A program made the position numbers and the translations under genes. The notes beneath the pieces are model-generated. The model was not told where the DNA came from and made no database searches. It saw only the letters and a list, made by a program, of their open reading frames with translations. Positions 1 to 64,000 of a DNA stretch of 64,000 nt are shown here, one piece after another. Numbering within the stretch: position 1 is the first letter of the stretch; each line of letters begins with the position of its first letter. This DNA comes from Isoptericola halotolerans (GTDB lineage: Bacteria; Actinomycetota; Actinomycetes; Actinomycetales; Cellulomonadaceae): the NCBI RefSeq assembly GCF_013149785.1, contig NZ_JABEZU010000001.1, positions 248,001-312,000 of the forward strand. The letters are read 5' to 3'.

Positions 1-238
1 GCATGGTGCCAGGACCAGAGGTCACGCAGGCGACACCGAGCCCTCCACCCGCCTGTGCGTACCCCTCCGCCATGAAGACCGCTCCCTCCTCGTGCTTCGC
101 CAGGACGAACTCGAGGTCGGGATGGTCGTCGATCCGGTCGAGCAAGGACAGGAGCGGGCCGCCGGGCACGCCGAAGAGTCGCCGGACTCCGGCACGTGCG
201 AGGAGGTCGAGGAGCAGGTCGGAGCCGGTCCAGGTCAT
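1..238 (-). CDS. Thiamine-pyrophosphate enzyme, N-terminal part (cut by window edge)
   Basis: The reverse strand encodes the first 79 residues of a TPP-dependent enzyme of the acetolactate synthase/benzoylformate decarboxylase type. The N-terminal pyrimidine-binding fold is recognisable: a helix, then RRLFGVPGGPLLSLLDRI, then FVLAKHEEGAVFMAEGYA, whose second glutamate is the conserved residue that activates the cofactor, and then a glycine-rich CVTSGPGT loop. The ATG at 238 is chosen because a GGAGA ribosome-binding site lies about 7 bases upstream; an in-frame ATG at 307 would add 23 residues with no resemblance to the family. The cofactor pyrophosphate motif and the substrate-specifying C-terminus lie outside the window, so the exact reaction cannot be told. 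Confidence 0.82.
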   Translation of the reverse strand, partial: MTWTGSDLLLDLLARAGVRRLFGVPGGPLLSLLDRIDDHPDLEFVLAKHEEGAVFMAEGYAQAGGGLGVACVTSGPGTM

Positions 239-446
239 CGTCTTCTCCAACAGCGGGATGGCGGTGGCAGGGCCGCGGCAGCGGTACGACGCGCTGCCTC
301 TGCTCATCGGTCCGCCCCCCGAACCGACTCACACAGCGAGTGTGACGGAGGGGTGCCGGAACTGCATCCGGAGCAGGCGGTGCCCGTCGGTCGAGGCCGG
401 CACGCCCCACCTGGCCGGGCACGCGGGCACTCAGTACGGTCGAAGG

Positions 447-920
447 GTGACCCTCGCCTCGCGTCTCCTGCACACCCGCTCGCTGGTCCGCGCGCCGATC
501 TGGCTGTACCGCGCCGGGCTCGGTTTCGTCCTGGGCCCGCGCTTTCTCCTGATGCGGCACCGTGGCAGGGTCAGCGGTGAGCCGCGGTCGGTCGTGCTCG
601 AGGTGACCGACCGCCCGGCAGCGGATCGGATCATCGTCGTGGCCGGTACGGGACCGAAGGCCCAGTGGTACCGCAACGTCCTGGTCGAGCCGCGGGTCCT
701 CGTCTCGACCGGTTTTCGTCGCGACGCCCGTGCGCGGGCGCGAGCTCTGACGCCCGACGACGCGGCCGCCGTCCTGCAGCGGTACGCGTCCGAGCACCCC
801 CGCGCGTGGTCGGCGTTGCGGCGGGTGCTGAGCGAATGGGCAGAGCCGTTGGCCGCCGCGACGGGGGAGCGCCGCTGGGAGCGCGTGGTTCCGGTGGTGG
901 AGCTGCGGCTGCTGGGCTGA
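447..920 (+). CDS. Nitroreductase/deazaflavin-dependent oxidoreductase family protein (DUF385)
   Basis: Predicted 157-residue protein of the DUF385/Ddn-like split-barrel family, whose members bind F420 or related flavins and reduce quinones or nitro compounds. Visible family features are a basic amphipathic start, an RHRGRVSGEPRSVVLEV strand-turn-strand, and the block VVAGTGPKAQWYRNVLVEP, corresponding to the G-x-K-x-x-x-W-Y-x-N-L signature. The GTG at 447 gives the usual family length; the open frame continues upstream to position 3, but that extension lies antisense to the TPP enzyme and has no family similarity. The substrate is unknown. It is convergent with the NhaC gene, only 8 bases away. 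Confidence 0.8.
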   Translation: MTLASRLLHTRSLVRAPIWLYRAGLGFVLGPRFLLMRHRGRVSGEPRSVVLEVTDRPAADRIIVVAGTGPKAQWYRNVLVEPRVLVSTGFRRDARARARALTPDDAAAVLQRYASEHPRAWSALRRVLSEWAEPLAAATGERRWERVVPVVELRLLG

Positions 921-928
921 GCCGGGGG

Positions 929-2524
929 TCAGGCCGGGGCGCGATCAGTCTGCGTCGACTCCTCGAGCGGCTTGCGGAGCATGCGGGCGACCGCCACCAG
1001 CACCGCCAGCGCCCCGACCGTGACGAGAAGGCCGACACCGGTGCCCGCGCCGAGGGCGACGGACACGTAGCCGGCCAGCGCGGCCAGCCCGGCCGCGGCG
1101 GCGTAGGGCAGCTGGGTCAGCACGTGCGTGATGACGTCGGCCCCGGCGCCCGTGGACGACAGGATGGTGGTGTCGGAGATCGGGGAGGCGTGGTCGCCGA
1201 GGACGGCGCCGGCCAGCACCGCGCCCAGCGCGGGCAGGAGCAGGTCGGTCTGCCCGATGGTGTTCATGATCCCGCCGACCAGCGGCAGCAGCAGGGCGAA
1301 CGACCCCCAGGACGTGCCGGTGGAGAACGCCATCGCGGCGGCCAGGACGAAGATCACCGGCACCAGCCAGCTCACCGGGAGGTCGGCGCCCTCCACGAGC
1401 CCGCCGAGGTACGCGCCCGTCCCGAGCTGGTCGATGAGGCCGGTGAGCATCCAGGCGAGCACGAGGATGCTCACGGCGGGCCACATCGAACGGACCCCCT
1501 CGACCCAGCCGCGGCCGAAGTGGCTCGCGGAGAACCGCGGGTTCGAGGTGGTGTACCGCAGGTAGTAGTAGACGGCGGCGGCGAGGCCGAGCAGCCCGCC
1601 GACCATGAGGGACGCGCTCGTGTCGGTCTCGGCGAGGATGTCGACGACCGACCAGCTCCCGGCCGCGGCATACCCGGTCCACACGATGCCGCCGAACACG
1701 CCGACCACGAGCAGGATGAACGGCACGAACAGTGCGCGCCGCTCCCCGGGCTCGTGCACGGGCAGGTCCTCGGCGAGCTGGCCGGGCACGGTGGCGTCGT
1801 CGGCGAAGGTGCGGCCGTCGGTGACGGCCCGCTCCTCCTCCCGGCGCATCGGTCCGACGTCGAGCCGGAGCACGACCGCGAGCCACACCATGAGCACGGC
1901 GGCGATCGCGTAGTAGTTGGCGGCTGCCGCACCGAGGAACGCCTGGACGCTCGACGTGCTCAGGGCGGACGCCGCGACGATCGGGGCGAGCAGGCCCATG
2001 ATGTAGGCGCCCCAGCTGGAGAACGGCGCCAGCACGACGACCGGGGCGGACGTCGAGTCGATGAGGTACGCGAGCTTGGCGCGTGACACCCGGTGCCGGT
2101 CGGTGACCGGCCGGGAGACCTGCCCGACGGCGAGGGCGTTGAAGTAGTCGTCGATGAAGATGACGATGCCCATCACCGCGGGCAGGACCTGCGCGCCGCG
2201 GCGGGTCCTGATCCGCTCCACGGCCCAGTCGGCGAACGCCTTGGTCCCGCCGGACATCATGATGAACGCCGCGATGACCCCCAGCAGCAGGGTGAAGGCG
2301 AGGATGTAGACGTACCAGGTGTTCACCGCGCCGTCGGTCCAGAAGATGACGGCGAACGACTCCCCGACCAGCCGCAGCGTCTCCAGCGGGTTCAGGTCGG
2401 CCACCAGCAGCGCCGCCGTCAGGATCCCCGCGCCCAGGCTGATGAGCACCTTGCGGGTGATCACCACCAGGGCGATGGCGATCACCGGTGGCAGCAGCGT
2501 CAGGACCGGGTAGCTCTCGATCAT
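929..2524 (-). CDS. nhaC: NhaC-family Na+/H+ antiporter
   Basis: 531-residue integral membrane protein with about a dozen hydrophobic helices, matching NhaC-type antiporters, which exchange cytoplasmic Na+ for H+ or in some members carry organic substrates. Typical stretches include FIDDYFNALAVGQVSRPVTD, with acidic residues in a membrane segment, the DSTSAPVVVLAPFSSWGAYI loop, and late in the protein FSTGTSWGSFALLLPLV followed by LGDHASPISDTTILSSTGAG, the repeated substrate-binding hairpins of the ion-transporter superfamily. The ATG at 2524 lies 13 bases after the stop of a 58-residue ORF and has no good ribosome-binding site of its own; a 7-bp hairpin covers the junction, so translation is probably coupled. 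The substrate could differ from sodium. Confidence 0.9.
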   Translation of the reverse strand: MIESYPVLTLLPPVIAIALVVITRKVLISLGAGILTAALLVADLNPLETLRLVGESFAVIFWTDGAVNTWYVYILAFTLLLGVIAAFIMMSGGTKAFADWAVERIRTRRGAQVLPAVMGIVIFIDDYFNALAVGQVSRPVTDRHRVSRAKLAYLIDSTSAPVVVLAPFSSWGAYIMGLLAPIVAASALSTSSVQAFLGAAAANYYAIAAVLMVWLAVVLRLDVGPMRREEERAVTDGRTFADDATVPGQLAEDLPVHEPGERRALFVPFILLVVGVFGGIVWTGYAAAGSWSVVDILAETDTSASLMVGGLLGLAAAVYYYLRYTTSNPRFSASHFGRGWVEGVRSMWPAVSILVLAWMLTGLIDQLGTGAYLGGLVEGADLPVSWLVPVIFVLAAAMAFSTGTSWGSFALLLPLVGGIMNTIGQTDLLLPALGAVLAGAVLGDHASPISDTTILSSTGAGADVITHVLTQLPYAAAAGLAALAGYVSVALGAGTGVGLLVTVGALAVLVAVARMLRKPLEESTQTDRAPA

Positions 2525-2527
2525 GGA

Positions 2528-2545
2528 CCGGCTGCTGTCAGCCGG
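2528..2545 (-). promoter_or_regulatory. Hairpin over the small-ORF stop and nhaC start region
   Basis: A perfect 7-bp stem (CCGGCTG / CAGCCGG) with a 4-base loop. It contains the TGA of the upstream 58-codon ORF and ends 3 bases before the nhaC ATG. In the mRNA it would block free ribosome entry at nhaC unless ribosomes finishing the small ORF melt it, which fits translational coupling. The structure is seen; the role is inferred. Confidence 0.55.
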
Positions 2546-2714
2546 CGTCGAAGCGACGGTCGTCGGCCTGCTCGCTCGTCTCGTGGCCGGGGTCCTGCGC
2601 GGGCTGGGCGTCCGCGAACCGGGGGTCGGTGATCGCCGGGTCCCGTCTCACCAGCTCCAGGGCGAAGTCGCTCGGGGGGACGCGGGGGTCGCGCTCGGGT
2701 GCGTGCGTGGTCAT
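2538..2714 (-). CDS. Small hydrophilic protein encoded upstream of nhaC
   Basis: 58-residue protein beginning MTTHAPERDPRVPPSDFALE. The ATG at 2714 has a strong AAAGGAG site 7 bases upstream, making this a convincing gene although it is short. It is charged and proline-rich at the N-terminus with no membrane segment or signal peptide. The central part contains a short repeat-like pattern, RRDPAITDPRFADAQPAQDP. I do not recognise a family. It is the first gene of a two-gene unit with nhaC and may act as a leader for translational coupling, as a cytoplasmic partner of the transporter, or both. Confidence 0.7.
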   Translation of the reverse strand: MTTHAPERDPRVPPSDFALELVRRDPAITDPRFADAQPAQDPGHETSEQADDRRFDAG

Positions 2715-2862
2715 GAAACGGCTCCTTTCGTCGCTGCCACCGTAGGCGCCGGGCCTGCAGCCTGCTCGCTGTGCGCCGTCGGCGCGCGGGATCGCGGGAC
2801 CCGACTTACGGTGATGTGCGCGAGCAACAGTTCTCGCCCCGACCGGCACGGAGGCTGGCGCC

Positions 2863-4062
2863 ATGGGATCTTTCCGAGGAAGGGCCACCACGTGGCTGCT
2901 GGCCGTCGCGACCGCCCTCGGGCTCGCGCTCACCGGGGTAGGGGTCGCGGCCCCGGCCCAGGCGGCCGCGAAGGTCGCCGCGCCGCTGCCCGATCGCACC
3001 TACGTGCTGTCGTCGTACTACGGGCCGCGCTGCATGCCGATCGCCGGCTCCTCGACGTACCACCAGGGCCAGGACTTCGGTGCGTCGAAGGGCACGGCGG
3101 TCCGCGCCATCGCGCCCGGCACGGTCTCCCGCGCTGGATCGGTCCGGGGCTTCGGCGAGTGGGTCGTCATCGACCACTCGACCGGCGGCGAGCGCTTCTC
3201 CTCGCTGTACGCCCACCTCGTGGACGGCACGAAGCACGTGAAGAAGGGCCAGAAGGTCAAGCGTGGCCAGCGCATCGGCGACGTGGGGTCGACCGGGACG
3301 TCGACGTCGCCGCACCTGCACCTGGAGATCTGGCAGGGCGGCTATCCCGGTGGCTCGACCGTGGACCCGCTGTCGTTCATGAAGAGCCGAGGCGTCGACC
3401 TGCGGTCGCTGTCCACACGCAACTACGCGCGCACCACGCCGTCGTCGTGCAAGTACTTCACGACGGCGAAGGTCAACATGCGCAGCGGCCCCGGTGAGAG
3501 CTACCAGGTGCTGCGCACCCCCCAGCCCAACGTGGTGATCAAGGGCAAGCCCGGTGCGGGCTCGGGCGACTGGCGCCAGGTCACCCGGAACGGCAGGTCC
3601 GGCTGGATCCACAAGAACTACCTCTCGCCCGGGTACACCTCGCAGGGGACGCGCTACACGCTGTCCTCCCTCAACCTGCGCGCCAAGGCGTCGACGTCCT
3701 CCAAGGTCAAGCGCACCATCCCGGCCGACGCGCAGGTCACCATGCTGCGCGGCCTCAAGGGAAGCTGGCAGCGGGTCCGGTACGGCGGGCAGAACGGTTG
3801 GGTGTCGGCCCAGCACATCTCCGACACCCGTGACGGCGCGCAGGTGGTCCGCAACACGTCGGGCAACACGTACTCCTGGGTGCGGCCGAGCACGCTCCAG
3901 CTGCGCGAGGGCCCCTCCACGTCGACGGCGAAGGTCGTCACCCTCAAGCGCGACCAGCGGGTCCGGCACCTCGCCACGATGAAGAACGGCTGGCTCAAGG
4001 TCAAGCACGGGGGCAAGACCGGCTACGTCGCGACCAGGTACCTCACCTCGAACAGGCCGTAG
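2863..4062 (+). CDS. Secreted M23 peptidase with three SH3-like repeats
   Basis: 399-residue exported cell-wall enzyme. Residues 1-34 form a signal peptide (basic start, hydrophobic core, APAQA cleavage region). Residues about 45-170 are a LytM/M23 zinc metallopeptidase domain with the ligands H67 and D71 in HQGQD, H118 in YAH, and H151/H153 in HLHLE, so the active site is complete; such enzymes cut peptide cross-bridges in peptidoglycan. Three bacterial SH3-type repeats follow at about 203-255, 265-320 and 340-396, each with an N-LR-x-x-x-S/T and GW-x-V/I pattern, probably binding the wall. The ATG is preceded by GGAGGCTGGCGCC, giving a plausible but slightly distant ribosome-binding site. 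It is divergent from the nhaC unit. Confidence 0.9.
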   Translation: MGSFRGRATTWLLAVATALGLALTGVGVAAPAQAAAKVAAPLPDRTYVLSSYYGPRCMPIAGSSTYHQGQDFGASKGTAVRAIAPGTVSRAGSVRGFGEWVVIDHSTGGERFSSLYAHLVDGTKHVKKGQKVKRGQRIGDVGSTGTSTSPHLHLEIWQGGYPGGSTVDPLSFMKSRGVDLRSLSTRNYARTTPSSCKYFTTAKVNMRSGPGESYQVLRTPQPNVVIKGKPGAGSGDWRQVTRNGRSGWIHKNYLSPGYTSQGTRYTLSSLNLRAKASTSSKVKRTIPADAQVTMLRGLKGSWQRVRYGGQNGWVSAQHISDTRDGAQVVRNTSGNTYSWVRPSTLQLREGPSTSTAKVVTLKRDQRVRHLATMKNGWLKVKHGGKTGYVATRYLTSNRP

Positions 4063-4067
4063 CCGCG

Positions 4068-5546
4068 TCAGTCGAGGTAGTCCTCGACGAGCCGTGCGGC
4101 GATCCCCGTGTACGTGGCCGGGGTGAGCGCGGCGAGGCGGCCGGCGACGTCCTCGGGCAGCCCGAGGCCGGCGACGAACTCCCGCATCCGCTCGCCGTCG
4201 ACGCGCTGGCCGCGGGTGAGCTCCTTGAGCCGCTCGTACGGGTTCTCCATGCCTGCCACACCGGCGACGGACGCGGCGCGCATCGCGGACTGGACGGGCT
4301 CGCCGAGCACCTCCCAGTTGTGGTCGAGGTCGTCGGCCATGAGCTCGGCGTTGACGGCGAGCGCCTTCAGGCCGCGGCGGACGTTGTCGATCGCGAGCAG
4401 GGAGTGCCCGAACGCCGGGCCGATGTTGCGCTGCGTGGTGGAGTCCGTGAGGTCGCGCTGCAGGCGGCTGGTCACCAGCGTGGCCGACAGGGTGTCCAGG
4501 AGCGAGCAGGAGACCTCGAGGTTGGCCTCGGCGTTCTCGAACCGGATCGGGTTGACCTTGTGCGGCATCGTCGAGGAGCCCGTCGCCCCGGCCACGGGGA
4601 TCTGGGTGAAGAAGCCCAGGGAGATGTAGGTCCACACGTCGGTGGCGAGGTTGTGCAGGATCCGGTTGAACCGGGCGACGTCGGCGTAGACCTCGGCCTG
4701 CCAGTCGTGGGACTCGATCTGCGTGGTCAGCGGGTTCCAGGTCAGGCCCAGGTGCTCGACGAACGCCTTCGACACGGCCGGCCAGTCGGCGCCCGGGACG
4801 GCGACGGTGTGCGCGCCGTACGTGCCGGTGGCGCCGTTGAGCTTGCCGAGGAACTCGGCCCCGGCGACGCGGCGGAGCTGGCGGCGCAGGCGGTGCGCGA
4901 GCACCGCGATCTCCTTGCCCATCGTGGTCGGGGTGGCGGGCTGGCCGTGCGTGCGGCTCAGCATCGGCACGTCCGCGTGCTCGCGCGCCATCGCGGCGAG
5001 CTGGTCGGCCAGGGCCTCGGCGGCGGGCAGCCAGACGTCGAGGACGGCGCCGCGCACCATCAGGGCGTAGCTGAGGTTGTTGATGTCCTCGCTCGTGCAG
5101 GCGAAGTGCACGAGCTCGCTCGCGGCCGGCAGGTTCGTCTCGCCGAGCTCGTCGGGGGCGACGGCGATGCGGCGCTTGATGAAGTACTCGACGGCCTTCA
5201 CGTCGTGCACCGTCTCGCGCTCGATGGCGCCGAGCTCGGCGATCTGGTCCGCGCCGAACGTCGCGGGGATCTGTCGCAGGTAGGCGACCTCGGCGTCGCT
5301 GAGCGAGGGAGCGCCGGGCACGACGGGACCGTCGCCGCCGGGGACGCCGTTGCACAGCACGATGAGCCACTCCACCTCGACGTGGATGCGCGCCCGGTTC
5401 AGCGCGGCCTCGCTGAGGTGGTCCACGAGCGGCGCCACGGCCCCGCGGTAGCGACCGTCGAGCGGCCCCAGCGCGATCGGCGGGGTGACGTCGGCGAGGT
5501 CCACCCGGGTGTCGTTCGTCGGTGCGTGCTGCGGCTTGGAGGTCAC
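4068..5546 (-). CDS. purB: Adenylosuccinate lyase
   Basis: About 492 residues, of the long E. coli-type PurB group, recognised by the opening block LGPLDGRYRGAVAPL. It catalyses two fumarate-releasing steps: SAICAR to AICAR in purine synthesis and adenylosuccinate to AMP. The signature loop GSSTMPHKVNPIRFENAE, carrying the catalytic serine, lies near residue 320, and SRTHGQPATPTTMGKEI contains the catalytic histidine. A GTG at 5546 is preferred because GGGAGA lies 9 bases upstream; the in-frame ATG at 5555 abuts that same sequence with no spacing and would add three residues. The stop is 5 bases from the stop of the convergent M23 gene. Confidence 0.95.
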   Translation of the reverse strand: MTSKPQHAPTNDTRVDLADVTPPIALGPLDGRYRGAVAPLVDHLSEAALNRARIHVEVEWLIVLCNGVPGGDGPVVPGAPSLSDAEVAYLRQIPATFGADQIAELGAIERETVHDVKAVEYFIKRRIAVAPDELGETNLPAASELVHFACTSEDINNLSYALMVRGAVLDVWLPAAEALADQLAAMAREHADVPMLSRTHGQPATPTTMGKEIAVLAHRLRRQLRRVAGAEFLGKLNGATGTYGAHTVAVPGADWPAVSKAFVEHLGLTWNPLTTQIESHDWQAEVYADVARFNRILHNLATDVWTYISLGFFTQIPVAGATGSSTMPHKVNPIRFENAEANLEVSCSLLDTLSATLVTSRLQRDLTDSTTQRNIGPAFGHSLLAIDNVRRGLKALAVNAELMADDLDHNWEVLGEPVQSAMRAASVAGVAGMENPYERLKELTRGQRVDGERMREFVAGLGLPEDVAGRLAALTPATYTGIAARLVEDYLD

Positions 5547-5663
5547 GCCCGGCATTCTCCCACGACCGCACCACGACCCCTGAGGCCATCCACGCCGGGC
5601 GTCCTCCACAGGGCGGCTCCCTCGTCGGCCACCAGGTGGCGGCACCCGCCTAGCGTCGCGGCC

Positions 5664-5894
5664 ATGCTCCTGACCACCACCGATGTCGCCCAGGCCGCCA
5701 CCCACCTGCGGGACGCCCGGACCGCGCTCGACGACGCCGTCGCCCGGCTCGGCCACGCCGCCCTGCTCGACTGGCGGTCCCCGGCGGGCGACGCCTGCCG
5801 GGCCGCGGTGGACGAGCTCCGCCTCGCGCTCGCCACCGACGCCGTCACTCTCGACCAGGCCGTCGGCGCGACCGACTCCTGCCTGCTGCCGTGA
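5664..5894 (+). CDS. Small helical protein coupled to an alpha/beta hydrolase
   Basis: 76-residue protein, MLLTTTDVAQAATHLRDART onward, almost entirely alanine-rich amphipathic helix with a central DWRSPAGDACRAAVDELR. The W-x-SPAG turn between two helices resembles the WXG100/ESX-like helix-turn-helix proteins that travel with larger exported effectors, but it is shorter than the usual 95-105 residues and no C-terminal secretion motif is obvious. Its TGA overlaps the GTG of the hydrolase gene by 4 bases, so the two are translationally coupled and probably work together. Family assignment is tentative. Confidence 0.7.
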   Translation: MLLTTTDVAQAATHLRDARTALDDAVARLGHAALLDWRSPAGDACRAAVDELRLALATDAVTLDQAVGATDSCLLP

Positions 5895-7444
5895 GCCGCG
5901 ACCCGCACGAGACGCTCGTGATCGTCGGCGGACGAGCTCTGACGCGGGTCGACGCCGGGGCGGTCCGGGCCTGCGCCGTGCAGCTCGCCGAGACCGCCCG
6001 GGCCCTGGGGGTGGCGGCCGCGGCGTCCGCGTTCGCGAGGTCGGCCCTGGACCGCGACCTGTGGACACCGGTGCACCTCGGCGTGACGGACCCGTCCCGG
6101 GACGGTCGGGTGCGGTGGGCACGGGGGCTGGCCGACGACGCCGCGGTGGCGCTCGCGCTGCGGGCGGACAGCTGCGCGAGCCTGGAGATGCGCCTGCTGA
6201 TCGCCGCCGGGCTGTACGAGCACGCCGAGTCGATGGCCGAGCGCACGATGGGCGCCGTGGTGACGTTCACCGCGGGGACCGTCGGACTCGCCGTCACCGC
6301 CGCTGCCACCGACCCGGTGCTGGGTCATCCGCTGCGCCAGGCGGGTCGGTACGGACTGGCGGGCGTCGCGGCGCGGTCCGACGACCCGGACGTGCCGCAC
6401 GCCCCTCCGACGACCGTGCCCTCCGACGTCGAGCCGTCCGGTGCGGGAGGTGTCGCGGGCTGGGTGCTGCGTGGCGTGGCCCCCTACGTGGACGAGGCCG
6501 TCCTCGGGGGCGGGATCGGTGTCGCGGCCGGTGCTCCGGTCCGGTCCGGTCTCGACCTGTCCGTCGACGGCGCGGCGAGGGTGCTGTCCCGGGCGGTGTG
6601 GAGCGTGCTGCCCGACGTCGAGGTCACCGTCGAGCCGATCGCACCGGACCGCTTCACCGGCGGGCTCCCGGCCTGGCACGCCTCGTGCGCCGGCGATGTC
6701 GCGGAGGCGCTGGCCAGGTCCGCGGACCTGTACGCGCACGGCAGCGGGATCCCGGGGCGCGAGGCCCCCGGCCCGCCCCCCGGGACGATCGCGGTGCAGC
6801 GGGTCGAGGGCGCCGACGGCGCCGTGAGCTGGACCGTGCTGATCCCCGGCACGCAGGAGATGCTGTCGGCACAGAACCCGTTCGACGTCGCCACGGACCT
6901 CGACATGATGGCGCAGGAGTCCGCGGACGTCATGGTCGCCGTCGAGCAGGCGCTCGCGGACGCCGGCGCGGGGCCGGCCGAGCCGGTCGTGCTGGTGGGG
7001 CACTCGCTCGGTGGCATCGCGGCCACCTCGCTCGCGGCGTCACCGGCCTTCCGTCGTCGTCACCCGGTCGGCGGGGTCGTCACCGCGGGTGCGCCCACGG
7101 CGACCTTCCGGCTGCCGCGCGGAGTCCCGGCGCTGCACCTGGAGAACACCGAGGAGCTCGTCTCCTCCCTCGACGGACGGTCTGCCGCCGAGGGCGAGGT
7201 GGGCCCGGACCGCGTGGTGGTGGCCCGGGACCTGTCCGCGTCGGACGACCCTCGCGACCGGGCGGCGTCGGGCAGCGTCACGCAGGCGCACTCGATGGCG
7301 ACGCACCTGCGAACGCTCGAGCAGGCCCAGACCGTGCAGAACGTCCAGGTGGCGGCCACGGCGGAGCGGATCGAGGCGTTCCTGGACGGCGAACGCGCCG
7401 AGACCACGTACTACGCGGTCCGGCGCGTCCGCGACGGCGAGTGA
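5891..7444 (+). CDS. Alpha/beta hydrolase (lipase/esterase-like) with long N-terminal helical region
   Basis: 517-residue protein. The second half is an alpha/beta-hydrolase fold: VSWTVLIPGTQEM forms the oxyanion-hole strand, VVLVGHSLGGIAATSLA carries the nucleophile serine near residue 372 in a G-H-S-L-G elbow, and VVTAGAPTATFRLPR and the late QAHSMATHL could supply the aspartate region and histidine. Residues 1-300 are alanine/valine-rich helices with glycine-rich stretches and no signal peptide, resembling the helical regions of proteins that accompany ESX-like small partners. The gene starts with a GTG overlapping the stop of the 76-residue ORF. The substrate is unknown; a lipid or cell-envelope ester is a guess from the G-H-S-L-G lipase class. 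Confidence 0.78.
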   Translation: MSRDPHETLVIVGGRALTRVDAGAVRACAVQLAETARALGVAAAASAFARSALDRDLWTPVHLGVTDPSRDGRVRWARGLADDAAVALALRADSCASLEMRLLIAAGLYEHAESMAERTMGAVVTFTAGTVGLAVTAAATDPVLGHPLRQAGRYGLAGVAARSDDPDVPHAPPTTVPSDVEPSGAGGVAGWVLRGVAPYVDEAVLGGGIGVAAGAPVRSGLDLSVDGAARVLSRAVWSVLPDVEVTVEPIAPDRFTGGLPAWHASCAGDVAEALARSADLYAHGSGIPGREAPGPPPGTIAVQRVEGADGAVSWTVLIPGTQEMLSAQNPFDVATDLDMMAQESADVMVAVEQALADAGAGPAEPVVLVGHSLGGIAATSLAASPAFRRRHPVGGVVTAGAPTATFRLPRGVPALHLENTEELVSSLDGRSAAEGEVGPDRVVVARDLSASDDPRDRAASGSVTQAHSMATHLRTLEQAQTVQNVQVAATAERIEAFLDGERAETTYYAVRRVRDGE

Positions 7445-7454
7445 GAGGGGCCGG

Positions 7455-7841
7455 TCAGTCGCGCTTGCCGGGGATGACCCAGCCGATGACCGTCTGCAGG
7501 ACCGCGAGGATCAGCGCGATCCACAGGTACCACCAGAAGCCGCCCTCGATCTCCAGGCCCCAGTCACCCACCAGGCTGGTGATCCACGTGGTGATCCACA
7601 GCATGAACGCGTTGATCAGCAGGTAGAACAGGCCGAGCGTGAGGATCAGCAGCGGGAGGGAGATCAGGGAGACGATGGGCTTCACGATCATGCTGACCAG
7701 CGAGAAGATCGTCGCGACGGCAAGGACGACGAGGATCTGGCCGAGCGTGTCGTTCCCGCCGTAGATCTCGAGGTTGTCGAAGATCAGGTCGCAGATCCAC
7801 AGCGCGAGCGATGTCACGACGATCCGTGCGATGAGGTTCAT
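7455..7841 (-). CDS. Phage-holin-family (YvlD/PF04020-type) membrane protein
   Basis: 128-residue membrane protein with four hydrophobic segments. The pattern MNLIARIVVTSLALWICDLI, then IVKPIVSLISLPLLILTLGL with its conserved K-P-I/L and L-P-L motif, then FYLLINAFMLWI, is characteristic of the YvlD/phage-holin 4 family of unknown function found in many Gram-positive genomes. The ATG at 7841 matches the family start; the frame runs further upstream, but that would overlap the divergent hisC. No Shine-Dalgarno sequence precedes it, and only 25 bases separate it from the hisC start codon. Confidence 0.85.
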   Translation of the reverse strand: MNLIARIVVTSLALWICDLIFDNLEIYGGNDTLGQILVVLAVATIFSLVSMIVKPIVSLISLPLLILTLGLFYLLINAFMLWITTWITSLVGDWGLEIEGGFWWYLWIALILAVLQTVIGWVIPGKRD

Positions 7842-7866
7842 GACGGCATGGTGGCACGATGGCGCC

Positions 7867-8949
7867 GTGGAGACAGCCCCTGACACCCCGGTCACCGTCC
7901 CGCTGCGCGCCGCCGTCGCAGCCCTTCCCGCCTACGTGCCGGGTGCCCGTCCGAGCGGGACGGCGCACAAGCTCTCGTCCAACGAGAACCCGTACCCGCC
8001 GTTGCCGTCCGTGCTCGCCGCGATCCAGTCCGCGGCGAGCGAGGTCAACCGGTACCCCGACATGTACGCCACCGAGCTCGTCGAGGCGATCGCCGCGCAC
8101 GTCGGTCTCGCGGCGGACCAGGTCGTGGTGGGCAACGGGTCGGTGGCAGTGCTGCACCACGTGCTCGAGGCCGTCGTCGAGCCTGGTGACGAAGTGGTCT
8201 TCCCGTGGCGCTCCTTCGAGGCCTACCCGATCATCACGGCCGTCGCCGGGGGTTCCGCGGTGACGGTCCCCGTGACGGCGGACGGCCGTCTCGACCTGCC
8301 CGCGATGGCCGCCGCCGTCACCGAGCGCACCCGGGTCGTGCTGGTCTGCACCCCCAACAACCCGACCGGCCCCGTGGTGCCCGCCGACGACCTGGAGACC
8401 TTCCTGGCGTCCGTGCGCCGCGACGTGCTCGTCGTCGTCGACGAGGCCTACCTCGAGTTCGTGCGTGCCCCCGAGGCGCCGGACGCGCTCGACGTGCTGC
8501 GCCGCCACCCGAACGTCGTCGTGCTGCGCACGTTGTCCAAGGCCTACGGTCTCGCCGGCCTGCGCGTCGGGTACGCGCTGGCCGCGCCGCGGCTCGCCGC
8601 CGGCATCCGGGCGACGTCCACGCCGTTCGGGGTGAACCACCTCGCCCAGCGCGCCGGGATCGCCGCCCTGCAGGCGCCCGCCCTGGCCGAGATGACCGCG
8701 CACGTCGAGGCGCTGGTCGCCGAGCGCACCCGGGTGCGGGACGCCCTGCGTGAGCAGGGCTGGGAGGTGCCGGACACCCAGGCGAACTTCGTGTGGCTCG
8801 CCCTGGGGGAGCGGACGGCGGGACTGGCCGCCGAGGCCGCCGCGGCGGGTGTGCTCGTGCGCCCCTTCGCCGGGGACGGGATGCGCGTCAGCATCGGCGA
8901 GGTCGCGGCCAACGACGCGTTCCTGGCGCTCGCCGCGACCTGGCGCTGA
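7867..8949 (+). CDS. hisC: Histidinol-phosphate/aromatic aminotransferase
   Basis: 360-residue fold-type I PLP enzyme of the HisC family, which transaminates histidinol phosphate with 2-oxoglutarate; related actinobacterial members act on aromatic amino acids (Pat). Motifs: KLSSNENPYPP near residue 35 for phosphate binding, CTPNNPTGP at 161-169, VVDEAYLEF at 190-198 with the PLP-contacting aspartate, and RTLSKAYGLAGLRVGYA with the Schiff-base lysine K225. The GTG at 7867 gives standard length. No other his genes are nearby, so this may be a stand-alone or aromatic-specific copy. Its start lies 25 bases from the divergent YvlD-type gene with no ribosome-binding site, which suggests a leaderless message. 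Confidence 0.88.
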   Translation: METAPDTPVTVPLRAAVAALPAYVPGARPSGTAHKLSSNENPYPPLPSVLAAIQSAASEVNRYPDMYATELVEAIAAHVGLAADQVVVGNGSVAVLHHVLEAVVEPGDEVVFPWRSFEAYPIITAVAGGSAVTVPVTADGRLDLPAMAAAVTERTRVVLVCTPNNPTGPVVPADDLETFLASVRRDVLVVVDEAYLEFVRAPEAPDALDVLRRHPNVVVLRTLSKAYGLAGLRVGYALAAPRLAAGIRATSTPFGVNHLAQRAGIAALQAPALAEMTAHVEALVAERTRVRDALREQGWEVPDTQANFVWLALGERTAGLAAEAAAAGVLVRPFAGDGMRVSIGEVAANDAFLALAATWR

Positions 8950-9003
8950 CACGCTGCGCGGGACCGCGTGGTGCGACGAGGAGCGTGAGGTGGACGCGGC
9001 GGG

Positions 9004-10080
9004 CTAGGGCGACGCGGCAGCGGCGGCCCGCCCGGGGCCGGGGATCTCGCCCGAGCCCCGCACCACCAGGCGCGTCGGGACCACGAGCTGCCGCGGGGGG
9101 CCGACGTCGCCGTCCAGGCGGGCGAAGAGACGTTCGGCCGCGAGGCGACCGATCCGGTCGGGGTCCTGGGCGATCACGGTCACGCGAGGGCTGACCAGGT
9201 CGCCCGACTCGACGTCGTCGAAGGCGACGAGCGCGACGTCGTGCTCGGCGCCGAGCTGCTGGAGCGCTCGGATCGCTCCGACGGTCACCAGGTTCTGGCT
9301 GGAGAAGATCGCGGTCGGCGGGTCCGGGAGGGTGAGCAGCCGCCGGGTGATCGCGGTGGCGCTCGTGTCGTCGTGGAGGTCGAGGACGGTCAGCGCCGGG
9401 TCGGCCGGCGTTCCCTGGTCGGCGAGCTCGGCCAGGTACCCGTCCCGGCGTAGCCGCGCGGTCTGGATACGCTCGAGGTCGCCGAGGAAGGCGATGCGTC
9501 GGTGGCCCTGCGCGATCAGGTGGCGGACGGCCTCCCGGGCGCTGTCGTGGTTGGCGGTGACGACGGTGTCGACGTCGATGCCGCTCGGCTCACGGTCGAT
9601 GCACACCATCGGGGTGCCGCGGTCGAGGTGCACCTGGAGGTAGGACTGGTCGTCCCGCACGGGCGTGACGACGTAGCCGTCCACGCGTCGTCGGGCGAGC
9701 GCCGCGATCGCGCGGCGTTCGGCGGCGGGATCGTCCTCGAGGCTGGTGGCGAACACGGCGTAGCCCCGTTCGGTGGCGACCCGTTCGATGGCGCGGTGCA
9801 CCTGCGCGGCGAACGGGTTCGCGACGCTCGACACCAGCAGGCCGATCGTGTGCGTCCGGCCGTCGCCCCGCCGCAGGTTGCCCGCGTGCATGTTGGGCTC
9901 GTACTGCAGCTCGGCCGCGGCCTTGCGCACGCGCTCGGCGGTCTCCGGCGCGACGTCGGGCTCGCCGTTGACGACGCGGGACACGGTCTTGATCCCGACG
10001 CCGGCGAGACGCGCGACGTCGCGCATGGTGGGGCGGCGGCTGGCCTGGCGTGGCGTCGGGGCGCTTGACATCGATGTCAC
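9004..10080 (-). CDS. LacI-family repressor, probable regulator of the adjacent fructose operon
   Basis: 358-residue LacI/GalR protein. The N-terminal helix-turn-helix is RPTMRDVARLAGVGIKTVSR followed by VVNGEPDVAPETAERV and the hinge region; residues about 75-340 are the periplasmic-binding-like sensor (TIGLLVSSVANPFAAQVHRA, DRGTPMVCIDREP, GHRRIAFLGD, VALVAFDD). The GTG at 10080 has GGAGAG 9 bases upstream; an ATG three codons later is an alternative. It faces the frcBCA operon, and a 22-bp near-perfect palindrome lies between them, so it most likely represses fructose/fructan uptake until sugar or sugar phosphate binds. The effector is inferred from context. Confidence 0.88.
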   Translation of the reverse strand: MTSMSSAPTPRQASRRPTMRDVARLAGVGIKTVSRVVNGEPDVAPETAERVRKAAAELQYEPNMHAGNLRRGDGRTHTIGLLVSSVANPFAAQVHRAIERVATERGYAVFATSLEDDPAAERRAIAALARRRVDGYVVTPVRDDQSYLQVHLDRGTPMVCIDREPSGIDVDTVVTANHDSAREAVRHLIAQGHRRIAFLGDLERIQTARLRRDGYLAELADQGTPADPALTVLDLHDDTSATAITRRLLTLPDPPTAIFSSQNLVTVGAIRALQQLGAEHDVALVAFDDVESGDLVSPRVTVIAQDPDRIGRLAAERLFARLDGDVGPPRQLVVPTRLVVRGSGEIPGPGRAAAAASP

Positions 10081-10108
10081 GTGGTGGTCTCTCCTCGTTC
10101 TCCGGGTC

Positions 10109-10138
10109 TTGACCCTACCCGCCTCCGTCGGATAGACA
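10109..10138 (+). promoter_or_regulatory. Probable promoter of the frcBCA operon
   Basis: TTGACC at 10109-10114 resembles a -35 box. A TAGACA-like -10 lies 18 bases downstream at 10133-10138, placing the start of transcription at about 10145, inside the palindromic operator. The -10 match is modest. The position explains how a bound LacI protein would block transcription. Confidence 0.45.
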
Positions 10139-10140
10139 TG

Positions 10141-10162
10141 TGCCTGACAACGTTGTCGGGCA
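10141..10162. promoter_or_regulatory. LacI-type operator upstream of the fructose transporter
   Basis: A 22-bp inverted repeat with the perfect core GACAACGTTGTC (10146-10157) and outer arms TGCC/GGCA, broken by one mismatched pair. The central CG and the AACGTT core are typical of LacI/GalR operators. It lies between the divergent LacI gene and the binding-protein gene, directly after a probable -10 box. Confidence 0.72.
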
Positions 10163-10190
10163 TTCGTGCCCTCGATCAAGGAGTTCACCG

Positions 10191-11297
10191 ATGAGCCACG
10201 CGAAGTTCGACACCTCTCGCGCCCGTCGCATCTCAGCTCTGACCAGTGTCTTTGCGCTGTCCGCGCTGACTCTCACGGCGTGCAGCGACGACGCCGGAAG
10301 CCCAGGGGCGGCTGACAACGATGGCGGGCCCGTCGGTGTCTCGCTCATCGTCAAGACCACGACGAACCCGTTCTTCGTCGCGATGCAGGACGGTGCCCAG
10401 GTCGCGGCCGAGGAGCACGGTGTCGAGCTGACGCTCGCCGCCGGCCGCCAGGACGGCGACGAGGACACCCAGATCCAGGCGATCGAGAACGCCGTCGCGC
10501 GCGGTGACGCCGGGATCCTCATCACGCCGAACGGGCCGGCCGTCGTCGACGCCATCAGCACGGCACGCGAGGCCGGTCTCTACGTCATCGCCCTCGACAC
10601 CCCGCCCGACCCCGCGGACGCCGTCGACATCACCTTCGCCACGGACAACCGCCTCGCCGGGCAGAAGATCGGTGAGTGGACGGCGGGGGCGCTCGACGGC
10701 GAGAAGGCGACGATCGCGATGCTCGACCTGTTCAGCGACAAGGTGGTCTCGGTCGACGTGGACCGCGACCAGGGATTCCTCGAGGGGATGGGGATCGACG
10801 TCGCCGACCCGCAGGCCAACGGTGACGAGGCGCCCACCGGCACCTACAGCGGCGGCGAGTACGAGATCGTGGGCAACGAGGCCTCGGACGGAGCCGAGGA
10901 CGGCGGCCGGACCGCGATGGAGAACCTGCTGACCAAGAACCCCGACATCAACGTCGTCTACACGATCAACGAGCCCGCCGCGTACGGCGCCTTCCAGGCC
11001 CTGGAGGCCGCCGGCAAGACGAGCGACGACGTGCTCGTCGTCTCCGTCGACGGCGGGTGCGCCGGCGTGCAGAACGTGGAGGAGGGCGTCATCGACGCCA
11101 CGAGCCAGCAGTACCCCGTGCGGATGGCCGAGATGGGCGTCGAGGCGATCGCGCAGCTCGCCACCGAGGGCGCCACGCCCGAGACGAGCGAGGGCCTGGA
11201 CTTCTTCAACACCGGTGTCGAGCTGGTCACCGACACTCCGGTCGACGGTGTCGAGTCGATCGACTCGACCGAGGCGACCGAGATCTGCTGGGGCTGA
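10191..11297 (+). CDS. frcB: Fructose-type ABC transporter substrate-binding lipoprotein
   Basis: 368-residue lipoprotein of the pentose/hexose (RbsB/FrcB, CUT2) class. A signal peptide ends at the lipobox LTLTAC with the lipidated cysteine at residue 31. The mature part has the expected two-lobed pattern: VSLIVKTTTNPFFVAMQDGA, GDAGILITPNGPAVVDAIS, and VVSVDGGCAGVQNVEEGVI with the conserved sugar-contacting D-G. The ATG has AAGGAG 8 bases upstream. It is the first gene of an operon with a permease, an ATPase, a secreted fructanase and a fructokinase, which supports fructose as ligand; related FrcB proteins also bind ribose or mannose, so specificity is inferred. Confidence 0.9.
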   Translation: MSHAKFDTSRARRISALTSVFALSALTLTACSDDAGSPGAADNDGGPVGVSLIVKTTTNPFFVAMQDGAQVAAEEHGVELTLAAGRQDGDEDTQIQAIENAVARGDAGILITPNGPAVVDAISTAREAGLYVIALDTPPDPADAVDITFATDNRLAGQKIGEWTAGALDGEKATIAMLDLFSDKVVSVDVDRDQGFLEGMGIDVADPQANGDEAPTGTYSGGEYEIVGNEASDGAEDGGRTAMENLLTKNPDINVVYTINEPAAYGAFQALEAAGKTSDDVLVVSVDGGCAGVQNVEEGVIDATSQQYPVRMAEMGVEAIAQLATEGATPETSEGLDFFNTGVELVTDTPVDGVESIDSTEATEICWG

Positions 11298-11302
11298 TCG
11301 CC

Positions 11303-12324
11303 ATGACCACCACCACGGCCACGGCCGACCCTGCCGCAGAGTTCCTCGACCGTCGTAGCCCGCTCGAGCGCGCCCGTGGCGTGCTGCACCGCTACCCGGC
11401 CCTGAGCCCGGCGATCGTGCTGGTGCTGTCCGTCATCGTGTTCGGGTTGCTCAACGACCGGTTCCTCGCGCTGTCGAACCTGTCGCTCATCACACAGCAG
11501 GTCGCCGTCGTCGGCACCCTCGCGGCGGCACAGACCCTCATCATCCTGACCGCCGGCATCGACCTGTCCGTCGGGGCCGTCATGGTCCTGGCCTCGATGG
11601 TCATGGCCCAGGTCGCCTCCGGCTCCGGGGCGCCCCCGGTGCTCGCCCTGGCGTTCGGGCTCCTCGTCGGCATGGCCTGCGGCGGGTTGAACGGGTTCCT
11701 CGTGACCCGGCTCAAGCTGCCGCCGTTCATCGCCACCCTCGGGACCTTCAACGTCTTCACCGCGATAGCGCTGCTCTACTCCCGCGGCGCCACCGTGCGA
11801 GGCGGCGACATGCCCGCCGTGATGACGTGGACGGGCACCACGTTCCCCGTGTTCGGGGTACGGGTGTCCACCGGGGTGCTGCTCATGCTCGGCGCCTACC
11901 TGGTCCTCGCCGTCGCGCTGTCGCGCACGGCCTGGGGCAAGCACGTCTACGCGGTCGGCGACGACAAGGACGCGGCGAGGCTGTCCGGCATCAGCGTCAA
12001 CCGGGTGCTGCTGAGCGTCTACCTCACCGCCGGCGTGATCCTCGCCCTCGCGGCCTGGATCCAGATCGGACGCGCCAACGCCGCCAGCCCCAACGTCGGC
12101 GTCGACATGAACCTCGACTCGATCACCGCCGTCGTCATCGGTGGTACCAGCCTGTTCGGCGGGCGCGGCGTGATCTGGGGGACGCTGCTCGGCGCCCTCA
12201 TCGTCGGCGTGTTCCGCAACGGCCTGTCGCTCGCCGGCCTCGACGTGCTCTACCAGACCCTGGCCGTGGGGATCCTCGTGATCGTCGCGGTCTCGCTCGA
12301 CCAGTGGATCAGGAAGGTGCGGAA

Positions 12325-12328
<4 letters not shown>
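11303..12328 (+). CDS. frcC: Fructose-type ABC transporter permease
   Basis: 341-residue CUT2 permease (RbsC/FrcC class) with eight to ten membrane segments. Diagnostic stretches are ILTAGIDLSVGAVMVLASMV and, near the C-terminus, AVVIGGTSLFGGRGVIWGTL, the conserved glycine-rich loops of this class. The start is 5 bases after the frcB stop, so expression is polycistronic. It forms the membrane channel, probably as a homodimer, with the ATPase encoded next, whose GTG overlaps this stop by 3 bases. Confidence 0.9.
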
Positions 12329-13134
<806 letters not shown>

Positions 13135-13169
13135 CCCCCCGCAACCCCGCACCGAACGAAGGAGTTCGT

Positions 13170-15887
13170 ATGCCTCGCCCTGCCCGCCCGCGGGTCCTCG
13201 CGGCGCTCGCCGGCGTCCTCGCGCTCGCCGTGGCTCCCGCCGCCGTCGCTGCTGAACCCGAGCCGTACCGGCCGGCGATCCACTACACGCCCGAGCAGAA
13301 CTGGATGAACGACCCCAACGGTCTCGTCCACCACGACGGCACGTACCACCTGTACTACCAGCACAACCCGGAGGGGAACCGTTGGGGGAACATGTCGTGG
13401 GGGCACGCCACCAGCCCTGACCTCGCGACCTGGACCGAGCAGCCGCTCGCCATCGCCCAGACCTTCGACGACGACGGCGTGCCGATCGAGGACATCTTCT
13501 CCGGCTCGGTGGTGGTCGACCACGGCAACACGAGCGGGTTCGGCACCGTCGAGGACCCGCCGCTCGTCGCGGTCTACACCAGCGCGTACACCGACGCCCA
13601 TCCCACGCACGCGGGCGTCCAGGCGCAGTCGCTCGCCTACTCCACCGACGGCGGCTACACCTGGACCAAGTACGCCGACAACCCGGTGCTGGACCGGGAC
13701 AGCGCCAACTTCCGCGATCCCAAGGTGATCTGGTACGACGACCCGGGATCCCCGGACGGCGGCTACTGGGTGATGGTGGTCGTCGAAGCCTTCGACCGCC
13801 AGGTGCTGCTGTACCGGTCGGACGACCTGAAGGACTGGGCCTACCTGTCGACCTTCGGCCCGGCGAACGCCACCGGTGGCATCTGGGAGTGCCCCGACCT
13901 GTTCGAGCTGCCGATCGACGGCGACCCGGAGAACACCCGCTGGGTGATGGTGGTCAACCTCAACCCGGGCGCGGTCGCGGGCGGTTCCGGCGGCCAGTAC
14001 TTCGTCGGTGAGTTCGACGGCACCACGTTCACCCCCGACCGCACGGTCGAGGGCGTCGAGGTGCCGGACGGCGACGTGATCGCCGACTTCGAGGACGGCT
14101 GGGCCGGCTGGACCGTGGCGAACGAACCCGGCCACCCCGACGATGGCCCGTTCGGTACCGAGCCGGTCGCCGGGACCGTGCCCGGCCAGCAGGAGGTCAC
14201 GGGGTACGTCGGCGAGCGGCTGCTCAACTCGTTCGTCGGCCAGGACGGACCCACGGGGACCGCCGAGTCGCCGTCCTTCACGATCGAGCGTGACTGGCTG
14301 TCGATGCTGGTCGGGGGTGGCGACCACCCGCACGTCCAGGGTGGGCAGCTCGGCAACGAGCCGCCGTCCGGCACGCTGCTCTGGGACGGGTTCGAGCAGC
14401 GAGCCTCCGGGCAGACGCTCGCCGACGCCGGCTGGACCGGCACCGGGGACCTCGCGGCCACGGACAGCCCGTCGACCGCGGGCGGCGAGCACCACCTCGG
14501 CGACGGACGGATCAACACGTGGGAGGGCGGCCCGCCCGGTGACGACAACGTCGGCACCCTGACGTCGCCGAGCTTCGTGCTCGACGGGGACCACGTCAGC
14601 ATGCTCGTCGGGGGTGGGCGCCGCGCCGACTCCGACCCGCAGACGCTCCAGGTCCAGCTGCTCGTCGACGGCGAGGTCGTGCGGCACCTGACCGGGCCCG
14701 AGGCCGGCGACCTGCGCTGGCGCTCCTGGGACGTCGCCGACCTGCGGGGCAAGGAGGCTCGGTTGCGGGTCGTCGACGAGGCGACCGGCGGGTGGGGCCA
14801 CCTCACGCTCGACCACGTCGTCGTCGGCGACGAGCCGGCCACACCCCGCAGCTCGGAGACCACGGTCAACCTCGTCGTCGACGGTGAGGTCGTCCGCAGC
14901 GCCACCGGCCGCGACTCCGAGCACCTCGACTGGGTGAGCTGGGACACCTCGGAGCTGGTCGGGCAGGAGGCGACCGTACGCGTCGTCGACAACAACCGCG
15001 GCGGCTGGGGGCACGTGCTGCTCGATCACGTGGTGGCGACCGACGAGCCGGTGTCCCCGGGTGCAGAGCGCTACGACTGGCTCGACTGGGGGCGTGACTA
15101 CTACGCCACGGTCTCGTTCGACAACGCGCCCGACGACCGCCGGTACATGATCGGGTGGATGAACGACTGGGCGTACGCCGAGGAGATCCCCACCCACCCG
15201 TGGCGCTCGGCGATGACGCTGCCGCGCGAGGTCACGCTGACCGACGTGGACGGCCGCGTGGAGCTGCGGCAGCAGGTCGTCGACGGGGTGGACCGCCTGG
15301 CGGTGCCCGCCGCAGCGACCCGGGTGCGGAACCTCGAGGTCTCGGACACGACCGTCCCGCTCGACGTCGACGCCGACGTCTACCGCCTCGACCTCGTGCT
15401 GGACGTCCGCGACGCGGATCGTGCCGGGGTGGTGGTGCGCACGGACGACGTGTTCACCGTCGCGGACGCCGCCGGCGGCGGCGAGGGCACGGTGGTGGCG
15501 TACGACGCGCGCCGGCAGCGGCTCGAGGTGGACCGGACGAGGTCCGGGGACGTCGGGTTCCACCCGGTGTTCGCCGGGGCGTCGTCAGCTCCGTTGCCCG
15601 ACGCCACGGTGGCCGACGGGACGGTTCGCCTGAGGGTGTACGTCGACCGTTCGTCGGTCGAGGTCCTCACGTCCGACGGGTTGCGGACCGTCACGAGCCA
15701 GGTCTTCCCCGACGCGGCGTCGACGGGGGTGTCGGTCTTCTCCGAGGGTGGCAGCGCCCGCGTCAAGGCACTCACCGTCACCCCGCTCGCACCGTCGGTC
15801 CGCACCGACGCCGACGGCTCCTCGCGGGGTGCGGCGGCGTGCGCCGGGAAGCCGGGCCGCCCGGGCGCCGTGCCCTGCCAGCAGTGA
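13170..15887 (+). CDS. Secreted GH32 fructanase/levanase with inserted duplicated module
   Basis: 905-residue exported glycoside hydrolase of family 32, cleaving beta-fructosidic bonds in levan, inulin or sucrose-type sugars. The signal peptide ends near residue 28. The five-bladed propeller has its nucleophile D48 in NWMNDPNG, the transition-state aspartate in FRDP (182-184) and the acid/base glutamate E240 in WECPD. Between about residues 300 and 632 the propeller is interrupted by roughly 330 residues made of related units (FEDGWAGWT, TSPSF, LSMLVGGG, LLVDGEVVR, GGWGHLTLDHVV). The propeller resumes at YDWLDWGRDYYATVSFDN, and the GH32 C-terminal beta-sandwich with VYVDRSSVEV ends the protein. 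The ATG has GAAGGAG upstream. It lies between frcA and the fructokinase gene, consistent with outside release of fructose. Confidence 0.9.
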   Translation: MPRPARPRVLAALAGVLALAVAPAAVAAEPEPYRPAIHYTPEQNWMNDPNGLVHHDGTYHLYYQHNPEGNRWGNMSWGHATSPDLATWTEQPLAIAQTFDDDGVPIEDIFSGSVVVDHGNTSGFGTVEDPPLVAVYTSAYTDAHPTHAGVQAQSLAYSTDGGYTWTKYADNPVLDRDSANFRDPKVIWYDDPGSPDGGYWVMVVVEAFDRQVLLYRSDDLKDWAYLSTFGPANATGGIWECPDLFELPIDGDPENTRWVMVVNLNPGAVAGGSGGQYFVGEFDGTTFTPDRTVEGVEVPDGDVIADFEDGWAGWTVANEPGHPDDGPFGTEPVAGTVPGQQEVTGYVGERLLNSFVGQDGPTGTAESPSFTIERDWLSMLVGGGDHPHVQGGQLGNEPPSGTLLWDGFEQRASGQTLADAGWTGTGDLAATDSPSTAGGEHHLGDGRINTWEGGPPGDDNVGTLTSPSFVLDGDHVSMLVGGGRRADSDPQTLQVQLLVDGEVVRHLTGPEAGDLRWRSWDVADLRGKEARLRVVDEATGGWGHLTLDHVVVGDEPATPRSSETTVNLVVDGEVVRSATGRDSEHLDWVSWDTSELVGQEATVRVVDNNRGGWGHVLLDHVVATDEPVSPGAERYDWLDWGRDYYATVSFDNAPDDRRYMIGWMNDWAYAEEIPTHPWRSAMTLPREVTLTDVDGRVELRQQVVDGVDRLAVPAAATRVRNLEVSDTTVPLDVDADVYRLDLVLDVRDADRAGVVVRTDDVFTVADAAGGGEGTVVAYDARRQRLEVDRTRSGDVGFHPVFAGASSAPLPDATVADGTVRLRVYVDRSSVEVLTSDGLRTVTSQVFPDAASTGVSVFSEGGSARVKALTVTPLAPSVRTDADGSSRGAAACAGKPGRPGAVPCQQ

Positions 15888-15907
15888 ACCGAAGGAGCAC
15901 CGTTCCC

Positions 15908-16849
15908 GTGCACGCCCCCGCATCTCGTGTCCTCGTCGTCGGTGAGGCGCTCACCGACGTCGTCACCGCGCTCGACGGCAACCATCGCGAGCACCCGGGC
16001 GGCAGTCCCGCCAACGTCGCCGTGACGCTCGGCCGGCTCGGCGACCGCCCCCGGTTCGCCACCGCCGTCGGGCACGACGACCGGGGGCGGCGCCTCGTCG
16101 CCTGGTTGGCGCAGTCCGGGGTCGTGCTGACACCGGGCAGCGTGGGCAGCGGCCCGACCTCGGTCGCTGCCTCGCGGCTGGACGCCGACGGTGGTGCGGA
16201 CTACGAGTTCGCGCTGACGTGGGCGCCCGACCTGCCGAGGGCAGCGCATGCGGGACTGGTGCACGCCGGCAGCGTCGCGACGTTGCTGGAACCTGGTGCG
16301 GGCGACGTGCTGCGGCTCGTGGAGGAGGCGCGCGCCACCGCCACGATCACGTACGACCCGAACCTGCGTCCGTCGATCTGCCCGGACCGGGCCGCCGTGC
16401 GGCGCCGGGTGGAACGGCTCGTGCAGCTCGCGGACGTGGTCAAGGTCTCCGACGAGGACCTGGCCTGGCTGTACCCGGCCGAGTCGTTCGAGCGGGTGCT
16501 CGACCGCTGGGCGACGGCCGGTCCCGCGGTGGTCGTCGGGACGCGCGGCCCTGCCGGTTCGGTGCTCGTGGCCGGGGACGTCCGCACGGACGTCCCCGGC
16601 CGGCGGGTCGACGTCGTCGACACGATCGGCGCCGGGGATGCCTTCATGGGCGGCCTGATACACGGCCTGCTCGGCGCCGGCCTGGACGGGGCAGGGCGCC
16701 GGAGCGCCCTGGCCGAGGCCGCAGCGGCCCGGCTCACCGAGATCGTGACGTTCGCGAGCGGCGTCGCTGCCGCGACCGTCGCCCGCGCAGGGGCGAACCC
16801 GCCGTGGCGCGCCGACCTGGACGGGAGCGCGGACCTGGTCAGGGCGTGA
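15908..16849 (+). CDS. PfkB-family carbohydrate kinase, probable fructokinase
   Basis: 313-residue ribokinase-fold kinase. The N-terminal substrate motif HPGGSPANVAVTLGRLG and the C-terminal ATP/catalytic motif DTIGAGDAFMGGLI, with the catalytic aspartate, are both intact. Fructokinases of this group phosphorylate fructose at O-6, feeding glycolysis. The GTG at 15908 follows AAGGAG by about 10 bases. As last gene of the frcBCA-GH32 operon it would process fructose imported by the transporter, so fructokinase is more likely than other PfkB activities. Its stop is 2 bases from the convergent poxB-type gene. Confidence 0.87.
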   Translation: MHAPASRVLVVGEALTDVVTALDGNHREHPGGSPANVAVTLGRLGDRPRFATAVGHDDRGRRLVAWLAQSGVVLTPGSVGSGPTSVAASRLDADGGADYEFALTWAPDLPRAAHAGLVHAGSVATLLEPGAGDVLRLVEEARATATITYDPNLRPSICPDRAAVRRRVERLVQLADVVKVSDEDLAWLYPAESFERVLDRWATAGPAVVVGTRGPAGSVLVAGDVRTDVPGRRVDVVDTIGAGDAFMGGLIHGLLGAGLDGAGRRSALAEAAAARLTEIVTFASGVAAATVARAGANPPWRADLDGSADLVRA

Positions 16850-16851
16850 GC

Positions 16852-18591
16852 TCAGCGCGGCAGGTTGCGCAGGTTCGAGCGGGCCATCGACATGACCTCG
16901 CCCATGCCGCCACCGAGGATCTCCTTGGTCATGGCGGTGGCGAAACCGCGGATCTGCCCGGAGGTGATCGACGGGGGGATGGACAGGGCGTTCGGGTCGG
17001 TCATCACCTCCACCAGCGCCGGCCCGGGGGCGTCCAGGTGCTCCGCGAACGTCCTGCGCAGGTCCTTCGGCTTCACCACGCGGGTGGCAGGGATCCCGAC
17101 GGCGGCCGCGATCGCCGCGTAGTCCATCTCGGGGGAGTCGGTGCCGTGCGACGGCAGCCCTTCGACCAGCATCTCCAGCTTCACCATGCCGAGGGTGGAG
17201 TTGTTGAACACGACGATCTTCACCGGCAGGTCGTAGGCACGCACGGTGATGAGCTCGCCGAGCAGCATGGCGAGTCCGCCGTCGCCGGCCATCGCGACCA
17301 CCTGGCGGTCCGGCTGGGCGAAGGCTGCCCCGATCGCGTGCGGCAGCGCGTTGGCCATCGAGCCGTGGATGAACGAGCCGATCACGCGACGGCGCCCGTT
17401 GGGCGTGAGGTAGCGGGCCGCCCAGACGTTGTTCATCCCCGTGTCCACGGTGAAGACGGCATCGTCGGCGGCGGTCTCGTCGAGCTGGACCGCCGCGTAC
17501 TCGGGGTGGATGGGCAGGTGCTTCTCCACCTTGCGGGTGTAGGCACCCACCACCTTGGTCATGTTCTCCGCGTGCTTGTCGACCATGCGGCGCAGGAACT
17601 TGCGGTTCGTCTTGCGCTCCACGAGCGGGTTGAGCAGCCGGAGGGTCTCGGCGACGTCACCGTGCACGGGCAGGTCGAGACGGGTGCGCCGGCCCAGGTG
17701 GGAGGCGTCGATGTCGATCTGCGCGGTCGGGACGTCGTCGGGCAGGAACGAGGCGTACGGGAAGTCGGTCCCGACGAGGACCAGCAGGTCCGCCCCGAAG
17801 ACCGCCTGGTGGCAGGACCCGTACCCGAGCAGGCCCGACATGCCGACGTCGTGCGGGTTGTCGTACTGGATGATCTCCTTGCCGCGCAGCGAGTGGCCCA
17901 CGGGGGCGGCCGCGAGGTCGGCGAGCTCGAGCACCTCCGACCGGGCCTCGCGGGCGCCGGCCCCGACGAACAGCGTGACCTTCTCGGCGTCGTTGATCGC
18001 CCGGGCGAGCGCGGTCACGTCCGCCTCGTTCGGCAGCACCCGGGCGGGGCAGGCGCCGGGGATGAGGATGGGGGCGTCGTCGTCGGGCACCTCGTGGTCC
18101 GCCACGTCACCGGGCAGCGTGAGCACGGCGACGCCCGGCGCGGCCAGCGCGTGCTGGATCGCCGAACGGGTGACACGGGGCAGCTGGGCCGCCGTCGAGA
18201 TCATCTCCGAGAACACCGACGCCTCGGTGAACAGACGGTCCGGGTGGGTCTCCTGGAAGAACTGGGTGCCGATCTCCGCGCTCGGGATGTGCGAGGCGAT
18301 CGCGAGCACGGGCAGCTTCGAGCGGTTCGCGTCGTACAGGCCGTTGATGAGGTGCAGGTTGCCGGGCCCGCACGACCCGGCGCACACGGCCAGCTTCCCG
18401 GTCACCTCGGCCTCCGCGGCGGCGGCGAACGCGGCGGCCTCCTCGTGCCGCACGTGCACCCAGGAGATGCCCTCGGTGCGGCGCACCGCGTCGACGATCG
18501 GGTTGAGCGAGTCCCCGACGATGCCGTAGATGCGTTCGACGCCGGCGGCGACGAGCTGGTCGACGAGGTGTTCTGCCACGGTACGGGCCAC
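16852..18591 (-). CDS. poxB: Pyruvate dehydrogenase (quinone)-type TPP flavoenzyme
   Basis: 579 residues, the normal length for PoxB, which decarboxylates pyruvate to acetate and CO2 and passes electrons to the membrane quinone pool. The N-terminal TPP domain starts ARTVAEHLVDQLVAAGVERI, with the catalytic glutamate E50 in VRHEEAAAF and the CAGSCGPGNLHLINGLYDAN loop shared with PoxB. The cofactor motif begins with MAGDGGLAMLLGELITV and ends with VFNNSTLGMVKLE. A middle FAD-binding domain is present. The GTG at 18591 has GGGAGG about 5 bases upstream. A related oxidase producing acetyl phosphate is possible, but the GSCGPGN and C-terminal pattern favour PoxB. Confidence 0.87.
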   Translation of the reverse strand: MARTVAEHLVDQLVAAGVERIYGIVGDSLNPIVDAVRRTEGISWVHVRHEEAAAFAAAAEAEVTGKLAVCAGSCGPGNLHLINGLYDANRSKLPVLAIASHIPSAEIGTQFFQETHPDRLFTEASVFSEMISTAAQLPRVTRSAIQHALAAPGVAVLTLPGDVADHEVPDDDAPILIPGACPARVLPNEADVTALARAINDAEKVTLFVGAGAREARSEVLELADLAAAPVGHSLRGKEIIQYDNPHDVGMSGLLGYGSCHQAVFGADLLVLVGTDFPYASFLPDDVPTAQIDIDASHLGRRTRLDLPVHGDVAETLRLLNPLVERKTNRKFLRRMVDKHAENMTKVVGAYTRKVEKHLPIHPEYAAVQLDETAADDAVFTVDTGMNNVWAARYLTPNGRRRVIGSFIHGSMANALPHAIGAAFAQPDRQVVAMAGDGGLAMLLGELITVRAYDLPVKIVVFNNSTLGMVKLEMLVEGLPSHGTDSPEMDYAAIAAAVGIPATRVVKPKDLRRTFAEHLDAPGPALVEVMTDPNALSIPPSITSGQIRGFATAMTKEILGGGMGEVMSMARSNLRNLPR

Positions 18592-18859
18592 GGGGACCTC
18601 CCAAGGGTGGTGGTGACGGTCCCTTGCGATGCTGCCCCAGGTGGGCTCTCGCTGCGCGGGGAAGGACGGTGTCGCTCGGCACAGTACGGTCCGCACGGAG
18701 GCGGACGTCACGAGGCGTATGACAGGACCGCGGAAACGGTGACACCGCAGCACGTGCGGCTCACGCCCAGCCCCCACGGATCCTGCTCTGCGAACGCCCC
18801 CCGAAGGAGACCGTGCGCCGCGGGCGCCCATCGTGGGGTGAGCGGATGCCGGGAGTCCG
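18592..18859. other. 268-bp intergenic region, no gene seen
   Basis: The stretch between the poxB-type start and the phosphotransferase stop, both on the minus strand. It holds the poxB ribosome-binding site and presumably its promoter. I see no convincing reading frame: the GTG at 18813 with a nearby AAGGAG on the plus strand leads into a frame antisense to the phosphotransferase. I see no strong hairpin. Confidence 0.5.
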
Positions 18860-19864
18860 TCAGCTCGAGGTCTGGGTGGCTCGGGCGACGGTGATCGCCA
18901 GGTCCCGGTGGGAGCCGGCCATGGCGGTCAGGCGGGACCTGAGCTCCGCCCTCCACGCAGGGTCGTCGTGGCCGGGCGTGCCGATCGCCTCGGTGATGCG
19001 GACCAGCGAGCAGACGGCGTGCACCCCGGCGAAGAGTCTCAGGTTCTCCTGGTCGGCGTCGTCGAGCGGCCGCACGCTGCGGTACCCGGCGACGAACGCC
19101 CGGAAGAGTCCTCGGTGCGCCGCCTCGGGCTTCCCGTCAGGCCCGGTGAGGTCACGCAGAGCGTAGGCGACGTCGGCGGCGTACCAGGACACGGCGGCCT
19201 CGTCGAGGTCGAAGGCGGTCGCTCGGCCTCTGTCCCAGGCGAGGTTGTCGAGCTCGAAGTCGCCGTGGACCACCCCGAACCGTGCGTCGTCGCGCGGCAG
19301 GGCGGCGAGCCGGTCGGACAGGAACGCCGCGGCCCTCACCAGGAGGGGGTCGTCCGCGAACCTCTCGGGAACCTCGCTCAGCTCGGCGAAGGCGACGGGC
19401 AGACCTGCGTCGACGCCCGCCGCTGCATCGTGCACCGAGGCGAGCGACCGGCCCCAGGCCCGGGCGTGGTCCTCGGTGAGGTCGTCCACGTCGAGCTCGT
19501 CGCCGGGGGCGGCCTCGACCACCATGGCGTGCATCGTCCCCAGCGCCGTCGGCACCGTCGCGACCAGAGCCCCGTCCCGGGCAGGGACCGGGCGGACCAC
19601 CGCCGCCCCGTCGGTCGCGAGCCGGTTCATCAGCGTGGTCACCGCGACCACGGGCCCGACCCCTCGGGGGGTGTCGGGCAGGAGCCGCAGGAATCGCTTC
19701 CCGGCCGGGTCGGGCAGCACGAAGACGTGCGAGGCGCTGGAGCGCCACCACTTCGCCGTCCCGGACGGATACCCCCAGGCCGCGGCCGCCTCGTCGGCGA
19801 CCGGGCTCTCCCAGGCGTCGGTCACGGTCCGTCGCAGACGGTCGATCTCTCCCAGCAGCATCAT
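18860..19864 (-). CDS. Phosphotransferase enzyme family protein (APH/ChoK-like)
   Basis: 334-residue kinase-like protein. The catalytic loop GVVHGDFELDNLAWDRG contains the conserved H-G-D and N, and TAFDLDEAAVSWYAADVAYALRDL is the D-x-D metal-binding segment, as in aminoglycoside phosphotransferases, choline kinases and the YihE/SrkA group. The N-terminal lobe has HVFVLPDPAGKRFLRLLPD. It carries no clear antibiotic-resistance signature, and the environment gives no substrate hint. Two adjacent ATG codons (19864 and 19861) could serve as start. Confidence 0.8.
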   Translation of the reverse strand: MMLLGEIDRLRRTVTDAWESPVADEAAAAWGYPSGTAKWWRSSASHVFVLPDPAGKRFLRLLPDTPRGVGPVVAVTTLMNRLATDGAAVVRPVPARDGALVATVPTALGTMHAMVVEAAPGDELDVDDLTEDHARAWGRSLASVHDAAAGVDAGLPVAFAELSEVPERFADDPLLVRAAAFLSDRLAALPRDDARFGVVHGDFELDNLAWDRGRATAFDLDEAAVSWYAADVAYALRDLTGPDGKPEAAHRGLFRAFVAGYRSVRPLDDADQENLRLFAGVHAVCSLVRITEAIGTPGHDDPAWRAELRSRLTAMAGSHRDLAITVARATQTSS

Positions 19865-19969
19865 CGCCGGTCATCATCACCTGCCCGGAACAGGCCGGGC
19901 AACGCTTTTTGTCGCGCCCGCCCACCGACGCCGGGTGCACGACCGGCGGCCGGAGCCTACGGTCGAACG

Positions 19970-20311
19970 ATGAGCGAAGCGACGACCGACGAGCTCCTGG
20001 CGATCGACGACCGGCTCGCCGCCGGCTCCGGCGCCGACTACGCGGAGGTGCTCCACGAGGACGCCGTGGTGGTGGTCCCCGGCGCGGTGCTGGACAAGGC
20101 GGGGTGCGTCGCCGCGATGGATGCCTCGCCCGGCTGGGACGAGGTCGACCTCTCCGACGCGCGGCTGGTCCGCAGCGGGGACGCCGCCACCGTCGTCTAC
20201 CGGTTCACCGGGCGGCGCGGCCAGGACACCTACGCCGCCACCCTGGCCAGCACCTACGTGCGGCACGGCGAGAGCTGGCGCCTCCTGCTGCACCAGCACA
20301 CGCCCGACTGA
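19970..20311 (+). CDS. NTF2-like/SnoaL-type small protein (DUF4440-like)
   Basis: 113-residue cone-shaped alpha+beta protein of the nuclear transport factor 2 superfamily. It starts with the usual helix TTDELLAIDDRLAAGSGADY, followed by LHEDAVVVVPGAVLDKAG and the strands ATVVYRFTG, YAATLASTYVRHGESWRLLLHQHTPD, the standard C-terminal ending of DUF4440/ketosteroid-isomerase-like proteins. Function cannot be assigned; such proteins can be enzymes, ligand carriers or immunity-like factors. It is divergent from the phosphotransferase and convergent with the epimerase-like gene. Confidence 0.8.
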   Translation: MSEATTDELLAIDDRLAAGSGADYAEVLHEDAVVVVPGAVLDKAGCVAAMDASPGWDEVDLSDARLVRSGDAATVVYRFTGRRGQDTYAATLASTYVRHGESWRLLLHQHTPD

Positions 20312-20334
20312 GGCGCCCCGTCCGCCCCGTGCCG

Positions 20335-20997
20335 TCAGCCGCGCAGCGCGTCCGGGATCGGGGTCTCGCCGCTGCGGAACCGCACGAACTTCCCGACCGT
20401 CAGCGGCTCGCGCAACGTGTCGACGACCACCTGGGCGACGTCGGCGCGCGGCACCGCCGACTCCTCGCCGCGGGCCGGGCTCACGCCGTCGGCCACGCGC
20501 TCGATGCGACCGGTGGCGGCGTCCTCGGTGAGGCTGCCCGGGCCGAGGATCGTCCAGTCCAGGTCCGTGCCGCGCAGGTGGTCGTCGGCGGCGAGCTTGG
20601 CGTCCGCGTAGGCGAAGAAGCTCGAGTCCTCGGGGACCCCGTGGTCCGGCACGGAGCCGATCCAGGACACCATGACGTAGCGGGCGACCCCGGCGTCCGC
20701 AGCGGCGTCCATGGAGCGGACGGCGGCGTCGCGGTCGACGGCGTAGGTGCGGTCAGGGCTTCCACCACCGGCCCCGGCCGTCCACACCACGGCGTCCGTG
20801 CCGCCGAGGGCCGCGGCGATCTCCTCGGTGCTCGCGTTCTCGACGTCGAGCAGCAGCGCCTCGGCACCCAGGCCGCGCACCTCGTCGAGCTGCTCGGGCT
20901 TGCGGACCACGCCGATGACGTCGTTCCCGTCCTCGGCGAGCAGGGGGAGCAGACGGCGTGCGACCTTGCCGAGCGCGCCGATGACGACGACCTTCAT
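20335..20997 (-). CDS. NAD(P)-binding epimerase/SDR-like protein of the ECF41 cluster
   Basis: 220-residue atypical short-chain dehydrogenase of the NmrA/YwnB-like group. It starts MKVVVIGALGKVARRLLPLL, a variant of the G-x-x-G-x-x-G nucleotide motif in which the second glycine position is V-A. It continues with AVVWTAGAG and YADAKLAADDHLRGTDLDWT, where the A-Y-x-x-x-K segment resembles the SDR catalytic pair, and GPGSLTEDAATG. The ATG has GGAGG 6 bases upstream. It lies 103 bases downstream of the ECF41 sigma gene on the same strand. Epimerase-like proteins are one of the three enzyme types known to accompany ECF41 sigma factors. Confidence 0.85.
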   Translation of the reverse strand: MKVVVIGALGKVARRLLPLLAEDGNDVIGVVRKPEQLDEVRGLGAEALLLDVENASTEEIAAALGGTDAVVWTAGAGGGSPDRTYAVDRDAAVRSMDAAADAGVARYVMVSWIGSVPDHGVPEDSSFFAYADAKLAADDHLRGTDLDWTILGPGSLTEDAATGRIERVADGVSPARGEESAVPRADVAQVVVDTLREPLTVGKFVRFRSGETPIPDALRG

Positions 20998-21100
20998 GAG
21001 GACCTCCGTGGATGTTCGGGGGAGTGCGGGCGGGTGCTCCCACCGTGACGCACGAAGCGGTCGAGCGCCAGCGCCACGGCTCTCGGGCCCGCGGCGACCC

Positions 21101-22027
21101 TCACACCCGTCGGTCGCGGCGGGCCCGGGCCACCTCCGCGTGCACCGCCCAGGCGTCCGCGACCGGGCCCAGGTGGGCGAGCTTGTCGGGGTTCATCACC
21201 CCGCGGACGGTCTGGATGTGCCCGTCGAGGACGTCGAGCGCCATGACGGCGAGCAGCCGGTGGTCCGTGGTGCGGACCACCATGCCCGGTTGGTGGTTGA
21301 CCTCGTGCTGCTCGATCACCACGTCGCCCGCCGTCAGCAGGTCCCCGAACGCCGTGAACGCCCGGACCACCTTGGCCCGGCCGCTGACGGGGCGCGCGAA
21401 CGCCGGCGCCTTGCCGCCACCGTCCCCGATGACCTGGACGTCCGCGGCGAGGAGCTCGGTGAGCCCCTCGACGTCGCCCTCGCGGAAGGCCTCGACGAAC
21501 CGGGCGGCGAGCTCGGTGCGCTCGCGGCGGTCGGCGTCGAAGCGGGGCCGTCCCTCGGCCATGTGGCGACGGGCCCGGACCGCCAGCTGTCGGCACGCCG
21601 CCTCGGAGCGGTCCACGGCGGACGCGATCTCGGCGAAGTCGACCCCGAAGACCTCGCGGAGCACGAACACCGCCCGTTCCAGGGGGCTGAGCCGTTCCAG
21701 CAGGACCAACGCCGCCATCGAGACCGAGTCCGCGAGCTCGGCCGAGCGCTCCGGGTCCTCGTAGGGGTCGTCCAGCAGCGGCTCGGGGAACCACGTACCC
21801 GTGTACTCCTCGCGGCGCACGCGGGCGGACCGGAGCACGTCGATCGAGATGCGGGTGACCACTGCGGACAGGAACGACTTCACCGACGCGGGCTGCGCCG
21901 TCGTGCCCTCGTAGCGCAACCAGGTCTCCTGGACGGCGTCCTCGGCCTCGCTCACGCTGCCCAGGACCCGGTAGGCGATCGCGAACAGCAGCGGTCGCAG
22001 CGCCGTGAACTCCTCGGTGCGGGACAC
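21101..22027 (-). CDS. sigJ: ECF41-group RNA polymerase sigma factor with C-terminal SnoaL-like domain
   Basis: 308 residues. Sigma region 2 (LLFAIAYRVLGSVSEAEDAVQETWLR) and region 4 (LSPLERAVFVLREVFGVDF and the helix-turn-helix to RARRHM) are followed by a SnoaL/NTF2-like extension. Three marks identify the ECF41 group: WFPEP at 79-83 in the linker, DGGGK at 202-206, and NPDKL at 279-283 near the C-terminus. In this group the extension itself controls activity and there is no anti-sigma factor, and none is encoded here. The GTG lies 4 bases after the stop of the oxidoreductase gene, so the two are co-transcribed from the ECF41-type promoter upstream of that gene. Confidence 0.92.
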   Translation of the reverse strand: MSRTEEFTALRPLLFAIAYRVLGSVSEAEDAVQETWLRYEGTTAQPASVKSFLSAVVTRISIDVLRSARVRREEYTGTWFPEPLLDDPYEDPERSAELADSVSMAALVLLERLSPLERAVFVLREVFGVDFAEIASAVDRSEAACRQLAVRARRHMAEGRPRFDADRRERTELAARFVEAFREGDVEGLTELLAADVQVIGDGGGKAPAFARPVSGRAKVVRAFTAFGDLLTAGDVVIEQHEVNHQPGMVVRTTDHRLLAVMALDVLDGHIQTVRGVMNPDKLAHLGPVADAWAVHAEVARARRDRRV

Positions 22028-22031
22028 GCCG

Positions 22032-23243
22032 TCAGCCTGCCACGCCGACGTCCGCGGTGCGGGACGTGTCGGCCCCGGGCCAGCGGATCGCGCCCGGCAC
22101 CCGGCGGGCGAAGCCGACCGCGGAGACCACGCCGCGCACCTGGAACCGCTTGAACGCGTTCACGCCGGGCCCGGTCCACGCCTTGTCGGTGGCGACGTCG
22201 TCGCGTGTGGTGAGCTGCAGGACCGCGGTGCGGCCGCCCACGCTGACGCAGCGCCCCTGGAACCCGAGGTCGAGCGGGGCCGGGGCGCCGTCGGTCACCC
22301 TGAGGACCTCGTCGCGCAGCACGTCGGCGGCGTGCGCCCCGGAGGGGAACGCGAACTGGCACGACATGCTGTACCGGCCGCCGTGCGGGGCCGTCGCGTG
22401 GCCGGCGTCGCCGACGGCCATCACCTGCGGGTGGGACACGGACCGCAGGGCGCCGTCGGTCACGGCGGCACCGGCGTCGTCGACGGCCAGCCCCGACTCC
22501 CGGGCCAGGGGAGGCGCCGCGAGGCCGCCGCACCACACCGTGAGGTCGGACGGCACCTCGGCGCCGTCGTCGAGCAGCAGCCGGTCGTGCTCGACCGCGC
22601 GGACCCGGGCCCTGTCGACGACCTCGACGCCGAGCCGGTCCAGGCCGGCACGCACATGGCGGGCGGCTCGGGGGCTGAACCACCCGGCTGCCTCACCGGA
22701 GGTGACCAGCCGGACGTGGACGTCGGGCCGGGCCTCGGCCAGCTCGCCGACGGTCTCCAGGCCGGTGAACCCGCCACCGACGACGGCGAGGGCAGAACCG
22801 GGCGCAGCCCGGGCGAACGCGGACCGCAGACGCTCCGCGGCGGCCAGGTCGGCGACGCCGTGGGTGTGCTCCCCACCCGGGACGGGGACCGGCTCGGTGG
22901 TGCTCCCCGTGGCGAGCACCACCCGGTCGAACCCGATCCGGCGCGTGCCGTCCGGTCCGGAGACGGTGGCGTGACCGGCGTCGGGGTCGAGGTCGGCGAC
23001 CCAGCCCTTGAGGAACGAGACCCGCGATCCCAGCAGGGTGCGGACGGACGGTGCGGGGACCTGCCGTCCGATCGCGACGTGGTGCAGGCGCAGCCGGTTG
23101 ACGAACGTCGGGCGCGGGTTGACGACCGTGACGCGCACCCGGCCGCGGGAGCGTCCCGCCAGCCGGACGGCGGCCAGGCCGCCGGCGAACCCTGCCCCGA
23201 CGATCAGGACGTGTGTGCTCGGTGTCTGGTGTGAGGTGCTCAT
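22032..23243 (-). CDS. FAD-dependent NDH-2-like oxidoreductase of the ECF41 cluster
   Basis: 403-residue two-dinucleotide-binding-domain flavoprotein. The FAD motif is VLIVGAGFAGGLAAVRLAG, the NAD(P)H motif is SALAVVGGGFTGLETVGELA, and VMAVGDAGHATAPHGG is the late FAD-contacting segment. The overall pattern resembles type II NADH:quinone oxidoreductases and related disulfide-independent flavoproteins, but no C-terminal membrane helix is obvious. The ATG at 23243 matches the promoter geometry: the CGTC -10 element ends 8 bases upstream, so the message is probably leaderless. It forms a unit with the ECF41 sigma gene, which should activate it. Confidence 0.88.
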   Translation of the reverse strand: MSTSHQTPSTHVLIVGAGFAGGLAAVRLAGRSRGRVRVTVVNPRPTFVNRLRLHHVAIGRQVPAPSVRTLLGSRVSFLKGWVADLDPDAGHATVSGPDGTRRIGFDRVVLATGSTTEPVPVPGGEHTHGVADLAAAERLRSAFARAAPGSALAVVGGGFTGLETVGELAEARPDVHVRLVTSGEAAGWFSPRAARHVRAGLDRLGVEVVDRARVRAVEHDRLLLDDGAEVPSDLTVWCGGLAAPPLARESGLAVDDAGAAVTDGALRSVSHPQVMAVGDAGHATAPHGGRYSMSCQFAFPSGAHAADVLRDEVLRVTDGAPAPLDLGFQGRCVSVGGRTAVLQLTTRDDVATDKAWTGPGVNAFKRFQVRGVVSAVGFARRVPGAIRWPGADTSRTADVGVAG

Positions 23244-23251
23244 GCCCACGG

Positions 23252-23278
23252 GACGAGACAGCGCCCGTGGCTGTGACA
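23252..23278 (-). promoter_or_regulatory. ECF41-type promoter, TGTCACA-N16-CGTC
   Basis: On the minus strand TGTCACA (23278-23272) is followed after exactly 16 bases by CGTC (23255-23252). This is the published ECF41 target-promoter pattern in bases and spacing. The CGTC box ends 8 bases before the ATG of the oxidoreductase, so transcription should begin at or next to the start codon. Confidence 0.8.
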
Positions 23279-23297
23279 CCGGCCCGGCCGGTGCTGG

Positions 23298-23780
23298 TCA
23301 GCCGGCCTGGATCGCTGCCTGTGCGGCGTCCGCCGGGCTGTCGCCCTCGAGGTAGCGCGCGCCGGGCCCGAGCGCTGCGGCGTTGTCGGCGGGGTTCTGG
23401 AGCATGCAGCGCTCCAGGGACAGGCAGCCGCACCCGATGCAGGAGTCCAGCTGGTCGCGCAGCCGCTCGATCGCCGCGATGCGGGCGTCGAGGAGCGGCC
23501 GCCACGACCGGGACAACCGCGTCCAGTCCTCCGCGGTGGGGGTGCGGGCCTCGGGCAGGGTGGCGAGGGCCTCGGCGATCTGGTCGAGGGTGAGGCCGAC
23601 GCGGGAGGCCGTGCGGACGAAGGCGACCCGCCGCAGGGTGGTGCGGTCGTAGCGCCGCTGGTTGCCGGACGTGCGCTGCGAGCCGATCAGCCCGAGCGAC
23701 TCGTAGTACCGCAGCCCCGAGGGGGCCACCCCGCTGCGGCGGGAGAGCTCCCCGATGGTCAGGTAACGCTCGATCGGCAC
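23298..23780 (-). CDS. soxR: SoxR, redox-sensing MerR-family [2Fe-2S] activator
   Basis: 160 residues. The MerR DNA-binding domain (LTIGELSRRSGVAPSGLRYY) is followed by a coiled dimerisation helix and the iron-sulfur motif CIGCGCLSLERC with cysteines 114, 117, 119 and 125, exactly the C-x2-C-x-C-x5-C spacing of SoxR. Oxidation of the cluster by redox-cycling compounds twists the promoter DNA and switches on target genes; in actinobacteria these are usually efflux and flavin enzymes rather than soxS. GTG is used as start. A SoxR-box-like inverted repeat lies just upstream, between soxR and the transketolase genes. Confidence 0.92.
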   Translation of the reverse strand: MPIERYLTIGELSRRSGVAPSGLRYYESLGLIGSQRTSGNQRRYDRTTLRRVAFVRTASRVGLTLDQIAEALATLPEARTPTAEDWTRLSRSWRPLLDARIAAIERLRDQLDSCIGCGCLSLERCMLQNPADNAAALGPGARYLEGDSPADAAQAAIQAG

Positions 23781-23794
23781 GCGGTCCTCCAGGC

Positions 23795-23823
23795 CTTGAC
23801 TTCAAGTGAGGTTGAACTTACAC
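23795..23823. promoter_or_regulatory. SoxR-box-like site and promoter between soxR and transketolase genes
   Basis: Reading toward the transketolase genes, TTGACT is followed 17 bases later by TACACG, a plausible -35/-10 pair. The spacer contains TTCAAGTGAGGTTGAA, with 5-bp inverted arms TTCAA/TTGAA. The left half resembles the CCTCAAGTT half of classical SoxR boxes, while the right half deviates. This is a candidate operator only. Confidence 0.4.
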
Positions 23824-23832
23824 GATCGAAGC

Positions 23833-24531
23833 ATGACCACCACCCGCACCGTCCCCGTGGCGGTCTCCGACCTCGTCGCCCGCGTCACGGGCGACGAGAA
23901 GCACGACCCGAGCGCGCACTCCACCCTCGACGTCGTCTGGGTGCTCTACGACCAGGTGCTGCGCGTGTTTCCCGACGACCCCGAGCACCCCGAACGTGAC
24001 CGGTTCCTGCTCTCCAAGGGGCATGGCCCCGCCTCCACCTACGCCGTCCTGGCGGCCAAGGGGTTCTTCCCCGCCGCGTGGCTCGACGACGTCGCCTCCT
24101 GGTACTCGCCGCTCGGCCACCACCCGGACCGCACTCTCGTGCCCGGCATCGAGATCGGCAGCGGGTCCCTCGGCCACGGCCTGCCGATCGCGGTCGGCAT
24201 GGCGCTCGGGCTGCGCGACCGGTCCCGGGCGCGCGTCGTCGTCCTCGTCGGCGACGCCGAGCTGGACGAGGGCAGCAACGCCGAGGCGATCGCCGTCGCC
24301 GGCCGGTTCGGCCTCGACAACCTCACCTGCGTCGTCGTCGACAACCACAGCGACAACCTCGGCTGGCCCGGCGGGATCGCCGCCCGCTTCGCGCTCGAGG
24401 GCTGGCAGGCGTCCGACGTCGGCACCCACGACCACGCGGCGCTCGCCGCCGCGCTCCGGGGCACCGCCCCCGACCGCCCCACCGCCGTCGTCGTCGACGT
24501 GCCCGGCACCGACCCGGAGGAGGGACGATGA
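23833..24531 (+). CDS. Transketolase, N-terminal (TPP pyrophosphate-binding) subunit
   Basis: 232-residue protein corresponding to the first third of transketolase. It contains RDRFLLSKGHGPASTYAVLA, the G-H-G-x-GSLGHGLPIAVGMALG segment, and VVVLVGDAELDEGSNAEAIAVA leading to VVVDNHSDNLGW, which is the GDxx(E)-NN-type cofactor motif. Two-piece transketolases act on ketose phosphates or, in some pathways, on unusual ketoses. The C-terminal partner follows with an ATGA overlap, so equal production is expected. It is divergent from soxR with a SoxR-like site between them. There are no other pentose-phosphate genes here, so a specialised role is possible. Confidence 0.87.
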   Translation: MTTTRTVPVAVSDLVARVTGDEKHDPSAHSTLDVVWVLYDQVLRVFPDDPEHPERDRFLLSKGHGPASTYAVLAAKGFFPAAWLDDVASWYSPLGHHPDRTLVPGIEIGSGSLGHGLPIAVGMALGLRDRSRARVVVLVGDAELDEGSNAEAIAVAGRFGLDNLTCVVVDNHSDNLGWPGGIAARFALEGWQASDVGTHDHAALAAALRGTAPDRPTAVVVDVPGTDPEEGR

Positions 24532-25439
24532 GCGCCGCCGACCTGCGTGCCCGGTTCTACGCCGAGCTGGACCCGGCGCTCGCCGCGCACCCCGACGCCG
24601 TGCTCGTGCTGGCCGTCATCGGGGCGGGGTACGTCAGCGAGACGATCACGCGACGCCCGGACCAGGTGGTCGACGTGGGAATCCGCGAGCAGGCCATGGT
24701 CGGGGTCGCGGGCGGGCTCGCGCTGGCCGGGCGGCGACCGATCGTGCACACCTTCGCCCCGTTCCTCGTGGAGCGGGCCTACGAGCAGGTGAAGCTGGAC
24801 CTCGGTCATCAGGACGTGGGCGCGCTGCTCGTCAGCGCCGGGGCGTCGTACGACATGAGCTCGGCCGGACGCACCCACCAGGCGCCCGCCGACGTCGCCC
24901 TGATGGCGGCGCTGCCCGGCTGGACCGTGCACGTGCCCGGCCACGGTGACGAGGTCGCCGAGCTGCTGCACCGCGAGGCCGGCGGGGCGGGGAGGGTCTA
25001 CGTGCGGCTCTCGGGACAGCGCAACGCCCGCCCGCAGCCGGTGGACGGCCGGGTCCACCTGGTCCGCGAGGGAGCCGCGAGCGCACCGCTGGTCCTCGCC
25101 GTCGGGCCGATGCTCGACGTCGTCCTCGCCGCCACCGGCGACCTGCCGGTCCGCGTGGCCCACACGGGCACACCGCACCCGCTCGACGCCGCGGGCCTGC
25201 GCGAGCTCGTCGGGCCGACGCCGCGGCTCGCCGTCGTCGAGCCGTACCTGGCCGGGACGAGCGCGGCCGCGGTGGCCGCGGCGCTCGCCGACCGACCGTC
25301 GCGGGTGCGGCACGTCGGGGTGCCGCGAGACGCCGAGCTGCGCCGCTACGGCACCCCCCGCGACCACGCGGCGGCCCACGGGCTCGACGCCGCGGGGGTG
25401 CGACAGCAGGTGACGGAGCTCCTGGAGCGGCCGACGTAG
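24528..25439 (+). CDS. Transketolase, C-terminal (pyrimidine-binding) subunit
   Basis: 303-residue partner of the preceding subunit. The pyrimidine-binding domain shows VVDVGIREQAMVGVAGGLAL with the catalytic glutamate in GIREQAM, then FAPFLVERAYEQVKLDLGHQ, and a C-terminal domain with AVVEPYLAGTSAAAVAAAL. The ATG at 24528 overlaps the previous stop, and GGAGGAGGGA lies directly upstream. A 9-bp hairpin follows the stop, suggesting the two-gene unit ends here. Confidence 0.87.
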   Translation: MSAADLRARFYAELDPALAAHPDAVLVLAVIGAGYVSETITRRPDQVVDVGIREQAMVGVAGGLALAGRRPIVHTFAPFLVERAYEQVKLDLGHQDVGALLVSAGASYDMSSAGRTHQAPADVALMAALPGWTVHVPGHGDEVAELLHREAGGAGRVYVRLSGQRNARPQPVDGRVHLVREGAASAPLVLAVGPMLDVVLAATGDLPVRVAHTGTPHPLDAAGLRELVGPTPRLAVVEPYLAGTSAAAVAAALADRPSRVRHVGVPRDAELRRYGTPRDHAAAHGLDAAGVRQQVTELLERPT

Positions 25440-25446
25440 CGGACGG

Positions 25447-25471
25447 TCACGCATCGCCAGCTGATGCGTGA
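25447..25471 (+). terminator. Hairpin after the transketolase genes
   Basis: Perfect 9-bp stem TCACGCATC / GATGCGTGA with a 7-base loop, 8 bases after the stop codon. There is no U-tract, as is common for actinobacterial terminators. Confidence 0.55.
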
Positions 25472-25566
25472 GTCTCCACGGCGTCGCACCGGGCCAGCGC
25501 ACCGACGACGGCCACCGTCCTGACGCGGCGATCGTCGCCCGACGCAGCGACGCCTAGGCTGCCGGT

Positions 25567-25932
25567 GTGACCGACGACGTGCGCAACATCCTCACCGCCC
25601 TGTCCGCCGTCCCCGAACCCTGGCAGCCCCACCGCCTGGCGAGCGTCAACGACTACGACGTCAAGGTGGTCAAGCTCGACGGCGAGTTCGTGTGGCACAG
25701 CCACCCCGACACCGACGAGCTGTTCCTCGTCCTCAGTGGCCGGCTCACCATCCAGCTCCGCGATCGCGACGTCCACCTCGGCCCGCACGACGTCTTCGTC
25801 GTCCCGAGGGGCGTGGAGCACTGCCCGCTGGCCGACGGCGAGGTCCAGGCGCTGCTCATCGAGCCGCAGGGCACCGTCAACACCGGCGACGCCGGCGGGG
25901 AGCGGACGTCCCCGCTCCAGGAGCTCGGCTGA
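25567..25932 (+). CDS. Cupin-domain protein
   Basis: 121-residue single-cupin barrel. Motif 1 is FVWHSHPDTDELFLVLSGRL, with the H-x-H, D/E and following residues of a metal site; motif 2 is FVVPRGVEHCPLADGE with the third histidine. The GTG start is close to typical spacing after the preceding hairpin. Related proteins with this exact architecture (mannose-6-phosphate isomerase-like cupins) are mostly uncharacterised. The short C-terminal tail is rich in glycine, and the stop codon lies in a strong hairpin. Confidence 0.85.
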   Translation: MTDDVRNILTALSAVPEPWQPHRLASVNDYDVKVVKLDGEFVWHSHPDTDELFLVLSGRLTIQLRDRDVHLGPHDVFVVPRGVEHCPLADGEVQALLIEPQGTVNTGDAGGERTSPLQELG

Positions 25933-25953
25933 CTCTGCTGCCGCAGCAGAGTC
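25931..25953 (+). terminator. Hairpin overlapping the cupin stop codon
   Basis: Perfect 10-bp stem GACTCTGCTG / CAGCAGAGTC with a 3-base loop. Its first bases are part of the TGA stop. The 195 bases beyond it, up to the convergent pdxR stop, hold no gene that I can support. Confidence 0.6.
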
Positions 25954-26148
25954 CTGGCGTCCTCGTCGAGCACGGCGAGGGTTCCGGGTGCAGCTGGCCG
26001 CGCCGCGACCGTCCGTGCGTTCTCGGAGGACGACTGGTCGAGCTCCGCGAGTGCGAGGACCGGCTGAGGGCCGTGCTCGCCTCCTCGGAGTCCGCGGTGA
26101 GGTCGGCCGGGGTCGAGGGTCGCCACGGGGTGTTCGGCGAAACCTGGA

Positions 26149-27600
26149 TCAAGGCCGCGGCTCTGGTCCGAGCTCGGCGCGGATCGTGCGCAGCGCGTCA
26201 CGCAGCGACGTGCCCGACGGCGGCGCGTAGCCGAGCACGATGCCGTTCAGCGTCAGGCCGGACCCGGGCACCACGTAGTCCTGCAGATCGGCGACGAGCA
26301 CACCGCGGGCGGCCAGTCGTGCGACCAGGTCGGCCGCCGGGGTGCGGTCCAGCTCCAGGACCGCGTGCAGCCCGCCGTCCAGCGCCCCGACCCGCACACC
26401 GGGCACCCCCTCGAACGTCTCGGCGACCGTCCGGCGCTTGGCCCGGTAGTCGCGGCGGCACCGGGCGACGTGGCGACGCAGCGCCCCCGTCGACATCAGG
26501 TGGGCCAGCGCGTGCTGGGTCACGCTCGCCACCGTGGCGCCGCGGCCCGAGCGGGCGGCGAGGACCGCGGCCGGGGTGCCGCCGTCCGGGGCGTCGTCAC
26601 GAACGGGGAGCACGAGGTACCCGCACCGCAGCCCGGGGTCGAGGACCTTGGAGAACGACCCGACGTGCACGACGACGCCGCGGTCGTCGAGCGCGGCCAG
26701 CGCCGGCAGCGGGGCGCCCCGGTGGCGGAACTCGGAGTCGTAGTCGTCCTCGACGACGAGCACGCACTCGGCCGCGGCCCAGGCGAGCAGCCGGTGGCGT
26801 GCGGCGACGGGCATCGCACCGCCCAGCGGGTACTGGTGGCTCGGGGTGACCAGCACGGCGTCGAGGCGCTCGCGGGCGTGCGCGGCCCGCAGGGCGCCGA
26901 GGTCCATGCCCTGGGCGACCACGGGGACGGGGACGACGGCGCCGCCTGCGGAGGCGATGGCCCGCCGTCCGGCGCGGAACCCGGGGTTCTCCACCGCCAC
27001 CCGGGGTGCGTGGTCCGGGGCGGTGAGGGACTCGGTGACCAGGGAGATCGCCTCCGCCGTGCCGCCGGTGACGACGACCCGGTCCGGGTCCGGCGTGAAT
27101 CCCCGGCTGAGGGTGAGCTGGTTCGCGACCTGGGTGCGCAGCGCGGGCTCGCCGGCCGGGTCGGGGTAGGTGGCCTCGACCGGTCGGGCGGCCGCGTGCC
27201 GCCACGCCGCACGCCAGTCCCGCTCGGAGACGGCGGCGGCGGAGGGGACGCCGGGCCGCAGGTCGACGACGGCGCGGGGCGGCGCCGTCGAGCCGGGTGC
27301 GGACGGCGCGGGGTGGGCCCGAGCGTCGGTGCCCGCGGACGGCAGGCCCTGGCGCGTCCCTCCGAGGGTGGCTGCGACGCGGGGCACGGCTCCGTGGCGC
27401 AGCACCACGTACCCCTCGCCGTCGAGCTGTTCGTAGGCGGCGGTGACGGTGCCGCGCGACAGGCCGAGCTCGGCGGCGAGCGCCCGGGTCGAGGGCAGGG
27501 TGTCGCCCTCGGCCAGGCGGCCGTCGTGGACCATGTCGCGCACGAGTTCGGCGACGCGAGCTGCCTTGGTCGGGGAGGTCGTGTTCGCCAAGTGGTCCAT
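26149..27600 (-). CDS. pdxR: MocR/PdxR-family regulator (GntR winged helix fused to aminotransferase fold)
   Basis: About 483 residues. The N-terminal winged helix contains LPSTRALAAELGLSRGTVTA followed by AYEQLDGEGYV, typical of GntR/MocR. The long C-terminal domain is a fold-type I aminotransferase used as a PLP sensor: VVTGGTAEAISLV, VTPSHQYPLGGAMP, VVEDDYDSEFRH and VGSFSKVLDPGLRCGYL, where the lysine would hold PLP. The ATG at 27600 is chosen because further upstream codons would run through the operator. There is no Shine-Dalgarno sequence. It is divergent from a PNPOx-like flavoprotein gene, a common partner of MocR regulators, suggesting control of vitamin B6 or flavin-oxidase functions. 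Confidence 0.87.
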   Translation of the reverse strand: MDHLANTTSPTKAARVAELVRDMVHDGRLAEGDTLPSTRALAAELGLSRGTVTAAYEQLDGEGYVVLRHGAVPRVAATLGGTRQGLPSAGTDARAHPAPSAPGSTAPPRAVVDLRPGVPSAAAVSERDWRAAWRHAAARPVEATYPDPAGEPALRTQVANQLTLSRGFTPDPDRVVVTGGTAEAISLVTESLTAPDHAPRVAVENPGFRAGRRAIASAGGAVVPVPVVAQGMDLGALRAAHARERLDAVLVTPSHQYPLGGAMPVAARHRLLAWAAAECVLVVEDDYDSEFRHRGAPLPALAALDDRGVVVHVGSFSKVLDPGLRCGYLVLPVRDDAPDGGTPAAVLAARSGRGATVASVTQHALAHLMSTGALRRHVARCRRDYRAKRRTVAETFEGVPGVRVGALDGGLHAVLELDRTPAADLVARLAARGVLVADLQDYVVPGSGLTLNGIVLGYAPPSGTSLRDALRTIRAELGPEPRP

Positions 27601-27615
27601 CCGATCAGAAGAGAA

Positions 27616-27636
27616 CTGGACTACAGGGTAGTCCAG
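27616..27636. promoter_or_regulatory. Operator between pdxR and the flavoprotein gene
   Basis: Perfect 9-bp inverted repeat CTGGACTAC / GTAGTCCAG with a 3-base centre. The half-site resembles the GTGGWCTA-type PdxR boxes described in corynebacteria. Its place in a 58-bp divergent region fits autoregulation and control of the neighbouring gene. Confidence 0.68.
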
Positions 27637-27658
27637 CGACCTTCGTACGGTCGGTGGC

Positions 27659-28327
27659 ATGAGCACCTGCCCGAACCTGACCGTCCGCCGCAAGCCCGAC
27701 CGTCAGACCGACGACCCCGCCGTCCTCGACGGCATCCTCGCCGACGGCCACCTCGCGCACGTCGCGATGGTCCGCGACGGATGGCCTGTCGTGCTGCCCT
27801 ACCTGTACGGCGTCGGCGACCTCGGAGACGGGCTCGGGCGGAGGCTCTTGCTGCACGGCTCCACCGGCGGCGGCCTGTTCCTCGACGCCGGGAGCGACGG
27901 CGTGCCCGTGTCGGTGGCGATCTCGCACCTGGACGGCCTCGTCTACGCCCGCTCCCTGAACGACAGCTCCGCCAACTACCGGTCCGCGATGATCGTCGGC
28001 CGCGCCACCGTGGTGCCCCGCGAGCTGCGGGTCGAGGCGTTGTGGCAGGTGGGCGACCACCTCATGCCCGGTCGCCGCGCGGAGGTGCGTGAGATGACCC
28101 CCCGGGAGGTCGCTGCCACCCAGGTGCTCCAGGTGCCCCTCGACCGGGTCAGCGTCAAGACCCGCAGCGGCGGGGCGGGGGAGGCGTCGGACGACGGCGA
28201 GGACCACGGCGTGTGGGCGGGCGTGCTTCCGCTGGCCGTGGCGGCGGGCACGCCGGAACCCAGCGCGCTCTCGGCCGACGTGCCGCCGGCGCCCTCGGTC
28301 GCGGCGTTGGCGGCGCGACTGCGATGA
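27659..28327 (+). CDS. Pyridoxamine 5'-phosphate oxidase-like FMN-binding protein
   Basis: 222-residue split-barrel flavoprotein of the PNPOx-like/NimA group. It contains DDPAVLDGILADGHLAHVAM, then GWPVVLPYLYGVGD, RLLLHGSTGGGLF and VPVSVAISHLDGLVYARS, followed by SSANYRSAMIVGRATVVP, the order seen in nitroimidazole-reductase-like proteins. The C-terminal 50 residues are acidic and alanine/proline-rich and probably disordered. The start is an ATG with a weak ribosome site. The divergent PdxR regulator and the shared operator suggest regulation by PLP. Actual activity (B6 salvage or general flavin reduction) is unknown. Confidence 0.83.
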   Translation: MSTCPNLTVRRKPDRQTDDPAVLDGILADGHLAHVAMVRDGWPVVLPYLYGVGDLGDGLGRRLLLHGSTGGGLFLDAGSDGVPVSVAISHLDGLVYARSLNDSSANYRSAMIVGRATVVPRELRVEALWQVGDHLMPGRRAEVREMTPREVAATQVLQVPLDRVSVKTRSGGAGEASDDGEDHGVWAGVLPLAVAAGTPEPSALSADVPPAPSVAALAARLR

Positions 28328-28406
28328 GGCTGCGTCGGACGAACCCAGGCCACCGGTCGACGATTGGCTGTTCGCGCGAGCGCCTGCGACCGGCGAAGAT
28401 GGGCGG

Positions 28407-29621
28407 GTGCGCACCATCCGGCAGTCCCAGAAGCTCCGCGGAGTCCGCTACGACGTCCGCGGCCCGATCCTCGTCGAGGCGCAGCGCCTCGAGGCAGAGG
28501 GTCACCGCATCCTCAAGCTGAACATCGGCAACACCGCGCCGTTCGGCTTCGACGCCCCCGAGGCGATCCAGACGGCTGTCACGCAGAGCCTCCCGGAGGC
28601 ACAGGGGTACAGCGACTCCCGGGGTATCTACGAGGCACGCACGGCGGTGGCGCAGTACTACCAGTCGCGCGGGCTGCGGGACACGATGGTGGACGACGTC
28701 TTCATCGGCAACGGCGTGTCGGAGCTCATCTCGATGGTGCTGCAGGCTTTCGTCGACGACGGCAACGAGATCCTCGTGCCGGCCCCCGACTACCCCCTGT
28801 GGACGGGCGCCGTCACCCTCACCGGCGGCACGCCCGTGCACTACGTCTGCGACGAGTCGAACGGCTGGATGCCGGACCTCGAGGACATCGAGTCGAAGAT
28901 CACCGAGAACACGCACGCGCTGGTGATCATCAACCCGAACAACCCCACCGGGGCCGTCTACAGCAAGGAGATGGTCGAGGCGCTCGTCGACATCGCGCGG
29001 CGCCACGACCTGGTCGTCCTCGCCGACGAGATCTACGAGAAGATCCTCTACGACGACGCCGTGCACCACCACGCCGCCACCGCCGCAGGCTCCGACGTGC
29101 TCTGCCTGACGTTCAGCGGGCTGTCCAAGGCGTACCGGGTCTGCGGGTACCGGGCCGGCTGGGTGATGATCTCCGGCCCGAAGGAGACCGCCACCGAGTT
29201 CCTCGAGGGCCTGACGCTGCTGGCCAACATGCGCATGTGCGCGAACGTGCCGGCTCAGCACGCCATCCAGACGGCGCTCGGCGGGTACCAGTCGATCGAC
29301 GAGCTCATCGTGCCGGGGGGCCGGTTCCACGAGCAGACGATGCTCGCGGACAAGCTGCTCAACGAGATCCCCGGGGTCTCGTCGGTGCGACCGCGCGGAG
29401 CGCTGTACTGCTTCCCCCGGCTCGACCCCGAGGTCTACCGGATCGACGACGACCAGCAGTTCGTCATCGACCTGCTGCGGTCCAAGAAGATCCTCGTCAC
29501 GCACGGCACCGGGTTCAACTGGACGGCACCCGACCACTTCCGGCTCGTCACCCTGCCCGACGTCGAGGTGCTCGAAGAGGCCATCGGCCGGATCGGGGAG
29601 TTCCTCGCCACGCGGCGGTAG
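28407..29621 (+). CDS. alaA: Alanine/aspartate-type PLP aminotransferase
   Basis: 404-residue fold-type I aminotransferase very like AlaA, which interconverts pyruvate and alanine using glutamate. Motifs: KLNIGNTAPFGFDAPEAI at the N-terminus, IINPNNPTGAVYSKEM at 174-189, VLADEIYEKILYDD at 204-217, and the lysine K241 in SGLSKAYRVCGYRAGW. GTG is used as start. Actinobacterial members of this group are usually single-gene units, and a strong hairpin follows the stop. The alternative would be another broad-range aminotransferase of the same subgroup. Confidence 0.88.
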   Translation: MRTIRQSQKLRGVRYDVRGPILVEAQRLEAEGHRILKLNIGNTAPFGFDAPEAIQTAVTQSLPEAQGYSDSRGIYEARTAVAQYYQSRGLRDTMVDDVFIGNGVSELISMVLQAFVDDGNEILVPAPDYPLWTGAVTLTGGTPVHYVCDESNGWMPDLEDIESKITENTHALVIINPNNPTGAVYSKEMVEALVDIARRHDLVVLADEIYEKILYDDAVHHHAATAAGSDVLCLTFSGLSKAYRVCGYRAGWVMISGPKETATEFLEGLTLLANMRMCANVPAQHAIQTALGGYQSIDELIVPGGRFHEQTMLADKLLNEIPGVSSVRPRGALYCFPRLDPEVYRIDDDQQFVIDLLRSKKILVTHGTGFNWTAPDHFRLVTLPDVEVLEEAIGRIGEFLATRR

Positions 29622-29624
29622 TCG

Positions 29625-29646
29625 GGTCGCCCCGCGGCGGGCGACC
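29625..29646 (+). terminator. Hairpin after alaA
   Basis: Perfect 8-bp stem GGTCGCCC / GGGCGACC with a 6-base loop, starting 4 bases after the stop codon. There is no U-tract. Confidence 0.55.
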
Positions 29647-29715
29647 GGTGCCGGACGGCCGCGTGTCGGACGTCACCCTTGACCCCGACGCGACGTCATA
29701 GTTCTCACTGGTCCC

Positions 29716-30972
29716 ATGAGACTCGTACCCGTCGCCTACCTGGCGTCCTACACGCTGTCCCTGCTGGGCAACTCCATCGCCGGGATCGCGCTTCCGCTGA
29801 TCGTGCTCCAGATGACCGGGAGCGTCCTGGGGATGGGGGCGCTCGCCGCGGCGACCGCCGTCCCCGCGGTGCTCGCCGGCCTCTTCATGGGCGTGGTGAT
29901 CGACCGGATCAACCGGCGCACGTCCTCCGTGCTCACCGACCTCGTCTCCGCGGCGGCGATCGCGGCCCTGCCGGTCGTCGACCTGATCACCGGGCTGAAC
30001 CTCGGCTGGTTCATCCTGTTCGGGATCATCGGCTCCGTCGGGGACGTGCCGGGCTTGACCGCGAGGGACGCCCTGCTGCCCGCGATCGTGCGGCACGGCA
30101 AGGTCTCCTCCGAGCGACTGATGGGCATGCGGGAGAGCCTGGGGGCGGTGGCGATGCTGATCGGCCCGGCGGCCGCAGGCACCCTCATGGTGCTGTTCGA
30201 CGGGTCGACCGTGCTGTGGATCACCGCGGCGACGTCCCTGCTCGCCGCACTGCTCACGCTGCTCATCCCGCACCGGGTCGGTGACATCGCCCGCGACCTC
30301 CCCGAGGCCGACGCGGACGCCGTGCCGGCGAGCGGGTGGACCCAGCTGCGAGAAGGCTGGCGCGTGCTGTTCCGCAGCCGCTTCCTGATGGCGACCACGC
30401 TGCTCAGCCTTGCCTCCGTGGTGGTGCTCGCCGCGCTGCAGGCGCTGGTCCTGCCGGTCTACTTCACGCTCGCCGACCAGCCGGGCATGCTCGGCTACGT
30501 CCTGACGGCCCTGGCGGCCGGGATGCTCCTCGGCGGTGGCTCCTACGCGCTGTTCGGTACGCGGGGGCGGCGCCGGTGGTGGTTCGTCACCGGGATCGTC
30601 GGGACCACGGTCGGGTTCGCCGTCGTCGCGACGCTCGCCTCGGTGTGGGTGGTGTTCGCCGGCGCGTTCGTCGTCGGGCTGTCCGGCGGGCTGTTCAGCA
30701 GCCTCGTCGGCGTGCTGATGATCGAACGGATCCCCGAGCAGATGCGCGGGCGCGTCATGGGGACGCAGAACTCCATGATGACCGCCGCGCCACCGCTCGG
30801 CATCGTCATCGCTGCCGTCATCACCGAGTTCGTCAGCCTCGACGCAGCAGCGATCACGCTCGCGGGCGTGTGGCTCGTCGCCGCGGTGGTCGGGCTGCTC
30901 GCCCGGTCCTTGCGTAACCTGGAACGGCCAGAGGGGCCGTCCACAGGGACACAGAGGGGACGACGGTGGTGA
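29716..30972 (+). CDS. MFS transporter, probable drug efflux type
   Basis: 418 residues with twelve predicted membrane segments. The loop FMGVVIDRINRRTSSVLTDL matches the G-x-x-x-D-R-x-x-R-R cytoplasmic motif between helices 2 and 3, and GIIGSVGDVPGLTARDALLPAIV plus ERIPEQMRGRVMGTQNSMM are typical of the macrolide-efflux-like MFS group. It is followed 6 bases later by a MerR-type regulator, which probably controls it. The substrate is unknown. Confidence 0.87.
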   Translation: MRLVPVAYLASYTLSLLGNSIAGIALPLIVLQMTGSVLGMGALAAATAVPAVLAGLFMGVVIDRINRRTSSVLTDLVSAAAIAALPVVDLITGLNLGWFILFGIIGSVGDVPGLTARDALLPAIVRHGKVSSERLMGMRESLGAVAMLIGPAAAGTLMVLFDGSTVLWITAATSLLAALLTLLIPHRVGDIARDLPEADADAVPASGWTQLREGWRVLFRSRFLMATTLLSLASVVVLAALQALVLPVYFTLADQPGMLGYVLTALAAGMLLGGGSYALFGTRGRRRWWFVTGIVGTTVGFAVVATLASVWVVFAGAFVVGLSGGLFSSLVGVLMIERIPEQMRGRVMGTQNSMMTAAPPLGIVIAAVITEFVSLDAAAITLAGVWLVAAVVGLLARSLRNLERPEGPSTGTQRGRRW

Positions 30973-30978
30973 CGAACG

Positions 30979-31809
30979 GTGCATAGCAACGAGCTGGCCC
31001 GGCTCGCCGGGGTGTCCGTCCGGACGCTGCGCCACTACCACCAGGTAGGCGTCCTCGACGAGCCTGAGCGGAGCAGCAACGGGTATCGCCGCTACGACGT
31101 GCGCGACCTGGTGCGCGTGCTGCGGATCCGACGGCTCGCCGCCCTCGGGATCCCGCTCGACCAGGTGCCGGCCCTGCTGGAGAACGCGGAGGCCGGCGGT
31201 GCGGGGGGCGAGTCGGGTGAGCTCCTGGACGAGCTGGATCGTGAGCTGGCCGGTCAGATGGACCGGCTGGCCCGCCAGCGGGCGGTGATCGCCCAGCTGC
31301 GCGACCACCACGTGGCCCCCGACCTGCCACCCGAGCTGGCGCCGTTCTTCGGCGTCCACCCGTCGATGGGCATCCTGGCCAGGATCGACCGTGACCAGGC
31401 GGTGCTGCTGGCCCACCTGGCCGGCGAGGAGGGGATGCCGCACCTGGCCGGCCTCTACGAGAGGCTCGGCGACGCCGTCCTCGACGCGAGGGGGAACGAC
31501 CTGCCGGAGCGCTTCGAGCGGCTCGGACCCACCAGCCCCGACGGGGAGATCTCGGCACTGGTCGAGGACTACCTGGAGGTCTACGGTCCGGTCGTGGACG
31601 AGCTCGCCGCGGCCGAGCTCCCGCTCGACCTGAGCGGGTCCGAGGAGGTCCTCACCGAGTACACCGACGCGGTGCTCAACGAGCAGCAGCTGCGGGCGTA
31701 CCGGCTGCTCGAGTCCCGGATCCTCTCGCGGACCTCGGAGAATGCGGTTGACGACGAGCCGCCGCCGGTGACAGCCTCGACGTCGTCCCCGCGGGCAGGC
31801 CGCGTGTGA
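30979..31809 (+). CDS. MerR-family transcriptional regulator
   Basis: 276 residues. The DNA-binding domain is SNELARLAGVSVRTLRHYHQVGV, then DEPERSSNGYRRYDVRDLVR, with the wing and a following coiled helix (residues about 75-115). The C-terminal 150 residues form an acidic helical domain resembling TipA-like/effector domains rather than a metal-binding loop; the cysteine pairs of metal sensors are absent. It is encoded just after the MFS gene with a GTG start, so it likely senses a compound exported by that pump. Confidence 0.85.
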   Translation: MHSNELARLAGVSVRTLRHYHQVGVLDEPERSSNGYRRYDVRDLVRVLRIRRLAALGIPLDQVPALLENAEAGGAGGESGELLDELDRELAGQMDRLARQRAVIAQLRDHHVAPDLPPELAPFFGVHPSMGILARIDRDQAVLLAHLAGEEGMPHLAGLYERLGDAVLDARGNDLPERFERLGPTSPDGEISALVEDYLEVYGPVVDELAAAELPLDLSGSEEVLTEYTDAVLNEQQLRAYRLLESRILSRTSENAVDDEPPPVTASTSSPRAGRV

Positions 31810-31958
31810 GAGGGGGCGGACGGAAGGTGAGTCGGGTGACGGACACGCACGGCGGTCCCACGACCTCGCGCTGACCCCTGCTCGCCCGCACCCGGACCGG
31901 TGCACCCCCGGTGGGTGGACGACGTCGGCGCACGCCATCGCGTCCCCTGGAGCCACCC

Positions 31959-33620
31959 GTGCCCCTCACCCCCGCCGTCGTCCTGCGCGACCTCACGTTC
32001 TCCTGGCCCGACGGGTCCACCCCCGTCGCCGGTGTCTCCGGTACCTTCACCCCCGGCCGCACCGGCCTCGTCGGTCTGAACGGCACCGGCAAGTCGACCC
32101 TGCTGCGCCTGGTCGCCGGTCGGCTGACGCCCACCTCGGGGACGGTGACGGTCGCCGGCACCGCCGACTACCTGCCGCAACGCCTCACCCTGGACACCGA
32201 CGCGACGGTCGCCGACCTGCTCGGCGTGCGTGCCGTCGTCGACGCCGTGCGGGCCATCGCCGACGGCGACGTCCGTCCCGAGCTGTTCGACGTCGTCGGC
32301 GTGGACGGGTGGGACCTGGAGGAACGAGCCGTCGCCGCGCTCGCCGGCGCGGACGTCCTGCCCGCCTCAGCCACCGGGGTGCTCGACCGTCGGGTCGGGA
32401 CCCTGTCCGGGGGTGAGGCCGTGCTCGTCGCGATCACCGGCATCCGGCTGGGCGGCGCCGACGTCGCCCTGCTCGACGAGCCGACGAACAACCTGGACGG
32501 CTCGGCCCGTGAGCGCCTCCACGAGCTGGTGCGCACCTGGCGCGGCGCGCTCGTGGTGATCTCGCACGACCGCGAGCTGCTCGAGCTGGTCGACACCACG
32601 GCGGAGCTGCGCACGGGCGCGCTGACCACGTACGGCGGCACCTACTCGCAGTACGAGGACCACCTCGCCGGGCAGCAGGAGGCCGCGCGCTCGGCGCTGC
32701 GCGACGCCGAGCAGACGCTGCGGCGCGAGAAACGGCAGCGCATCGACACGCAGGAGCGCATCGCCCACTCCGAGCGCCAGGGTCGCAAGGACGCCGCGAA
32801 CCGCAAGTACGTCAAGGCGGTCGTCGACGACCGCCGCAACGCCGCCCAGAAGTCGCAGGGATCCCGGCGGGGCGCCGCCGCGGAGGCCGAGTCGCGGGCC
32901 CGTGAGGCCGTGGCGGTCGCGGAGCGTGCCGTGCGCGACGACGACCGCATCGTCGTCGACCTGCCCGACCCCGACGTCCCGGCCGGGCGCAGGCTCGCGG
33001 TGCTGCGCGGGGCCGACGGGCGCGAGACGGTGATCGCGGGCCCGGAGCGGGTCGCCCTGACCGGGCCCAACGGCGTGGGCAAGACGACGCTGCTGGAACG
33101 CCTCGTCCGCGGCGGCGGGGCCGGGCGCGGCGGCGGCACGCGCGCCACGGCGCAGCCGCTCACGGAGCGCGTCGGCTACCTGCCGCAACGCCTCGACGGG
33201 CTCGACGACGGCGCGACCGTGCTCGACGAGGTGCGCCGCCGGGCGCCGCACGTGGCGCCGCGGGAGCTGCGCAACCGTCTGGCGCGGTTCCTCGTGCGGG
33301 GCGACCAGGTCGACCGGCCGGTGGGCACCCTCTCGGGCGGGGAACGGTTCCGGGTGGCGCTGGCCGGCGTGCTGCTCGGCGACCCCCCGGCCCAGCTCCT
33401 CGTGCTGGACGAGCCGACCAACAACCTGGACCTGGCCAGCACGGACCAGCTCGTGCAGGCGTTGTCGTCCTACCGCGGCGGCCTGCTGGTGGTCAGCCAC
33501 GACCGGGCGTTCCTGCGGCGGCTCGGGCTGACCGGCGAGCTGGTGCTCGGGGCGGACGGGTCGCTGGTCGCGAGTCGCCCGCTCGCCGACGTCGCGCAGG
33601 GCGGCCCCGCAGGACGTTGA
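31959..33620 (+). CDS. ABC-F family ATPase (ribosome-associated/antibiotic-resistance type)
   Basis: 553-residue soluble protein with two ATP-binding domains and no membrane helix. The first domain has GLNGTGKST at 39-47 and TLSGGEAVLVA; the second has GPNGVGKTT and TLSGGERFRVA. Both Walker B regions end in LLDEPTNNLDGS and VLDEPTNNLDLAS. The linker between them (about residues 230-340) is long, charged and arginine-rich, which in ABC-F proteins reaches into the ribosomal peptidyl-transferase centre. The GTG at 31959 has GGAG 7 bases upstream. Its last codons overlap the -35 box of the next operon. Whether it gives antibiotic resistance or is a housekeeping ribosome factor cannot be told. Confidence 0.88.
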   Translation: MPLTPAVVLRDLTFSWPDGSTPVAGVSGTFTPGRTGLVGLNGTGKSTLLRLVAGRLTPTSGTVTVAGTADYLPQRLTLDTDATVADLLGVRAVVDAVRAIADGDVRPELFDVVGVDGWDLEERAVAALAGADVLPASATGVLDRRVGTLSGGEAVLVAITGIRLGGADVALLDEPTNNLDGSARERLHELVRTWRGALVVISHDRELLELVDTTAELRTGALTTYGGTYSQYEDHLAGQQEAARSALRDAEQTLRREKRQRIDTQERIAHSERQGRKDAANRKYVKAVVDDRRNAAQKSQGSRRGAAAEAESRAREAVAVAERAVRDDDRIVVDLPDPDVPAGRRLAVLRGADGRETVIAGPERVALTGPNGVGKTTLLERLVRGGGAGRGGGTRATAQPLTERVGYLPQRLDGLDDGATVLDEVRRRAPHVAPRELRNRLARFLVRGDQVDRPVGTLSGGERFRVALAGVLLGDPPAQLLVLDEPTNNLDLASTDQLVQALSSYRGGLLVVSHDRAFLRRLGLTGELVLGADGSLVASRPLADVAQGGPAGR

Positions 33621-33622
33621 CA
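33617..33622 (+). promoter_or_regulatory. -35 element of the beta-fructoside operon
   Basis: A perfect TTGACA overlaps the TGA stop of the ABC-F gene. The -10 region about 18 bases downstream is poor (CACACT), and it is followed directly by the tandem operators. Confidence 0.45.
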
Positions 33623-33649
33623 AGTGGGGAAGGTGCGGGTCACACTTGC

Positions 33650-33677
33650 TCAATCGATTGACTGCTCAATCGATTGA
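33650..33677. promoter_or_regulatory. Tandem LacI-type operators TCAATCGATTGA x2
   Basis: Two identical perfect 12-bp palindromes at 33650-33661 and 33666-33677, with centres 16 bp apart. They lie just after the promoter and before the ribosome-binding site of the LacI gene, so autoregulation of the whole operon is expected. TTGCTC-like flanks precede both copies. Confidence 0.8.
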
Positions 33678-33696
33678 ACCGGTAAGGAGGCCGATC

Positions 33697-34761
33697 ATGG
33701 CGCGAGCGCGGATCTCGGACGTGGCCCAGGTGGCCGGCGTCTCCACGAGCACCGTCTCCCTCGTGCTCAACGGCCGCACCCAGCGCATCTCGCCCGCCAC
33801 GCAGGACCGCGTCCGCGAGGCCGCCACCACCGTCGGCTACACGCCCAACTCCGTCGCGCGCGGGCTGCGCACCCAGCGCACCCGGACCCTCGGTCTCGTC
33901 TCCGACCAGATCGCCACCACCCCCTTCGCCGGACGCATGCTCGCCGGCGCCCAGGAGGTCGCGCACGAGCACGGCCACCTGCTCTTCCTCGTCAACACCG
34001 ACGGTGACGCCGCGGTGGAGGCCGAGGCGGTGCAGGCGCTCACCGGTCACCAGGTGGACGGCCTGGTCTACGCCGCGATGTGGCACCGCGTCGTCGACGC
34101 CCCCGCCGGGCTGCCGGCGGGGACCGTCTTCCTCGACTGCCGGCCGGCCACCGGCGGGTACCCCGCCGTCGTCCCCGACGACCGGGCGGGCGGCCGTGAC
34201 GCCACCCGACTGCTCGTGGAGGCCGGGCACCGGCGGATCGCCTACGTCGACGTCGACGAGGACAGCCCGCCGATCGCGTCCGCCCTGCGGCACGAGGGGT
34301 ACCTCGAGGTTCTCGCCGAGGCGGGCATCCGGCCCGACCCGGCGCTCCACGTGCGGTACGAGTCGTCGGCCGCCGGCGGTCGCGCAGCGATGGTGGAGCT
34401 TCTCGACCTGCCCGCCGAGCGCCGTCCGACGGCGATCTTCTGCTTCAACGACCGCATGGCCGCCGGCGTCTACGTCGCCGCTCACCGCCGGGGGCTCGAC
34501 ATCCCCGGCGACCTCTCCGTCGTCGGCTACGACGACCAACAGCTCGTCGCCGGGGAGCTCGACCCGCCCCTGACGACCATCGCCCTGCCCCATGCACAGA
34601 TGGGGCGCTGGGCCACCGAGGTCGCGCTCGGGGTGCGCAAGCCCCCCGAGGACGACCAGCCCCACCTCATGCCGTGCCCGGTCGTGCACCGGGACTCGGT
34701 GGGTCCGCCGCCGGCAGCAGCGCCAACTCCGGCCGGCGACGGACCTGGAACCACCCCCTGA
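33697..34761 (+). CDS. LacI-family repressor of the beta-fructoside operon
   Basis: 354 residues. The helix-turn-helix is ARISDVAQVAGVSTSTVSLV with the hinge LNGRTQRISPATQDRVREAA; the sensor domain contains RTLGLVSDQIATTPFAGRML, QVDGLVYAAM, AGHRRIAYVD and LSVVGYDDQQLV. The ATG at 33697 has TAAGGAGG 6 bases upstream. It is the first gene of the unit with the CUT1 transporter and the GH32-type hydrolase and sits directly behind two copies of its probable operator. The inducer is probably a fructo-oligosaccharide, sucrose or a product of them (inference). The C-terminal 40 residues are proline-rich and nonconserved. Confidence 0.9.
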   Translation: MARARISDVAQVAGVSTSTVSLVLNGRTQRISPATQDRVREAATTVGYTPNSVARGLRTQRTRTLGLVSDQIATTPFAGRMLAGAQEVAHEHGHLLFLVNTDGDAAVEAEAVQALTGHQVDGLVYAAMWHRVVDAPAGLPAGTVFLDCRPATGGYPAVVPDDRAGGRDATRLLVEAGHRRIAYVDVDEDSPPIASALRHEGYLEVLAEAGIRPDPALHVRYESSAAGGRAAMVELLDLPAERRPTAIFCFNDRMAAGVYVAAHRRGLDIPGDLSVVGYDDQQLVAGELDPPLTTIALPHAQMGRWATEVALGVRKPPEDDQPHLMPCPVVHRDSVGPPPAAAPTPAGDGPGTTP

Positions 34762-34788
34762 CCGTCCGGTCGACCGACCGGACGGTCA
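34759..34788 (+). terminator. Strong hairpin over the lacI stop codon
   Basis: Perfect 13-bp stem TGACCGTCCGGTC / GACCGGACGGTCA with a 4-base loop; the left arm begins with the TGA stop. It probably lowers read-through from lacI to the transporter genes or stabilises the message ends. Confidence 0.65.
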
Positions 34789-34796
34789 CAGAGCGA

Positions 34797-34838
34797 GTGT
34801 CGCGGCGCTGATGCCGCGACACCTGGAAGGAACTCCAG
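34797..34838 (+). promoter_or_regulatory. Second leader hairpin and Shine-Dalgarno loop before the binding-protein gene
   Basis: A perfect 10-bp stem GTGTCGCGGC / GCCGCGACAC (34797-34806 and 34813-34822). It is followed directly by a small CTGGA / TCCAG stem (34823-34827 and 34834-34838) whose loop holds AGGAAC of the Shine-Dalgarno and which ends next to the ATG. The structures are visible; a regulatory role is inferred. Confidence 0.45.
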
Positions 34839-36131
34839 ATGAACCGCAGATCCCTCGCGACGATCGTATCCGCCTCCGCCGTCTCAGCACTCGCCCTCAC
34901 CGGGTGCGGGCAGGCAGGCCAGGGCGACACCACCCCGGACGGCGACGGCCCGGTCGAGCTGACCATGTGGACGCACTCGGCCGGCAACCCCGCCGAGCTC
35001 GAGGTCTACGAGCAGATCATCGCCGACTTCAACGCCTCGCAGGACGACTACGAGGTCGTCACCGAGGCCTTCCCCCAGGGCGCCTACAACGACGCCATCG
35101 TGGCCGCCGCCGCGGCGAACGACCTGCCCTGCCTGCTCGACATGGACGGGCCCATCGTCCCGAACTGGGCGTGGGCGGGGTACATCCAGCCGCTCGACCT
35201 CGACCCGGCCGTCACCGACTCCCTCCTGCCGACCGCCGTGGGCACCTACCAGGACGAGATCTACTCCGCGGGCTACTGGGACGCGGCCCTGGCGATCTTC
35301 GCCCGGCAGTCGGTCCTCGAGGACAACGGCATCCGCATCCCGACCGCCGACGACCCGTGGAGCGTCGACGAGCTCGACGAGGCGCTCGCCACCCTGCAGG
35401 ACGCGGGCTACGACACGCCCCTCGACATCGGCGCCGAGGACACCGGCGAGTGGTGGTCCTACGCCTACTCGCCGATGCTGCAGAGCGCGGGGGGCGACCT
35501 CGTCGACCGTGACACCATGCTCACCGCCGACGGTGCGCTGAACGGCCCCGAGGCCGTGGACTTCTTCACCTGGTTCCAGGGCGCCTTCGAGCAGGGCTGG
35601 GCCAGCGACTCGGGCACGGTCGGCAACGAGGAGTTCAACAACGACGAGGTCGCCCTGAGCTACACGGGCGTGTGGAACGCGATGGACTCCCTCGACGCGG
35701 TCGGCGACGACCTGCTCATCCTGCCCCCGCCGGACTTCGGCGACGGCCCGCGCATCGGTGGCGGCTCCTGGCAGTGGGGGATCTCCTCGACCTGCAACGC
35801 GCCCGACGGTGCGCGCGCCTACCTGGAGTTCAGCTTCGCCGACGAGTACGTCACGGCGTTCGCCGACAACCAGGTCGTCATCCCGGCCACCCCCGGCGCC
35901 GTCGAGGCCTCCGTGCACTTCTCGCCCGACGGCGACCTGCGCCCCTTCGTGGAGCTGTCGGAGCGTTTCGCGCTCCTGCGACCGGAGACGCCCGCGTACC
36001 CGGTGATCTCCTCGACCTTCGAGAAGGCGGCGAAGGACATCATGAACGGCGCGGACATCCCCTCCACGCTCGACGGCGCCGTCGCCGAGATCGACGCCAA
36101 CATCGAGTCCAACGACGGGTACGGCTTCTGA
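34839..36131 (+). CDS. CUT1-family sugar-binding lipoprotein
   Basis: 430-residue extracellular solute-binding protein of the maltose/oligosaccharide type. A signal peptide ends at the lipobox LALTGC with the lipid-modified cysteine at 23. The mature part shows VELTMWTHSAGNPAELEVYE, QIIADFNASQDDYEV, LLDMDGPIVPNWAWAG and GGGSWQWGISSTC in the order expected for this cluster. With two permeases and a GH32-type hydrolase downstream it most likely binds fructo-oligosaccharides or sucrose-like sugars; binding specificity is inferred from context only. Confidence 0.9.
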   Translation: MNRRSLATIVSASAVSALALTGCGQAGQGDTTPDGDGPVELTMWTHSAGNPAELEVYEQIIADFNASQDDYEVVTEAFPQGAYNDAIVAAAAANDLPCLLDMDGPIVPNWAWAGYIQPLDLDPAVTDSLLPTAVGTYQDEIYSAGYWDAALAIFARQSVLEDNGIRIPTADDPWSVDELDEALATLQDAGYDTPLDIGAEDTGEWWSYAYSPMLQSAGGDLVDRDTMLTADGALNGPEAVDFFTWFQGAFEQGWASDSGTVGNEEFNNDEVALSYTGVWNAMDSLDAVGDDLLILPPPDFGDGPRIGGGSWQWGISSTCNAPDGARAYLEFSFADEYVTAFADNQVVIPATPGAVEASVHFSPDGDLRPFVELSERFALLRPETPAYPVISSTFEKAAKDIMNGADIPSTLDGAVAEIDANIESNDGYGF

Positions 36132-36147
36132 GCCGTCCCTCCTGACC

Positions 36148-36185
36148 GGCGCGGGGCGGAACCCCTCGGGCGACCGCCCCGCGCC
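36148..36185 (+). promoter_or_regulatory. Stem-loop between binding-protein and permease genes
   Basis: Perfect 12-bp GC-rich stem GGCGCGGGGCGG / CCGCCCCGCGCC with a 14-base loop, 17 bases after the binding-protein stop. Such structures after binding-protein genes usually protect the upstream message and reduce permease expression. Confidence 0.6.
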
Positions 36186-36201
36186 CGGACGGAGCAGACC
36201 C

Positions 36202-37176
36202 ATGACCACTCCCACCAGCACCCCTGTGCCCCCGCACGCGAGCCGACCCGGGGACCGTGCACCCGCCGCCGCCGCCGGCCGCCGCCACGGCACCCGTGCC
36301 GCTCGACGCCGCGAAGGCCGCGCCGGGTTCGGCATGGCCGCACCGGCGCTCGTCCTCCTGCTGCTGTTCCTCGTGATCCCGGTGCTCCTCGCGTTCGGGC
36401 TGTCGTTCACCAACGCCCGGCTCATCTCGCCCAACCCGCCGCGGTTCGTCGGCCTGGACAACTTCCTGCGGGCGTTCACCGCGGACCCGGTGTTCCTGCG
36501 GTCGATGCTCAACACCTTCGTCTTCGCGGCCGTCGTCGTCCCGGTGCAGGCGGCCCTCGGTCTGCTCCTCGCGGTGCTGGTGAACCAGAAGATCCGCGGC
36601 GTGACCGCCTTCCGGGTCATCTTCTTCATCCCGGTCGTGACGTCGATCGTCGTCGTGTCGATCCTGTGGCGGTTCATGTACCAGGAGAACGGTCTGATCA
36701 ACTCGATGATCGACACGATCACCTTCGGGGCGTGGCAGGGCATGGCCTGGCTGAACGACCCGAGCACGGCGCTCGGCGCGATCATCGTGCTCTCGATCTG
36801 GCAGGCGGTGGGCTTCCACATGCTCATCTGGCTCTCCGGCCTGCAGACCATCCCGGAGGCGCTCTACGAGGCCGCGCGCATGGACGGGGCCACGCCCCGG
36901 CAGCAGTTCGCCAACGTCACCTGGCCGGGTCTGCACTCGACCATGGTCTTCGTGCTCGTCACGATCACGATCGCCGCCCTGGGCCTGTTCGTGCAGGTCG
37001 ACGTCATGACGCAGGGCGGACCGGTGAATTCCACCTCGACGCTCGTCTACCACGCCGTGCGCAAGGGCTACCGGGAGCTGGAGACGGGCTACGGCGCCAC
37101 CATCTCGCTCATCTTCTTCGTCCTGGTGCTGATCATCGCGCTGGTCCAGCGGCACCTGACCCGAGACAAGGACTGA
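36202..37176 (+). CDS. CUT1 sugar ABC transporter permease, MalF-like
   Basis: 324 residues, six main membrane helices after a basic, proline/alanine-rich cytoplasmic start. The EAA loop EALYEAARMDGATPRQQFAN, which docks the ATPase, is intact. A typical first periplasmic region reads SPNPPRFVGLDNFLRAFTAD. It works as a heterodimer with the next permease. No ATPase gene lies in the operon, so a shared MsiK-type ATPase encoded elsewhere is expected. Confidence 0.9.
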   Translation: MTTPTSTPVPPHASRPGDRAPAAAAGRRHGTRAARRREGRAGFGMAAPALVLLLLFLVIPVLLAFGLSFTNARLISPNPPRFVGLDNFLRAFTADPVFLRSMLNTFVFAAVVVPVQAALGLLLAVLVNQKIRGVTAFRVIFFIPVVTSIVVVSILWRFMYQENGLINSMIDTITFGAWQGMAWLNDPSTALGAIIVLSIWQAVGFHMLIWLSGLQTIPEALYEAARMDGATPRQQFANVTWPGLHSTMVFVLVTITIAALGLFVQVDVMTQGGPVNSTSTLVYHAVRKGYRELETGYGATISLIFFVLVLIIALVQRHLTRDKD

Positions 37177-37178
37177 TC

Positions 37179-38090
37179 ATGACGACGCCCAGGACCGCTG
37201 CACCCCTCGCCGAGCACGACGTGCGCCGTCGGCGCAAGGTCTGGTCGTACGCCGCGATGAGCGTGCTGGCCGTGATCTTCCTCTTCCCGCTCGTCTTCAT
37301 GCTCGTCTCGAGCCTGAAGCCGGACTCCCAGATCCTGTCCGACATCGGCTCCCCGCAGGCCTTCCTGCCGGTGGGCGACATCAGCCTGGACAACTACTTC
37401 GGTGTGTTCGACCGCGTGCCGGTCAGCCGCTTCCTGTTCAACTCGGTGCTCGTCACCGTGCTGACCGTGGGGCTGGGCCTGATCGTGAACTCGATGGCGG
37501 GCTTCGCCCTGTCCCGGATGCGGTGGAAGGGGCGCTCGCTCGTGCTGAGCCTCGTCATCGCGACGCTCATCGTGCCGTTCGAGACGATCGCCGTGCCGAT
37601 GGTCTACTGGGTGTCCAAGCTGCCGACCCTCGTCCTGGAGGGCGGGGTGCCGAAGTACGACTTCGGCTGGCTGAACTCCTACCACGTGCAGATCGTGCCG
37701 TTCATCGCCAACGCGTTCGCGATCTTCCTGTTCACCCAGTACTTCTCGACGATCCCGAAGTCGTTGGACGAGGCCGCACGCATCGACGGCGCGGGCTGGT
37801 TCACCATCTACCGGCGCATCGTCGCCCCGCTGGCGGGGCCGGCGTTCGCGACCGTCGCGATCCTGACGTTCCTGCCGGCCTGGAACCAGTACCTGTGGCC
37901 CCTCATGGTCGTCCAGCAGGAGGACCTGCGCCCCGTCATGGTCGGCATGCAGTACTTCTTCCAGCTCAACACCGCCTGGGGCGAGGTCATGGCCTACACG
38001 TCCCTCATCACGATCCCCGTCCTCGTCGTCTTCCTGTCCTTCCAGCGTGCGTTCGTCTCCAGCGTCGCCGCGAGCGGGGTCAAGGGCTGA
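37179..38090 (+). CDS. CUT1 sugar ABC transporter permease, MalG-like
   Basis: 303 residues with six membrane helices. The EAA loop SLDEAARIDGAGWFTIYRRI and the C-terminal SLITIPVLVVFLSFQRAFV are diagnostic of the second permease of CUT1 systems. The ATG lies 2 bases after the previous stop. It follows the MalF-like gene and precedes the GH32-type hydrolase gene by 14 bases, so all are one transcript. Confidence 0.9.
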   Translation: MTTPRTAAPLAEHDVRRRRKVWSYAAMSVLAVIFLFPLVFMLVSSLKPDSQILSDIGSPQAFLPVGDISLDNYFGVFDRVPVSRFLFNSVLVTVLTVGLGLIVNSMAGFALSRMRWKGRSLVLSLVIATLIVPFETIAVPMVYWVSKLPTLVLEGGVPKYDFGWLNSYHVQIVPFIANAFAIFLFTQYFSTIPKSLDEAARIDGAGWFTIYRRIVAPLAGPAFATVAILTFLPAWNQYLWPLMVVQQEDLRPVMVGMQYFFQLNTAWGEVMAYTSLITIPVLVVFLSFQRAFVSSVAASGVKG

Positions 38091-38104
38091 CCCGAAAGGT
38101 ACTC

Positions 38105-39049
38105 ATGTTCACGCTTCCCGACTCCTGGGTGTGGGACTTCTGGTTCGCCGACGACGGCGACCGCCACCACCTGTTCTTCCTGTACGCCTCGCGGGCCCTG
38201 CACGACCCGGACGCCCGCCACTACCGCGCCTCGATCGGCCACGCGGTCTCGGACGACCTCGTGCACTGGGACCGGCTGCCCGACGCGCTGGTCCGCGGCG
38301 AGCAGGGCTCCTTCGACGACCTCGCCACCTGGACCGGCTCGGTGGTCCGGCACCCCGACGGCACCTGGTTCCTCTTCTACACCGGGGCGAGCCTCACGCC
38401 GGCCGGCAACGTGCAGCGCATCGGCTACGCGACGTCGTCGGACCTGACGACCTGGCACAAGTCGCCGGACAACCCGGTGCTGACCTCCGACGGCTCCTGG
38501 TACGAGACGCTGGCCGACGGCCAGTGGCACGACGAGGCGTTCCGCGACCCGTGGGTGCTGCCGGACCCTGACGGCGAGGGGTGGCACATGCTGCTGACCG
38601 CGCGCGGCCGCACGGGTGAGCCGTTCGAGCGGGGCGTCGTCGGGCACGCGCGGTCCGCCGACCTGCGCTCGTGGGAGCTGCGCCCGCCGCTGACGGACGT
38701 CGGGCAGGGCTTCGGGCAGCTCGAGGTCGTCCAGGTCGAGGAGGTCGACGGCCGTCCCGTGCTGCTGTTCTCCTGCCTCGCCTCCGACCGGCCGGACGAC
38801 CGGCGGGACGTGCCCGGCGGGGTGTGGGCCGTGCCCGCGGAGTCGTTGCTCGGCCCGTTCGACGTCGCCGGGGCGTACCCGCTGACCGGCGCGAGCCTGT
38901 ACAGCGGGCGCCTGGTGCGGGCCCGCGACGGCGGCTGGCGGTTCCTGGCGTTCCACCACGACGGTCCGGACGGGGAGTTCGTGGGGAGCATCAGCGACCC
39001 GATGCCCGTGCGCTGGGCGGGGGAGCGGCTCGTCGTCGGGCAGGGCTGA
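38105..39049 (+). CDS. Cytoplasmic GH32-type beta-fructosidase (catalytic propeller only)
   Basis: 314-residue protein without signal peptide, made of a five-bladed propeller of the GH32/GH68 clan. The nucleophile aspartate is D11 in WVWDFW, the R-D-P triad is at 147-149 in AFRDPWVLPD, and the acid/base glutamate is probably E207 in FGQLEVVQV. The opening W-V-W-D-F-W differs from the usual W-M-N-D-P-N. The C-terminal beta-sandwich of ordinary GH32 enzymes is missing, so the protein is about 150 residues shorter. It is the last gene of the transporter operon, where it should hydrolyse imported fructosides to fructose. A GH43-like specificity cannot be fully excluded. Confidence 0.8.
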   Translation: MFTLPDSWVWDFWFADDGDRHHLFFLYASRALHDPDARHYRASIGHAVSDDLVHWDRLPDALVRGEQGSFDDLATWTGSVVRHPDGTWFLFYTGASLTPAGNVQRIGYATSSDLTTWHKSPDNPVLTSDGSWYETLADGQWHDEAFRDPWVLPDPDGEGWHMLLTARGRTGEPFERGVVGHARSADLRSWELRPPLTDVGQGFGQLEVVQVEEVDGRPVLLFSCLASDRPDDRRDVPGGVWAVPAESLLGPFDVAGAYPLTGASLYSGRLVRARDGGWRFLAFHHDGPDGEFVGSISDPMPVRWAGERLVVGQG

Positions 39050-39060
39050 CGACGAGCCGC
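39025..39060 (+). terminator. Terminator hairpin of the beta-fructoside operon
   Basis: Perfect 13-bp stem GCGGCTCGTCGTC / GACGACGAGCCGC. The left arm lies within the last codons of the hydrolase gene and the right arm begins at the stop codon. The loop is 10 bases, and there is no U-tract. Confidence 0.65.
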
Positions 39061-39099
39061 GGCGGACCGCACCGAGACCGAGGTCCGAGGCGGTCGGCG

Positions 39100-39753
39100 T
39101 CACTGCGGCTCTCGAGGGTGGATCACCGCGCGCTGCTCGGGGAAGGTCCACCCGAAGAAGACGCTGCCGAGGCGCACGAGGGTGGTCACCGCGACACAGA
39201 CGACACCCGCGACCACGATGGGTGCGCCGAGGAGAAGGAGCACGACGAGAGAGACGACGCCGGCCCCGGCTGCGACGGCATAGAGGGTACCGACGTGGAG
39301 GAAGGAGATCGGGCGGTTCAGGATGAGGTCACGGAGCATCCCACCCCCGATCGCGCCGATGACGCCGACGAACAGGGCGCCGGTGGGACCGACGCCCAGG
39401 GCCAGTGCTTTCGAGGCGGCGATCGCGCCGAAGACGCCCATGACGATCGCGTCGAGCACGGTGAACACGCCATCCGCTCGCGTGAAGAGAGGTTGCAGCA
39501 GCATGCCGAGGACGGCGGCCGCGGCAGCAGCCACCAGGTACCAGTTCATCCAGATCACGACCGGTGGCTGATTCAGCACGATGTCACGCAGGAGGCTTCC
39601 ACCGAGCGCGACGGTGAGTCCGAGGGTGATGACGCCGAGCACGTCGAGACGGCGCCGCCTCTCTCCCGCCGCGAACATCGCGCCGTGGATGCCTCCGAGG
39701 CTCGCGGCGAAGAGCTCGATCCACAGGGACACCTGGAAGGTGGTGGTGATCAT
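39100..39753 (-). CDS. TRIC/UPF0126-type trimeric cation channel family protein
   Basis: 217-residue membrane protein with seven hydrophobic helices arranged as two similar halves. Each half has a glycine-rich G-G-x-x-L-R-D motif: LGGSLLRDIVLNQPPVV and IGGGMLRDLILNRPISF. This duplicated pattern defines the YicG/UPF0126 family, bacterial relatives of trimeric intracellular cation channels. The ATG at 39753 has GGGAGG 8 bases upstream; a longer frame of 12 codons is less likely. It is convergent with the beta-fructoside operon. Confidence 0.88.
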   Translation of the reverse strand: MITTTFQVSLWIELFAASLGGIHGAMFAAGERRRRLDVLGVITLGLTVALGGSLLRDIVLNQPPVVIWMNWYLVAAAAAAVLGMLLQPLFTRADGVFTVLDAIVMGVFGAIAASKALALGVGPTGALFVGVIGAIGGGMLRDLILNRPISFLHVGTLYAVAAGAGVVSLVVLLLLGAPIVVAGVVCVAVTTLVRLGSVFFGWTFPEQRAVIHPREPQ

Positions 39754-39828
39754 GCTGCTGGCCTCCCGGGTTCGGGGGCCGGTCCGCACGCGTCGTGCGG
39801 ACCGGCCCCGACGGTGATGTCGCGGAGC

Positions 39829-40143
39829 TCAGCCCGCGACGCGCACCGCGTTCTTCGCGGCGGTGGCGATCACGTCCGCCACGACGTCGGACCGCGTCAT
39901 GAACACGGCGTGGCTCGCCGAGACGTTCGTGATCTCGGCACCGGCCCGGGTGGCCATGTGCTGCAGCATCGCCTGGTCGAACGACATGTCCTCCGTGGCG
40001 ATGACCGCCCAGGCGGGCTTGTCGCGCCAGGCCGCGTGCTTCACCGCCACCCCGAAGGCAGACATGTTGATCGGCACCTGCGAGTCGCGCAGGAACGCGG
40101 CGTCCGCGTCGGTGGCGTCTGCGGCGAACCCGATCTTGAACAT
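39829..40143 (-). pseudogene. Remnant of an alpha/beta hydrolase (C-terminal third)
   Basis: The last about 105 codons of an alpha/beta-hydrolase-like protein. It contains KPAWAVIATEDMSFDQAMLQ, the strand and loop that carry the catalytic acid (E/D), and GAEITNVSASHAVFMTRSD with the catalytic histidine in S-H-A. The first two thirds, including the nucleophile serine elbow, are missing: the reading frame upstream of 40143 has no similarity to this fold. It therefore looks like the stump of a gene whose front was lost by deletion or rearrangement, although a short expressed ORF with a weak start cannot be excluded. Confidence 0.65.
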
Positions 40144-40413
40144 GGGGTCGAGCCCGGCGAGGGTTCGATCCCTCAGGATCAGGTGTGAGCCGAGCTGTTG
40201 TGAGGTTCGCGCACGGGCACCTGAACACCTCGGGCACGCGTCCGCATCGGCGGGTCCTGCGCGATCCGTGTCCTGGAGGATTCCCACAAAGTGCGGGAGC
40301 GAGTCTTGGGCGGCGCGCCGACAGACCTGACCGGGAGCGTCAACCTACGCTGGCGTAGGCTACGTGACCGTAGGTTGACCCGGTACGGGCCGCCACCGAG
40401 AGGAGACCGCGAG
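40144..40413. other. Intergenic region between hydrolase remnant and E1 alpha gene
   Basis: 270 bases. The left part, about 40144-40330, lies directly upstream of the hydrolase remnant and I find no gene in it; it may be the scar of the deletion. The right part contains the tandem operator at 40339-40379 and the ribosome-binding site GAGGAGA for the downstream gene. Confidence 0.5.
40339..40379. promoter_or_regulatory. Tandem TetR-type operators upstream of the 2-oxoacid dehydrogenase operon
   Basis: Two adjacent sites with the same pattern CTACG-N4-CGTAG at 40345-40358 and 40360-40373, centres 15 bp apart. They are enclosed in a perfect 11-bp outer inverted repeat, GTCAACCTACG (40339-40349) and CGTAGGTTGAC (40369-40379). 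This architecture is typical of TetR-family operators. No TetR gene lies in the window. Confidence 0.68.
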
Positions 40414-41565
40414 ATGCTCAACGCCCCTGAAGGGTCCGACGGCGCATCCGCCGAGGGCGTGCCGTTCGTCCAGCTCGTCGGCCCCGACGGCCGCCGGACC
40501 GAGGGTGCGCAGGACGCCGCCTATCGCGACCGCACGGCCCACCTCGGCACCGAGGAGCTGCGCACGATGTACCGCGACATGGTGCTCACCCGCCGGTTCG
40601 ACGACGAGTCCACCGCCCTGCAGCGGCAGGGCGAGCTCGGCCTGTACCCCCAGGGACGCGGCCAGGAGGCGGCTCAGGTCGGCTCGGCGCGCGCCCTGCG
40701 TCCGCAGGACTTCGTGTTCCCCTCCTACCGCGAGCACGGCGTGCTGCAGGTGCGCGGCGTCGACCCCGTGGACCGGCTGCGCATCTACCGCGGCACCGAG
40801 CACGGCGGCTGGGACCCGGCCGACCACCGCGTCCACCTGAACACCCTCGTCCTCGGGTCGCAGACCCTGCATGCCACCGGCTACGCGCTGGGCCTGCAGC
40901 GCGACGGGCTCGTCGGCACCGGTGACCCGGAGCGCGACACCGCCGTCGTCACCTACTTCGGCGACGGGGCGTCCAGCCAGGGCGACGTCAGCGAGGCGCT
41001 CGTGTTCGCGGCCGTGAACAACGCCCCGGTGGTGTTCTTCTGCCAGAACAACCAGTGGGCGATCTCCGAGCCCACCTCGCGCCAGACCCGGGTGCCGCTG
41101 TACAAGCGCGGCGAGGGCTTCGGCATCCCGGGCGTGCGCGTCGACGGCAACGACGTCCTGGCGTCCTACGCCGTCATGACGGAAGCGCTGGAGCGCGCCT
41201 ACGCCGGCGGCGGTCCCACCTTCGTCGAGGCCTACACCTACCGGATGGGTGCGCACACGACGTCGGACGACCCGACGCGCTACCGCGAGCGCGCCGAGGA
41301 GGAGGAGTGGGCGCTGCGCGACCCGATCGACCGCCTCGCCGCGCTGCTGCGTGCCGAGGACCGGTGGGACGACGACTGGGCGGCCGGGGTCGCGGCCGAC
41401 GCCGAGACGCTGGCCGAGCGGCTGCGCGCCGACGTCCGCTCGATCGAGGACCCGCCGTCCGTCTCGATGTTCGACCATGTCTACGCGACGCCGCAGGCCC
41501 AGGTGGAGACCGAGCGTGCGTGGTTCACGACCTACCAGGACGAGACCGCGGAGGCCGCCCGATGA
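40414..41565 (+). CDS. 2-oxoacid dehydrogenase E1 component, alpha subunit
   Basis: 383 residues. It decarboxylates a 2-oxoacid with TPP and transfers the acyl group to the E2 lipoyl arm together with the beta subunit. The TPP motif runs from [16 protein letters not shown] (GDG at 183-185) to CQNNQWAIS (NN at 212-213). [20 protein letters not shown] and [18 protein letters not shown] are typical of branched-chain oxoacid and pyruvate E1 alpha. The ATG has GAGGAGA 7 bases upstream. Actinobacterial operons of this shape (alpha-beta-E2 without E3) mostly encode branched-chain oxoacid dehydrogenase, so bkdA is likelier than pdhA, but sequence alone does not settle it. Confidence 0.9.
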
Positions 41566-42566
41566 GCACGCAGACGATGCCTTTCGCGAAGGCCCTCACC
41601 GCGGGACTGCGTGCCGCGCTGGACGCGGACGACAAGGCCCTGGTCATGGGGGAGGACGTCGGACGTCTCGGCGGCGTCTTCCGCATCACCGACGGGCTGC
41701 AGAAGGACTTCGGCGAGCACCGGGTCGTGGACACTCCGCTGGCGGAGTCCGGGATCGTGGGCACGGCGATCGGCCTGGCGATGCGCGGCTACCGCCCGAT
41801 CTGCGAGATCCAGTTCGACGGGTTCGTCTTCCCGGCCTACGACCAGATCACCACCCAGCTCGCCAAGCTGCACTACCGCTCCCGCGGCCGTATCCAGGTG
41901 CCCGTGGTCGTCCGGATCCCCTACGGCGGGGGCATCGGGGCCATCGAGCACCACTCCGAGTCGCCCGAGGCGCTCTTCGCCCACACCCCCGGGCTGCGCG
42001 TCGTCTCGCCCGCGACGCCGCAGGACGCCTACGACATGATCCGCGCCGCCGTCGTGTCCCCGGACCCGGTGATCTTCTTCGAGCCCAAGGGCCGGTACTG
42101 GTCCAAGGGCGAGGTGGACCTGGACAGCCCCGTCCCGTCGCTCGACGGCGGTGGCCCGGACCCGCTGGGCACCGCCCGCATCGCTCGCACCGGCACCGAC
42201 GTCACCCTCGTCGCCTACGGCCCGACCGTCGCCACGGCACTGTCGGCCGCGGACGCCCTGGCCGCCGAGGGCACCAGCGCCGAGGTCGTGGACCTGCGCT
42301 CGATCTCCCCGCTGGACGTGCCGACGGTCGTCGACTCGGTGCGCCGCACCGGCCGTTGCGTCGTCGTGCACGAGGCACCCACGTACTTCGGGCCCGGTGC
42401 CGAGCTCGCCGCCCGGGTGACCGAGGAGTGCTTCTACTCGCTCGAGGCACCCGTGCAGCGCGTCGGTGGTTTCCACACCCCGTACCCCGTGGCGAAGGTC
42501 GAGCACGACTACCTGCCGGACGTCGACCGCGTCTGCGACGCCGTCGACCGCGCCCTGTCCCACTGA
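41562..42566 (+). CDS. 2-oxoacid dehydrogenase E1 component, beta subunit
   Basis: 334 residues. It completes the E1 heterotetramer with the preceding alpha subunit. Family blocks: [40 protein letters not shown] with the E that contacts [23 protein letters not shown], and [19 protein letters not shown]. Its ATG overlaps the alpha stop (ATGA), coupling production. No lipoamide dehydrogenase gene follows; that subunit is probably shared and encoded elsewhere. Confidence 0.92.
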
Positions 42567-42589
42567 GCCGGCCGAGAACGAGGAGCACG

Positions 42590-44050
42590 ATGAGCAACCA
42601 GCGCTTCCCCCTCCCGGACGTGGGCGAGGGACTGACCGAGGCCGAGATCGTCGAGTGGAAGGTCGCCGTCGGCGACACCGTCGCGGTCAACGACGTCCTC
42701 GTCGAGATCGAGACCGCCAAGTCCCTCGTCGAGCTGCCGTCCCCGTTCGCCGGGACCGTCGTGGCCCTCCTCGCGGAGGAGGGCACCACCGTCGACGTCG
42801 GCACGCCGATCATCGAGGTCGGGTCGGCGGACGCGGTCGCGAGCCCGCCGTCGGGAGCCGCAGCACCGGCGTCCGACGCAGCGACGCCGGCCGGGGCCGA
42901 GGGCTCCGGGTCGGTGCTGGTCGGCTACGGCACGGCCGCTGCTGCCGGTGGTGCGCGCCGTCGTCGGCGCTCCGCGGCCTCCGCGCCCGCTGCGGCGGCC
43001 CCGGCCTCCGCGCCCGCCCCGGTGCCCGCACCCGTTCCGGCCGCACCGGAGAAGCAGCCCGGGATCGCCAAGCCGATGGTGAGCGTCCCGGCCGACGTCG
43101 GCGCGAGCGGCGCCGCGCCGTCGGGCACGACGCCGGCGACCCGTGTCCGGGTGCTCGCCAAGCCACCGGTGCGCAAGCTCGCCAATGACCTCGGGGTCGA
43201 CCTGGCTTCCGTGCAGCCGACCGGCCCCGGGGGGATCGTCACCCGCGAGGACGTCGTGGCCCGCGCGGACGCCGCCGCTCCGCAGGCGCTGGCGACCTAC
43301 CCCGACGACGACCAGCCCTGGCTCGCCTCGGGATCGGTGACGAACGACGGGCGCCAGACGCGCGTCCCGGTCAAGTCCGTGCGCAAGCGGACCGCCGAGG
43401 CCATGGTGGCCAGCGCGTTCACCGCCCCCCATGTCACCGTCTTCCGCACGGTCGACGTCACCAAGACGATGAAGCTCGTCGAGCGGCTCAAGGCGGACCG
43501 GGACTTCGCCGACGTGCGGGTCACACCGCTGCTGATCGCCGCCAAGGCCGTGCTGCTCGCCATCAAGCGCCACCCGGAGATCAACGCGAGCTGGGACGAC
43601 GAGGCCCGCGAGATCGTCTACAAGCACTACGTGAACCTGGGGATCGCCGCGGCGACACCGCGCGGGCTCGTCGTGCCGAACGTCAAGGACGCCCACCGTC
43701 ACGAGCTGCTGCCGCTCGCCCAGGCGCTCGGGGAGCTGACGGCCACCGCCCGGGCGGGGCGCACCAGCCCCGCGGACATGTCCGACGGGACGTTCACGAT
43801 CACGAACGTGGGCGTCTTCGGCATCGACACGGGCACGCCGATCCTCAACCCGGGCGAGGCCGGGATCTTCGCGTTCGGGGCGATCCGGCAGCAGCCGTGG
43901 GTGCACCAGGGCAAGGTCAAGCCGCGCTGGGTGACCCAGCTCGCGCTGAGCTTCGACCACCGGCTGGTCGACGGCGAGCTCGGGTCGCGGTTCCTGTCCG
44001 ACGTCGCCCGGGTGCTGGAGGACCCCGCCCGCGGGCTCGTCTGGGGCTGA
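42590..44050 (+). CDS. Dihydrolipoamide acyltransferase E2 component
   Basis: 486 residues. An N-terminal lipoyl domain with the lipoylated lysine K44 in [12 protein letters not shown] is followed by an alanine/proline-rich flexible linker (about 85-175). Then come a peripheral subunit-binding domain ([20 protein letters not shown], then [11 protein letters not shown]), a second linker and the catalytic acyltransferase domain. The active-site motif is [17 protein letters not shown] near the C-terminus. It has a single lipoyl domain. GAGGAG lies just upstream of the ATG. It should form the core of the complex with the two E1 subunits. Confidence 0.92.
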
Positions 44051-44092
44051 CGCACGCCGGCGGGTGCCGCCAGGAGAGCTACCGGCAGGGAG

Positions 44093-45124
44093 CTACCAGT
44101 TCCGCGGGAGGGAACCGGGGCCCTCGCCCTCGTCGCCGTCGCCGTCCCCACCGGTCGAACCGTCGGTGTCCTCGCCGACGTCCTCCTCGGTGTCCCCGTC
44201 GTCGCCCGTGCCGCCGAGCTCACGCGCCTCCGCCTCGTCCATCTCGACGTCGCGGGCCGCCTGCTCGTTGCGCTCGCCGAGCGACTCCTGGCGCTGCGCC
44301 TCCGCCTCCTCGGGGGTGGCAGGCTCCGGCTCGGGTTCCGGGGCGCCCTGGTTCTCGGTCTGCGCGTCGTGCGCCTGCTGCTCCTTCTCCTGCGCCCGCT
44401 CCTGCGCCTCGGTGGCGTCCTGCGTCTGCGACGAGTCGGCGCAGTCCGGCAGGGACCGGACCCGTTGGGTCCGGCCGTAGTCGTACTCCGCGAGCCAGTA
44501 GTTCGTGTCGGCCTGCTCGCGCAGGTCCTCGGGGTCGCGCTCGTCGCCGTACTCGCCGTAGGGGTCGATGACCTCTTCGTCGTACGGCTTGCCCGCGTCG
44601 CGCTTGGCGATCTCCGCGGCGACCGCCTCCGACTCCTCGGCGAGCTCGTCGCCGCGCTCGAGCCAGGTGTCGCCGCTGATCTCGAGCGCAGCCGCCCAGT
44701 TCGTGACGATCGCGCAGCGCACCTCGGCGGACTGGTCCTCGGCGCCGGCATAGGCGGCCTCGAGACGGTCGGCGCCCTCCCCGGCGAGCCAGCCGCGCTC
44801 GTCCGCCACCGCCTGGGCGGCCAGCGACGTGCCCAGGTTGTAGTCGGCACGCCACTGCTGCGGCACGATGCCCTCCGCCTGCGCGCGGAAGCGGTCGGAC
44901 GCCGTCTCCAGGTCGCCGGACGTGTAGTCGCGCACACCCCAGGAGGAGACCAGCGGCGCGAACGTCAGCTGCAGGCCCGTCGTGAGCCCGAGGAGCGCCA
45001 CGAACCCGGTCGGGACCCACAGCCAGCGTCGACGACGGCGCGGTCGGCCGTCGCCCGCCGCGCCACCGGGCGGCTTGCGGGACCGTGCCCACCGGGGGAC
45101 CTCCTGCGACCCGACGCCGCTCAT
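44093..45124 (-). CDS. Membrane-anchored acidic protein, last gene of the MoxR/VWA operon
   Basis: 343 residues. A basic start is followed by one membrane helix (about 34-52, WLWVPTGFVALLGLTTGLQL). A helical region with tetratricopeptide-like spacing follows: DYTSGDLETASDRFRAQAEG and WRADYNLGTSLAAQAVADE. A long coil rich in Q and E comes next, and the last 60 residues are almost only D, E and G. The position and shape resemble the BatB/BatC/BatE TPR proteins of aerotolerance operons. The ATG overlaps the stop of the VWA gene before it. The acidic tail suggests cation binding or disorder. Function is unknown. Confidence 0.75.
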   Translation of the reverse strand: MSGVGSQEVPRWARSRKPPGGAAGDGRPRRRRRWLWVPTGFVALLGLTTGLQLTFAPLVSSWGVRDYTSGDLETASDRFRAQAEGIVPQQWRADYNLGTSLAAQAVADERGWLAGEGADRLEAAYAGAEDQSAEVRCAIVTNWAAALEISGDTWLERGDELAEESEAVAAEIAKRDAGKPYDEEVIDPYGEYGDERDPEDLREQADTNYWLAEYDYGRTQRVRSLPDCADSSQTQDATEAQERAQEKEQQAHDAQTENQGAPEPEPEPATPEEAEAQRQESLGERNEQAARDVEMDEAEARELGGTGDDGDTEEDVGEDTDGSTGGDGDGDEGEGPGSLPRNW

Positions 45125-46128
45125 CGTGCCGCCCCCGTCCGTCGTCGTGCCGGCACGGTCCGGGCGACCGCCCGGGACCAGGCGCCGGCCTCCCCGGCGA
45201 GCAGCGCACCGAGCACGAGCGCCAGCGGCCAGACGACGGGGCGGTACGTCGTCACCTCGCGGCGTCCGTCCGCGGCCACCTGGGCCGGGTCGATCCCGTC
45301 GACGAGCGCGGCGACGTCGTCGGGCCCCGTGCGGTGCACGTACGGCAGGCCGAGCTCGTCGGCCAGCGCCTGCAGGGTCGTGGGGTCGGCGACGGAGAGC
45401 CCGTCCCCGCCCGCCGGGTCCTGGATGTACCCGGGGCCGACGCCCGCCGGGGTGCTCTCCAGCATGCGACCTCCGTCGGTGGTGCCGTACCCGAGCACGG
45501 CGCCGGCGTCGATCAGCGGTGCGAGGTCGGCGAACGAGCGGGGCTCACCGCCTGCCGTCTGCTCGCCGTCGGTGAGGAAGTACACCACCCGCATGTTCGC
45601 CGGGTTCTGCTCGCGCGAACCCTCGAGCGCCGCGGCGAGGTCGTCCAGCGGGCGGTCCACGAGGGAACCCTGGGAGAAGTCGGTCAGCTCGTGCGTCACC
45701 GACTGCGCCCAGGACCCGAGCGCCCCACGGTCCCAGGTCAGGGGCAGCTGCCGGGTCGCCTGGGAGTCGTAGGCGATCACGGCGAAGCGGCCGTCACCGA
45801 CCGACTCCGCGAGGGCCGTCACGTCGTGACGGACCCCGTCCAGGCGCGGGGCGTCCTGCTCGGGTCCCCAGTCCTCGGCGGCCATCGACCCCGTCCGGTC
45901 CACGACGAAGTACACGTCGACCGCCGCCACGGTGGTGTCCAGGCTGGAGGTGGCCGTCGACGGGCCGGCGCCCATCAGCCCGACGACGGCGACGATCGCC
46001 GTGCGTCGGACCCACCCGAGACGCTCGGCGGCCGACGTCGAACGCACCAGCGCGGTGATCGTGACGGCCGCCAGCAGCGCGACGACGGGGACCAGCAGCC
46101 AGGCGCTGACCAGCGGGGCGAACGTCAT
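45121..46128 (-). CDS. VWA-domain membrane protein (BatA/BatB-like), first of two in reading-order pair
   Basis: 335 residues. Two membrane helices flank a von Willebrand A domain. The metal site starts VDVYFVVDRTGSMAAEDW, with D77-x-T-G-S81 in place of the usual D-x-S-x-S, so one MIDAS serine is threonine. A later block is VVYFLTDGEQTAGG with the second coordinating region. A C-terminal helix anchors it. Its ATG overlaps the preceding VWA gene by 4 bases and its stop overlaps the next gene by 4, so expression is tightly coupled. Confidence 0.83.
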   Translation of the reverse strand: MTFAPLVSAWLLVPVVALLAAVTITALVRSTSAAERLGWVRRTAIVAVVGLMGAGPSTATSSLDTTVAAVDVYFVVDRTGSMAAEDWGPEQDAPRLDGVRHDVTALAESVGDGRFAVIAYDSQATRQLPLTWDRGALGSWAQSVTHELTDFSQGSLVDRPLDDLAAALEGSREQNPANMRVVYFLTDGEQTAGGEPRSFADLAPLIDAGAVLGYGTTDGGRMLESTPAGVGPGYIQDPAGGDGLSVADPTTLQALADELGLPYVHRTGPDDVAALVDGIDPAQVAADGRREVTTYRPVVWPLALVLGALLAGEAGAWSRAVARTVPARRRTGAAR

Positions 46129-47177
46129 GGGCGCACCCTCCAGGCGGCAAGGACGAGCATCCCCGTGCCGAGCAGCAGGACGGCGTACCACCGGCCGGGC
46201 ACGTCGGTCAGGACGGACTCGGCGTCGGCGTCCAGCGCGACCGCCTGCTGGGCCTGCACGTCCGCCACCAGCGCTTCCACGGCGCCGGGGTCGTCGAGCG
46301 TGAAGTACAGGCCGTCGTGCGCGCCGACCACCGCGCGGTAGTCGGACTCCTCGGCACCTCCGACACGGTCCGCGGGGCCGCCGTACAGGCCGTAGAGGGT
46401 GATGTCCCGCGAGGCCACCAGCTCGGCGGCCTCGCCCAGCGAGTAGACGGGGTCCTCACCGACGAAGTTGTCGGTGGCCAGCAGGATCGAGCGCGACCGC
46501 TCGGTGCCGTGCTCGTCGAACTGCAGCGCGCAGGTGGCCAGGCCGTCGCCGATCAGGCTGGAGTCCTCCAGGGAGGTGGTCCCCGCGGTGAACGTCAGGA
46601 GGTCCTGCACCTGGGCGAGCTCGCGGTCGGACATCTCCTCGAGGGTCTTGCTGCCGAGCCGCTCCGTGTCGAGCCCGACGGCCTCCGCACCCGCGGCGAG
46701 CTGCTCGCCCACCAGGGTGTAGTCGTCGGTGAGCGGGAAGACCGTGCGGGCCGTGGAGTCGAAGACCACCAGCGCGATGCGCTCCCCGGCGAAGTGCTCG
46801 GTGAGATCGGCGTACAGGGACAGCACGGCGGCGTCGTACGGGAGCATCGACCCCGACACGTCCAGGCACAGCACGATGTCCCGCGTGGCGAGGCGCTCGC
46901 TGGTCACCTCCCGCTCCACGGGGCGGGCGGCGAGCGCCGCCGTGGCGACCACGCACAGTCCGAGCACGAGCATGCCGGCGACCTGCCAGGCGCGATGACC
47001 GAGCAGCGCCCGGCGCACCTCGGGCAGCCGGAGCAGAGCGTCGGTGTGGGCGACGCGCAGCGAGTCCTGGGCGGGTCGACGACGTCGGGCCAGCAGCACG
47101 ACGAGCACCACCGTCAGCACGACGACGGCGGCGAGCGCGACGGCCACCCAGGGCCACAGCAGCATCCGGTCGGGCAC
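46125..47177 (-). CDS. VWA-domain membrane protein (BatA-like)
   Basis: 350 residues with two N-terminal membrane helices (about 7-30 and 64-84) and one at the C-terminus. The VWA domain has a standard metal site DVSGSM at 106-111, then SLIGDGLATCALQF, ILLATDNF and the later TLYGLYGGP. The GTG at 47177 has GGAGG about 7 bases upstream and lies 1 base after the previous stop. Together with the following VWA protein it forms the BatA/BatB-like pair that such operons place at the membrane, probably as substrates or scaffolds of the MoxR ATPase. Confidence 0.83.
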   Translation of the reverse strand: MPDRMLLWPWVAVALAAVVVLTVVLVVLLARRRRPAQDSLRVAHTDALLRLPEVRRALLGHRAWQVAGMLVLGLCVVATAALAARPVEREVTSERLATRDIVLCLDVSGSMLPYDAAVLSLYADLTEHFAGERIALVVFDSTARTVFPLTDDYTLVGEQLAAGAEAVGLDTERLGSKTLEEMSDRELAQVQDLLTFTAGTTSLEDSSLIGDGLATCALQFDEHGTERSRSILLATDNFVGEDPVYSLGEAAELVASRDITLYGLYGGPADRVGGAEESDYRAVVGAHDGLYFTLDDPGAVEALVADVQAQQAVALDADAESVLTDVPGRWYAVLLLGTGMLVLAAWRVRP

Positions 47178-47178
47178 G

Positions 47179-47667
47179 TCACCACCTCCGGACGAACGAG
47201 CGGGCACGCTGCAGCGAGCGGTGCGGGCGGGCGATGCGCCGACCGTCGGGGCCGAAGGTCGGCTCGAGCAGCCGTTCCATCTCGCGGCCGAAGGTCTTGG
47301 TGCCGTGCAGGTCCCGCAGGTCCCCGACCGTCATCGTGGAGACGTCGTGCCCGGTCCGGACGGCGGCGAAGCGGCGCAGCTCCTGGCGCAGGGCGAGGTG
47401 CAGCGCGCGGTCGTCGATCTCGTCGTCCCGCCAGCGTCGGTCCAGGTCGTCGATGCGTCCCAGCGTGGCCGCGCGTGCCGCGGCGAACCGGTCGACGGGC
47501 TGCGCCTCGGGTGCAGGGGCCGGCGCCGCCGGTTCCGGCACGGGCGCGGGTCGGGTCAGCCGCACGGTCAGCACCACGACCGCGACGGTCAGCAGCAGGA
47601 CGGCGACGCCGACGAAGGTCCAGGGCCAGGCCCAGGGCAGGGGGTCGACCAGCTCGTCAGCGGGCAC
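47179..47667 (-). CDS. Single-helix membrane protein of the MoxR operon (DUF4381/DUF4129-like position)
   Basis: 162 residues. A membrane helix at about 14-36 (WPWTFVGVAVLLLTVAVVVL) is followed by a proline/alanine-rich linker and a helical cytoplasmic domain with LGRIDDLDRRWRDDEIDDRA and LHLALRQELRRFAAVRTGHD. In other genomes this place in the operon is held by DUF4381-type proteins, but I cannot assign the family by sequence. The GTG start overlaps the DUF58 gene by 11 bases. Confidence 0.75.
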   Translation of the reverse strand: MPADELVDPLPWAWPWTFVGVAVLLLTVAVVVLTVRLTRPAPVPEPAAPAPAPEAQPVDRFAAARAATLGRIDDLDRRWRDDEIDDRALHLALRQELRRFAAVRTGHDVSTMTVGDLRDLHGTKTFGREMERLLEPTFGPDGRRIARPHRSLQRARSFVRRW

Positions 47668-48565
47668 GGCGCTCCCTCCGGGCCAGGGAGACCAGGCCGC
47701 CGACGACGTCGTCGGTCGAGGCGACCCGGACGCTGCGGACCTGGCGCCGGGCGAGCAGCGACTCCGTCTGCGCGCGGCGTCGGGCCGTCTCGCGGGCCGC
47801 GGCCTCGGCCGGGCGCCGCCGTCCGCGCAGGAACCGGGGCACCGACCAGCCGGAGGTGACGTCCACGACGTCGGAGCCGCGGCGTCCGCGCAGCATCCCG
47901 GGGAGCCGGGGGTCGAAGGGGTCGAGGTCCTCGACGGCCACGACCAGCACCTCGTGCTGCACGGCGAGCAGCTTCAGCAGGCGCTCGTGCTCCTGCCACG
48001 GCTGGGCCTCGTCGGTCACGAGGACGATCAGGCTGCGCCGGCGGAACGTGGACAGCGCTCGGCGCAGCAGCACCCCCAGGTCCGACGGCGGCGCGTCGGG
48101 CGACCACGTCGCCTCCAGCGCGCGCAGGGTCGCCTCGATCTCCCCGGCGCTCGCCCGGGCAGGCCGGTGGACGAGCCGCTCGGCGTCCCCGGCCAGCAGG
48201 GCCACCCGGTCGCCCCGGGAGGTGGCGAGGTAGGCGGTGACGGCGGCCGTGTAGTCCGCGACGGTGGACTTCTCCTCGCCGCCGGCGGCGGTGGCGGTCA
48301 TGGTGCGCCCGGTGTCGACCAGCAGCACGACCGTCAGGCTGGACTCGTGCGCGAACCGGCGGATGATCGGTGCACCGGCGCGGGCGCTGGCCTTCCAGTC
48401 GATGTCACCGACGTCGTCGCCGACCTCGTAGTGCCGCAGGTCGTCGAAGTCCTGGCCGTGACCCGTGAGCACCGAGCGGTGGCGGCCGGCGAGGATCCCG
48501 GTCGCGCGCCGGGTGACGGGCAGCGAGACGCGCGCGCGGACGAGCGCGAGCCGTGAGGCGGCCAC
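47657..48565 (-). CDS. DUF58 protein of the MoxR operon
   Basis: 302 residues. The defining DUF58 motif is FDDLRHYEVGDDVGDIDWKA followed by SARAGAPIIRRF, the conserved Y-x-x-G-D-x-x-x-x-I-D-W-x-x-S-A-R. A degenerate VWA-like fold follows, with VVLLVDTGRTM (D-x-G-x-T) and RSLIVLVTDEAQP. No membrane helix is visible. The GTG at 48565 lies 4 bases after the stop of the MoxR gene. DUF58 proteins are the constant partner of MoxR ATPases. Confidence 0.88.
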   Translation of the reverse strand: MAASRLALVRARVSLPVTRRATGILAGRHRSVLTGHGQDFDDLRHYEVGDDVGDIDWKASARAGAPIIRRFAHESSLTVVLLVDTGRTMTATAAGGEEKSTVADYTAAVTAYLATSRGDRVALLAGDAERLVHRPARASAGEIEATLRALEATWSPDAPPSDLGVLLRRALSTFRRRSLIVLVTDEAQPWQEHERLLKLLAVQHEVLVVAVEDLDPFDPRLPGMLRGRRGSDVVDVTSGWSVPRFLRGRRRPAEAAARETARRRAQTESLLARRQVRSVRVASTDDVVGGLVSLARRERRAR

Positions 48566-48569
48566 GGCG

Positions 48570-49598
48570 TCAGGGGACGGGGACGGCGTCGAACACGGCG
48601 TCGACGAGCTGCTCGGCGGGGACGTCGTCCGCCAGGGCCTCGAAGCTGCGCACGAGACGGTGCCGCAGCACGGCGTAGCGGGTGTCCTTGACGTCGTCGG
48701 GGGTGACGTAGTCCCGGCCCTGGGCCAGCGCGCCGGCCTGCGCGAGCTGGACGAAGGCGATGGCACCACGCGGGGAGGCCCCGACCCGGACGAGCCGCCG
48801 CAGGTCCTCGACCGGGCGCGGCCCGGCACCGCGGGTCGTGGCGACGAGGTCGACGACGTACCGCTTGATCTCGGTGTCCACATAGACCTTGTCGGTCAGG
48901 GCGCGGAGCTCGCGGACGTCGTCGAGGCTGATCGGCCGGGCCGTCAACGGGGCCGTCATCCGGCCGGAGGTGATCCGCTCGAGGATCTCGACCTCCTGCT
49001 CGGCGGTGGGGTAGGTGAGCACCTCCTTGACCAGGAACCGGTCCATCTGGGCCTCGGGCAGCACGTAGGTGCCCTCCTCCTCGATGGGGTTCTGCGTGGC
49101 GAGGACCATGAAGGGGTCCGGCAGGGGGTGCTCGACGCCGCCGATCGAGGTCTGCCGCTCCTGCATGGCCTCGAGCATGGCGGACTGGGTCTTGGCCGAG
49201 GACCGGTTGATCTCGTCGAGCAGCACGAGGTTGGCGTGCACCGGTCCGAGCTGGGTGCTGAACGTGTTCGTGGTGTGGTCGAACACCTGGGTGCCCACGA
49301 TGTCGTTGGGCATGAGGTCCGGGGTGCACTGGATGCGGGCGAACTTCCCGGCCACCGCGTCCGCGAGGGTGTGGGCCGCCGTCGTCTTGGCGAGGCCGGG
49401 CACCGACTCCAGCAGCACGTGGCCCCCGGCCATCAGCGTGCGGACGAGCGTGGTCCGCAGCCGGTCCTGGCCGACCAGGCGCTGGTCGAAGACCTGGTCG
49501 ATCCGCGCCAGGAGGTCTCGTGACCGAGCGAGCTGGGAACGGTCGATGGCCGCCTGGGACGGCCGGCGCGTGAGCCAGTCCGCGATCGGGAGGGTCAT
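48570..49598 (-). CDS. moxR: MoxR-family AAA+ ATPase
   Basis: 342 residues. The Walker A motif is ESVPGLAKTTAAHT at about 64-76, Walker B is LVLLDEINRSSAKTQSAM at 124-141, and the sensor segment is PFMVLATQNPIEEEGTYVLP. The C-terminal lid domain ends with VKDTRYAVLRHRLVRSFEAL. MoxR proteins act as chaperones that insert cofactors or assemble membrane and periplasmic complexes with VWA partners. It is the first gene of a six-gene operon (moxR, DUF58, two membrane/VWA proteins and so on). There is no Shine-Dalgarno site, and a TAGACT box ends 8 bases before the ATG, suggesting a leaderless message. Confidence 0.92.
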   Translation of the reverse strand: MTLPIADWLTRRPSQAAIDRSQLARSRDLLARIDQVFDQRLVGQDRLRTTLVRTLMAGGHVLLESVPGLAKTTAAHTLADAVAGKFARIQCTPDLMPNDIVGTQVFDHTTNTFSTQLGPVHANLVLLDEINRSSAKTQSAMLEAMQERQTSIGGVEHPLPDPFMVLATQNPIEEEGTYVLPEAQMDRFLVKEVLTYPTAEQEVEILERITSGRMTAPLTARPISLDDVRELRALTDKVYVDTEIKRYVVDLVATTRGAGPRPVEDLRRLVRVGASPRGAIAFVQLAQAGALAQGRDYVTPDDVKDTRYAVLRHRLVRSFEALADDVPAEQLVDAVFDAVPVP

Positions 49599-49606
49599 GG
49601 CACGGC

Positions 49607-49612
49607 AGTCTA
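49607..49612 (-). promoter_or_regulatory. Probable -10 box of the moxR operon
   Basis: TAGACT on the minus strand ends 8 bases before the moxR ATG, so the start of transcription would fall on or next to the start codon. A clear -35 box is not visible. Confidence 0.35.
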
Positions 49613-49814
49613 GAGGGATGACGTCGGCGTGGGCAGACCGTTCCTCTGCCCGGGACCGTCGCTCTCGGGGGCCCGTCTCGGGGGACGAGAAGCCTGCCGA
49701 CACGCGGGTGACCCGGGGCCGGAACCGAGCGTCCGCGTGCTCTACTGCAGGTGCCCCCAGCACGCCGGTCCGGCGCGGTGGGCACCCACTCCCTTCCGAA
49801 CCTGGAGATCCTTG

Positions 49815-50576
49815 ATGCGCTCTGCCCGTTCCACGACCACCCTCGCCCTGAGCTGTGCCCTCGTCCTCGGTCTCGCCGCCTGCGGGACGGGCGACGAGGC
49901 GGAGACCGTCGACACGTCGTCCGCCGAGACTGCCGAGGACGCCGACGCCGTGGCGGACGACGTCGAGGAGCCGACCGAGGACGAGGCCGAGGAGCCCGAG
50001 GACGCCGAGGAGGAGCCGGCCGACGACGCGGCCGGCGGCAGCGGGGCCGAGCCCGAGTGGGCCAACCCGCTGACCACCCCGGGCGAGGAGATCACCTCGT
50101 TCACCGTCGGCGACGTGCGCGTCGACGTCTACCAGGTGGGGGTCACGCAGGCGCCGAAGGACGGGCTCTTCGTCGACCCCGAGAAGAACGAGCCGATCAT
50201 CGCCGAGGGCGACGACATCGTCTTCGTCAACTACGTGATCACCAACGAGGGCGACACGGTCGACCTCGGCTCCAGCCTGGTGAACATCAGCGCCCGCTAC
50301 GAGGACTGGCCGTACATGCAGGGCATGGACACCATCACAGGCGCGGAGCTCTACGAGGAGCAGGAGGTCAACGACTCCGGGACGCACCAGACCGCCTACC
50401 GCGACCCGGCGGTGTACCCCTTCGAGTCGGGCCAGTCGTACTCGACCGGCATGAACTTCCACTACCAGCCCGGCACGGACGTGATCTTCGACGCGACGAT
50501 CGTCCCGGTGGACGAGAACGGTGACCTGCTGCACGACGACAAGGTCGAGGGCGAGGGCACCGGCACCATCTCCTGA
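49815..50576 (+). CDS. Lipoprotein with acidic linker and beta-sandwich-like domain, unknown function
   Basis: 253 residues. A lipoprotein signal peptide ends at LGLAAC with the modified cysteine at 23. Residues about 28-80 are a linker almost wholly of E, D and A. The remaining 170 residues form a beta-rich domain: ITSFTVGDVRVDVYQVG, DIVFVNYVITNEGDTVDLGS, NISARYEDWPYMQGMD, and GQSYSTGMNFHYQPGTDVIF. The order of strands resembles DUF4352-like immunoglobulin-fold lipoproteins, but I do not claim that family. The ATG has GGAGA upstream. It is divergent from the MoxR operon. A 34-bp inverted repeat lies directly after its stop. Confidence 0.75.
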   Translation: MRSARSTTTLALSCALVLGLAACGTGDEAETVDTSSAETAEDADAVADDVEEPTEDEAEEPEDAEEEPADDAAGGSGAEPEWANPLTTPGEEITSFTVGDVRVDVYQVGVTQAPKDGLFVDPEKNEPIIAEGDDIVFVNYVITNEGDTVDLGSSLVNISARYEDWPYMQGMDTITGAELYEEQEVNDSGTHQTAYRDPAVYPFESGQSYSTGMNFHYQPGTDVIFDATIVPVDENGDLLHDDKVEGEGTGTIS

Positions 50577-50582
50577 CCTCAC

Positions 50583-50657
50583 CCGCGAGATCGACCTACC
50601 CGTCCCGAGATCGACCTACCGTCGGTCGATCTCGGGACGGGTAGGTCGATCTCGCGG
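50583..50657. repeat. Perfect 34-bp inverted repeat with internal direct repeats
   Basis: The arms at 50583-50616 and 50624-50657 are perfectly complementary over 34 bases, separated by a 7-base loop. Each arm carries GAGATCGACC twice, 20 bases apart, so the element is a double palindrome made of one repeated word. It lies 6 bases after the lipoprotein stop, and a T5 tract follows 20 bases after the second arm. It could serve as a terminator, but its length and internal order suggest a dispersed palindromic repeat (REP- or MITE-like). Confidence 0.85.
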
Positions 50658-50682
50658 TGTGCATGCGCCGGTGTGCGTTTTT

Positions 50683-50695
50683 GTCCGGTCGATCG
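50683..50695 (+). promoter_or_regulatory. Candidate operator near the orphan binding-protein gene
   Basis: GTCCGGTCGATCG combines the words GTCCG and GATCG, which also occur together at 53244-53260 and 56375-56389 upstream of the two other plus-strand transcription units of this locus. It may bind the DeoR-LacI hybrid regulator encoded at 52145-53212. Tentative. Confidence 0.3.
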
Positions 50696-50772
50696 TCCTC
50701 GCCTCCACTGCCTGCCAGCATCGAGCGGCAGGACGCCGTCGCCCGACGGCACACGTGCGCAAGGAGGCACAC

Positions 50773-52062
50773 ATGGTGACGACAACCGGCCGGCGGACGA
50801 AGGCAACAGCAGCTCTCGCCGCGGGCGCGCTGGCGCTGACAGGCTGCGCGGGGAACAGCGACGGCGGCGATGAGGCCGACGGCGACACGACCCTCACGTT
50901 CGCGTGGTGGGGCGACGCGACCCGCGCGGACCGCTACGAGGCCGCGATCGACCTGTACGAGGAGCGGAACCCCGGGCTGACGATCCAGTCCTCCTACGCC
51001 GGGTGGGGCGACTACTGGACCGCGCGGAACACCGAGGCTGCCGGCGGCGCACTGCCGGACGTCTTCCAGATGGACGTGGCCTACCTGCGCCAGTACGGGG
51101 CCACCGGTCAGATCCAGCCGCTCGACCAGTACGTCGGCGAGCAGATCGACATCTCGTCGTTCCCCGAGTCGGTGATGCCGGGGACGAAGATCGACGACCA
51201 GGTCTACGGGATACCGACGCAGACGACGGTGCTCGCGACCTTCTTCAACACCGCGCTGATGGATCAGGTGGGCGTCGACCTGCCGTCCGGCGACCTCACC
51301 TGGGACGAGTACGACGCGCTCCTCGGCGAGATCGGTGCGGCTGACGCGGACACGGACCCGCCCGTCGACGGTTCCGTTCAGTACACGCAGATCTGGTCGG
51401 TCTTCGAGATCTGGCTCCTGCAGCAGGGCAGGTCCCTGTTCGCCGAGGACGGTGGGTTCGGCTTCACCGAGTCCGAGCTGGCCGAGTGGTGGGGCCGGGC
51501 GACGCCGCTGTTCGAGAGCGGCGGGTTCATGGATCCCGGCCGGGGCGAGCAGATCGAGAGCGACCCGCTCAGCGCGCAGTACACCGCGAGCGAGATCAGC
51601 TTCTACAACTTCCTGGTGCGGTTCACCGAGGGCACGGGCGGCGACGACTTCACCATGCTGGAGGTGCCTGCCGACGACCCCACGAGCCGTGGTGTCTACC
51701 TGAAGCCGGGACTGCAGCTGTCGATGTCGGCTCAGACCGACCACCCGGAGGTCGCGGCCGACTTCATCGACTTCCTCACCAACGATCCCGCCGTCGAGGA
51801 GATCTTCGCGATGTCCCGCGGGGTCCCGATCTCCGCGACCGCCCGCGAGGGCAACCAGCCCGAAGGGCTCGACCAGGAGATCCAGGACTACTGGGAGGCG
51901 GTCGAGGCGACGGCGATCGACGCACCGGCGCCGCCTCCCGAGGGGGCAGGGGCCGTCGAGGCCGAGTTCACCCGGATCGCGCAGGACATCGGCTTCGGTG
52001 CCCTGTCGGTCGAGGAAGGCGTCGAGCAGTTCTTCCTCGCGGGCGCGGACCTGCTCGGTTAG
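50773..52062 (+). CDS. Orphan CUT1-family sugar-binding lipoprotein
   Basis: 429 residues. A lipoprotein signal ends at ALALTGC with cysteine 25. The mature part carries LTFAWWGDATRADRYEAAID, IQSSYAGWGDYWTARNTEAA, GALPDVFQMDVAYLRQYGA and VYLKPGLQLSMSAQTDHPE, typical of bacterial extracellular solute-binding family 1. AAGGAGG lies 5 bases upstream of the ATG. Unlike the other two binding proteins it has no permease genes beside it; a strong hairpin follows and the next gene is on the other strand. Its neighbours suggest pectin-derived oligosaccharides as ligand, which is an inference. Confidence 0.87.
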   Translation: MVTTTGRRTKATAALAAGALALTGCAGNSDGGDEADGDTTLTFAWWGDATRADRYEAAIDLYEERNPGLTIQSSYAGWGDYWTARNTEAAGGALPDVFQMDVAYLRQYGATGQIQPLDQYVGEQIDISSFPESVMPGTKIDDQVYGIPTQTTVLATFFNTALMDQVGVDLPSGDLTWDEYDALLGEIGAADADTDPPVDGSVQYTQIWSVFEIWLLQQGRSLFAEDGGFGFTESELAEWWGRATPLFESGGFMDPGRGEQIESDPLSAQYTASEISFYNFLVRFTEGTGGDDFTMLEVPADDPTSRGVYLKPGLQLSMSAQTDHPEVAADFIDFLTNDPAVEEIFAMSRGVPISATAREGNQPEGLDQEIQDYWEAVEATAIDAPAPPPEGAGAVEAEFTRIAQDIGFGALSVEEGVEQFFLAGADLLG

Positions 52063-52080
52063 ACCTGCGCGAGCAGACGT

Positions 52081-52121
52081 GTGGCCGCCGGCACGGGCCC
52101 TGATCCCGCGTCGGCGGCCAC
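52081..52121. terminator. Bidirectional terminator between binding protein and regulator
   Basis: Perfect 10-bp stem GTGGCCGCCG / CGGCGGCCAC with an inner 4-bp stem CGGG/CCCG inside the loop, between two convergent genes. Confidence 0.65.
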
Positions 52122-52144
52122 CTCTCGTGTCGGGGTCGAACCAG

Positions 52145-53212
52145 TCAGTCCCTGATCGCCCCGCACGACTCGCGGACGGTGAGCCGCGGGAGCAGCTCGA
52201 CATGGCGGGGAGGTCGCCGGTCGCCCTCGTCCTCGGTGAGCCGGTCGACGACCAGCCGCAACGCTTCCCTGCCCAGCTCACGGCGGGGCGGGGTGACCGT
52301 GGTCAGGGGCACCATGGCGAGCTCGGCGTTCTCGTCGTCGTAGGCGACGACAGCGAAGTCGTCGGGCACCGTCATGCCGCGGTCGAGCGCAGCCTCCAGC
52401 AGGCGCGCGGCGTGGTCGTCGGTGTGGACGAACGCGGCGCGAGTCCCGGTGGCGAGGCACTCGTCGAGGAAGGTGTCCAGCTCGGAGCGCAGCAGCGCGG
52501 GGTCGTCGTCGCCCTTGGACAGCGAGACGTCGGGTGCCGGCGACAGGCCGAGGCGCTCGACGGCGGTCATGAACCCCTGTCGCACGTGGCGTGCGGTGGG
52601 CGTGCGGTCGTAGACGGCGGCGGCCACCTGCCGGTGTCCCAGCGCATGCAGGTGCTCGACGGCCACGACCGCGCCGTGGGCGTGGTCGGTCCGCACCAGG
52701 TCGAGCTCGCTGAGGCTGGTGGTCCCGTCGATCCGCCGTTCGACGAGCACGACCGGCACGGGGATCGACCGCAGCCAGCCGGCCAGCTCCTCGGACGTCC
52801 GCCCGCTGGTGGTCGGGGCGATGGCCAGCGCCGTGGCGCCGAGGGACAGGAGACGCTCGACCTGGGCGGCCTCGACGTCGGGCCGGTAGTGCGAGACGCC
52901 GAGCACGAGGCGCACGCGCAGCGCGGGCGCGAGGGCTTCCATGCCGCGGACGACGTCGGGGAAGTGGGCGGAGGTGCTCGGCACGACCAGACCGACGAGT
53001 GCCCGCGCGGCCTGTGGTCCCCGGGTGGCGCTGAGCGCGATCGCGCCCCCGTGGACCCGGGCCAGGCTGCCCGTGCGGTCGAGCTCGATGATGTCGCGTC
53101 GCACGGTCACCTCGGAGACCCCCAGGTGCGCCGCGGCGTCGGCCGAGCGCACGCTGCCGCGCAGCGCGACCTCCCGCAGCAGGTACTCGTGCCGTGCACG
53201 GGGCAGATGCAT
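52145..53212 (-). CDS. Hybrid regulator: DeoR-type DNA-binding domain with LacI-type sensor
   Basis: 355 residues. The N-terminal 55 residues are a DeoR-type winged helix (ARHEYLLREVALRGSVRSAD, then AAAHLGVSEVTVRRDIIELD) ending in ARVHGGA. The rest is a LacI/ribose-binding-like sensor: ALVGLVVPSTSAHFPDVVRG, VPVVLVERRIDG, LGHRQVAAAVYDR, AFVHTDDHAARLLEAALDRG, DFAVVAYDDENAELA. The usual DeoR sugar-phosphate domain is absent, so it should sense a sugar rather than a phosphorylated intermediate. It lies between the orphan binding protein and the DUF2264-dehydrogenase-lyase genes, all of which it may control. Confidence 0.85.
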   Translation of the reverse strand: MHLPRARHEYLLREVALRGSVRSADAAAHLGVSEVTVRRDIIELDRTGSLARVHGGAIALSATRGPQAARALVGLVVPSTSAHFPDVVRGMEALAPALRVRLVLGVSHYRPDVEAAQVERLLSLGATALAIAPTTSGRTSEELAGWLRSIPVPVVLVERRIDGTTSLSELDLVRTDHAHGAVVAVEHLHALGHRQVAAAVYDRTPTARHVRQGFMTAVERLGLSPAPDVSLSKGDDDPALLRSELDTFLDECLATGTRAAFVHTDDHAARLLEAALDRGMTVPDDFAVVAYDDENAELAMVPLTTVTPPRRELGREALRLVVDRLTEDEGDRRPPRHVELLPRLTVRESCGAIRD

Positions 53213-53243
53213 CGGATCACACTAACGCCGACGGGTCACGTGC

Positions 53244-53260
53244 TGATCGAAAATGTCCGA
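53244..53260. promoter_or_regulatory. Candidate operator of the DeoR-LacI hybrid regulator
   Basis: TGATCGAAAATGTCCGA lies in the 88-bp divergent region between the regulator and the DUF2264 gene. An inverted, related sequence is found upstream of the lyase gene at 56375-56389. The AT-rich centre is unusual for this genome. Confidence 0.45.
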
Positions 53261-53300
53261 GCGGGCGTCACCGGACCGACCTGCGACGCAGGATCGCGAG

Positions 53301-55346
53301 GTGACGGATACGACGACGACTGGGCTCCCTGCGGCGCTGGGCCCGACCCGGCGGTGGACCCGGGAGCACTGGGTGGCGACGGCCGACGGCCTGCTCACCG
53401 CCACCGAGCCGTACGTCTCACCCGGCCGTTCCCTGGTCCGGCTGCCCGGACCGACCAGTGCCTCAGGGGCCTGGAGCGACGGCCTCGAGGGGTTCGCGCG
53501 CACGTTCCTGCTCGCTGCGTTCCGGGTTCGCGGTGAGCGTGGCGCCGACCCGGCCGGGCTGCTGGGACGCTACGCCGAGGGTCTGCGGCACGGCACCGAT
53601 CCCGCAGGAGCCGAGAGATGGCCCCGGATCGACGAGAGGCGGCAGGCCGTCGTCGAGGCGGCCTCCGTGGCGATCGGACTGTCCGAGACCCGGCCGTGGC
53701 TGTGGGACCGTCTCGACGACGCCGTCCGTGGTCGCGTCGTCGACTGGTTGGCGGGCATCGTGGGCACGAGCGGCTATCGCAACAACTGGGTCTGGTTCCA
53801 GAACGTGGTCGAGGCGTTCCTCGCCTCGGTCGGGGGGCCGTGGGACCAGGCCGACCTCGACCGCAACGAGGAGATCGCCGAGTCCCTCTACGTGGGGGAC
53901 GGGTGGTACTCCGACGGCCGGGGTCGCGACGGGCGCCGGCAGTCGTTCGACTACTACGCCGGTTGGGCCTGGCACCTGTACCCGCTGCTGCACGCCCGGA
54001 TCGGCGGGCACACCCTGGGCCAGCGGCACTCCGAGCGCCTGTCGGCCTACCTGGAGCAGGCGCAGCACCTCGTCGGCCCGACCGGCGCGCCCGTGCTGCA
54101 CGGCCGGTCGGTCACGTACCGGTTCGCGATGCTGGCTCCCTTCTGGGCAGGGGCGCTCGCGGGCGCCACCCCGCTGACGCCCGGGGCGACGCGGGCGATC
54201 ACCTCGGCGGTCGCCGAGCACTTCGTCGCGGCGGGGTCGATCGACGAGCGCGGCCTCCTGCCGACGGGCTGGCACCACCGGTACGACGGCGTCCGTCAGC
54301 TGTACAGCGGCGGCTCGTCGCCGTACTGGGCGGCCAAGGGATTCCTCGGTCTGCTCCTCGACCCGACCGACCCGGTGTGGGCGGCGGAACCGGAGGTGCC
54401 GCCGTCGTGGCTCGAGGACCGGGTGACCTCGCTGGCGGTGCCGGGCTGGCTGGTCTCGGCCACCCCGGGCGACGGCATCGTCCGGGTCCTCAACCACGGG
54501 GCGGACCGGTCGGTCGAGCCCGCCGTGCAGCAACGTGCCGACGACCCGTTCTACCGTCGCCTCGGCTATTCGAACGTCACGTCGCCGCAGCTGACGGCCG
54601 ACTCCGTCGCGGCCCCGGTCGAGTCGCACGCCGCGCTGCTGGACGCCTCCGGGGCGCCGTCGCACCGCGACGGGATCGACCGGGTGCGCCTGGAGTGCGG
54701 CACGGCGGTGTCCCGGTCACGCGTCCACTGGCTCGACCTGCCGGGCAGCGGGGCACCGGGCGACGCCGCGGTGTGGTCGTCGCTGCGGCGCGGACCGGTC
54801 CTGACGACGGCGACCGTCGTGCGCGGACGCTTCGAGGTGCGCCTCGCGTGGTGGGTCCCGGCCCCGGAAGTCGACGGCGGCCCGCCGCCCGCGTCGCCCG
54901 TCTCGGCGGCCGCCCTGGACGCGGACGCGGCATGGCCGGCCGACCCCGGGCCCTGGCGCCTGCACCTCGGCGGCTGGCCCCTCGCGGCGGGGCGCGAACG
55001 CGAGCTCCACGTCGAGACCGACCCGGACTGGGTGCGCATCGTCCGCCGGGACGGCACCTCCTCGATGGTGCGCGGGCTTCTGGGCCTCGATCTGCCCGGG
55101 ACGACGCGTCGTACCGGGGCTGACCCCTTCGGCGAGCTCTCTGCGACGCCCTGGGTGCGCGGCCGGGACGCCGCAGCGTCTGGCGAGGTCGCGGCGGCTC
55201 TCGTGGTGCTCAGCGGTCGTGGCGTCGCCTGGGTGCGCGACGTGGAGGCGGTGACCGAGGTCCGCCAGGACCAGGGCGAGGTCCACGTGGTCTGGCGTGA
55301 CGGCCGGGTCGACTCCCTGCCCGTGACCGAGGGGGTGGACGGATGA
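53301..55346 (+). CDS. DUF2264 protein (unsaturated-glycoside/alpha-toroid-like)
   Basis: 681-residue protein. The first 400 residues are tryptophan-rich helical repeats of the DUF2264 type: WSDGLEGFARTFLLAAFRVR, SGYRNNWVWFQNVVEAFLAS, YVGDGWYSDGRGRDGRRQSF and YYAGWAWHLYPLLHARIGG. The remaining part is beta-rich. The (alpha/alpha) toroid and conserved Y-x-x-W/N-N-W motifs resemble lyase and unsaturated glucuronyl hydrolase folds, but no enzyme activity has been assigned with certainty. The GTG at 53301 is preferred; an ATG at 53253 would place the start inside the candidate operator. It lacks a signal peptide, so it is probably cytoplasmic. Its stop overlaps the next start by 4 bases. Confidence 0.8.
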   Translation: MTDTTTTGLPAALGPTRRWTREHWVATADGLLTATEPYVSPGRSLVRLPGPTSASGAWSDGLEGFARTFLLAAFRVRGERGADPAGLLGRYAEGLRHGTDPAGAERWPRIDERRQAVVEAASVAIGLSETRPWLWDRLDDAVRGRVVDWLAGIVGTSGYRNNWVWFQNVVEAFLASVGGPWDQADLDRNEEIAESLYVGDGWYSDGRGRDGRRQSFDYYAGWAWHLYPLLHARIGGHTLGQRHSERLSAYLEQAQHLVGPTGAPVLHGRSVTYRFAMLAPFWAGALAGATPLTPGATRAITSAVAEHFVAAGSIDERGLLPTGWHHRYDGVRQLYSGGSSPYWAAKGFLGLLLDPTDPVWAAEPEVPPSWLEDRVTSLAVPGWLVSATPGDGIVRVLNHGADRSVEPAVQQRADDPFYRRLGYSNVTSPQLTADSVAAPVESHAALLDASGAPSHRDGIDRVRLECGTAVSRSRVHWLDLPGSGAPGDAAVWSSLRRGPVLTTATVVRGRFEVRLAWWVPAPEVDGGPPPASPVSAAALDADAAWPADPGPWRLHLGGWPLAAGRERELHVETDPDWVRIVRRDGTSSMVRGLLGLDLPGTTRRTGADPFGELSATPWVRGRDAAASGEVAAALVVLSGRGVAWVRDVEAVTEVRQDQGEVHVVWRDGRVDSLPVTEGVDG

Positions 55347-56344
55347 GGCGCCTGCACGCGGCCTTCGCCCTGCGCGACCAGCAGCTCCTGTCCGAGCTCT
55401 TCGACAACGGCGCTCGCGCTCGCCTCTCCGCCGTCGCGGACGTCGCCGGTGACGTGGTGACCACTGCGGACGGTCGGGGCGCCGATCACGTGCTGCGCGA
55501 CGTCGAGGTGCTCGTGACCGGCTGGGGGCCGCCACGGCTCGACGACGCCTTCCTCGCCCGGACGCCGCGGCTCCGAGCCGTGGTGCACACCGCCGGCACG
55601 GTCAAGTCGTTCGTCACCGACGCGATCTGGGAGCGCGGGATCGAGGTCTCCAGCGCCGCGTGGGCGAACGCCAGACCCGTCGCGGAGTACACGCTCGCGA
55701 TGATCCTGCTGGCGGGCAAGCGGGTGCTGGAGTCGGCCGCGGACTACGGCAGGACCCGTTCGCTCACCGGCCGGCACCTGCCGCCGCACGGGAACCACGG
55801 CCTCGTCGTCGGCATAGTCGGCGCCTCACGGACCGGGCGCCAGGTCATGGAGCTGCTCGCGCCCTTCGACATCGACGTCCTGCTCCACGACCCGTTCGTG
55901 GACGCGGCCGGGGCGCAGGGGCTCGGCGCCACGGCCGTCGGGCTCGACGAGCTCCTGCGCCGATCGGAGGTCGTCTCGCTGCACGCGCCGTCCCTGTCCG
56001 AGACCTACCGCATGGTGGGGGCGCGCGAGCTGGCGCTCATGCGGGATCACAGCACGCTGCTCAACACCGCGCGAGGGCAGCTCGTCGACACGGAGGCCCT
56101 CACCACAGAGGTGCTCGCCGGCAGGCTGCGCGCGATCCTCGACGTCACCGACCCCGAACCCCTGCCCGCGGACCATCCGTTGCACGGCGCCCCGGGGGTG
56201 CTGCTGACGCCGCACGTCGCCGGGTCCTCGGGCAACGAGCTGCGCCGGCTGGGGGCCAGCGCCGTGGCGGAGATCGAGCGGCTCGCCGCGGGGCTGGAGC
56301 TCGCCCATCCCGTCCGGCGCGAGCACCTCGCCCGGACGGCCTGA
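55343..56344 (+). CDS. D-2-hydroxyacid dehydrogenase family protein
   Basis: 333 residues. The NAD-binding domain has VVGIVGASRTGRQVMELLAP, a G-x-S/A-R-x-G form of the Rossmann glycine motif, with the acceptor aspartate in LLHDPFVD. Catalytic residues are the arginine in LLNTARGQLVDTEAL, the glutamate in DVTDPEPLPADHPL and the histidine in LTPHVAGSSGNELRRLG. These define the 2-hydroxyacid dehydrogenase fold. The substrate is not evident; in this setting it may act on a sugar-acid derivative. ATG overlaps the DUF2264 stop. Confidence 0.87.
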   Translation: MRRLHAAFALRDQQLLSELFDNGARARLSAVADVAGDVVTTADGRGADHVLRDVEVLVTGWGPPRLDDAFLARTPRLRAVVHTAGTVKSFVTDAIWERGIEVSSAAWANARPVAEYTLAMILLAGKRVLESAADYGRTRSLTGRHLPPHGNHGLVVGIVGASRTGRQVMELLAPFDIDVLLHDPFVDAAGAQGLGATAVGLDELLRRSEVVSLHAPSLSETYRMVGARELALMRDHSTLLNTARGQLVDTEALTTEVLAGRLRAILDVTDPEPLPADHPLHGAPGVLLTPHVAGSSGNELRRLGASAVAEIERLAAGLELAHPVRREHLARTA

Positions 56345-56374
56345 GCCGGCCCGGACCGCGGGCGCCCGGCGAGC

Positions 56375-56389
56375 GTCCGATTTTGATCG
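56375..56389. promoter_or_regulatory. Candidate operator upstream of the Tat-exported lyase gene
   Basis: GTCCGATTTTGATCG is related, in inverse orientation, to the site at 53244-53260. It lies 31 bases after the dehydrogenase stop and about 85 bases before the lyase start, so this gene may have its own regulated promoter. Confidence 0.42.
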
Positions 56390-56473
56390 TTTGCCCCGCG
56401 CGCGGAGCCGGTCGACCCACGATGAGGGCGTCCAACGCCGGACAGACGTCCCCGTCACGAAGGAGTGACCACC

Positions 56474-59200
56474 GTGGTCAATGTCAGTCGTCGTACCGTC
56501 CTCACGTCGGCCCTGGCGGCCGGCGCGGGAGCGGTCCTCGCACCTCACGTGGCATCCGCGGCGCCCGCCGCCGCTGCCACCGCGCTCACCCTGACCGGGC
56601 ACGACCCGGTCGACCTGCGCTGGCTCGAGGGCGGGACGCCCGGAGCGCTCGCCGCGGGCGCCACGTGGGGCGTGCCGTGGGCACGCGGTGCCCTCGCCCC
56701 CGACCAGTCGTTCGCGCTCACCACCGCCTCCGGCGAGCCCGCCCCCGTGCAGTCCTGGCCCACGGGCTGGTGGCCGGACGGCTCGGTGAAGTGGACGGCC
56801 CACGCCGTCAGCGAGGCAGCCCCGCGCGCGGAGACCTACCGGTTGGCGCCGGGCCGCCCGGCGTCCCCCGCGACCGCCGTCACGGTGCGGGAGCGCGGCA
56901 ACCAGGTGGTGGTGGACACCGGCGCGATCCAGGTCACGTTCGCGCGCAACGGCAAGAAGATCGTCAAGTCCATCCGTCGCGGGGACGACGTCGTGGCCGC
57001 GGCCGGCCGGCTCGTCGTGTCCCGGCAGGACAAGGCCGACACCGACGACCCGCAGAACCTGCGGTACGAGTCGTTCGACGGCACGGTCGAGGACGTCACC
57101 GTGGAGCAGTCCGGGCCCGTGCGGGCCGTGATCAAGGTCGAGGGCAAGCACGCCAAGGGCGCCCGCGAGTGGCTGCCGTTCGTGCTGCGCTTCTCCCTGT
57201 ACGCCGGGTCGGACGGCGTCCGGCTCGTGCACACGTTCATGTTCGACGGCGACGAGGACAAGGACTTCATCCGGGCCATCGGCGTGAAGTTCTCCGTGCC
57301 GATGCGGGGCGAGCTCTACGACCGCCACGTGCGTCTCGCCGGCGCGGACGGCGGGGTGCTCGCCGAAGCCGTCAAGGGCATCACCGGTCTGCGCAGGGAC
57401 CCGGGCCAGGCCGTCCGCACCGCCCAGGTCGAGGGTCGGGCGCTGCCGGACCCGGCCACCTGGGACACCCGGGTGACGGACCGGCTGCACTGGATCCCCG
57501 ACTGGGGCGACTACAGCCTGAGCCAGCTCACGGCGCACGGGTTCGAGATCCGCAAGCGCACCGGCACGGGGCACTCGTGGATCCGTGTCGACGCCGGGGA
57601 GCGGGCGGCCGGCCTGGCCTACGTCGGCACGCCGTCCGGCGGGCTCGCCTTCGGCATGCGCAACTTCTGGCAGCTGCACCCCACCGAGCTCGAGATCTCC
57701 GGTGCGGCGGGCGACGAGGCGGAGGCGACCGTGTGGATGTGGTCGCCGCGTGCCGAGGCCATGGACGTGCGGTTCTACCACGACGGCATGGGGCAGGACA
57801 CGTATGCCGAACAGCTCGACGCGCTCGAGGTCACCTACGAGGACTACGAGCCCGGGTTCGGCACCCCGTACGGCGTGGCCCGGACCACCGAGCTCATGTT
57901 CTGGGCGCTCGACGCGACACCCACCGCGCAGCGCTTCGCCGAGCTGGCCGAGGCCAACAGCGCCCCGCCGCTGCTGATGTCCGGCCCGGAGCACATGAGC
58001 TCCGCCGGAGTCTTCGGCTCCTGGTCCCCGGTCGACAGGTCGACGCCGGCGAAGGCGCAGCTCGAGGACAGGCTGGACGCGATCCACGGATACCACGTGG
58101 CGCAGCAGGAGCAGCGGTCCTGGTACGGCTTCTGGGACTACGGCGACGTCATGCACTCCTACGACGGTGACCGGCACCAGTGGCGGTACGACGTCGGCGG
58201 GTACGCGTGGGACAACTCCGAGCTGTCCACGGACATGTGGCTCTGGTACCACTTCTTGCGCACGGGCGACGCGACGGCCTTCCGGTTCGCCGAGGCGATG
58301 ACCCGGCACACCGGGGAGGTGGACGTGTACCACCTCGGACGCTGGAAGGGGCTGGGGACGCGGCACAACGTCCTGCACTGGGGCGACAGCGCCAAGCAGG
58401 TGCGCATCAGCAACGCGAACTACCGCCGGTTCTACTACTTCCTCACCGCCGACGAGCGGGTGGGCGACCTGCTGCACGAGCTCGTCGACTCCGACCGCAC
58501 CTACCTGGTGCTCAACGCCACCCGGAAGATCGACGGCTCGACGGGCGAGTACGACCCGGACCCGTCAGCGCTGCCGTTCGGCAAGACGACGGACTGGGGT
58601 GCGGTCGCCGGTGCCTGGCTCACCGAGTGGGAACGGGGCGGCGACCCGAAGGCACGGGAGCGGCTGCTCGCCTCCGCGCGATCGATCGCCGCGCTGCCCA
58701 ACGGCTGGGCGCAGGGCGAGACCACCTACGACCTCGAGACGGCGGAGTTCAGCTCGGGGGCAGAACCGTCGGTCTCCGTCGGGTCCCTCGGTGGTGTCTT
58801 CGGACTCATCGAGGTCATGACCGAGCTCCTCGACCTGGTCGAGGAGCCCGAGGTCGAGGCCAGGTGGGTGGAGTTCTGCCGTCTCTACAACGCCACCCGG
58901 GACGAGCAGGCCGAGGTCACGGGTGAGCACTGGGGCAACCTGAACCTCCGGCAGTCGTACTCCCGCGCCACCGCGTACGCCGCGGTCCGGCTCGAGGACC
59001 ACGCGCTGGCAGCGCGGGCGTGGCAGGAGCTGCGCACCGGACACGCGGGCTACCCGGACGACCACGACTGGGGCACCCGACGTATCGAGCCGCCCGCTGT
59101 GCTGCGCCCGGTGGACGAGGCGAGCTTCTCGACCAACGCCAGCGCGATGTACGGCCTGGCCACGATCCAGTGCCTGGCGCTCGTGGGTGACCGGCTCTGA
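56474..59200 (+). CDS. Tat-exported exo-rhamnogalacturonan lyase-like protein
   Basis: 908-residue protein. The N-terminus has a twin-arginine signal (SRRTVLTSALAAGAGAVLAP ending in VASAAP), so it should be exported folded. The body starts with a beta-rich region (VRERGNQVVVDTGAIQVTFA, then FARNGKKIVKSIRRGDDVV) followed by a long (alpha/alpha)-like part with WYGFWDYGDVMHSYDGDRHQ, YDVGGYAWDNSELSTDMWLW and HYxxR-type segments, which match the exo-rhamnogalacturonan lyase/YetA-like family. The GTG at 56474 has AAGGAG 8 bases upstream; a GTG three codons earlier is possible. Likely role: removal of unsaturated galacturonosyl-rhamnose units at the cell surface; catalytic residues cannot be named from sequence alone. 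Confidence 0.83.
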   Translation: MVNVSRRTVLTSALAAGAGAVLAPHVASAAPAAAATALTLTGHDPVDLRWLEGGTPGALAAGATWGVPWARGALAPDQSFALTTASGEPAPVQSWPTGWWPDGSVKWTAHAVSEAAPRAETYRLAPGRPASPATAVTVRERGNQVVVDTGAIQVTFARNGKKIVKSIRRGDDVVAAAGRLVVSRQDKADTDDPQNLRYESFDGTVEDVTVEQSGPVRAVIKVEGKHAKGAREWLPFVLRFSLYAGSDGVRLVHTFMFDGDEDKDFIRAIGVKFSVPMRGELYDRHVRLAGADGGVLAEAVKGITGLRRDPGQAVRTAQVEGRALPDPATWDTRVTDRLHWIPDWGDYSLSQLTAHGFEIRKRTGTGHSWIRVDAGERAAGLAYVGTPSGGLAFGMRNFWQLHPTELEISGAAGDEAEATVWMWSPRAEAMDVRFYHDGMGQDTYAEQLDALEVTYEDYEPGFGTPYGVARTTELMFWALDATPTAQRFAELAEANSAPPLLMSGPEHMSSAGVFGSWSPVDRSTPAKAQLEDRLDAIHGYHVAQQEQRSWYGFWDYGDVMHSYDGDRHQWRYDVGGYAWDNSELSTDMWLWYHFLRTGDATAFRFAEAMTRHTGEVDVYHLGRWKGLGTRHNVLHWGDSAKQVRISNANYRRFYYFLTADERVGDLLHELVDSDRTYLVLNATRKIDGSTGEYDPDPSALPFGKTTDWGAVAGAWLTEWERGGDPKARERLLASARSIAALPNGWAQGETTYDLETAEFSSGAEPSVSVGSLGGVFGLIEVMTELLDLVEEPEVEARWVEFCRLYNATRDEQAEVTGEHWGNLNLRQSYSRATAYAAVRLEDHALAARAWQELRTGHAGYPDDHDWGTRRIEPPAVLRPVDEASFSTNASAMYGLATIQCLALVGDRL

Positions 59201-59274
59201 GCCGCACGGCCGGGGCGGACGACGTCACACCGGCGGCGTTCGGTCCGGCGGGTGCCCGCCTCTAGGCTGGAGCG

Positions 59275-61308
59275 GTGACGTCCACCGCCCCTTCCGCTCC
59301 CGCGAGCCGCGCCACGGAGCCACCGCGCCCCTGGTGGGTCGTCGCCGCCGGGCCGGGCGCCGTCGTCGCCGCGATCCTGGCGTTGCTCGCCGCCGGGACG
59401 TACTCGGGCGCCTTCGAGGCGCTGGGGACGTTCTCCGACCCGGGCGCCGTCGCGCGCTGGGGGACGCCGCTGGCGACGGTCGTGGCGGAGCTCGGGGTGT
59501 CGGTGACGCTCGGTGCGCTGTTCGCCGCCGCCTGCCTGGTGCCGCCCGGCCGGGCGCAGGCACGTCTGCTCGCCGTCGCGGGCTGGGCCGCCGCGGTGTG
59601 GGCCGTCGCCGCGGTGGTCGAGCTCGTGCTGCAGTACGCGGTCGTCTCGGCGCTCTCGCCCACGGCGGGCAACTTCGGGGCCGGGCTGGCCCAGTTCGTC
59701 GCCGACGTCGAGCTCGGCCGGATCATGGCCGGCATCGTGGCCCTGGCCGCGCTGACCTCCGGGGTCGCGCTGGCCGTCCGCGGACCGGTGGGCGCGCTGT
59801 GGACGGCACTGCTGCCCGTCGCGGCCCTGAGCATGCAGTCCACGACCGGGCACGCCGCCGGCGCCGCCGACCACTACCTGGCGATCGGTGCGATGTGGCT
59901 GCACCTGATGGGTGCGGCCCTGTGGGTCGGGGGACTCGCGGCGCTGGTCGTGCTGATCCTCCTGCGCCGGGACGACGTCACCGCCGTCGCCGTGACACGG
60001 TACTCGCCGGTCGCGGCCTGGTGCCTCGTCGCGGTGGCGGTCTCCGGGATCGTCAACTCCTGGATCCGGATGGAGGGCCTCGACGACCTGGCCACCCGGT
60101 ACGGGGTGCTGCTGCTCGCCAAGGCGGCGCTCACGGTGGTGCTCGGGGTGCTCGGGCTGGCGCACCGACGCCTGGTCGTCGGCCGACTGGCGGCGGGCCC
60201 GGACCACGCCGGGACCCACCGTCGCCTGTTCTGGCGGTTCCTCGCCGTCGAGCTGCTCGTCATCGGCGCTGTGTCCGGTGTGGCGGTGGCCCTCGGCTCC
60301 ACCGCACCCCCCGTGCCGGACGAGGTCCCGGTGGACGCCTCGCCCGCCTACCAGCTCACGGGCTACCCGCTGCCCCCGGAGCCGACGGCGGCGCGCTGGT
60401 TCACCGAGTGGGCGCTCGAACCGATCCTCGCCTTCGCCTGCGTCGCCGGAGTCGTGGTGTACCTGCGCTGGGTGCTGCGGCTCCGGCGTCGAGGCGACCG
60501 GTGGCCCCTGGCCCGGACGGCGTCGTGGTGCGCCGGCATGCTGGTGATGGTCTGGACCACCAACGGTGCGCCGACGGTCTACGGTCACGTGACCTTCAGC
60601 GGGCACATGGTCCAGCACATGACCCTGGCGATGCTGGTGCCGCTGCTGCTCGTGCTCGCCGCCCCCGTCACGCTGTTGCTGCGCGCGGTCCCGACGCGCA
60701 AGGACGGCTCGCGGGGCCCGCGCGAGTGGGTGCTCGCGCTGGTGCACTCGCGGTGGGGGGAGTTCCTCGCCCGACCGGTGGTGGCCGCCGTGCTGTTCGC
60801 GGGCGGCATGACGGTCTTCTACTTCACGCCGGTGTTCGAGTTCGCCCTGACGAACCACGTGGGGCACCTGTGGATGATCGTGCACTTCACGCTCGTGGGC
60901 TACCTGTTCGCGAACGCGCTGGTCGGCATCGACCCCGGTCCGCAGCGCCCGAGCTTCCCGATGCGGCTGGTCCTGCTGTTCGCCACGATGGTGTTCCACG
61001 CGTTCTTCGGGGTGGTGCTCACCACCGGCACGTCGCTGCTCGTGGCGGACTGGTACGGGAACATGGGGCGCGACTGGGGCCTGAGCGCGATCGAGGACCA
61101 GCAGCGCGGCGGCGGCATCGCCTGGGGGATCGGCGAGCTGCCCACCCTGGCGCTGGCGATCATCGTCGCCGTCCAGTGGACCCGGTCCGACGAGCGGGAG
61201 GCGCGCAGGAAGGACCGTCAGGCGGACCGCGACGGTGACGCGGAGCTGACCGCGTACAACGACATGCTGGCCAGGATGTCGGAGCGCGACGGACCTGTCG
61301 GCCGCTGA
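59275..61308 (+). CDS. Fused CopD-like copper protein and CtaG-like cytochrome oxidase assembly protein
   Basis: 677-residue membrane protein with about fourteen helices. The first half is CopD-like, with a helix carrying STTGHAAGAADHYLAIGAMW and LHLMGAALWVGGLAALVVL, a conserved H-x-x-G-x-x-x-W-V-G-G pattern. The second half is CtaG/caa3-CtaG-like: SGHMVQHMTLAMLVPLLLVL, HVGHLWMIVHFTLVGYLFAN, and MVFHAFFGVVLTTG. Histidines and methionines in both halves may handle copper for insertion into cytochrome c oxidase. The fusion is widespread in actinobacteria. GTG is used as start. Confidence 0.88.
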   Translation: MTSTAPSAPASRATEPPRPWWVVAAGPGAVVAAILALLAAGTYSGAFEALGTFSDPGAVARWGTPLATVVAELGVSVTLGALFAAACLVPPGRAQARLLAVAGWAAAVWAVAAVVELVLQYAVVSALSPTAGNFGAGLAQFVADVELGRIMAGIVALAALTSGVALAVRGPVGALWTALLPVAALSMQSTTGHAAGAADHYLAIGAMWLHLMGAALWVGGLAALVVLILLRRDDVTAVAVTRYSPVAAWCLVAVAVSGIVNSWIRMEGLDDLATRYGVLLLAKAALTVVLGVLGLAHRRLVVGRLAAGPDHAGTHRRLFWRFLAVELLVIGAVSGVAVALGSTAPPVPDEVPVDASPAYQLTGYPLPPEPTAARWFTEWALEPILAFACVAGVVVYLRWVLRLRRRGDRWPLARTASWCAGMLVMVWTTNGAPTVYGHVTFSGHMVQHMTLAMLVPLLLVLAAPVTLLLRAVPTRKDGSRGPREWVLALVHSRWGEFLARPVVAAVLFAGGMTVFYFTPVFEFALTNHVGHLWMIVHFTLVGYLFANALVGIDPGPQRPSFPMRLVLLFATMVFHAFFGVVLTTGTSLLVADWYGNMGRDWGLSAIEDQQRGGGIAWGIGELPTLALAIIVAVQWTRSDEREARRKDRQADRDGDAELTAYNDMLARMSERDGPVGR

Positions 61309-61316
61309 CGCGAGCC

Positions 61317-62489
61317 TCAGAACAACGAGTCGACGACCCGGGGAGCCAGGCCGAGCGCCGTCGTCGTCGCCAGGCCGTCCGCGATCGTGACGGCGCGGAC
61401 CCCGGGCAGCGGCTCCGTCACCACGAAGGGGTCGCCGGAGCCGGGGCCGGGGGCACGGACGACCTCGGTCACCGACCAGCGGCTGCGCACGACGGGCCGG
61501 TCGCTCCCCAGCAGGGCCGCCGTCTCGCGCAGCAGCAGCTCGTCCACGTCCTCCGACCGACCCGTGACGTCGGCGGGGGCACGTCCGTCGCCGACGACGA
61601 CGGACCCGTCGGGCTGGGCGGTCAGCGTCAGGTGCACCTCGGCGGCGAGCAGGTCGGGGTGCCGGGCACGCAGGCGCTCGCGGACCTCGCCCAGTGCGCG
61701 GCTGTGCAGGTAGGCGCTGTCCCGCAGGAGTGTGCTGGCACCGACCAGCACGGGACCGGCCGCCAGCCGTTCGGCGGCGGGGACGCCGTCGGGCAGCGGT
61801 GAGGCGATCCGCAGCATCTGGCGCCGGACCGGCAGCAGGCCGTCACCGAGCTCCCCGAAGAGCTGGCCGACGTCGTGCCCCACCGCGACCACCACGCGCT
61901 TGGCGACGACCTCCCCCCGTGAGGTGCGCACCAGGGTGCAGCCGCTGCCGGCGTCGAAGGTCTGGGCAGCGGTGGACCAGGCGACGTGCACCTGCGGGCG
62001 TCCTGAGAGCCAGTCGGCGATGATCCCGAGCGCGGAGGCGGGTTCGATACGCAGGTCCAGCGGGAGGAACGCCCCGCCGGCGGAGTCCTGGACGGGCGTA
62101 CGGTCCGCGACCTGCGGCCCGGTCAGGAGGGTGGCGTCCCCGGCGCGCGCCGCGACGAGGTCGTCGAGGACGGCGAGCTCGTCGCGGTGCCGGGCGACGA
62201 CGACGGCGCCGCACTCCCGCACGCCGAAGCCGGCTTCCCGGCCGGCCTTGAGCCATCGCTCACGGGAGGCCAGGGCACAGGCGAGCGCGGTCGAGTCCTG
62301 GGTGGTGATCGCCAGGTGGCCTCCGCGACGGGCGGTGTTGCCCACCGGTCGCTGGGCGGCGTCGACCACGAGCACCGAGAGGCCGCGGGCGTGCGCCTCG
62401 ACGGCGTGCGCCAGACCGACCGCACCGGCGCCGACGACCGCGAGGTCGACCTTGGTGGGGAGCGGAGGCAGGGCGCTGTCGGGGTTCAC
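61317..62489 (-). CDS. FAD-dependent oxidoreductase (DAO family, TIGR03364-like)
   Basis: About 390 residues. The N-terminal Rossmann motif is VDLAVVGAGAVGLAHAVEA with the acidic end strand in LSVLVVDAAQRPVG. TARRGGHLAITTQDSTALA is the second FAD-contacting block. The protein ends with VRAVTIADGLATTTALGLAP. The overall pattern fits D-amino-acid-oxidase-like enzymes of the TIGR03364 group. The GTG at 62489 is chosen as the closest start before the domain; another GTG at 62510 is possible, and neither has a good ribosome site. Substrate unknown. It is divergent from the S9 peptidase gene and convergent with the CtaG gene, 8 bases away. Confidence 0.8.
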   Translation of the reverse strand: MNPDSALPPLPTKVDLAVVGAGAVGLAHAVEAHARGLSVLVVDAAQRPVGNTARRGGHLAITTQDSTALACALASRERWLKAGREAGFGVRECGAVVVARHRDELAVLDDLVAARAGDATLLTGPQVADRTPVQDSAGGAFLPLDLRIEPASALGIIADWLSGRPQVHVAWSTAAQTFDAGSGCTLVRTSRGEVVAKRVVVAVGHDVGQLFGELGDGLLPVRRQMLRIASPLPDGVPAAERLAAGPVLVGASTLLRDSAYLHSRALGEVRERLRARHPDLLAAEVHLTLTAQPDGSVVVGDGRAPADVTGRSEDVDELLLRETAALLGSDRPVVRSRWSVTEVVRAPGPGSGDPFVVTEPLPGVRAVTIADGLATTTALGLAPRVVDSLF

Positions 62490-62661
62490 GTCCAGAATCT
62501 GCCTGAGCACAGGGCCTGCGTTCAAGGCAGCAGCGGCCTGTGGACAAGGTGTTCGACCAGTGTTCACCTGCGGTTCCGCCGGGCGTTCCCCGAGCGTCGC
62601 GGTGCCCCGTCGCGAGGATTTCCGTGAGGTGGTGGCGGCGGCTTGTGATAGACCCGGGTAG

Positions 62662-64000
62662 GTGACCCAGGACACCACGGCAGACACCTCCACCCGACCG
62701 CCCACCCCGTTCCACGACCTCGACGCCTTTCTCGAGGTCGGCCGCCTGAGCGGGCTGGTCCTCAGCGGTGACGGCACCCGTCTCGTGACGGCCGCCCAGT
62801 CCCTCGGCCCGGAGCGCACGGGCTACGTCTCGGCGCTGTGGGAGGTCGATCCCACCGGGGAGCAGCCGGCACGGCGCCTGACCCGCAGCGCCAAGGGCGA
62901 GTCGTCGCCCGCGTTCTCCGCGGGTGGCGACCTGCTGTTCACCTCGGCCCGGCCGGACCCCGAGGGCAAGCCTGACGACGATGCTCGCGCCGCCCTGTGG
63001 TGCCTGCCGTCCGGCGGTGAGGCGCGCGTGGTCGCGACGGCGCCCGGCGGGATCGGTGGCCTGCTGACGGCGAGCGACGCCGACGTCGTGTCGGTGACCG
63101 CGCCGGTGCTGCCCTCGGCGGCGGACCTGGCCGAGGACGGCGAGCTGCGCACGGCGCGCAAGGACCTCTCGGTCGACGCGATCTGGCACACGGGGTACCC
63201 CGTGCGGCACTGGGACCACGACCTGGGGCCCGACGCCGACCGTCGCTTCGCGACCTCCGTCGCTGCGGCCGAGGGTGGGCACGCCGAGCTCCGTCAGCTC
63301 ACCGGGGCGGGTCGCCAGCTCGACGAGGCCGGTGCCGCGCTGTCCCCGGACGGCGCGACGCTCGTCACGGTCTGGACCGTGGACGACCCCGGTGCGGCAC
63401 GGCGAGGGACGCTGGTCGCGATCGACACGAGGACGGGGGAGCGGCGCACGCTCGTCGACGACCCGGACGCGGAGGTCGCCTCGCCCGTCGTCTCGCCGGA
63501 CGGCCGGTGGGTCGCCTACGTCACGGAGACGGTCACGTCGCCGACCGATCCGCCGGTGGTGCGGGCGGCCGTCGTGGCGCTCGACGGCACCGGCGAGCCC
63601 GAGGTGCTGGCGGACGACTGGGACCGTTGGCCCACCTCGCTGACGTGGCTGCCCGGCTCCTCGGGCCTCCTGATCACCGCGGACGACGACGGTCGCGGCC
63701 CGGTCTTCCTGCTCACCTTCGACGCAGGGCCCGGCACGGGCCCGGTCACCGTGGAGCAGGTGACGGCCGACGCCGCGACGTTCACGGACGTCTGCGTCGC
63801 CCCCGACGGCTCCGCGGCCTACGCGCTGCGCACCTCCTACGCGGCGCCGTCGGAACCGGTCCGGGTCGATCTCGCCGCGTTCGTCGCGTCGGGCCCCGCG
63901 GGGGAGCGTGAGCCGGTGCCCGCCGTCGTGCTCCCGTCGCCGGTGGTGGCCCCCGAGCTGCCGGGTGTGCTGACCGAGGTGGAGACGACGGCGCCCGACG
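62662..64000 (+). CDS. S9 (prolyl oligopeptidase) family peptidase, N-terminal propeller, cut by window edge
   Basis: The first 446 residues of a serine peptidase of the acylaminoacyl-peptidase/S9C type. Repeated blade units are visible: VLSGDGTRLVTAAQSLGPE, SPAFSAGGDLLFTSARPD, AALSPDGATLVTVWTV and SPVVSPDGRWVAYVTETV. The catalytic alpha/beta-hydrolase domain with the G-x-S-x-G serine would follow after the window end. GTG at 62662 is the start; TAGACC ends 7 bases before it, which suggests a leaderless transcript. There is no signal peptide, so the enzyme is probably cytoplasmic. Confidence 0.85.
   Translation, partial: MTQDTTADTSTRPPTPFHDLDAFLEVGRLSGLVLSGDGTRLVTAAQSLGPERTGYVSALWEVDPTGEQPARRLTRSAKGESSPAFSAGGDLLFTSARPDPEGKPDDDARAALWCLPSGGEARVVATAPGGIGGLLTASDADVVSVTAPVLPSAADLAEDGELRTARKDLSVDAIWHTGYPVRHWDHDLGPDADRRFATSVAAAEGGHAELRQLTGAGRQLDEAGAALSPDGATLVTVWTVDDPGAARRGTLVAIDTRTGERRTLVDDPDAEVASPVVSPDGRWVAYVTETVTSPTDPPVVRAAVVALDGTGEPEVLADDWDRWPTSLTWLPGSSGLLITADDDGRGPVFLLTFDAGPGTGPVTVEQVTADAATFTDVCVAPDGSAAYALRTSYAAPSEPVRVDLAAFVASGPAGEREPVPAVVLPSPVVAPELPGVLTEVETTAPD

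Follow-up and report, generated by a model that had tools for sequence, protein, structure and literature searches.

The 64-kb stretch of Isoptericola halotolerans DNA analysed here (the window) contains an ECF41-type sigma factor gene flanked by an oxidoreductase gene and an epimerase-like gene, next to soxR. ECF41 sigma factors are widespread, and in their commonest gene order the sigma gene is thought to be transcribed from the promoter of its COE gene (PMC3426412). The locus raises the question of which of these genes form one unit, where the transcripts start, and how the sigma factor is supplied. The best overall explanation, to which we assign a probability of roughly 0.7, would be a two-gene ECF41 unit in a soxR-transketolase-epimerase locus, with two promoters (P1 and P2), a leaderless oxidoreductase mRNA, and the epimerase-like gene outside the unit.

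Gene content of the locus

The minus strand carries the oxidoreductase (OXR), the sigma factor (SIG) and the epimerase-like gene (EPI) in this order, as an earlier sequence-only reading of the locus had stated. OXR (23243-22032) encodes an FAD-dependent pyridine nucleotide-disulphide oxidoreductase of 403 aa (Pfam Pyr_redox_2, 125.6 bits); its first structural match in PDB is the NADH dehydrogenase-like protein YjlD, with NADH oxidases, ferredoxin reductases and FSP1 ranking lower. SIG (22027-21101) begins with a GTG codon after a gap of 4 bases from the OXR stop codon and encodes a 308-aa ECF41/SigJ-type sigma factor with a fused SnoaL_2 domain. The EPI product (20997-20335) is an NAD(P)H-binding/epimerase-like protein of 220 aa (NAD_binding_10, 146.1 bits). 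Upstream of OXR, also on the minus strand, lies the gene of the SoxR redox sensor (23298-23780, 160 aa; TIGR01950, 207.5 bits at a cut-off of 116.9; PDB 2zhg), whose cluster motif C114-X2-C117-X-C119-X5-C125 fits the MerR-type pattern C-X2-C-X-C-X5-C. A split transketolase (23833-25439, plus strand; Pfam Transketolase_N and Transket_pyr) is divergent from soxR; its N-half occupies 23833-24531 if the ATG at 23833, chosen by eye, is the start, and its C-half 24528-25439. No anti-sigma gene adjoining SIG was found among the eight proteins around the locus that were scanned with Pfam (SIG, OXR, EPI, SoxR, the two transketolase halves, a DUF4440 and an APH-like protein).

SIG is an ECF41 sigma factor

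SIG contains sigma region 2 (PF04542, 41 bits) and region 4 (PF08281, 46.6 bits), no region 3 being reported by the Pfam scan, and a SnoaL_2 extension at residues 175-251 (PF12680, 29.6 bits, cut-off 27), in keeping with the C-terminal SnoaL-like extension of some 100 aa or more that marks ECF41. It scores above the cut-offs of both TIGR02957 (residues 5-286, 365.9 bits against 323.25) and the SigJ model NF007214 (residues 3-286, 325.9 bits against 271). SigJ of Mycobacterium tuberculosis (PDB 5xe7) matches residues 4-284 with 172.7 bits, and this match takes in the linker W-x-PEP, GKAP and NPDK regions. The three motifs named as ECF41 marks in the sequence-only reading are all present: WFPEP at residue 79, DGGGK at residue 202 and NPDKL at residue 279. 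The linker motif has been published as WLPEP (PMC3426412), from which WFPEP differs by one change. DGGGK and NPDKL correspond in the alignment to DSNGK and NPDKF of the SigJ structure; as ECF41 marks, their letters are those of the earlier reading, the published letters of the three extension motifs standing in a figure, and the string DGGGK has no occurrence in the searched text of the ECF41 paper. The neighbouring COE gene of an ECF41 locus is represented by OXR, whose Pyr_redox_2 domain Wecke et al. include in their list of COE domains (PMC3426412). The Pfam and family models, the linker motif and the match to the SigJ structure support the assignment of SIG to ECF41.

Ecf41Bli of B. licheniformis and Ecf41Rsp of R. 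sphaeroides likewise combine sigma regions 2 and 4 with a SnoaL-type extension, and the likeness extends to a COE enzyme gene preceding the sigma gene in the same orientation, to the promoter TGTCACA-N16-CGTC, and to the lack of an adjacent anti-sigma gene (PMC3426412). The SnoaL domain inhibits the activity of ECF41 sigma factors (PMC3426412, PMC8999054). The targets of these two systems are carboxymuconolactone decarboxylases with a leader of 22/23 nt and a ribosome-binding site (PMC3426412), whereas at the locus described here the predicted target is an FAD oxidoreductase whose ATG lies too close to the promoter for a leader, and the sigma gene is preceded by a candidate second promoter. 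The unit belongs to a known type of system and varies in how its promoters are laid out.

The P1 promoter and the predicted start of OXR

P1 (23252-23278, minus strand) consists of TGTCACA (-35, 23278-23272), 16 bases, and CGTC (-10, 23255-23252), and is followed by 8 bases and the ATG of OXR (23243-23241). Both the boxes and the 8-base distance had been noted in the sequence-only reading and are exact. The ECF41 promoter is published as TGTCACA-N16(+/-1)-CGTC before the COE gene (PMC3426412), and OXR is the predicted ECF41 target gene. P1 is exact, and its N8 spacing to the ATG is kept, in all four closest orthologues (L034, L035, L036 and L037). With a spacer of 14-18 the pattern occurs once in the window, against an expectation of 0.35, and turns up one or more times in 26 of 100 shuffled sequences. 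Genome-wide, there are three exact copies where base composition predicts approximately 0.85, a number that chance by itself could account for. The probability of an exact match in the 250 bases before one given start is approximately 2.7e-5; the position of P1, unlike its copy number, is beyond chance.

The two other exact copies in the genome were set aside. One runs antisense to the beginning of a signal-peptidase-like gene (L002, named by eye). The second lies approximately 60 nt before an ABC-transporter ATPase gene (L003); it is exact in one close orthologue (L240), has one mismatch, counted by eye, in the other (L239), and is missing from five matches of about 50% identity (L241-L245). 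Since this copy is half of an inverted repeat GTGAC..GTCAC, it could as likely be an operator of another regulator, and we do not claim the ATPase gene as a target.

The predicted transcription start, within 1-2 nt, is the A of the OXR ATG (23243, minus strand), the ninth base after CGTC. In the rpoE9 operon of S. meliloti, which unlike the present organism is an Alphaproteobacterium, the same promoter string lies 9 nt upstream of the mapped start (PMC3616915), and this offset would therefore place the start here on the A of the ATG. The untranslated regions reported by Wecke et al. are 22/23 nt in the text and 31/32 nt in Table 5, a difference of 9 (PMC3426412).

The comparative analysis covered the best 80 of 493 confirmed relatives, 75 of which entered the promoter table; no match was found within 2.2 kb upstream in L082, L101, L107, L127 and L129. 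Among these loci, the ATG follows CGTC at N8 or N9 in 7/7 promoters of OXR type, three of which (L065-L067) come from the same genomes as L034-L036, compared with an ATG at N7-N10 in one of the 73 promoters of other loci (L102) and two further ATG at N6. These numbers come from a recount that accepted ATG only and a 60-codon frame; a looser count, with GTG allowed and a 100-codon frame, found nearby starts in 6/73 promoters of other loci (GTG in five cases) and again 7/7 for the OXR type. The sets are not disjoint: the genomes of L005-L007 and of L034-L036 recur as L065-L067, and L008 overlaps L037. As related sequences are not independent either, the counts overstate the significance.

A scan of 394 genomes of the class yielded 69 matches in 58 genomes, the window included, against seven in the reversed control. 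The CGTC-to-ATG spacing peaks at 8 (43 matches); spacings of 7 (11), 9 (9) and 10 (6) account for the other 26. An ECF41 gene lies within 1.5 kb in 13 of the 24 N8 rows examined, four of these being the window and its genus relatives, and behind several N8 matches (L197, L202, L216 and L219) there is no ECF41 gene or recognisable target. A wider scan with spacings N0-30 (at least 170 of the 394 genomes) reported the two strands differently and was left out of the spacing table.

The conservation in 4/4 orthologues and 7/7 OXR-type promoters, the N8 peak, and the S. meliloti offset support a leaderless start, and the OXR mRNA probably begins at the first letter of the ATG. Alternatively, transcription could start further upstream, or a longer transcript could be translated from the GTG at 23279, which is in frame, as such a codon always is when a 16-base spacer is combined with N8. 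We regard this as very improbable: the GTG shares bases with the beginning of the -35 box and lies outside any P1 transcript. In L070-L072 (N9) and L098 (spacer 17, N8), moreover, the ATG and the codon at the -35 box are in different frames, which leaves the ATG downstream of CGTC as the conserved start. No description of leaderless ECF41 targets was found in the open-access papers searched, as judged by titles, the beginnings of abstracts and term counts; sigJ of S. coelicolor (leaderless table, RIViT-seq) was left out of the evidence.

A candidate promoter of SIG

The cluster had been described as a self-contained autoregulated switch. An arrangement in which P1 alone drives OXR, SIG and EPI, SIG is purely autoregulated and EPI is a second ECF41 enzyme would suit the short OXR-SIG gap and the common strand of the three genes. 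Among loci with the COE gene before the ECF gene, Wecke et al. report a promoter before the COE gene in 97/107 and none before the sigma gene (PMC3426412), and read-through into EPI across about 100 nt would be possible. Against it stands a candidate promoter, P2, an extended -10-like element TGGCAGGCT located 6 nt before the SIG start (22034-22042, minus strand) and identical in the window and the 4/4 closest orthologues.

Of 65 ECF41 genes in the family, 31 have a P2-like motif (13 TANNNT and 18 CANNNT) at offset 6-7, against a mean background of 0.34 per offset; 65 of 70 loci of the family (set A) and 79 of 80 loci of set B were used, the others being dropped by the start-choice rule. In the leaderless consensus, TANNNT lies approximately 12 bp before the start (PMC3160421); CAGGCT-N6-GTG has its -10 in the expected place but with C for the first T. 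The exact string is not enriched genome-wide near RTG codons (five matches against five in the reversed control). P2 shares its last T with the OXR stop codon, which begins with this base, and because of this overlap the conservation could be partly coding. Since Shine-Dalgarno-like leaders precede 63 of 79 same-clade sigma genes outside the family, P2 would be a lineage trait at best.

Taken with these qualifications, TGGCAGGCT-N6-GTG may act as a separate, housekeeping-like leaderless promoter for SIG. The conserved and non-randomly placed motif suggests a separate supply of the sigma factor, which weakens the notion of a self-contained autoregulated switch. Because P2 would supply resting SIG, P1 would provide added output and positive feedback and would not be the sole source of SIG.

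EPI and the soxR neighbourhood

In all seven members of the genus whose soxR locus lacks OXR-SIG, EPI and soxR share a strand and lie no more than 2 kb apart, and the upstream region of EPI can be aligned between loci with and without this pair. Promoter scars are kept in two of the seven; in five there is no TGTCAC within 300 nt before EPI, so a gain of OXR-SIG in part of the genus is a possible alternative to its loss. In the OXR-type relatives outside the genus (L037, L070-L072 and L098), no EPI match was found in the stretch examined. EPI probably belongs to the soxR neighbourhood and not to the ECF41 unit, and the proposal that this ECF41 locus combines an oxidoreductase with an epimerase partner is not supported. 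Together with P2, these comparisons make a single P1-driven operon of all three genes unlikely. They are also a caution for the reading of gene clusters: a neighbour of the right type was counted in, and the relatives suggest that it is part of the next locus.

SoxR itself could be the true signal input and govern the whole stretch, OXR and SIG being transcribed by read-through from soxR. Some 20 bases separate the end of soxR from P1, both being on the minus strand, a SoxR-box-like site is directly before soxR, and in five other members of the genus a different ECF41 gene is located 3.2-4.8 kb from a soxR gene. Yet the site, with the core TTGACTTCAAGTGAGGTTGAACTTA (23796-23820, plus strand), reads by eye as a -35 box, a 19-bp spacer and a -10 box followed by an ATG on the plus strand, that is, as a transketolase promoter facing away from soxR. 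The core is conserved in L034-L036 and found, with TTGACCTCAA, in 5/7 further loci of the genus; its single match in the window is no independent test, because the pattern was made from the site itself. In S. avermitilis a transketolase gene also has a SoxR site, and the accessible text on the Streptomyces SoxR regulon, unlike the present locus, mentions no ECF41 sigma factor (PMC4146615). OXR-SIG with P1 occurs without a soxR match in the stretch examined in L037, L070-L072 and L098, all outside the genus, and in L036 a gene on the opposite strand lies between soxR and P1. Control of the unit by SoxR is therefore hardly probable.

A model of the unit and its implications

From these features we infer how P1 and P2 are used, where transcription starts, how the SnoaL switch works and what kind of signal acts on it. 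The two-gene ECF41 unit OXR-SIG would lie within a soxR-transketolase-epimerase locus, where P2, a housekeeping-like leaderless promoter at the end of OXR, could yield resting SIG. The SnoaL_2 domain, by analogy with the family, would restrain SIG until a signal, perhaps redox-related, releases it. Active SIG would recognise P1, and RNA polymerase would start on, or at most about 2 bases from, the A of the OXR ATG, producing a leaderless mRNA that reads through into SIG. EPI, which has an upstream region of its own, would belong with soxR and its neighbours. The locus gives two single-base predictions, one transcription start at 23243 and another on or close to 22027.

We tentatively propose, at somewhat less than even odds, a widespread actinomycete subtype of leaderless ECF41 promoters with a fixed CGTC-N8-ATG arrangement, often with GGGY before the ATG, serving oxidoreductase, decarboxylase-like, epimerase-like and autoregulated sigma genes, with an additional constitutive leaderless sigma promoter in the Isoptericola branch. 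If this is true, such units would be loaded switches, in which resting sigma factor is always present and restrained by the SnoaL domain, and leaderless translation could sustain the expression of both response genes under conditions that shut down leadered mRNAs.

Gene content of the locus

The locus lies in a genome of 3.97 Mb. It contains, in transcription order on the minus strand, soxR (23780-23298), a FAD oxidoreductase gene termed OXR (23243-22032), an ECF41/SigJ-type sigma factor gene termed SIG (22027-21101), and an NAD(P)H-binding/epimerase-like gene termed EPI (20997-20335). The two halves of a split transketolase (23833-25439, plus strand) are divergent from soxR. Pfam places sigma regions 2 and 4 together with a SnoaL_2 domain in SIG, which exceeds the curated cut-offs of both TIGR02957 and the SigJ model NF007214 and matches, over residues 4-284, the sequence of the solved M. 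tuberculosis SigJ. These matches bear out the sequence-only reading of SIG as an ECF41 sigma factor, a membership that is secure at the sequence level. OXR is a pyridine nucleotide-disulphide oxidoreductase (Pfam); the NADH dehydrogenase-like YjlD is its first PDB match, with NADH oxidases, ferredoxin reductases and FSP1 lower. The nearest named relatives, among the best 80 of 493, are Isoptericola species with sigma identities of 89%, 89% and 81%.

A conserved ECF41 promoter upstream of OXR

The sequence TGTCACA-N16-CGTC (P1) occupies positions 23278-23252 of the minus strand and is followed by 8 bases and the ATG of OXR. The string is the one that Wecke et al. give as the consensus, reported in 97 of 107 loci where the enzyme gene precedes the ECF41 gene (PMC3426412). 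Match counts are of little use: one P1-type match (spacer 14-18) in the window against 0.35 expected is not rare by chance, and three exact matches genome-wide against 0.85 say little. P1 is informative because of its position (chance of about 2.7e-5 per 250 bases) and its conservation. Both boxes, the 16-base spacing and the 8 bases to ATG are exact in three loci of the same genus (L034, L035, L036) and one of another genus of the family (L037), though the spacer bases differ. The target promoter proposed from the sequence is thus confirmed in bases, spacing and distance to ATG, and by its ECF41 consensus P1 is predicted to be SIG-dependent.

Another exact ECF41-like site in this genome (L003, G000:C2:265507-265533) precedes an ABC-transporter ATPase gene by about 60 nt and overlaps an inverted repeat; of its two close orthologues (L239, L240), one is exact and the other has one mismatch.

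Probable leaderless start of OXR

For the S. meliloti SMb20029-rpoE9 operon, the mapped start is reported to lie 9 nt downstream of the same string (PMC3616915); 9 bases counted from CGTC at OXR lead to the A of ATG. Wecke et al. state two sets of leader lengths for one pair of genes, 22/23 nt in the text and 31/32 in Table 5 (PMC3426412); by our own reading the difference of 9 would be the same offset, provided Table 5 counts from the box. More than 20% of actinobacterial genes are reported to be leaderless (PMC3160421).

A search for TGTCAC-N16..18-CGT(C/T) in the 2.2 kb preceding the sigma gene of 80 named relatives, the best of 493, yielded 80 promoters at 75 loci. At OXR-type loci (those whose OXR has 55% identity or more), all seven promoters have ATG at 8 (four) or 9 (three) bases, including L070 and L071 with TGTCACG and L098 with a 17-base spacer. 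Among the 73 non-OXR promoters of this sample, ATG follows at 7-10 bases in one (L102) and at 6 in two; in 59 it lies 27-61 nt away, 56 of them with a Shine-Dalgarno-like stretch. Three of the seven OXR-type loci are those of the L034-L036 genomes, so that adding L037 and the window gives nine distinct loci with this layout. In L070-L072 and L098 the start-like codon that overlaps the -35 box is not in the reading frame of ATG; hence the ATG after CGTC is the conserved start. The suggested leaderless OXR mRNA is therefore supported as probable by the 9-nt offset in S. meliloti and the spacing at OXR-type loci.

The layout was also sought more widely as TGTCACA-N16-CGTC-N7..10-ATG. Across the class, 58 of 394 genomes gave 69 matches, that of the window among them (spacings 7:11, 8:43, 9:9, 10:6; seven matches in the reversed control, counted from the table), and the 8-base leaders favour GGGY directly before ATG. 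The order gave 14 matches in 13 of 396 genomes (7:3, 8:7, 10:4; four in the control); four of its seven 8-base matches are the window and L034-L036. An ECF41 gene lies within 1.5 kb in 13 of 24 8-base matches with a fetched locus, four being the window and its genus relatives. Among the genes that such promoters precede are the sigma genes themselves (L206, L208, L210, L214, L217), epimerase-like genes (L195, L218) and, in L220, a carboxymuconolactone decarboxylase candidate at 22.9 bits, just under the cut-off of 23.0; three look-alikes of the latter gave no Pfam match at E 0.001. L197, L202, L216 and L219 lack both an ECF41 gene and a recognisable target.

Mutually similar short genes follow TGTCACA-N16-CGTC-N8-ATG in four genomes (L207, L209, L212, L213), all from a single family (f38) within the class. 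They are J-domain-like; L207, the one scanned, scored a weak 20.7 bits against a cut-off of 27.8. No ECF41 match was found within 1.5 kb, the L213 stretch ending at a contig edge; these genes are possible distant ECF41 targets.

A candidate second promoter before SIG

A candidate -10-like promoter, TGGCAGGCT (P2), lies 6 nt from the SIG GTG, and the OXR stop codon begins with its last T. The window and its four closest orthologues (L004-L008) share this exact string, 6 or 7 nt from ATG/GTG, and the preceding OXR tail varies among them. In the family, [TC]ANNNT ends 6-7 nt before the start in 31 of 65 usable ECF41 genes (of 70), with T first in 13 and C in 18; the background is a mean of 0.34 per offset (offsets 12-69). 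Among 79 usable named orthologues (best 80 of 493), 63 have Shine-Dalgarno-like leaders and six a P2-like motif; these six (L065-L067, L070-L072) are all OXR-type, and L098 is the seventh OXR-type locus, without the motif. Against P2, the published leaderless consensus is TANNNT (PMC3160421), the exact string shows no genome-wide enrichment near RTG, and its conservation may stem from coding constraint on the final codons of OXR. SoxR-box promoters of the genus, judged by eye, read TTGACC, 19 bp, CAGGAT or similar, 6 nt, ATG, which makes CANNNT-N6-ATG a credible housekeeping form in Isoptericola.

OXR and SIG as a probable two-gene unit

A soxR relative (E ≤1e-30) is present in 16 of 18 genomes of the genus, and 12 loci were read besides the window and L034-L036. 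Seven (L231-L237) carry EPI (65-71% identity) on the same strand as soxR and gave no match to OXR or SIG. EPI is directly beside soxR in L231, L234, L236 and L237, and an opposite-strand DUF4440 gene separates the two in L232 and L235. In L233, which has no transketolase match, they are about 1.7 kb apart and other coding sequence intervenes. The remaining five (L226-L230) carry a second type of soxR (58-62% identity), with a different ECF41 gene (42-44% identity) at a distance of 3.2-4.8 kb. A SoxR-box-like site lies beside soxR in four of these five, followed in L227, by eye, by a quinone-oxidoreductase-like gene.

L235 aligns with L036 through TGTCACA and again from the end of SIG, and L232 retains TGTCACA and part of the spacer upstream of EPI; these are scars of the ECF41 promoter at loci that lack OXR and SIG. 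In the other five EPI loci without OXR-SIG, the 300 nt before EPI contain no TGTCAC. In a tree built from EPI, SoxR and transketolase pieces, both scarred genomes fall near the unit-bearing L036, the closest grouping being weakly supported (0.57). The simplest reading is that OXR-SIG was lost as a pair at least in L232 and L235, with different ends and EPI kept; elsewhere in the genus the pair may have been gained. L037, L070-L072 and L098 have the pair and no soxR or EPI match in the fetched stretch. The ECF41 unit thus looks like two genes, OXR-SIG: the order oxidoreductase-sigma-epimerase stands, and EPI is probably not part of the unit.

The SoxR-transketolase surroundings

A SoxR-box-like promoter (23796-23820, plus strand) lies between soxR and the transketolase. 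It is kept in L034-L036 and in five of the seven genus loci without OXR-SIG (L231, L232, L234, L236, L237), and its layout of TTGAC(C/T), 19 bp, -10, 6 nt and ATG predicts a leaderless SoxR-activated transketolase. A SoxR site is reported for a transketolase of S. avermitilis (PMC4146615).

A DUF4440/SnoaL-like gene (19961-20311, plus strand) is downstream of EPI in the window, L034 and L035, and between soxR and the gene that follows it on the soxR strand in L036, L232 and L235, a shift in position that is, by gene order, a local rearrangement.

A proposed mechanism

We propose that P2 would supply resting SIG, held by its SnoaL domain, and that on signal SIG would start leaderless OXR-SIG transcripts from P1. 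For Ecf41Bli and Ecf41Rsp, partial truncation of the extension is reported to raise target promoter activity about 20-/120-fold and complete removal to abolish it (PMC3426412). The leaderless layout and two-promoter arrangement, of which we found no description in the open-access literature searched, appear to be a variant of the ECF41 system. Its signal may relate to redox chemistry, as the oxidoreductase and the SoxR and transketolase neighbours suggest.
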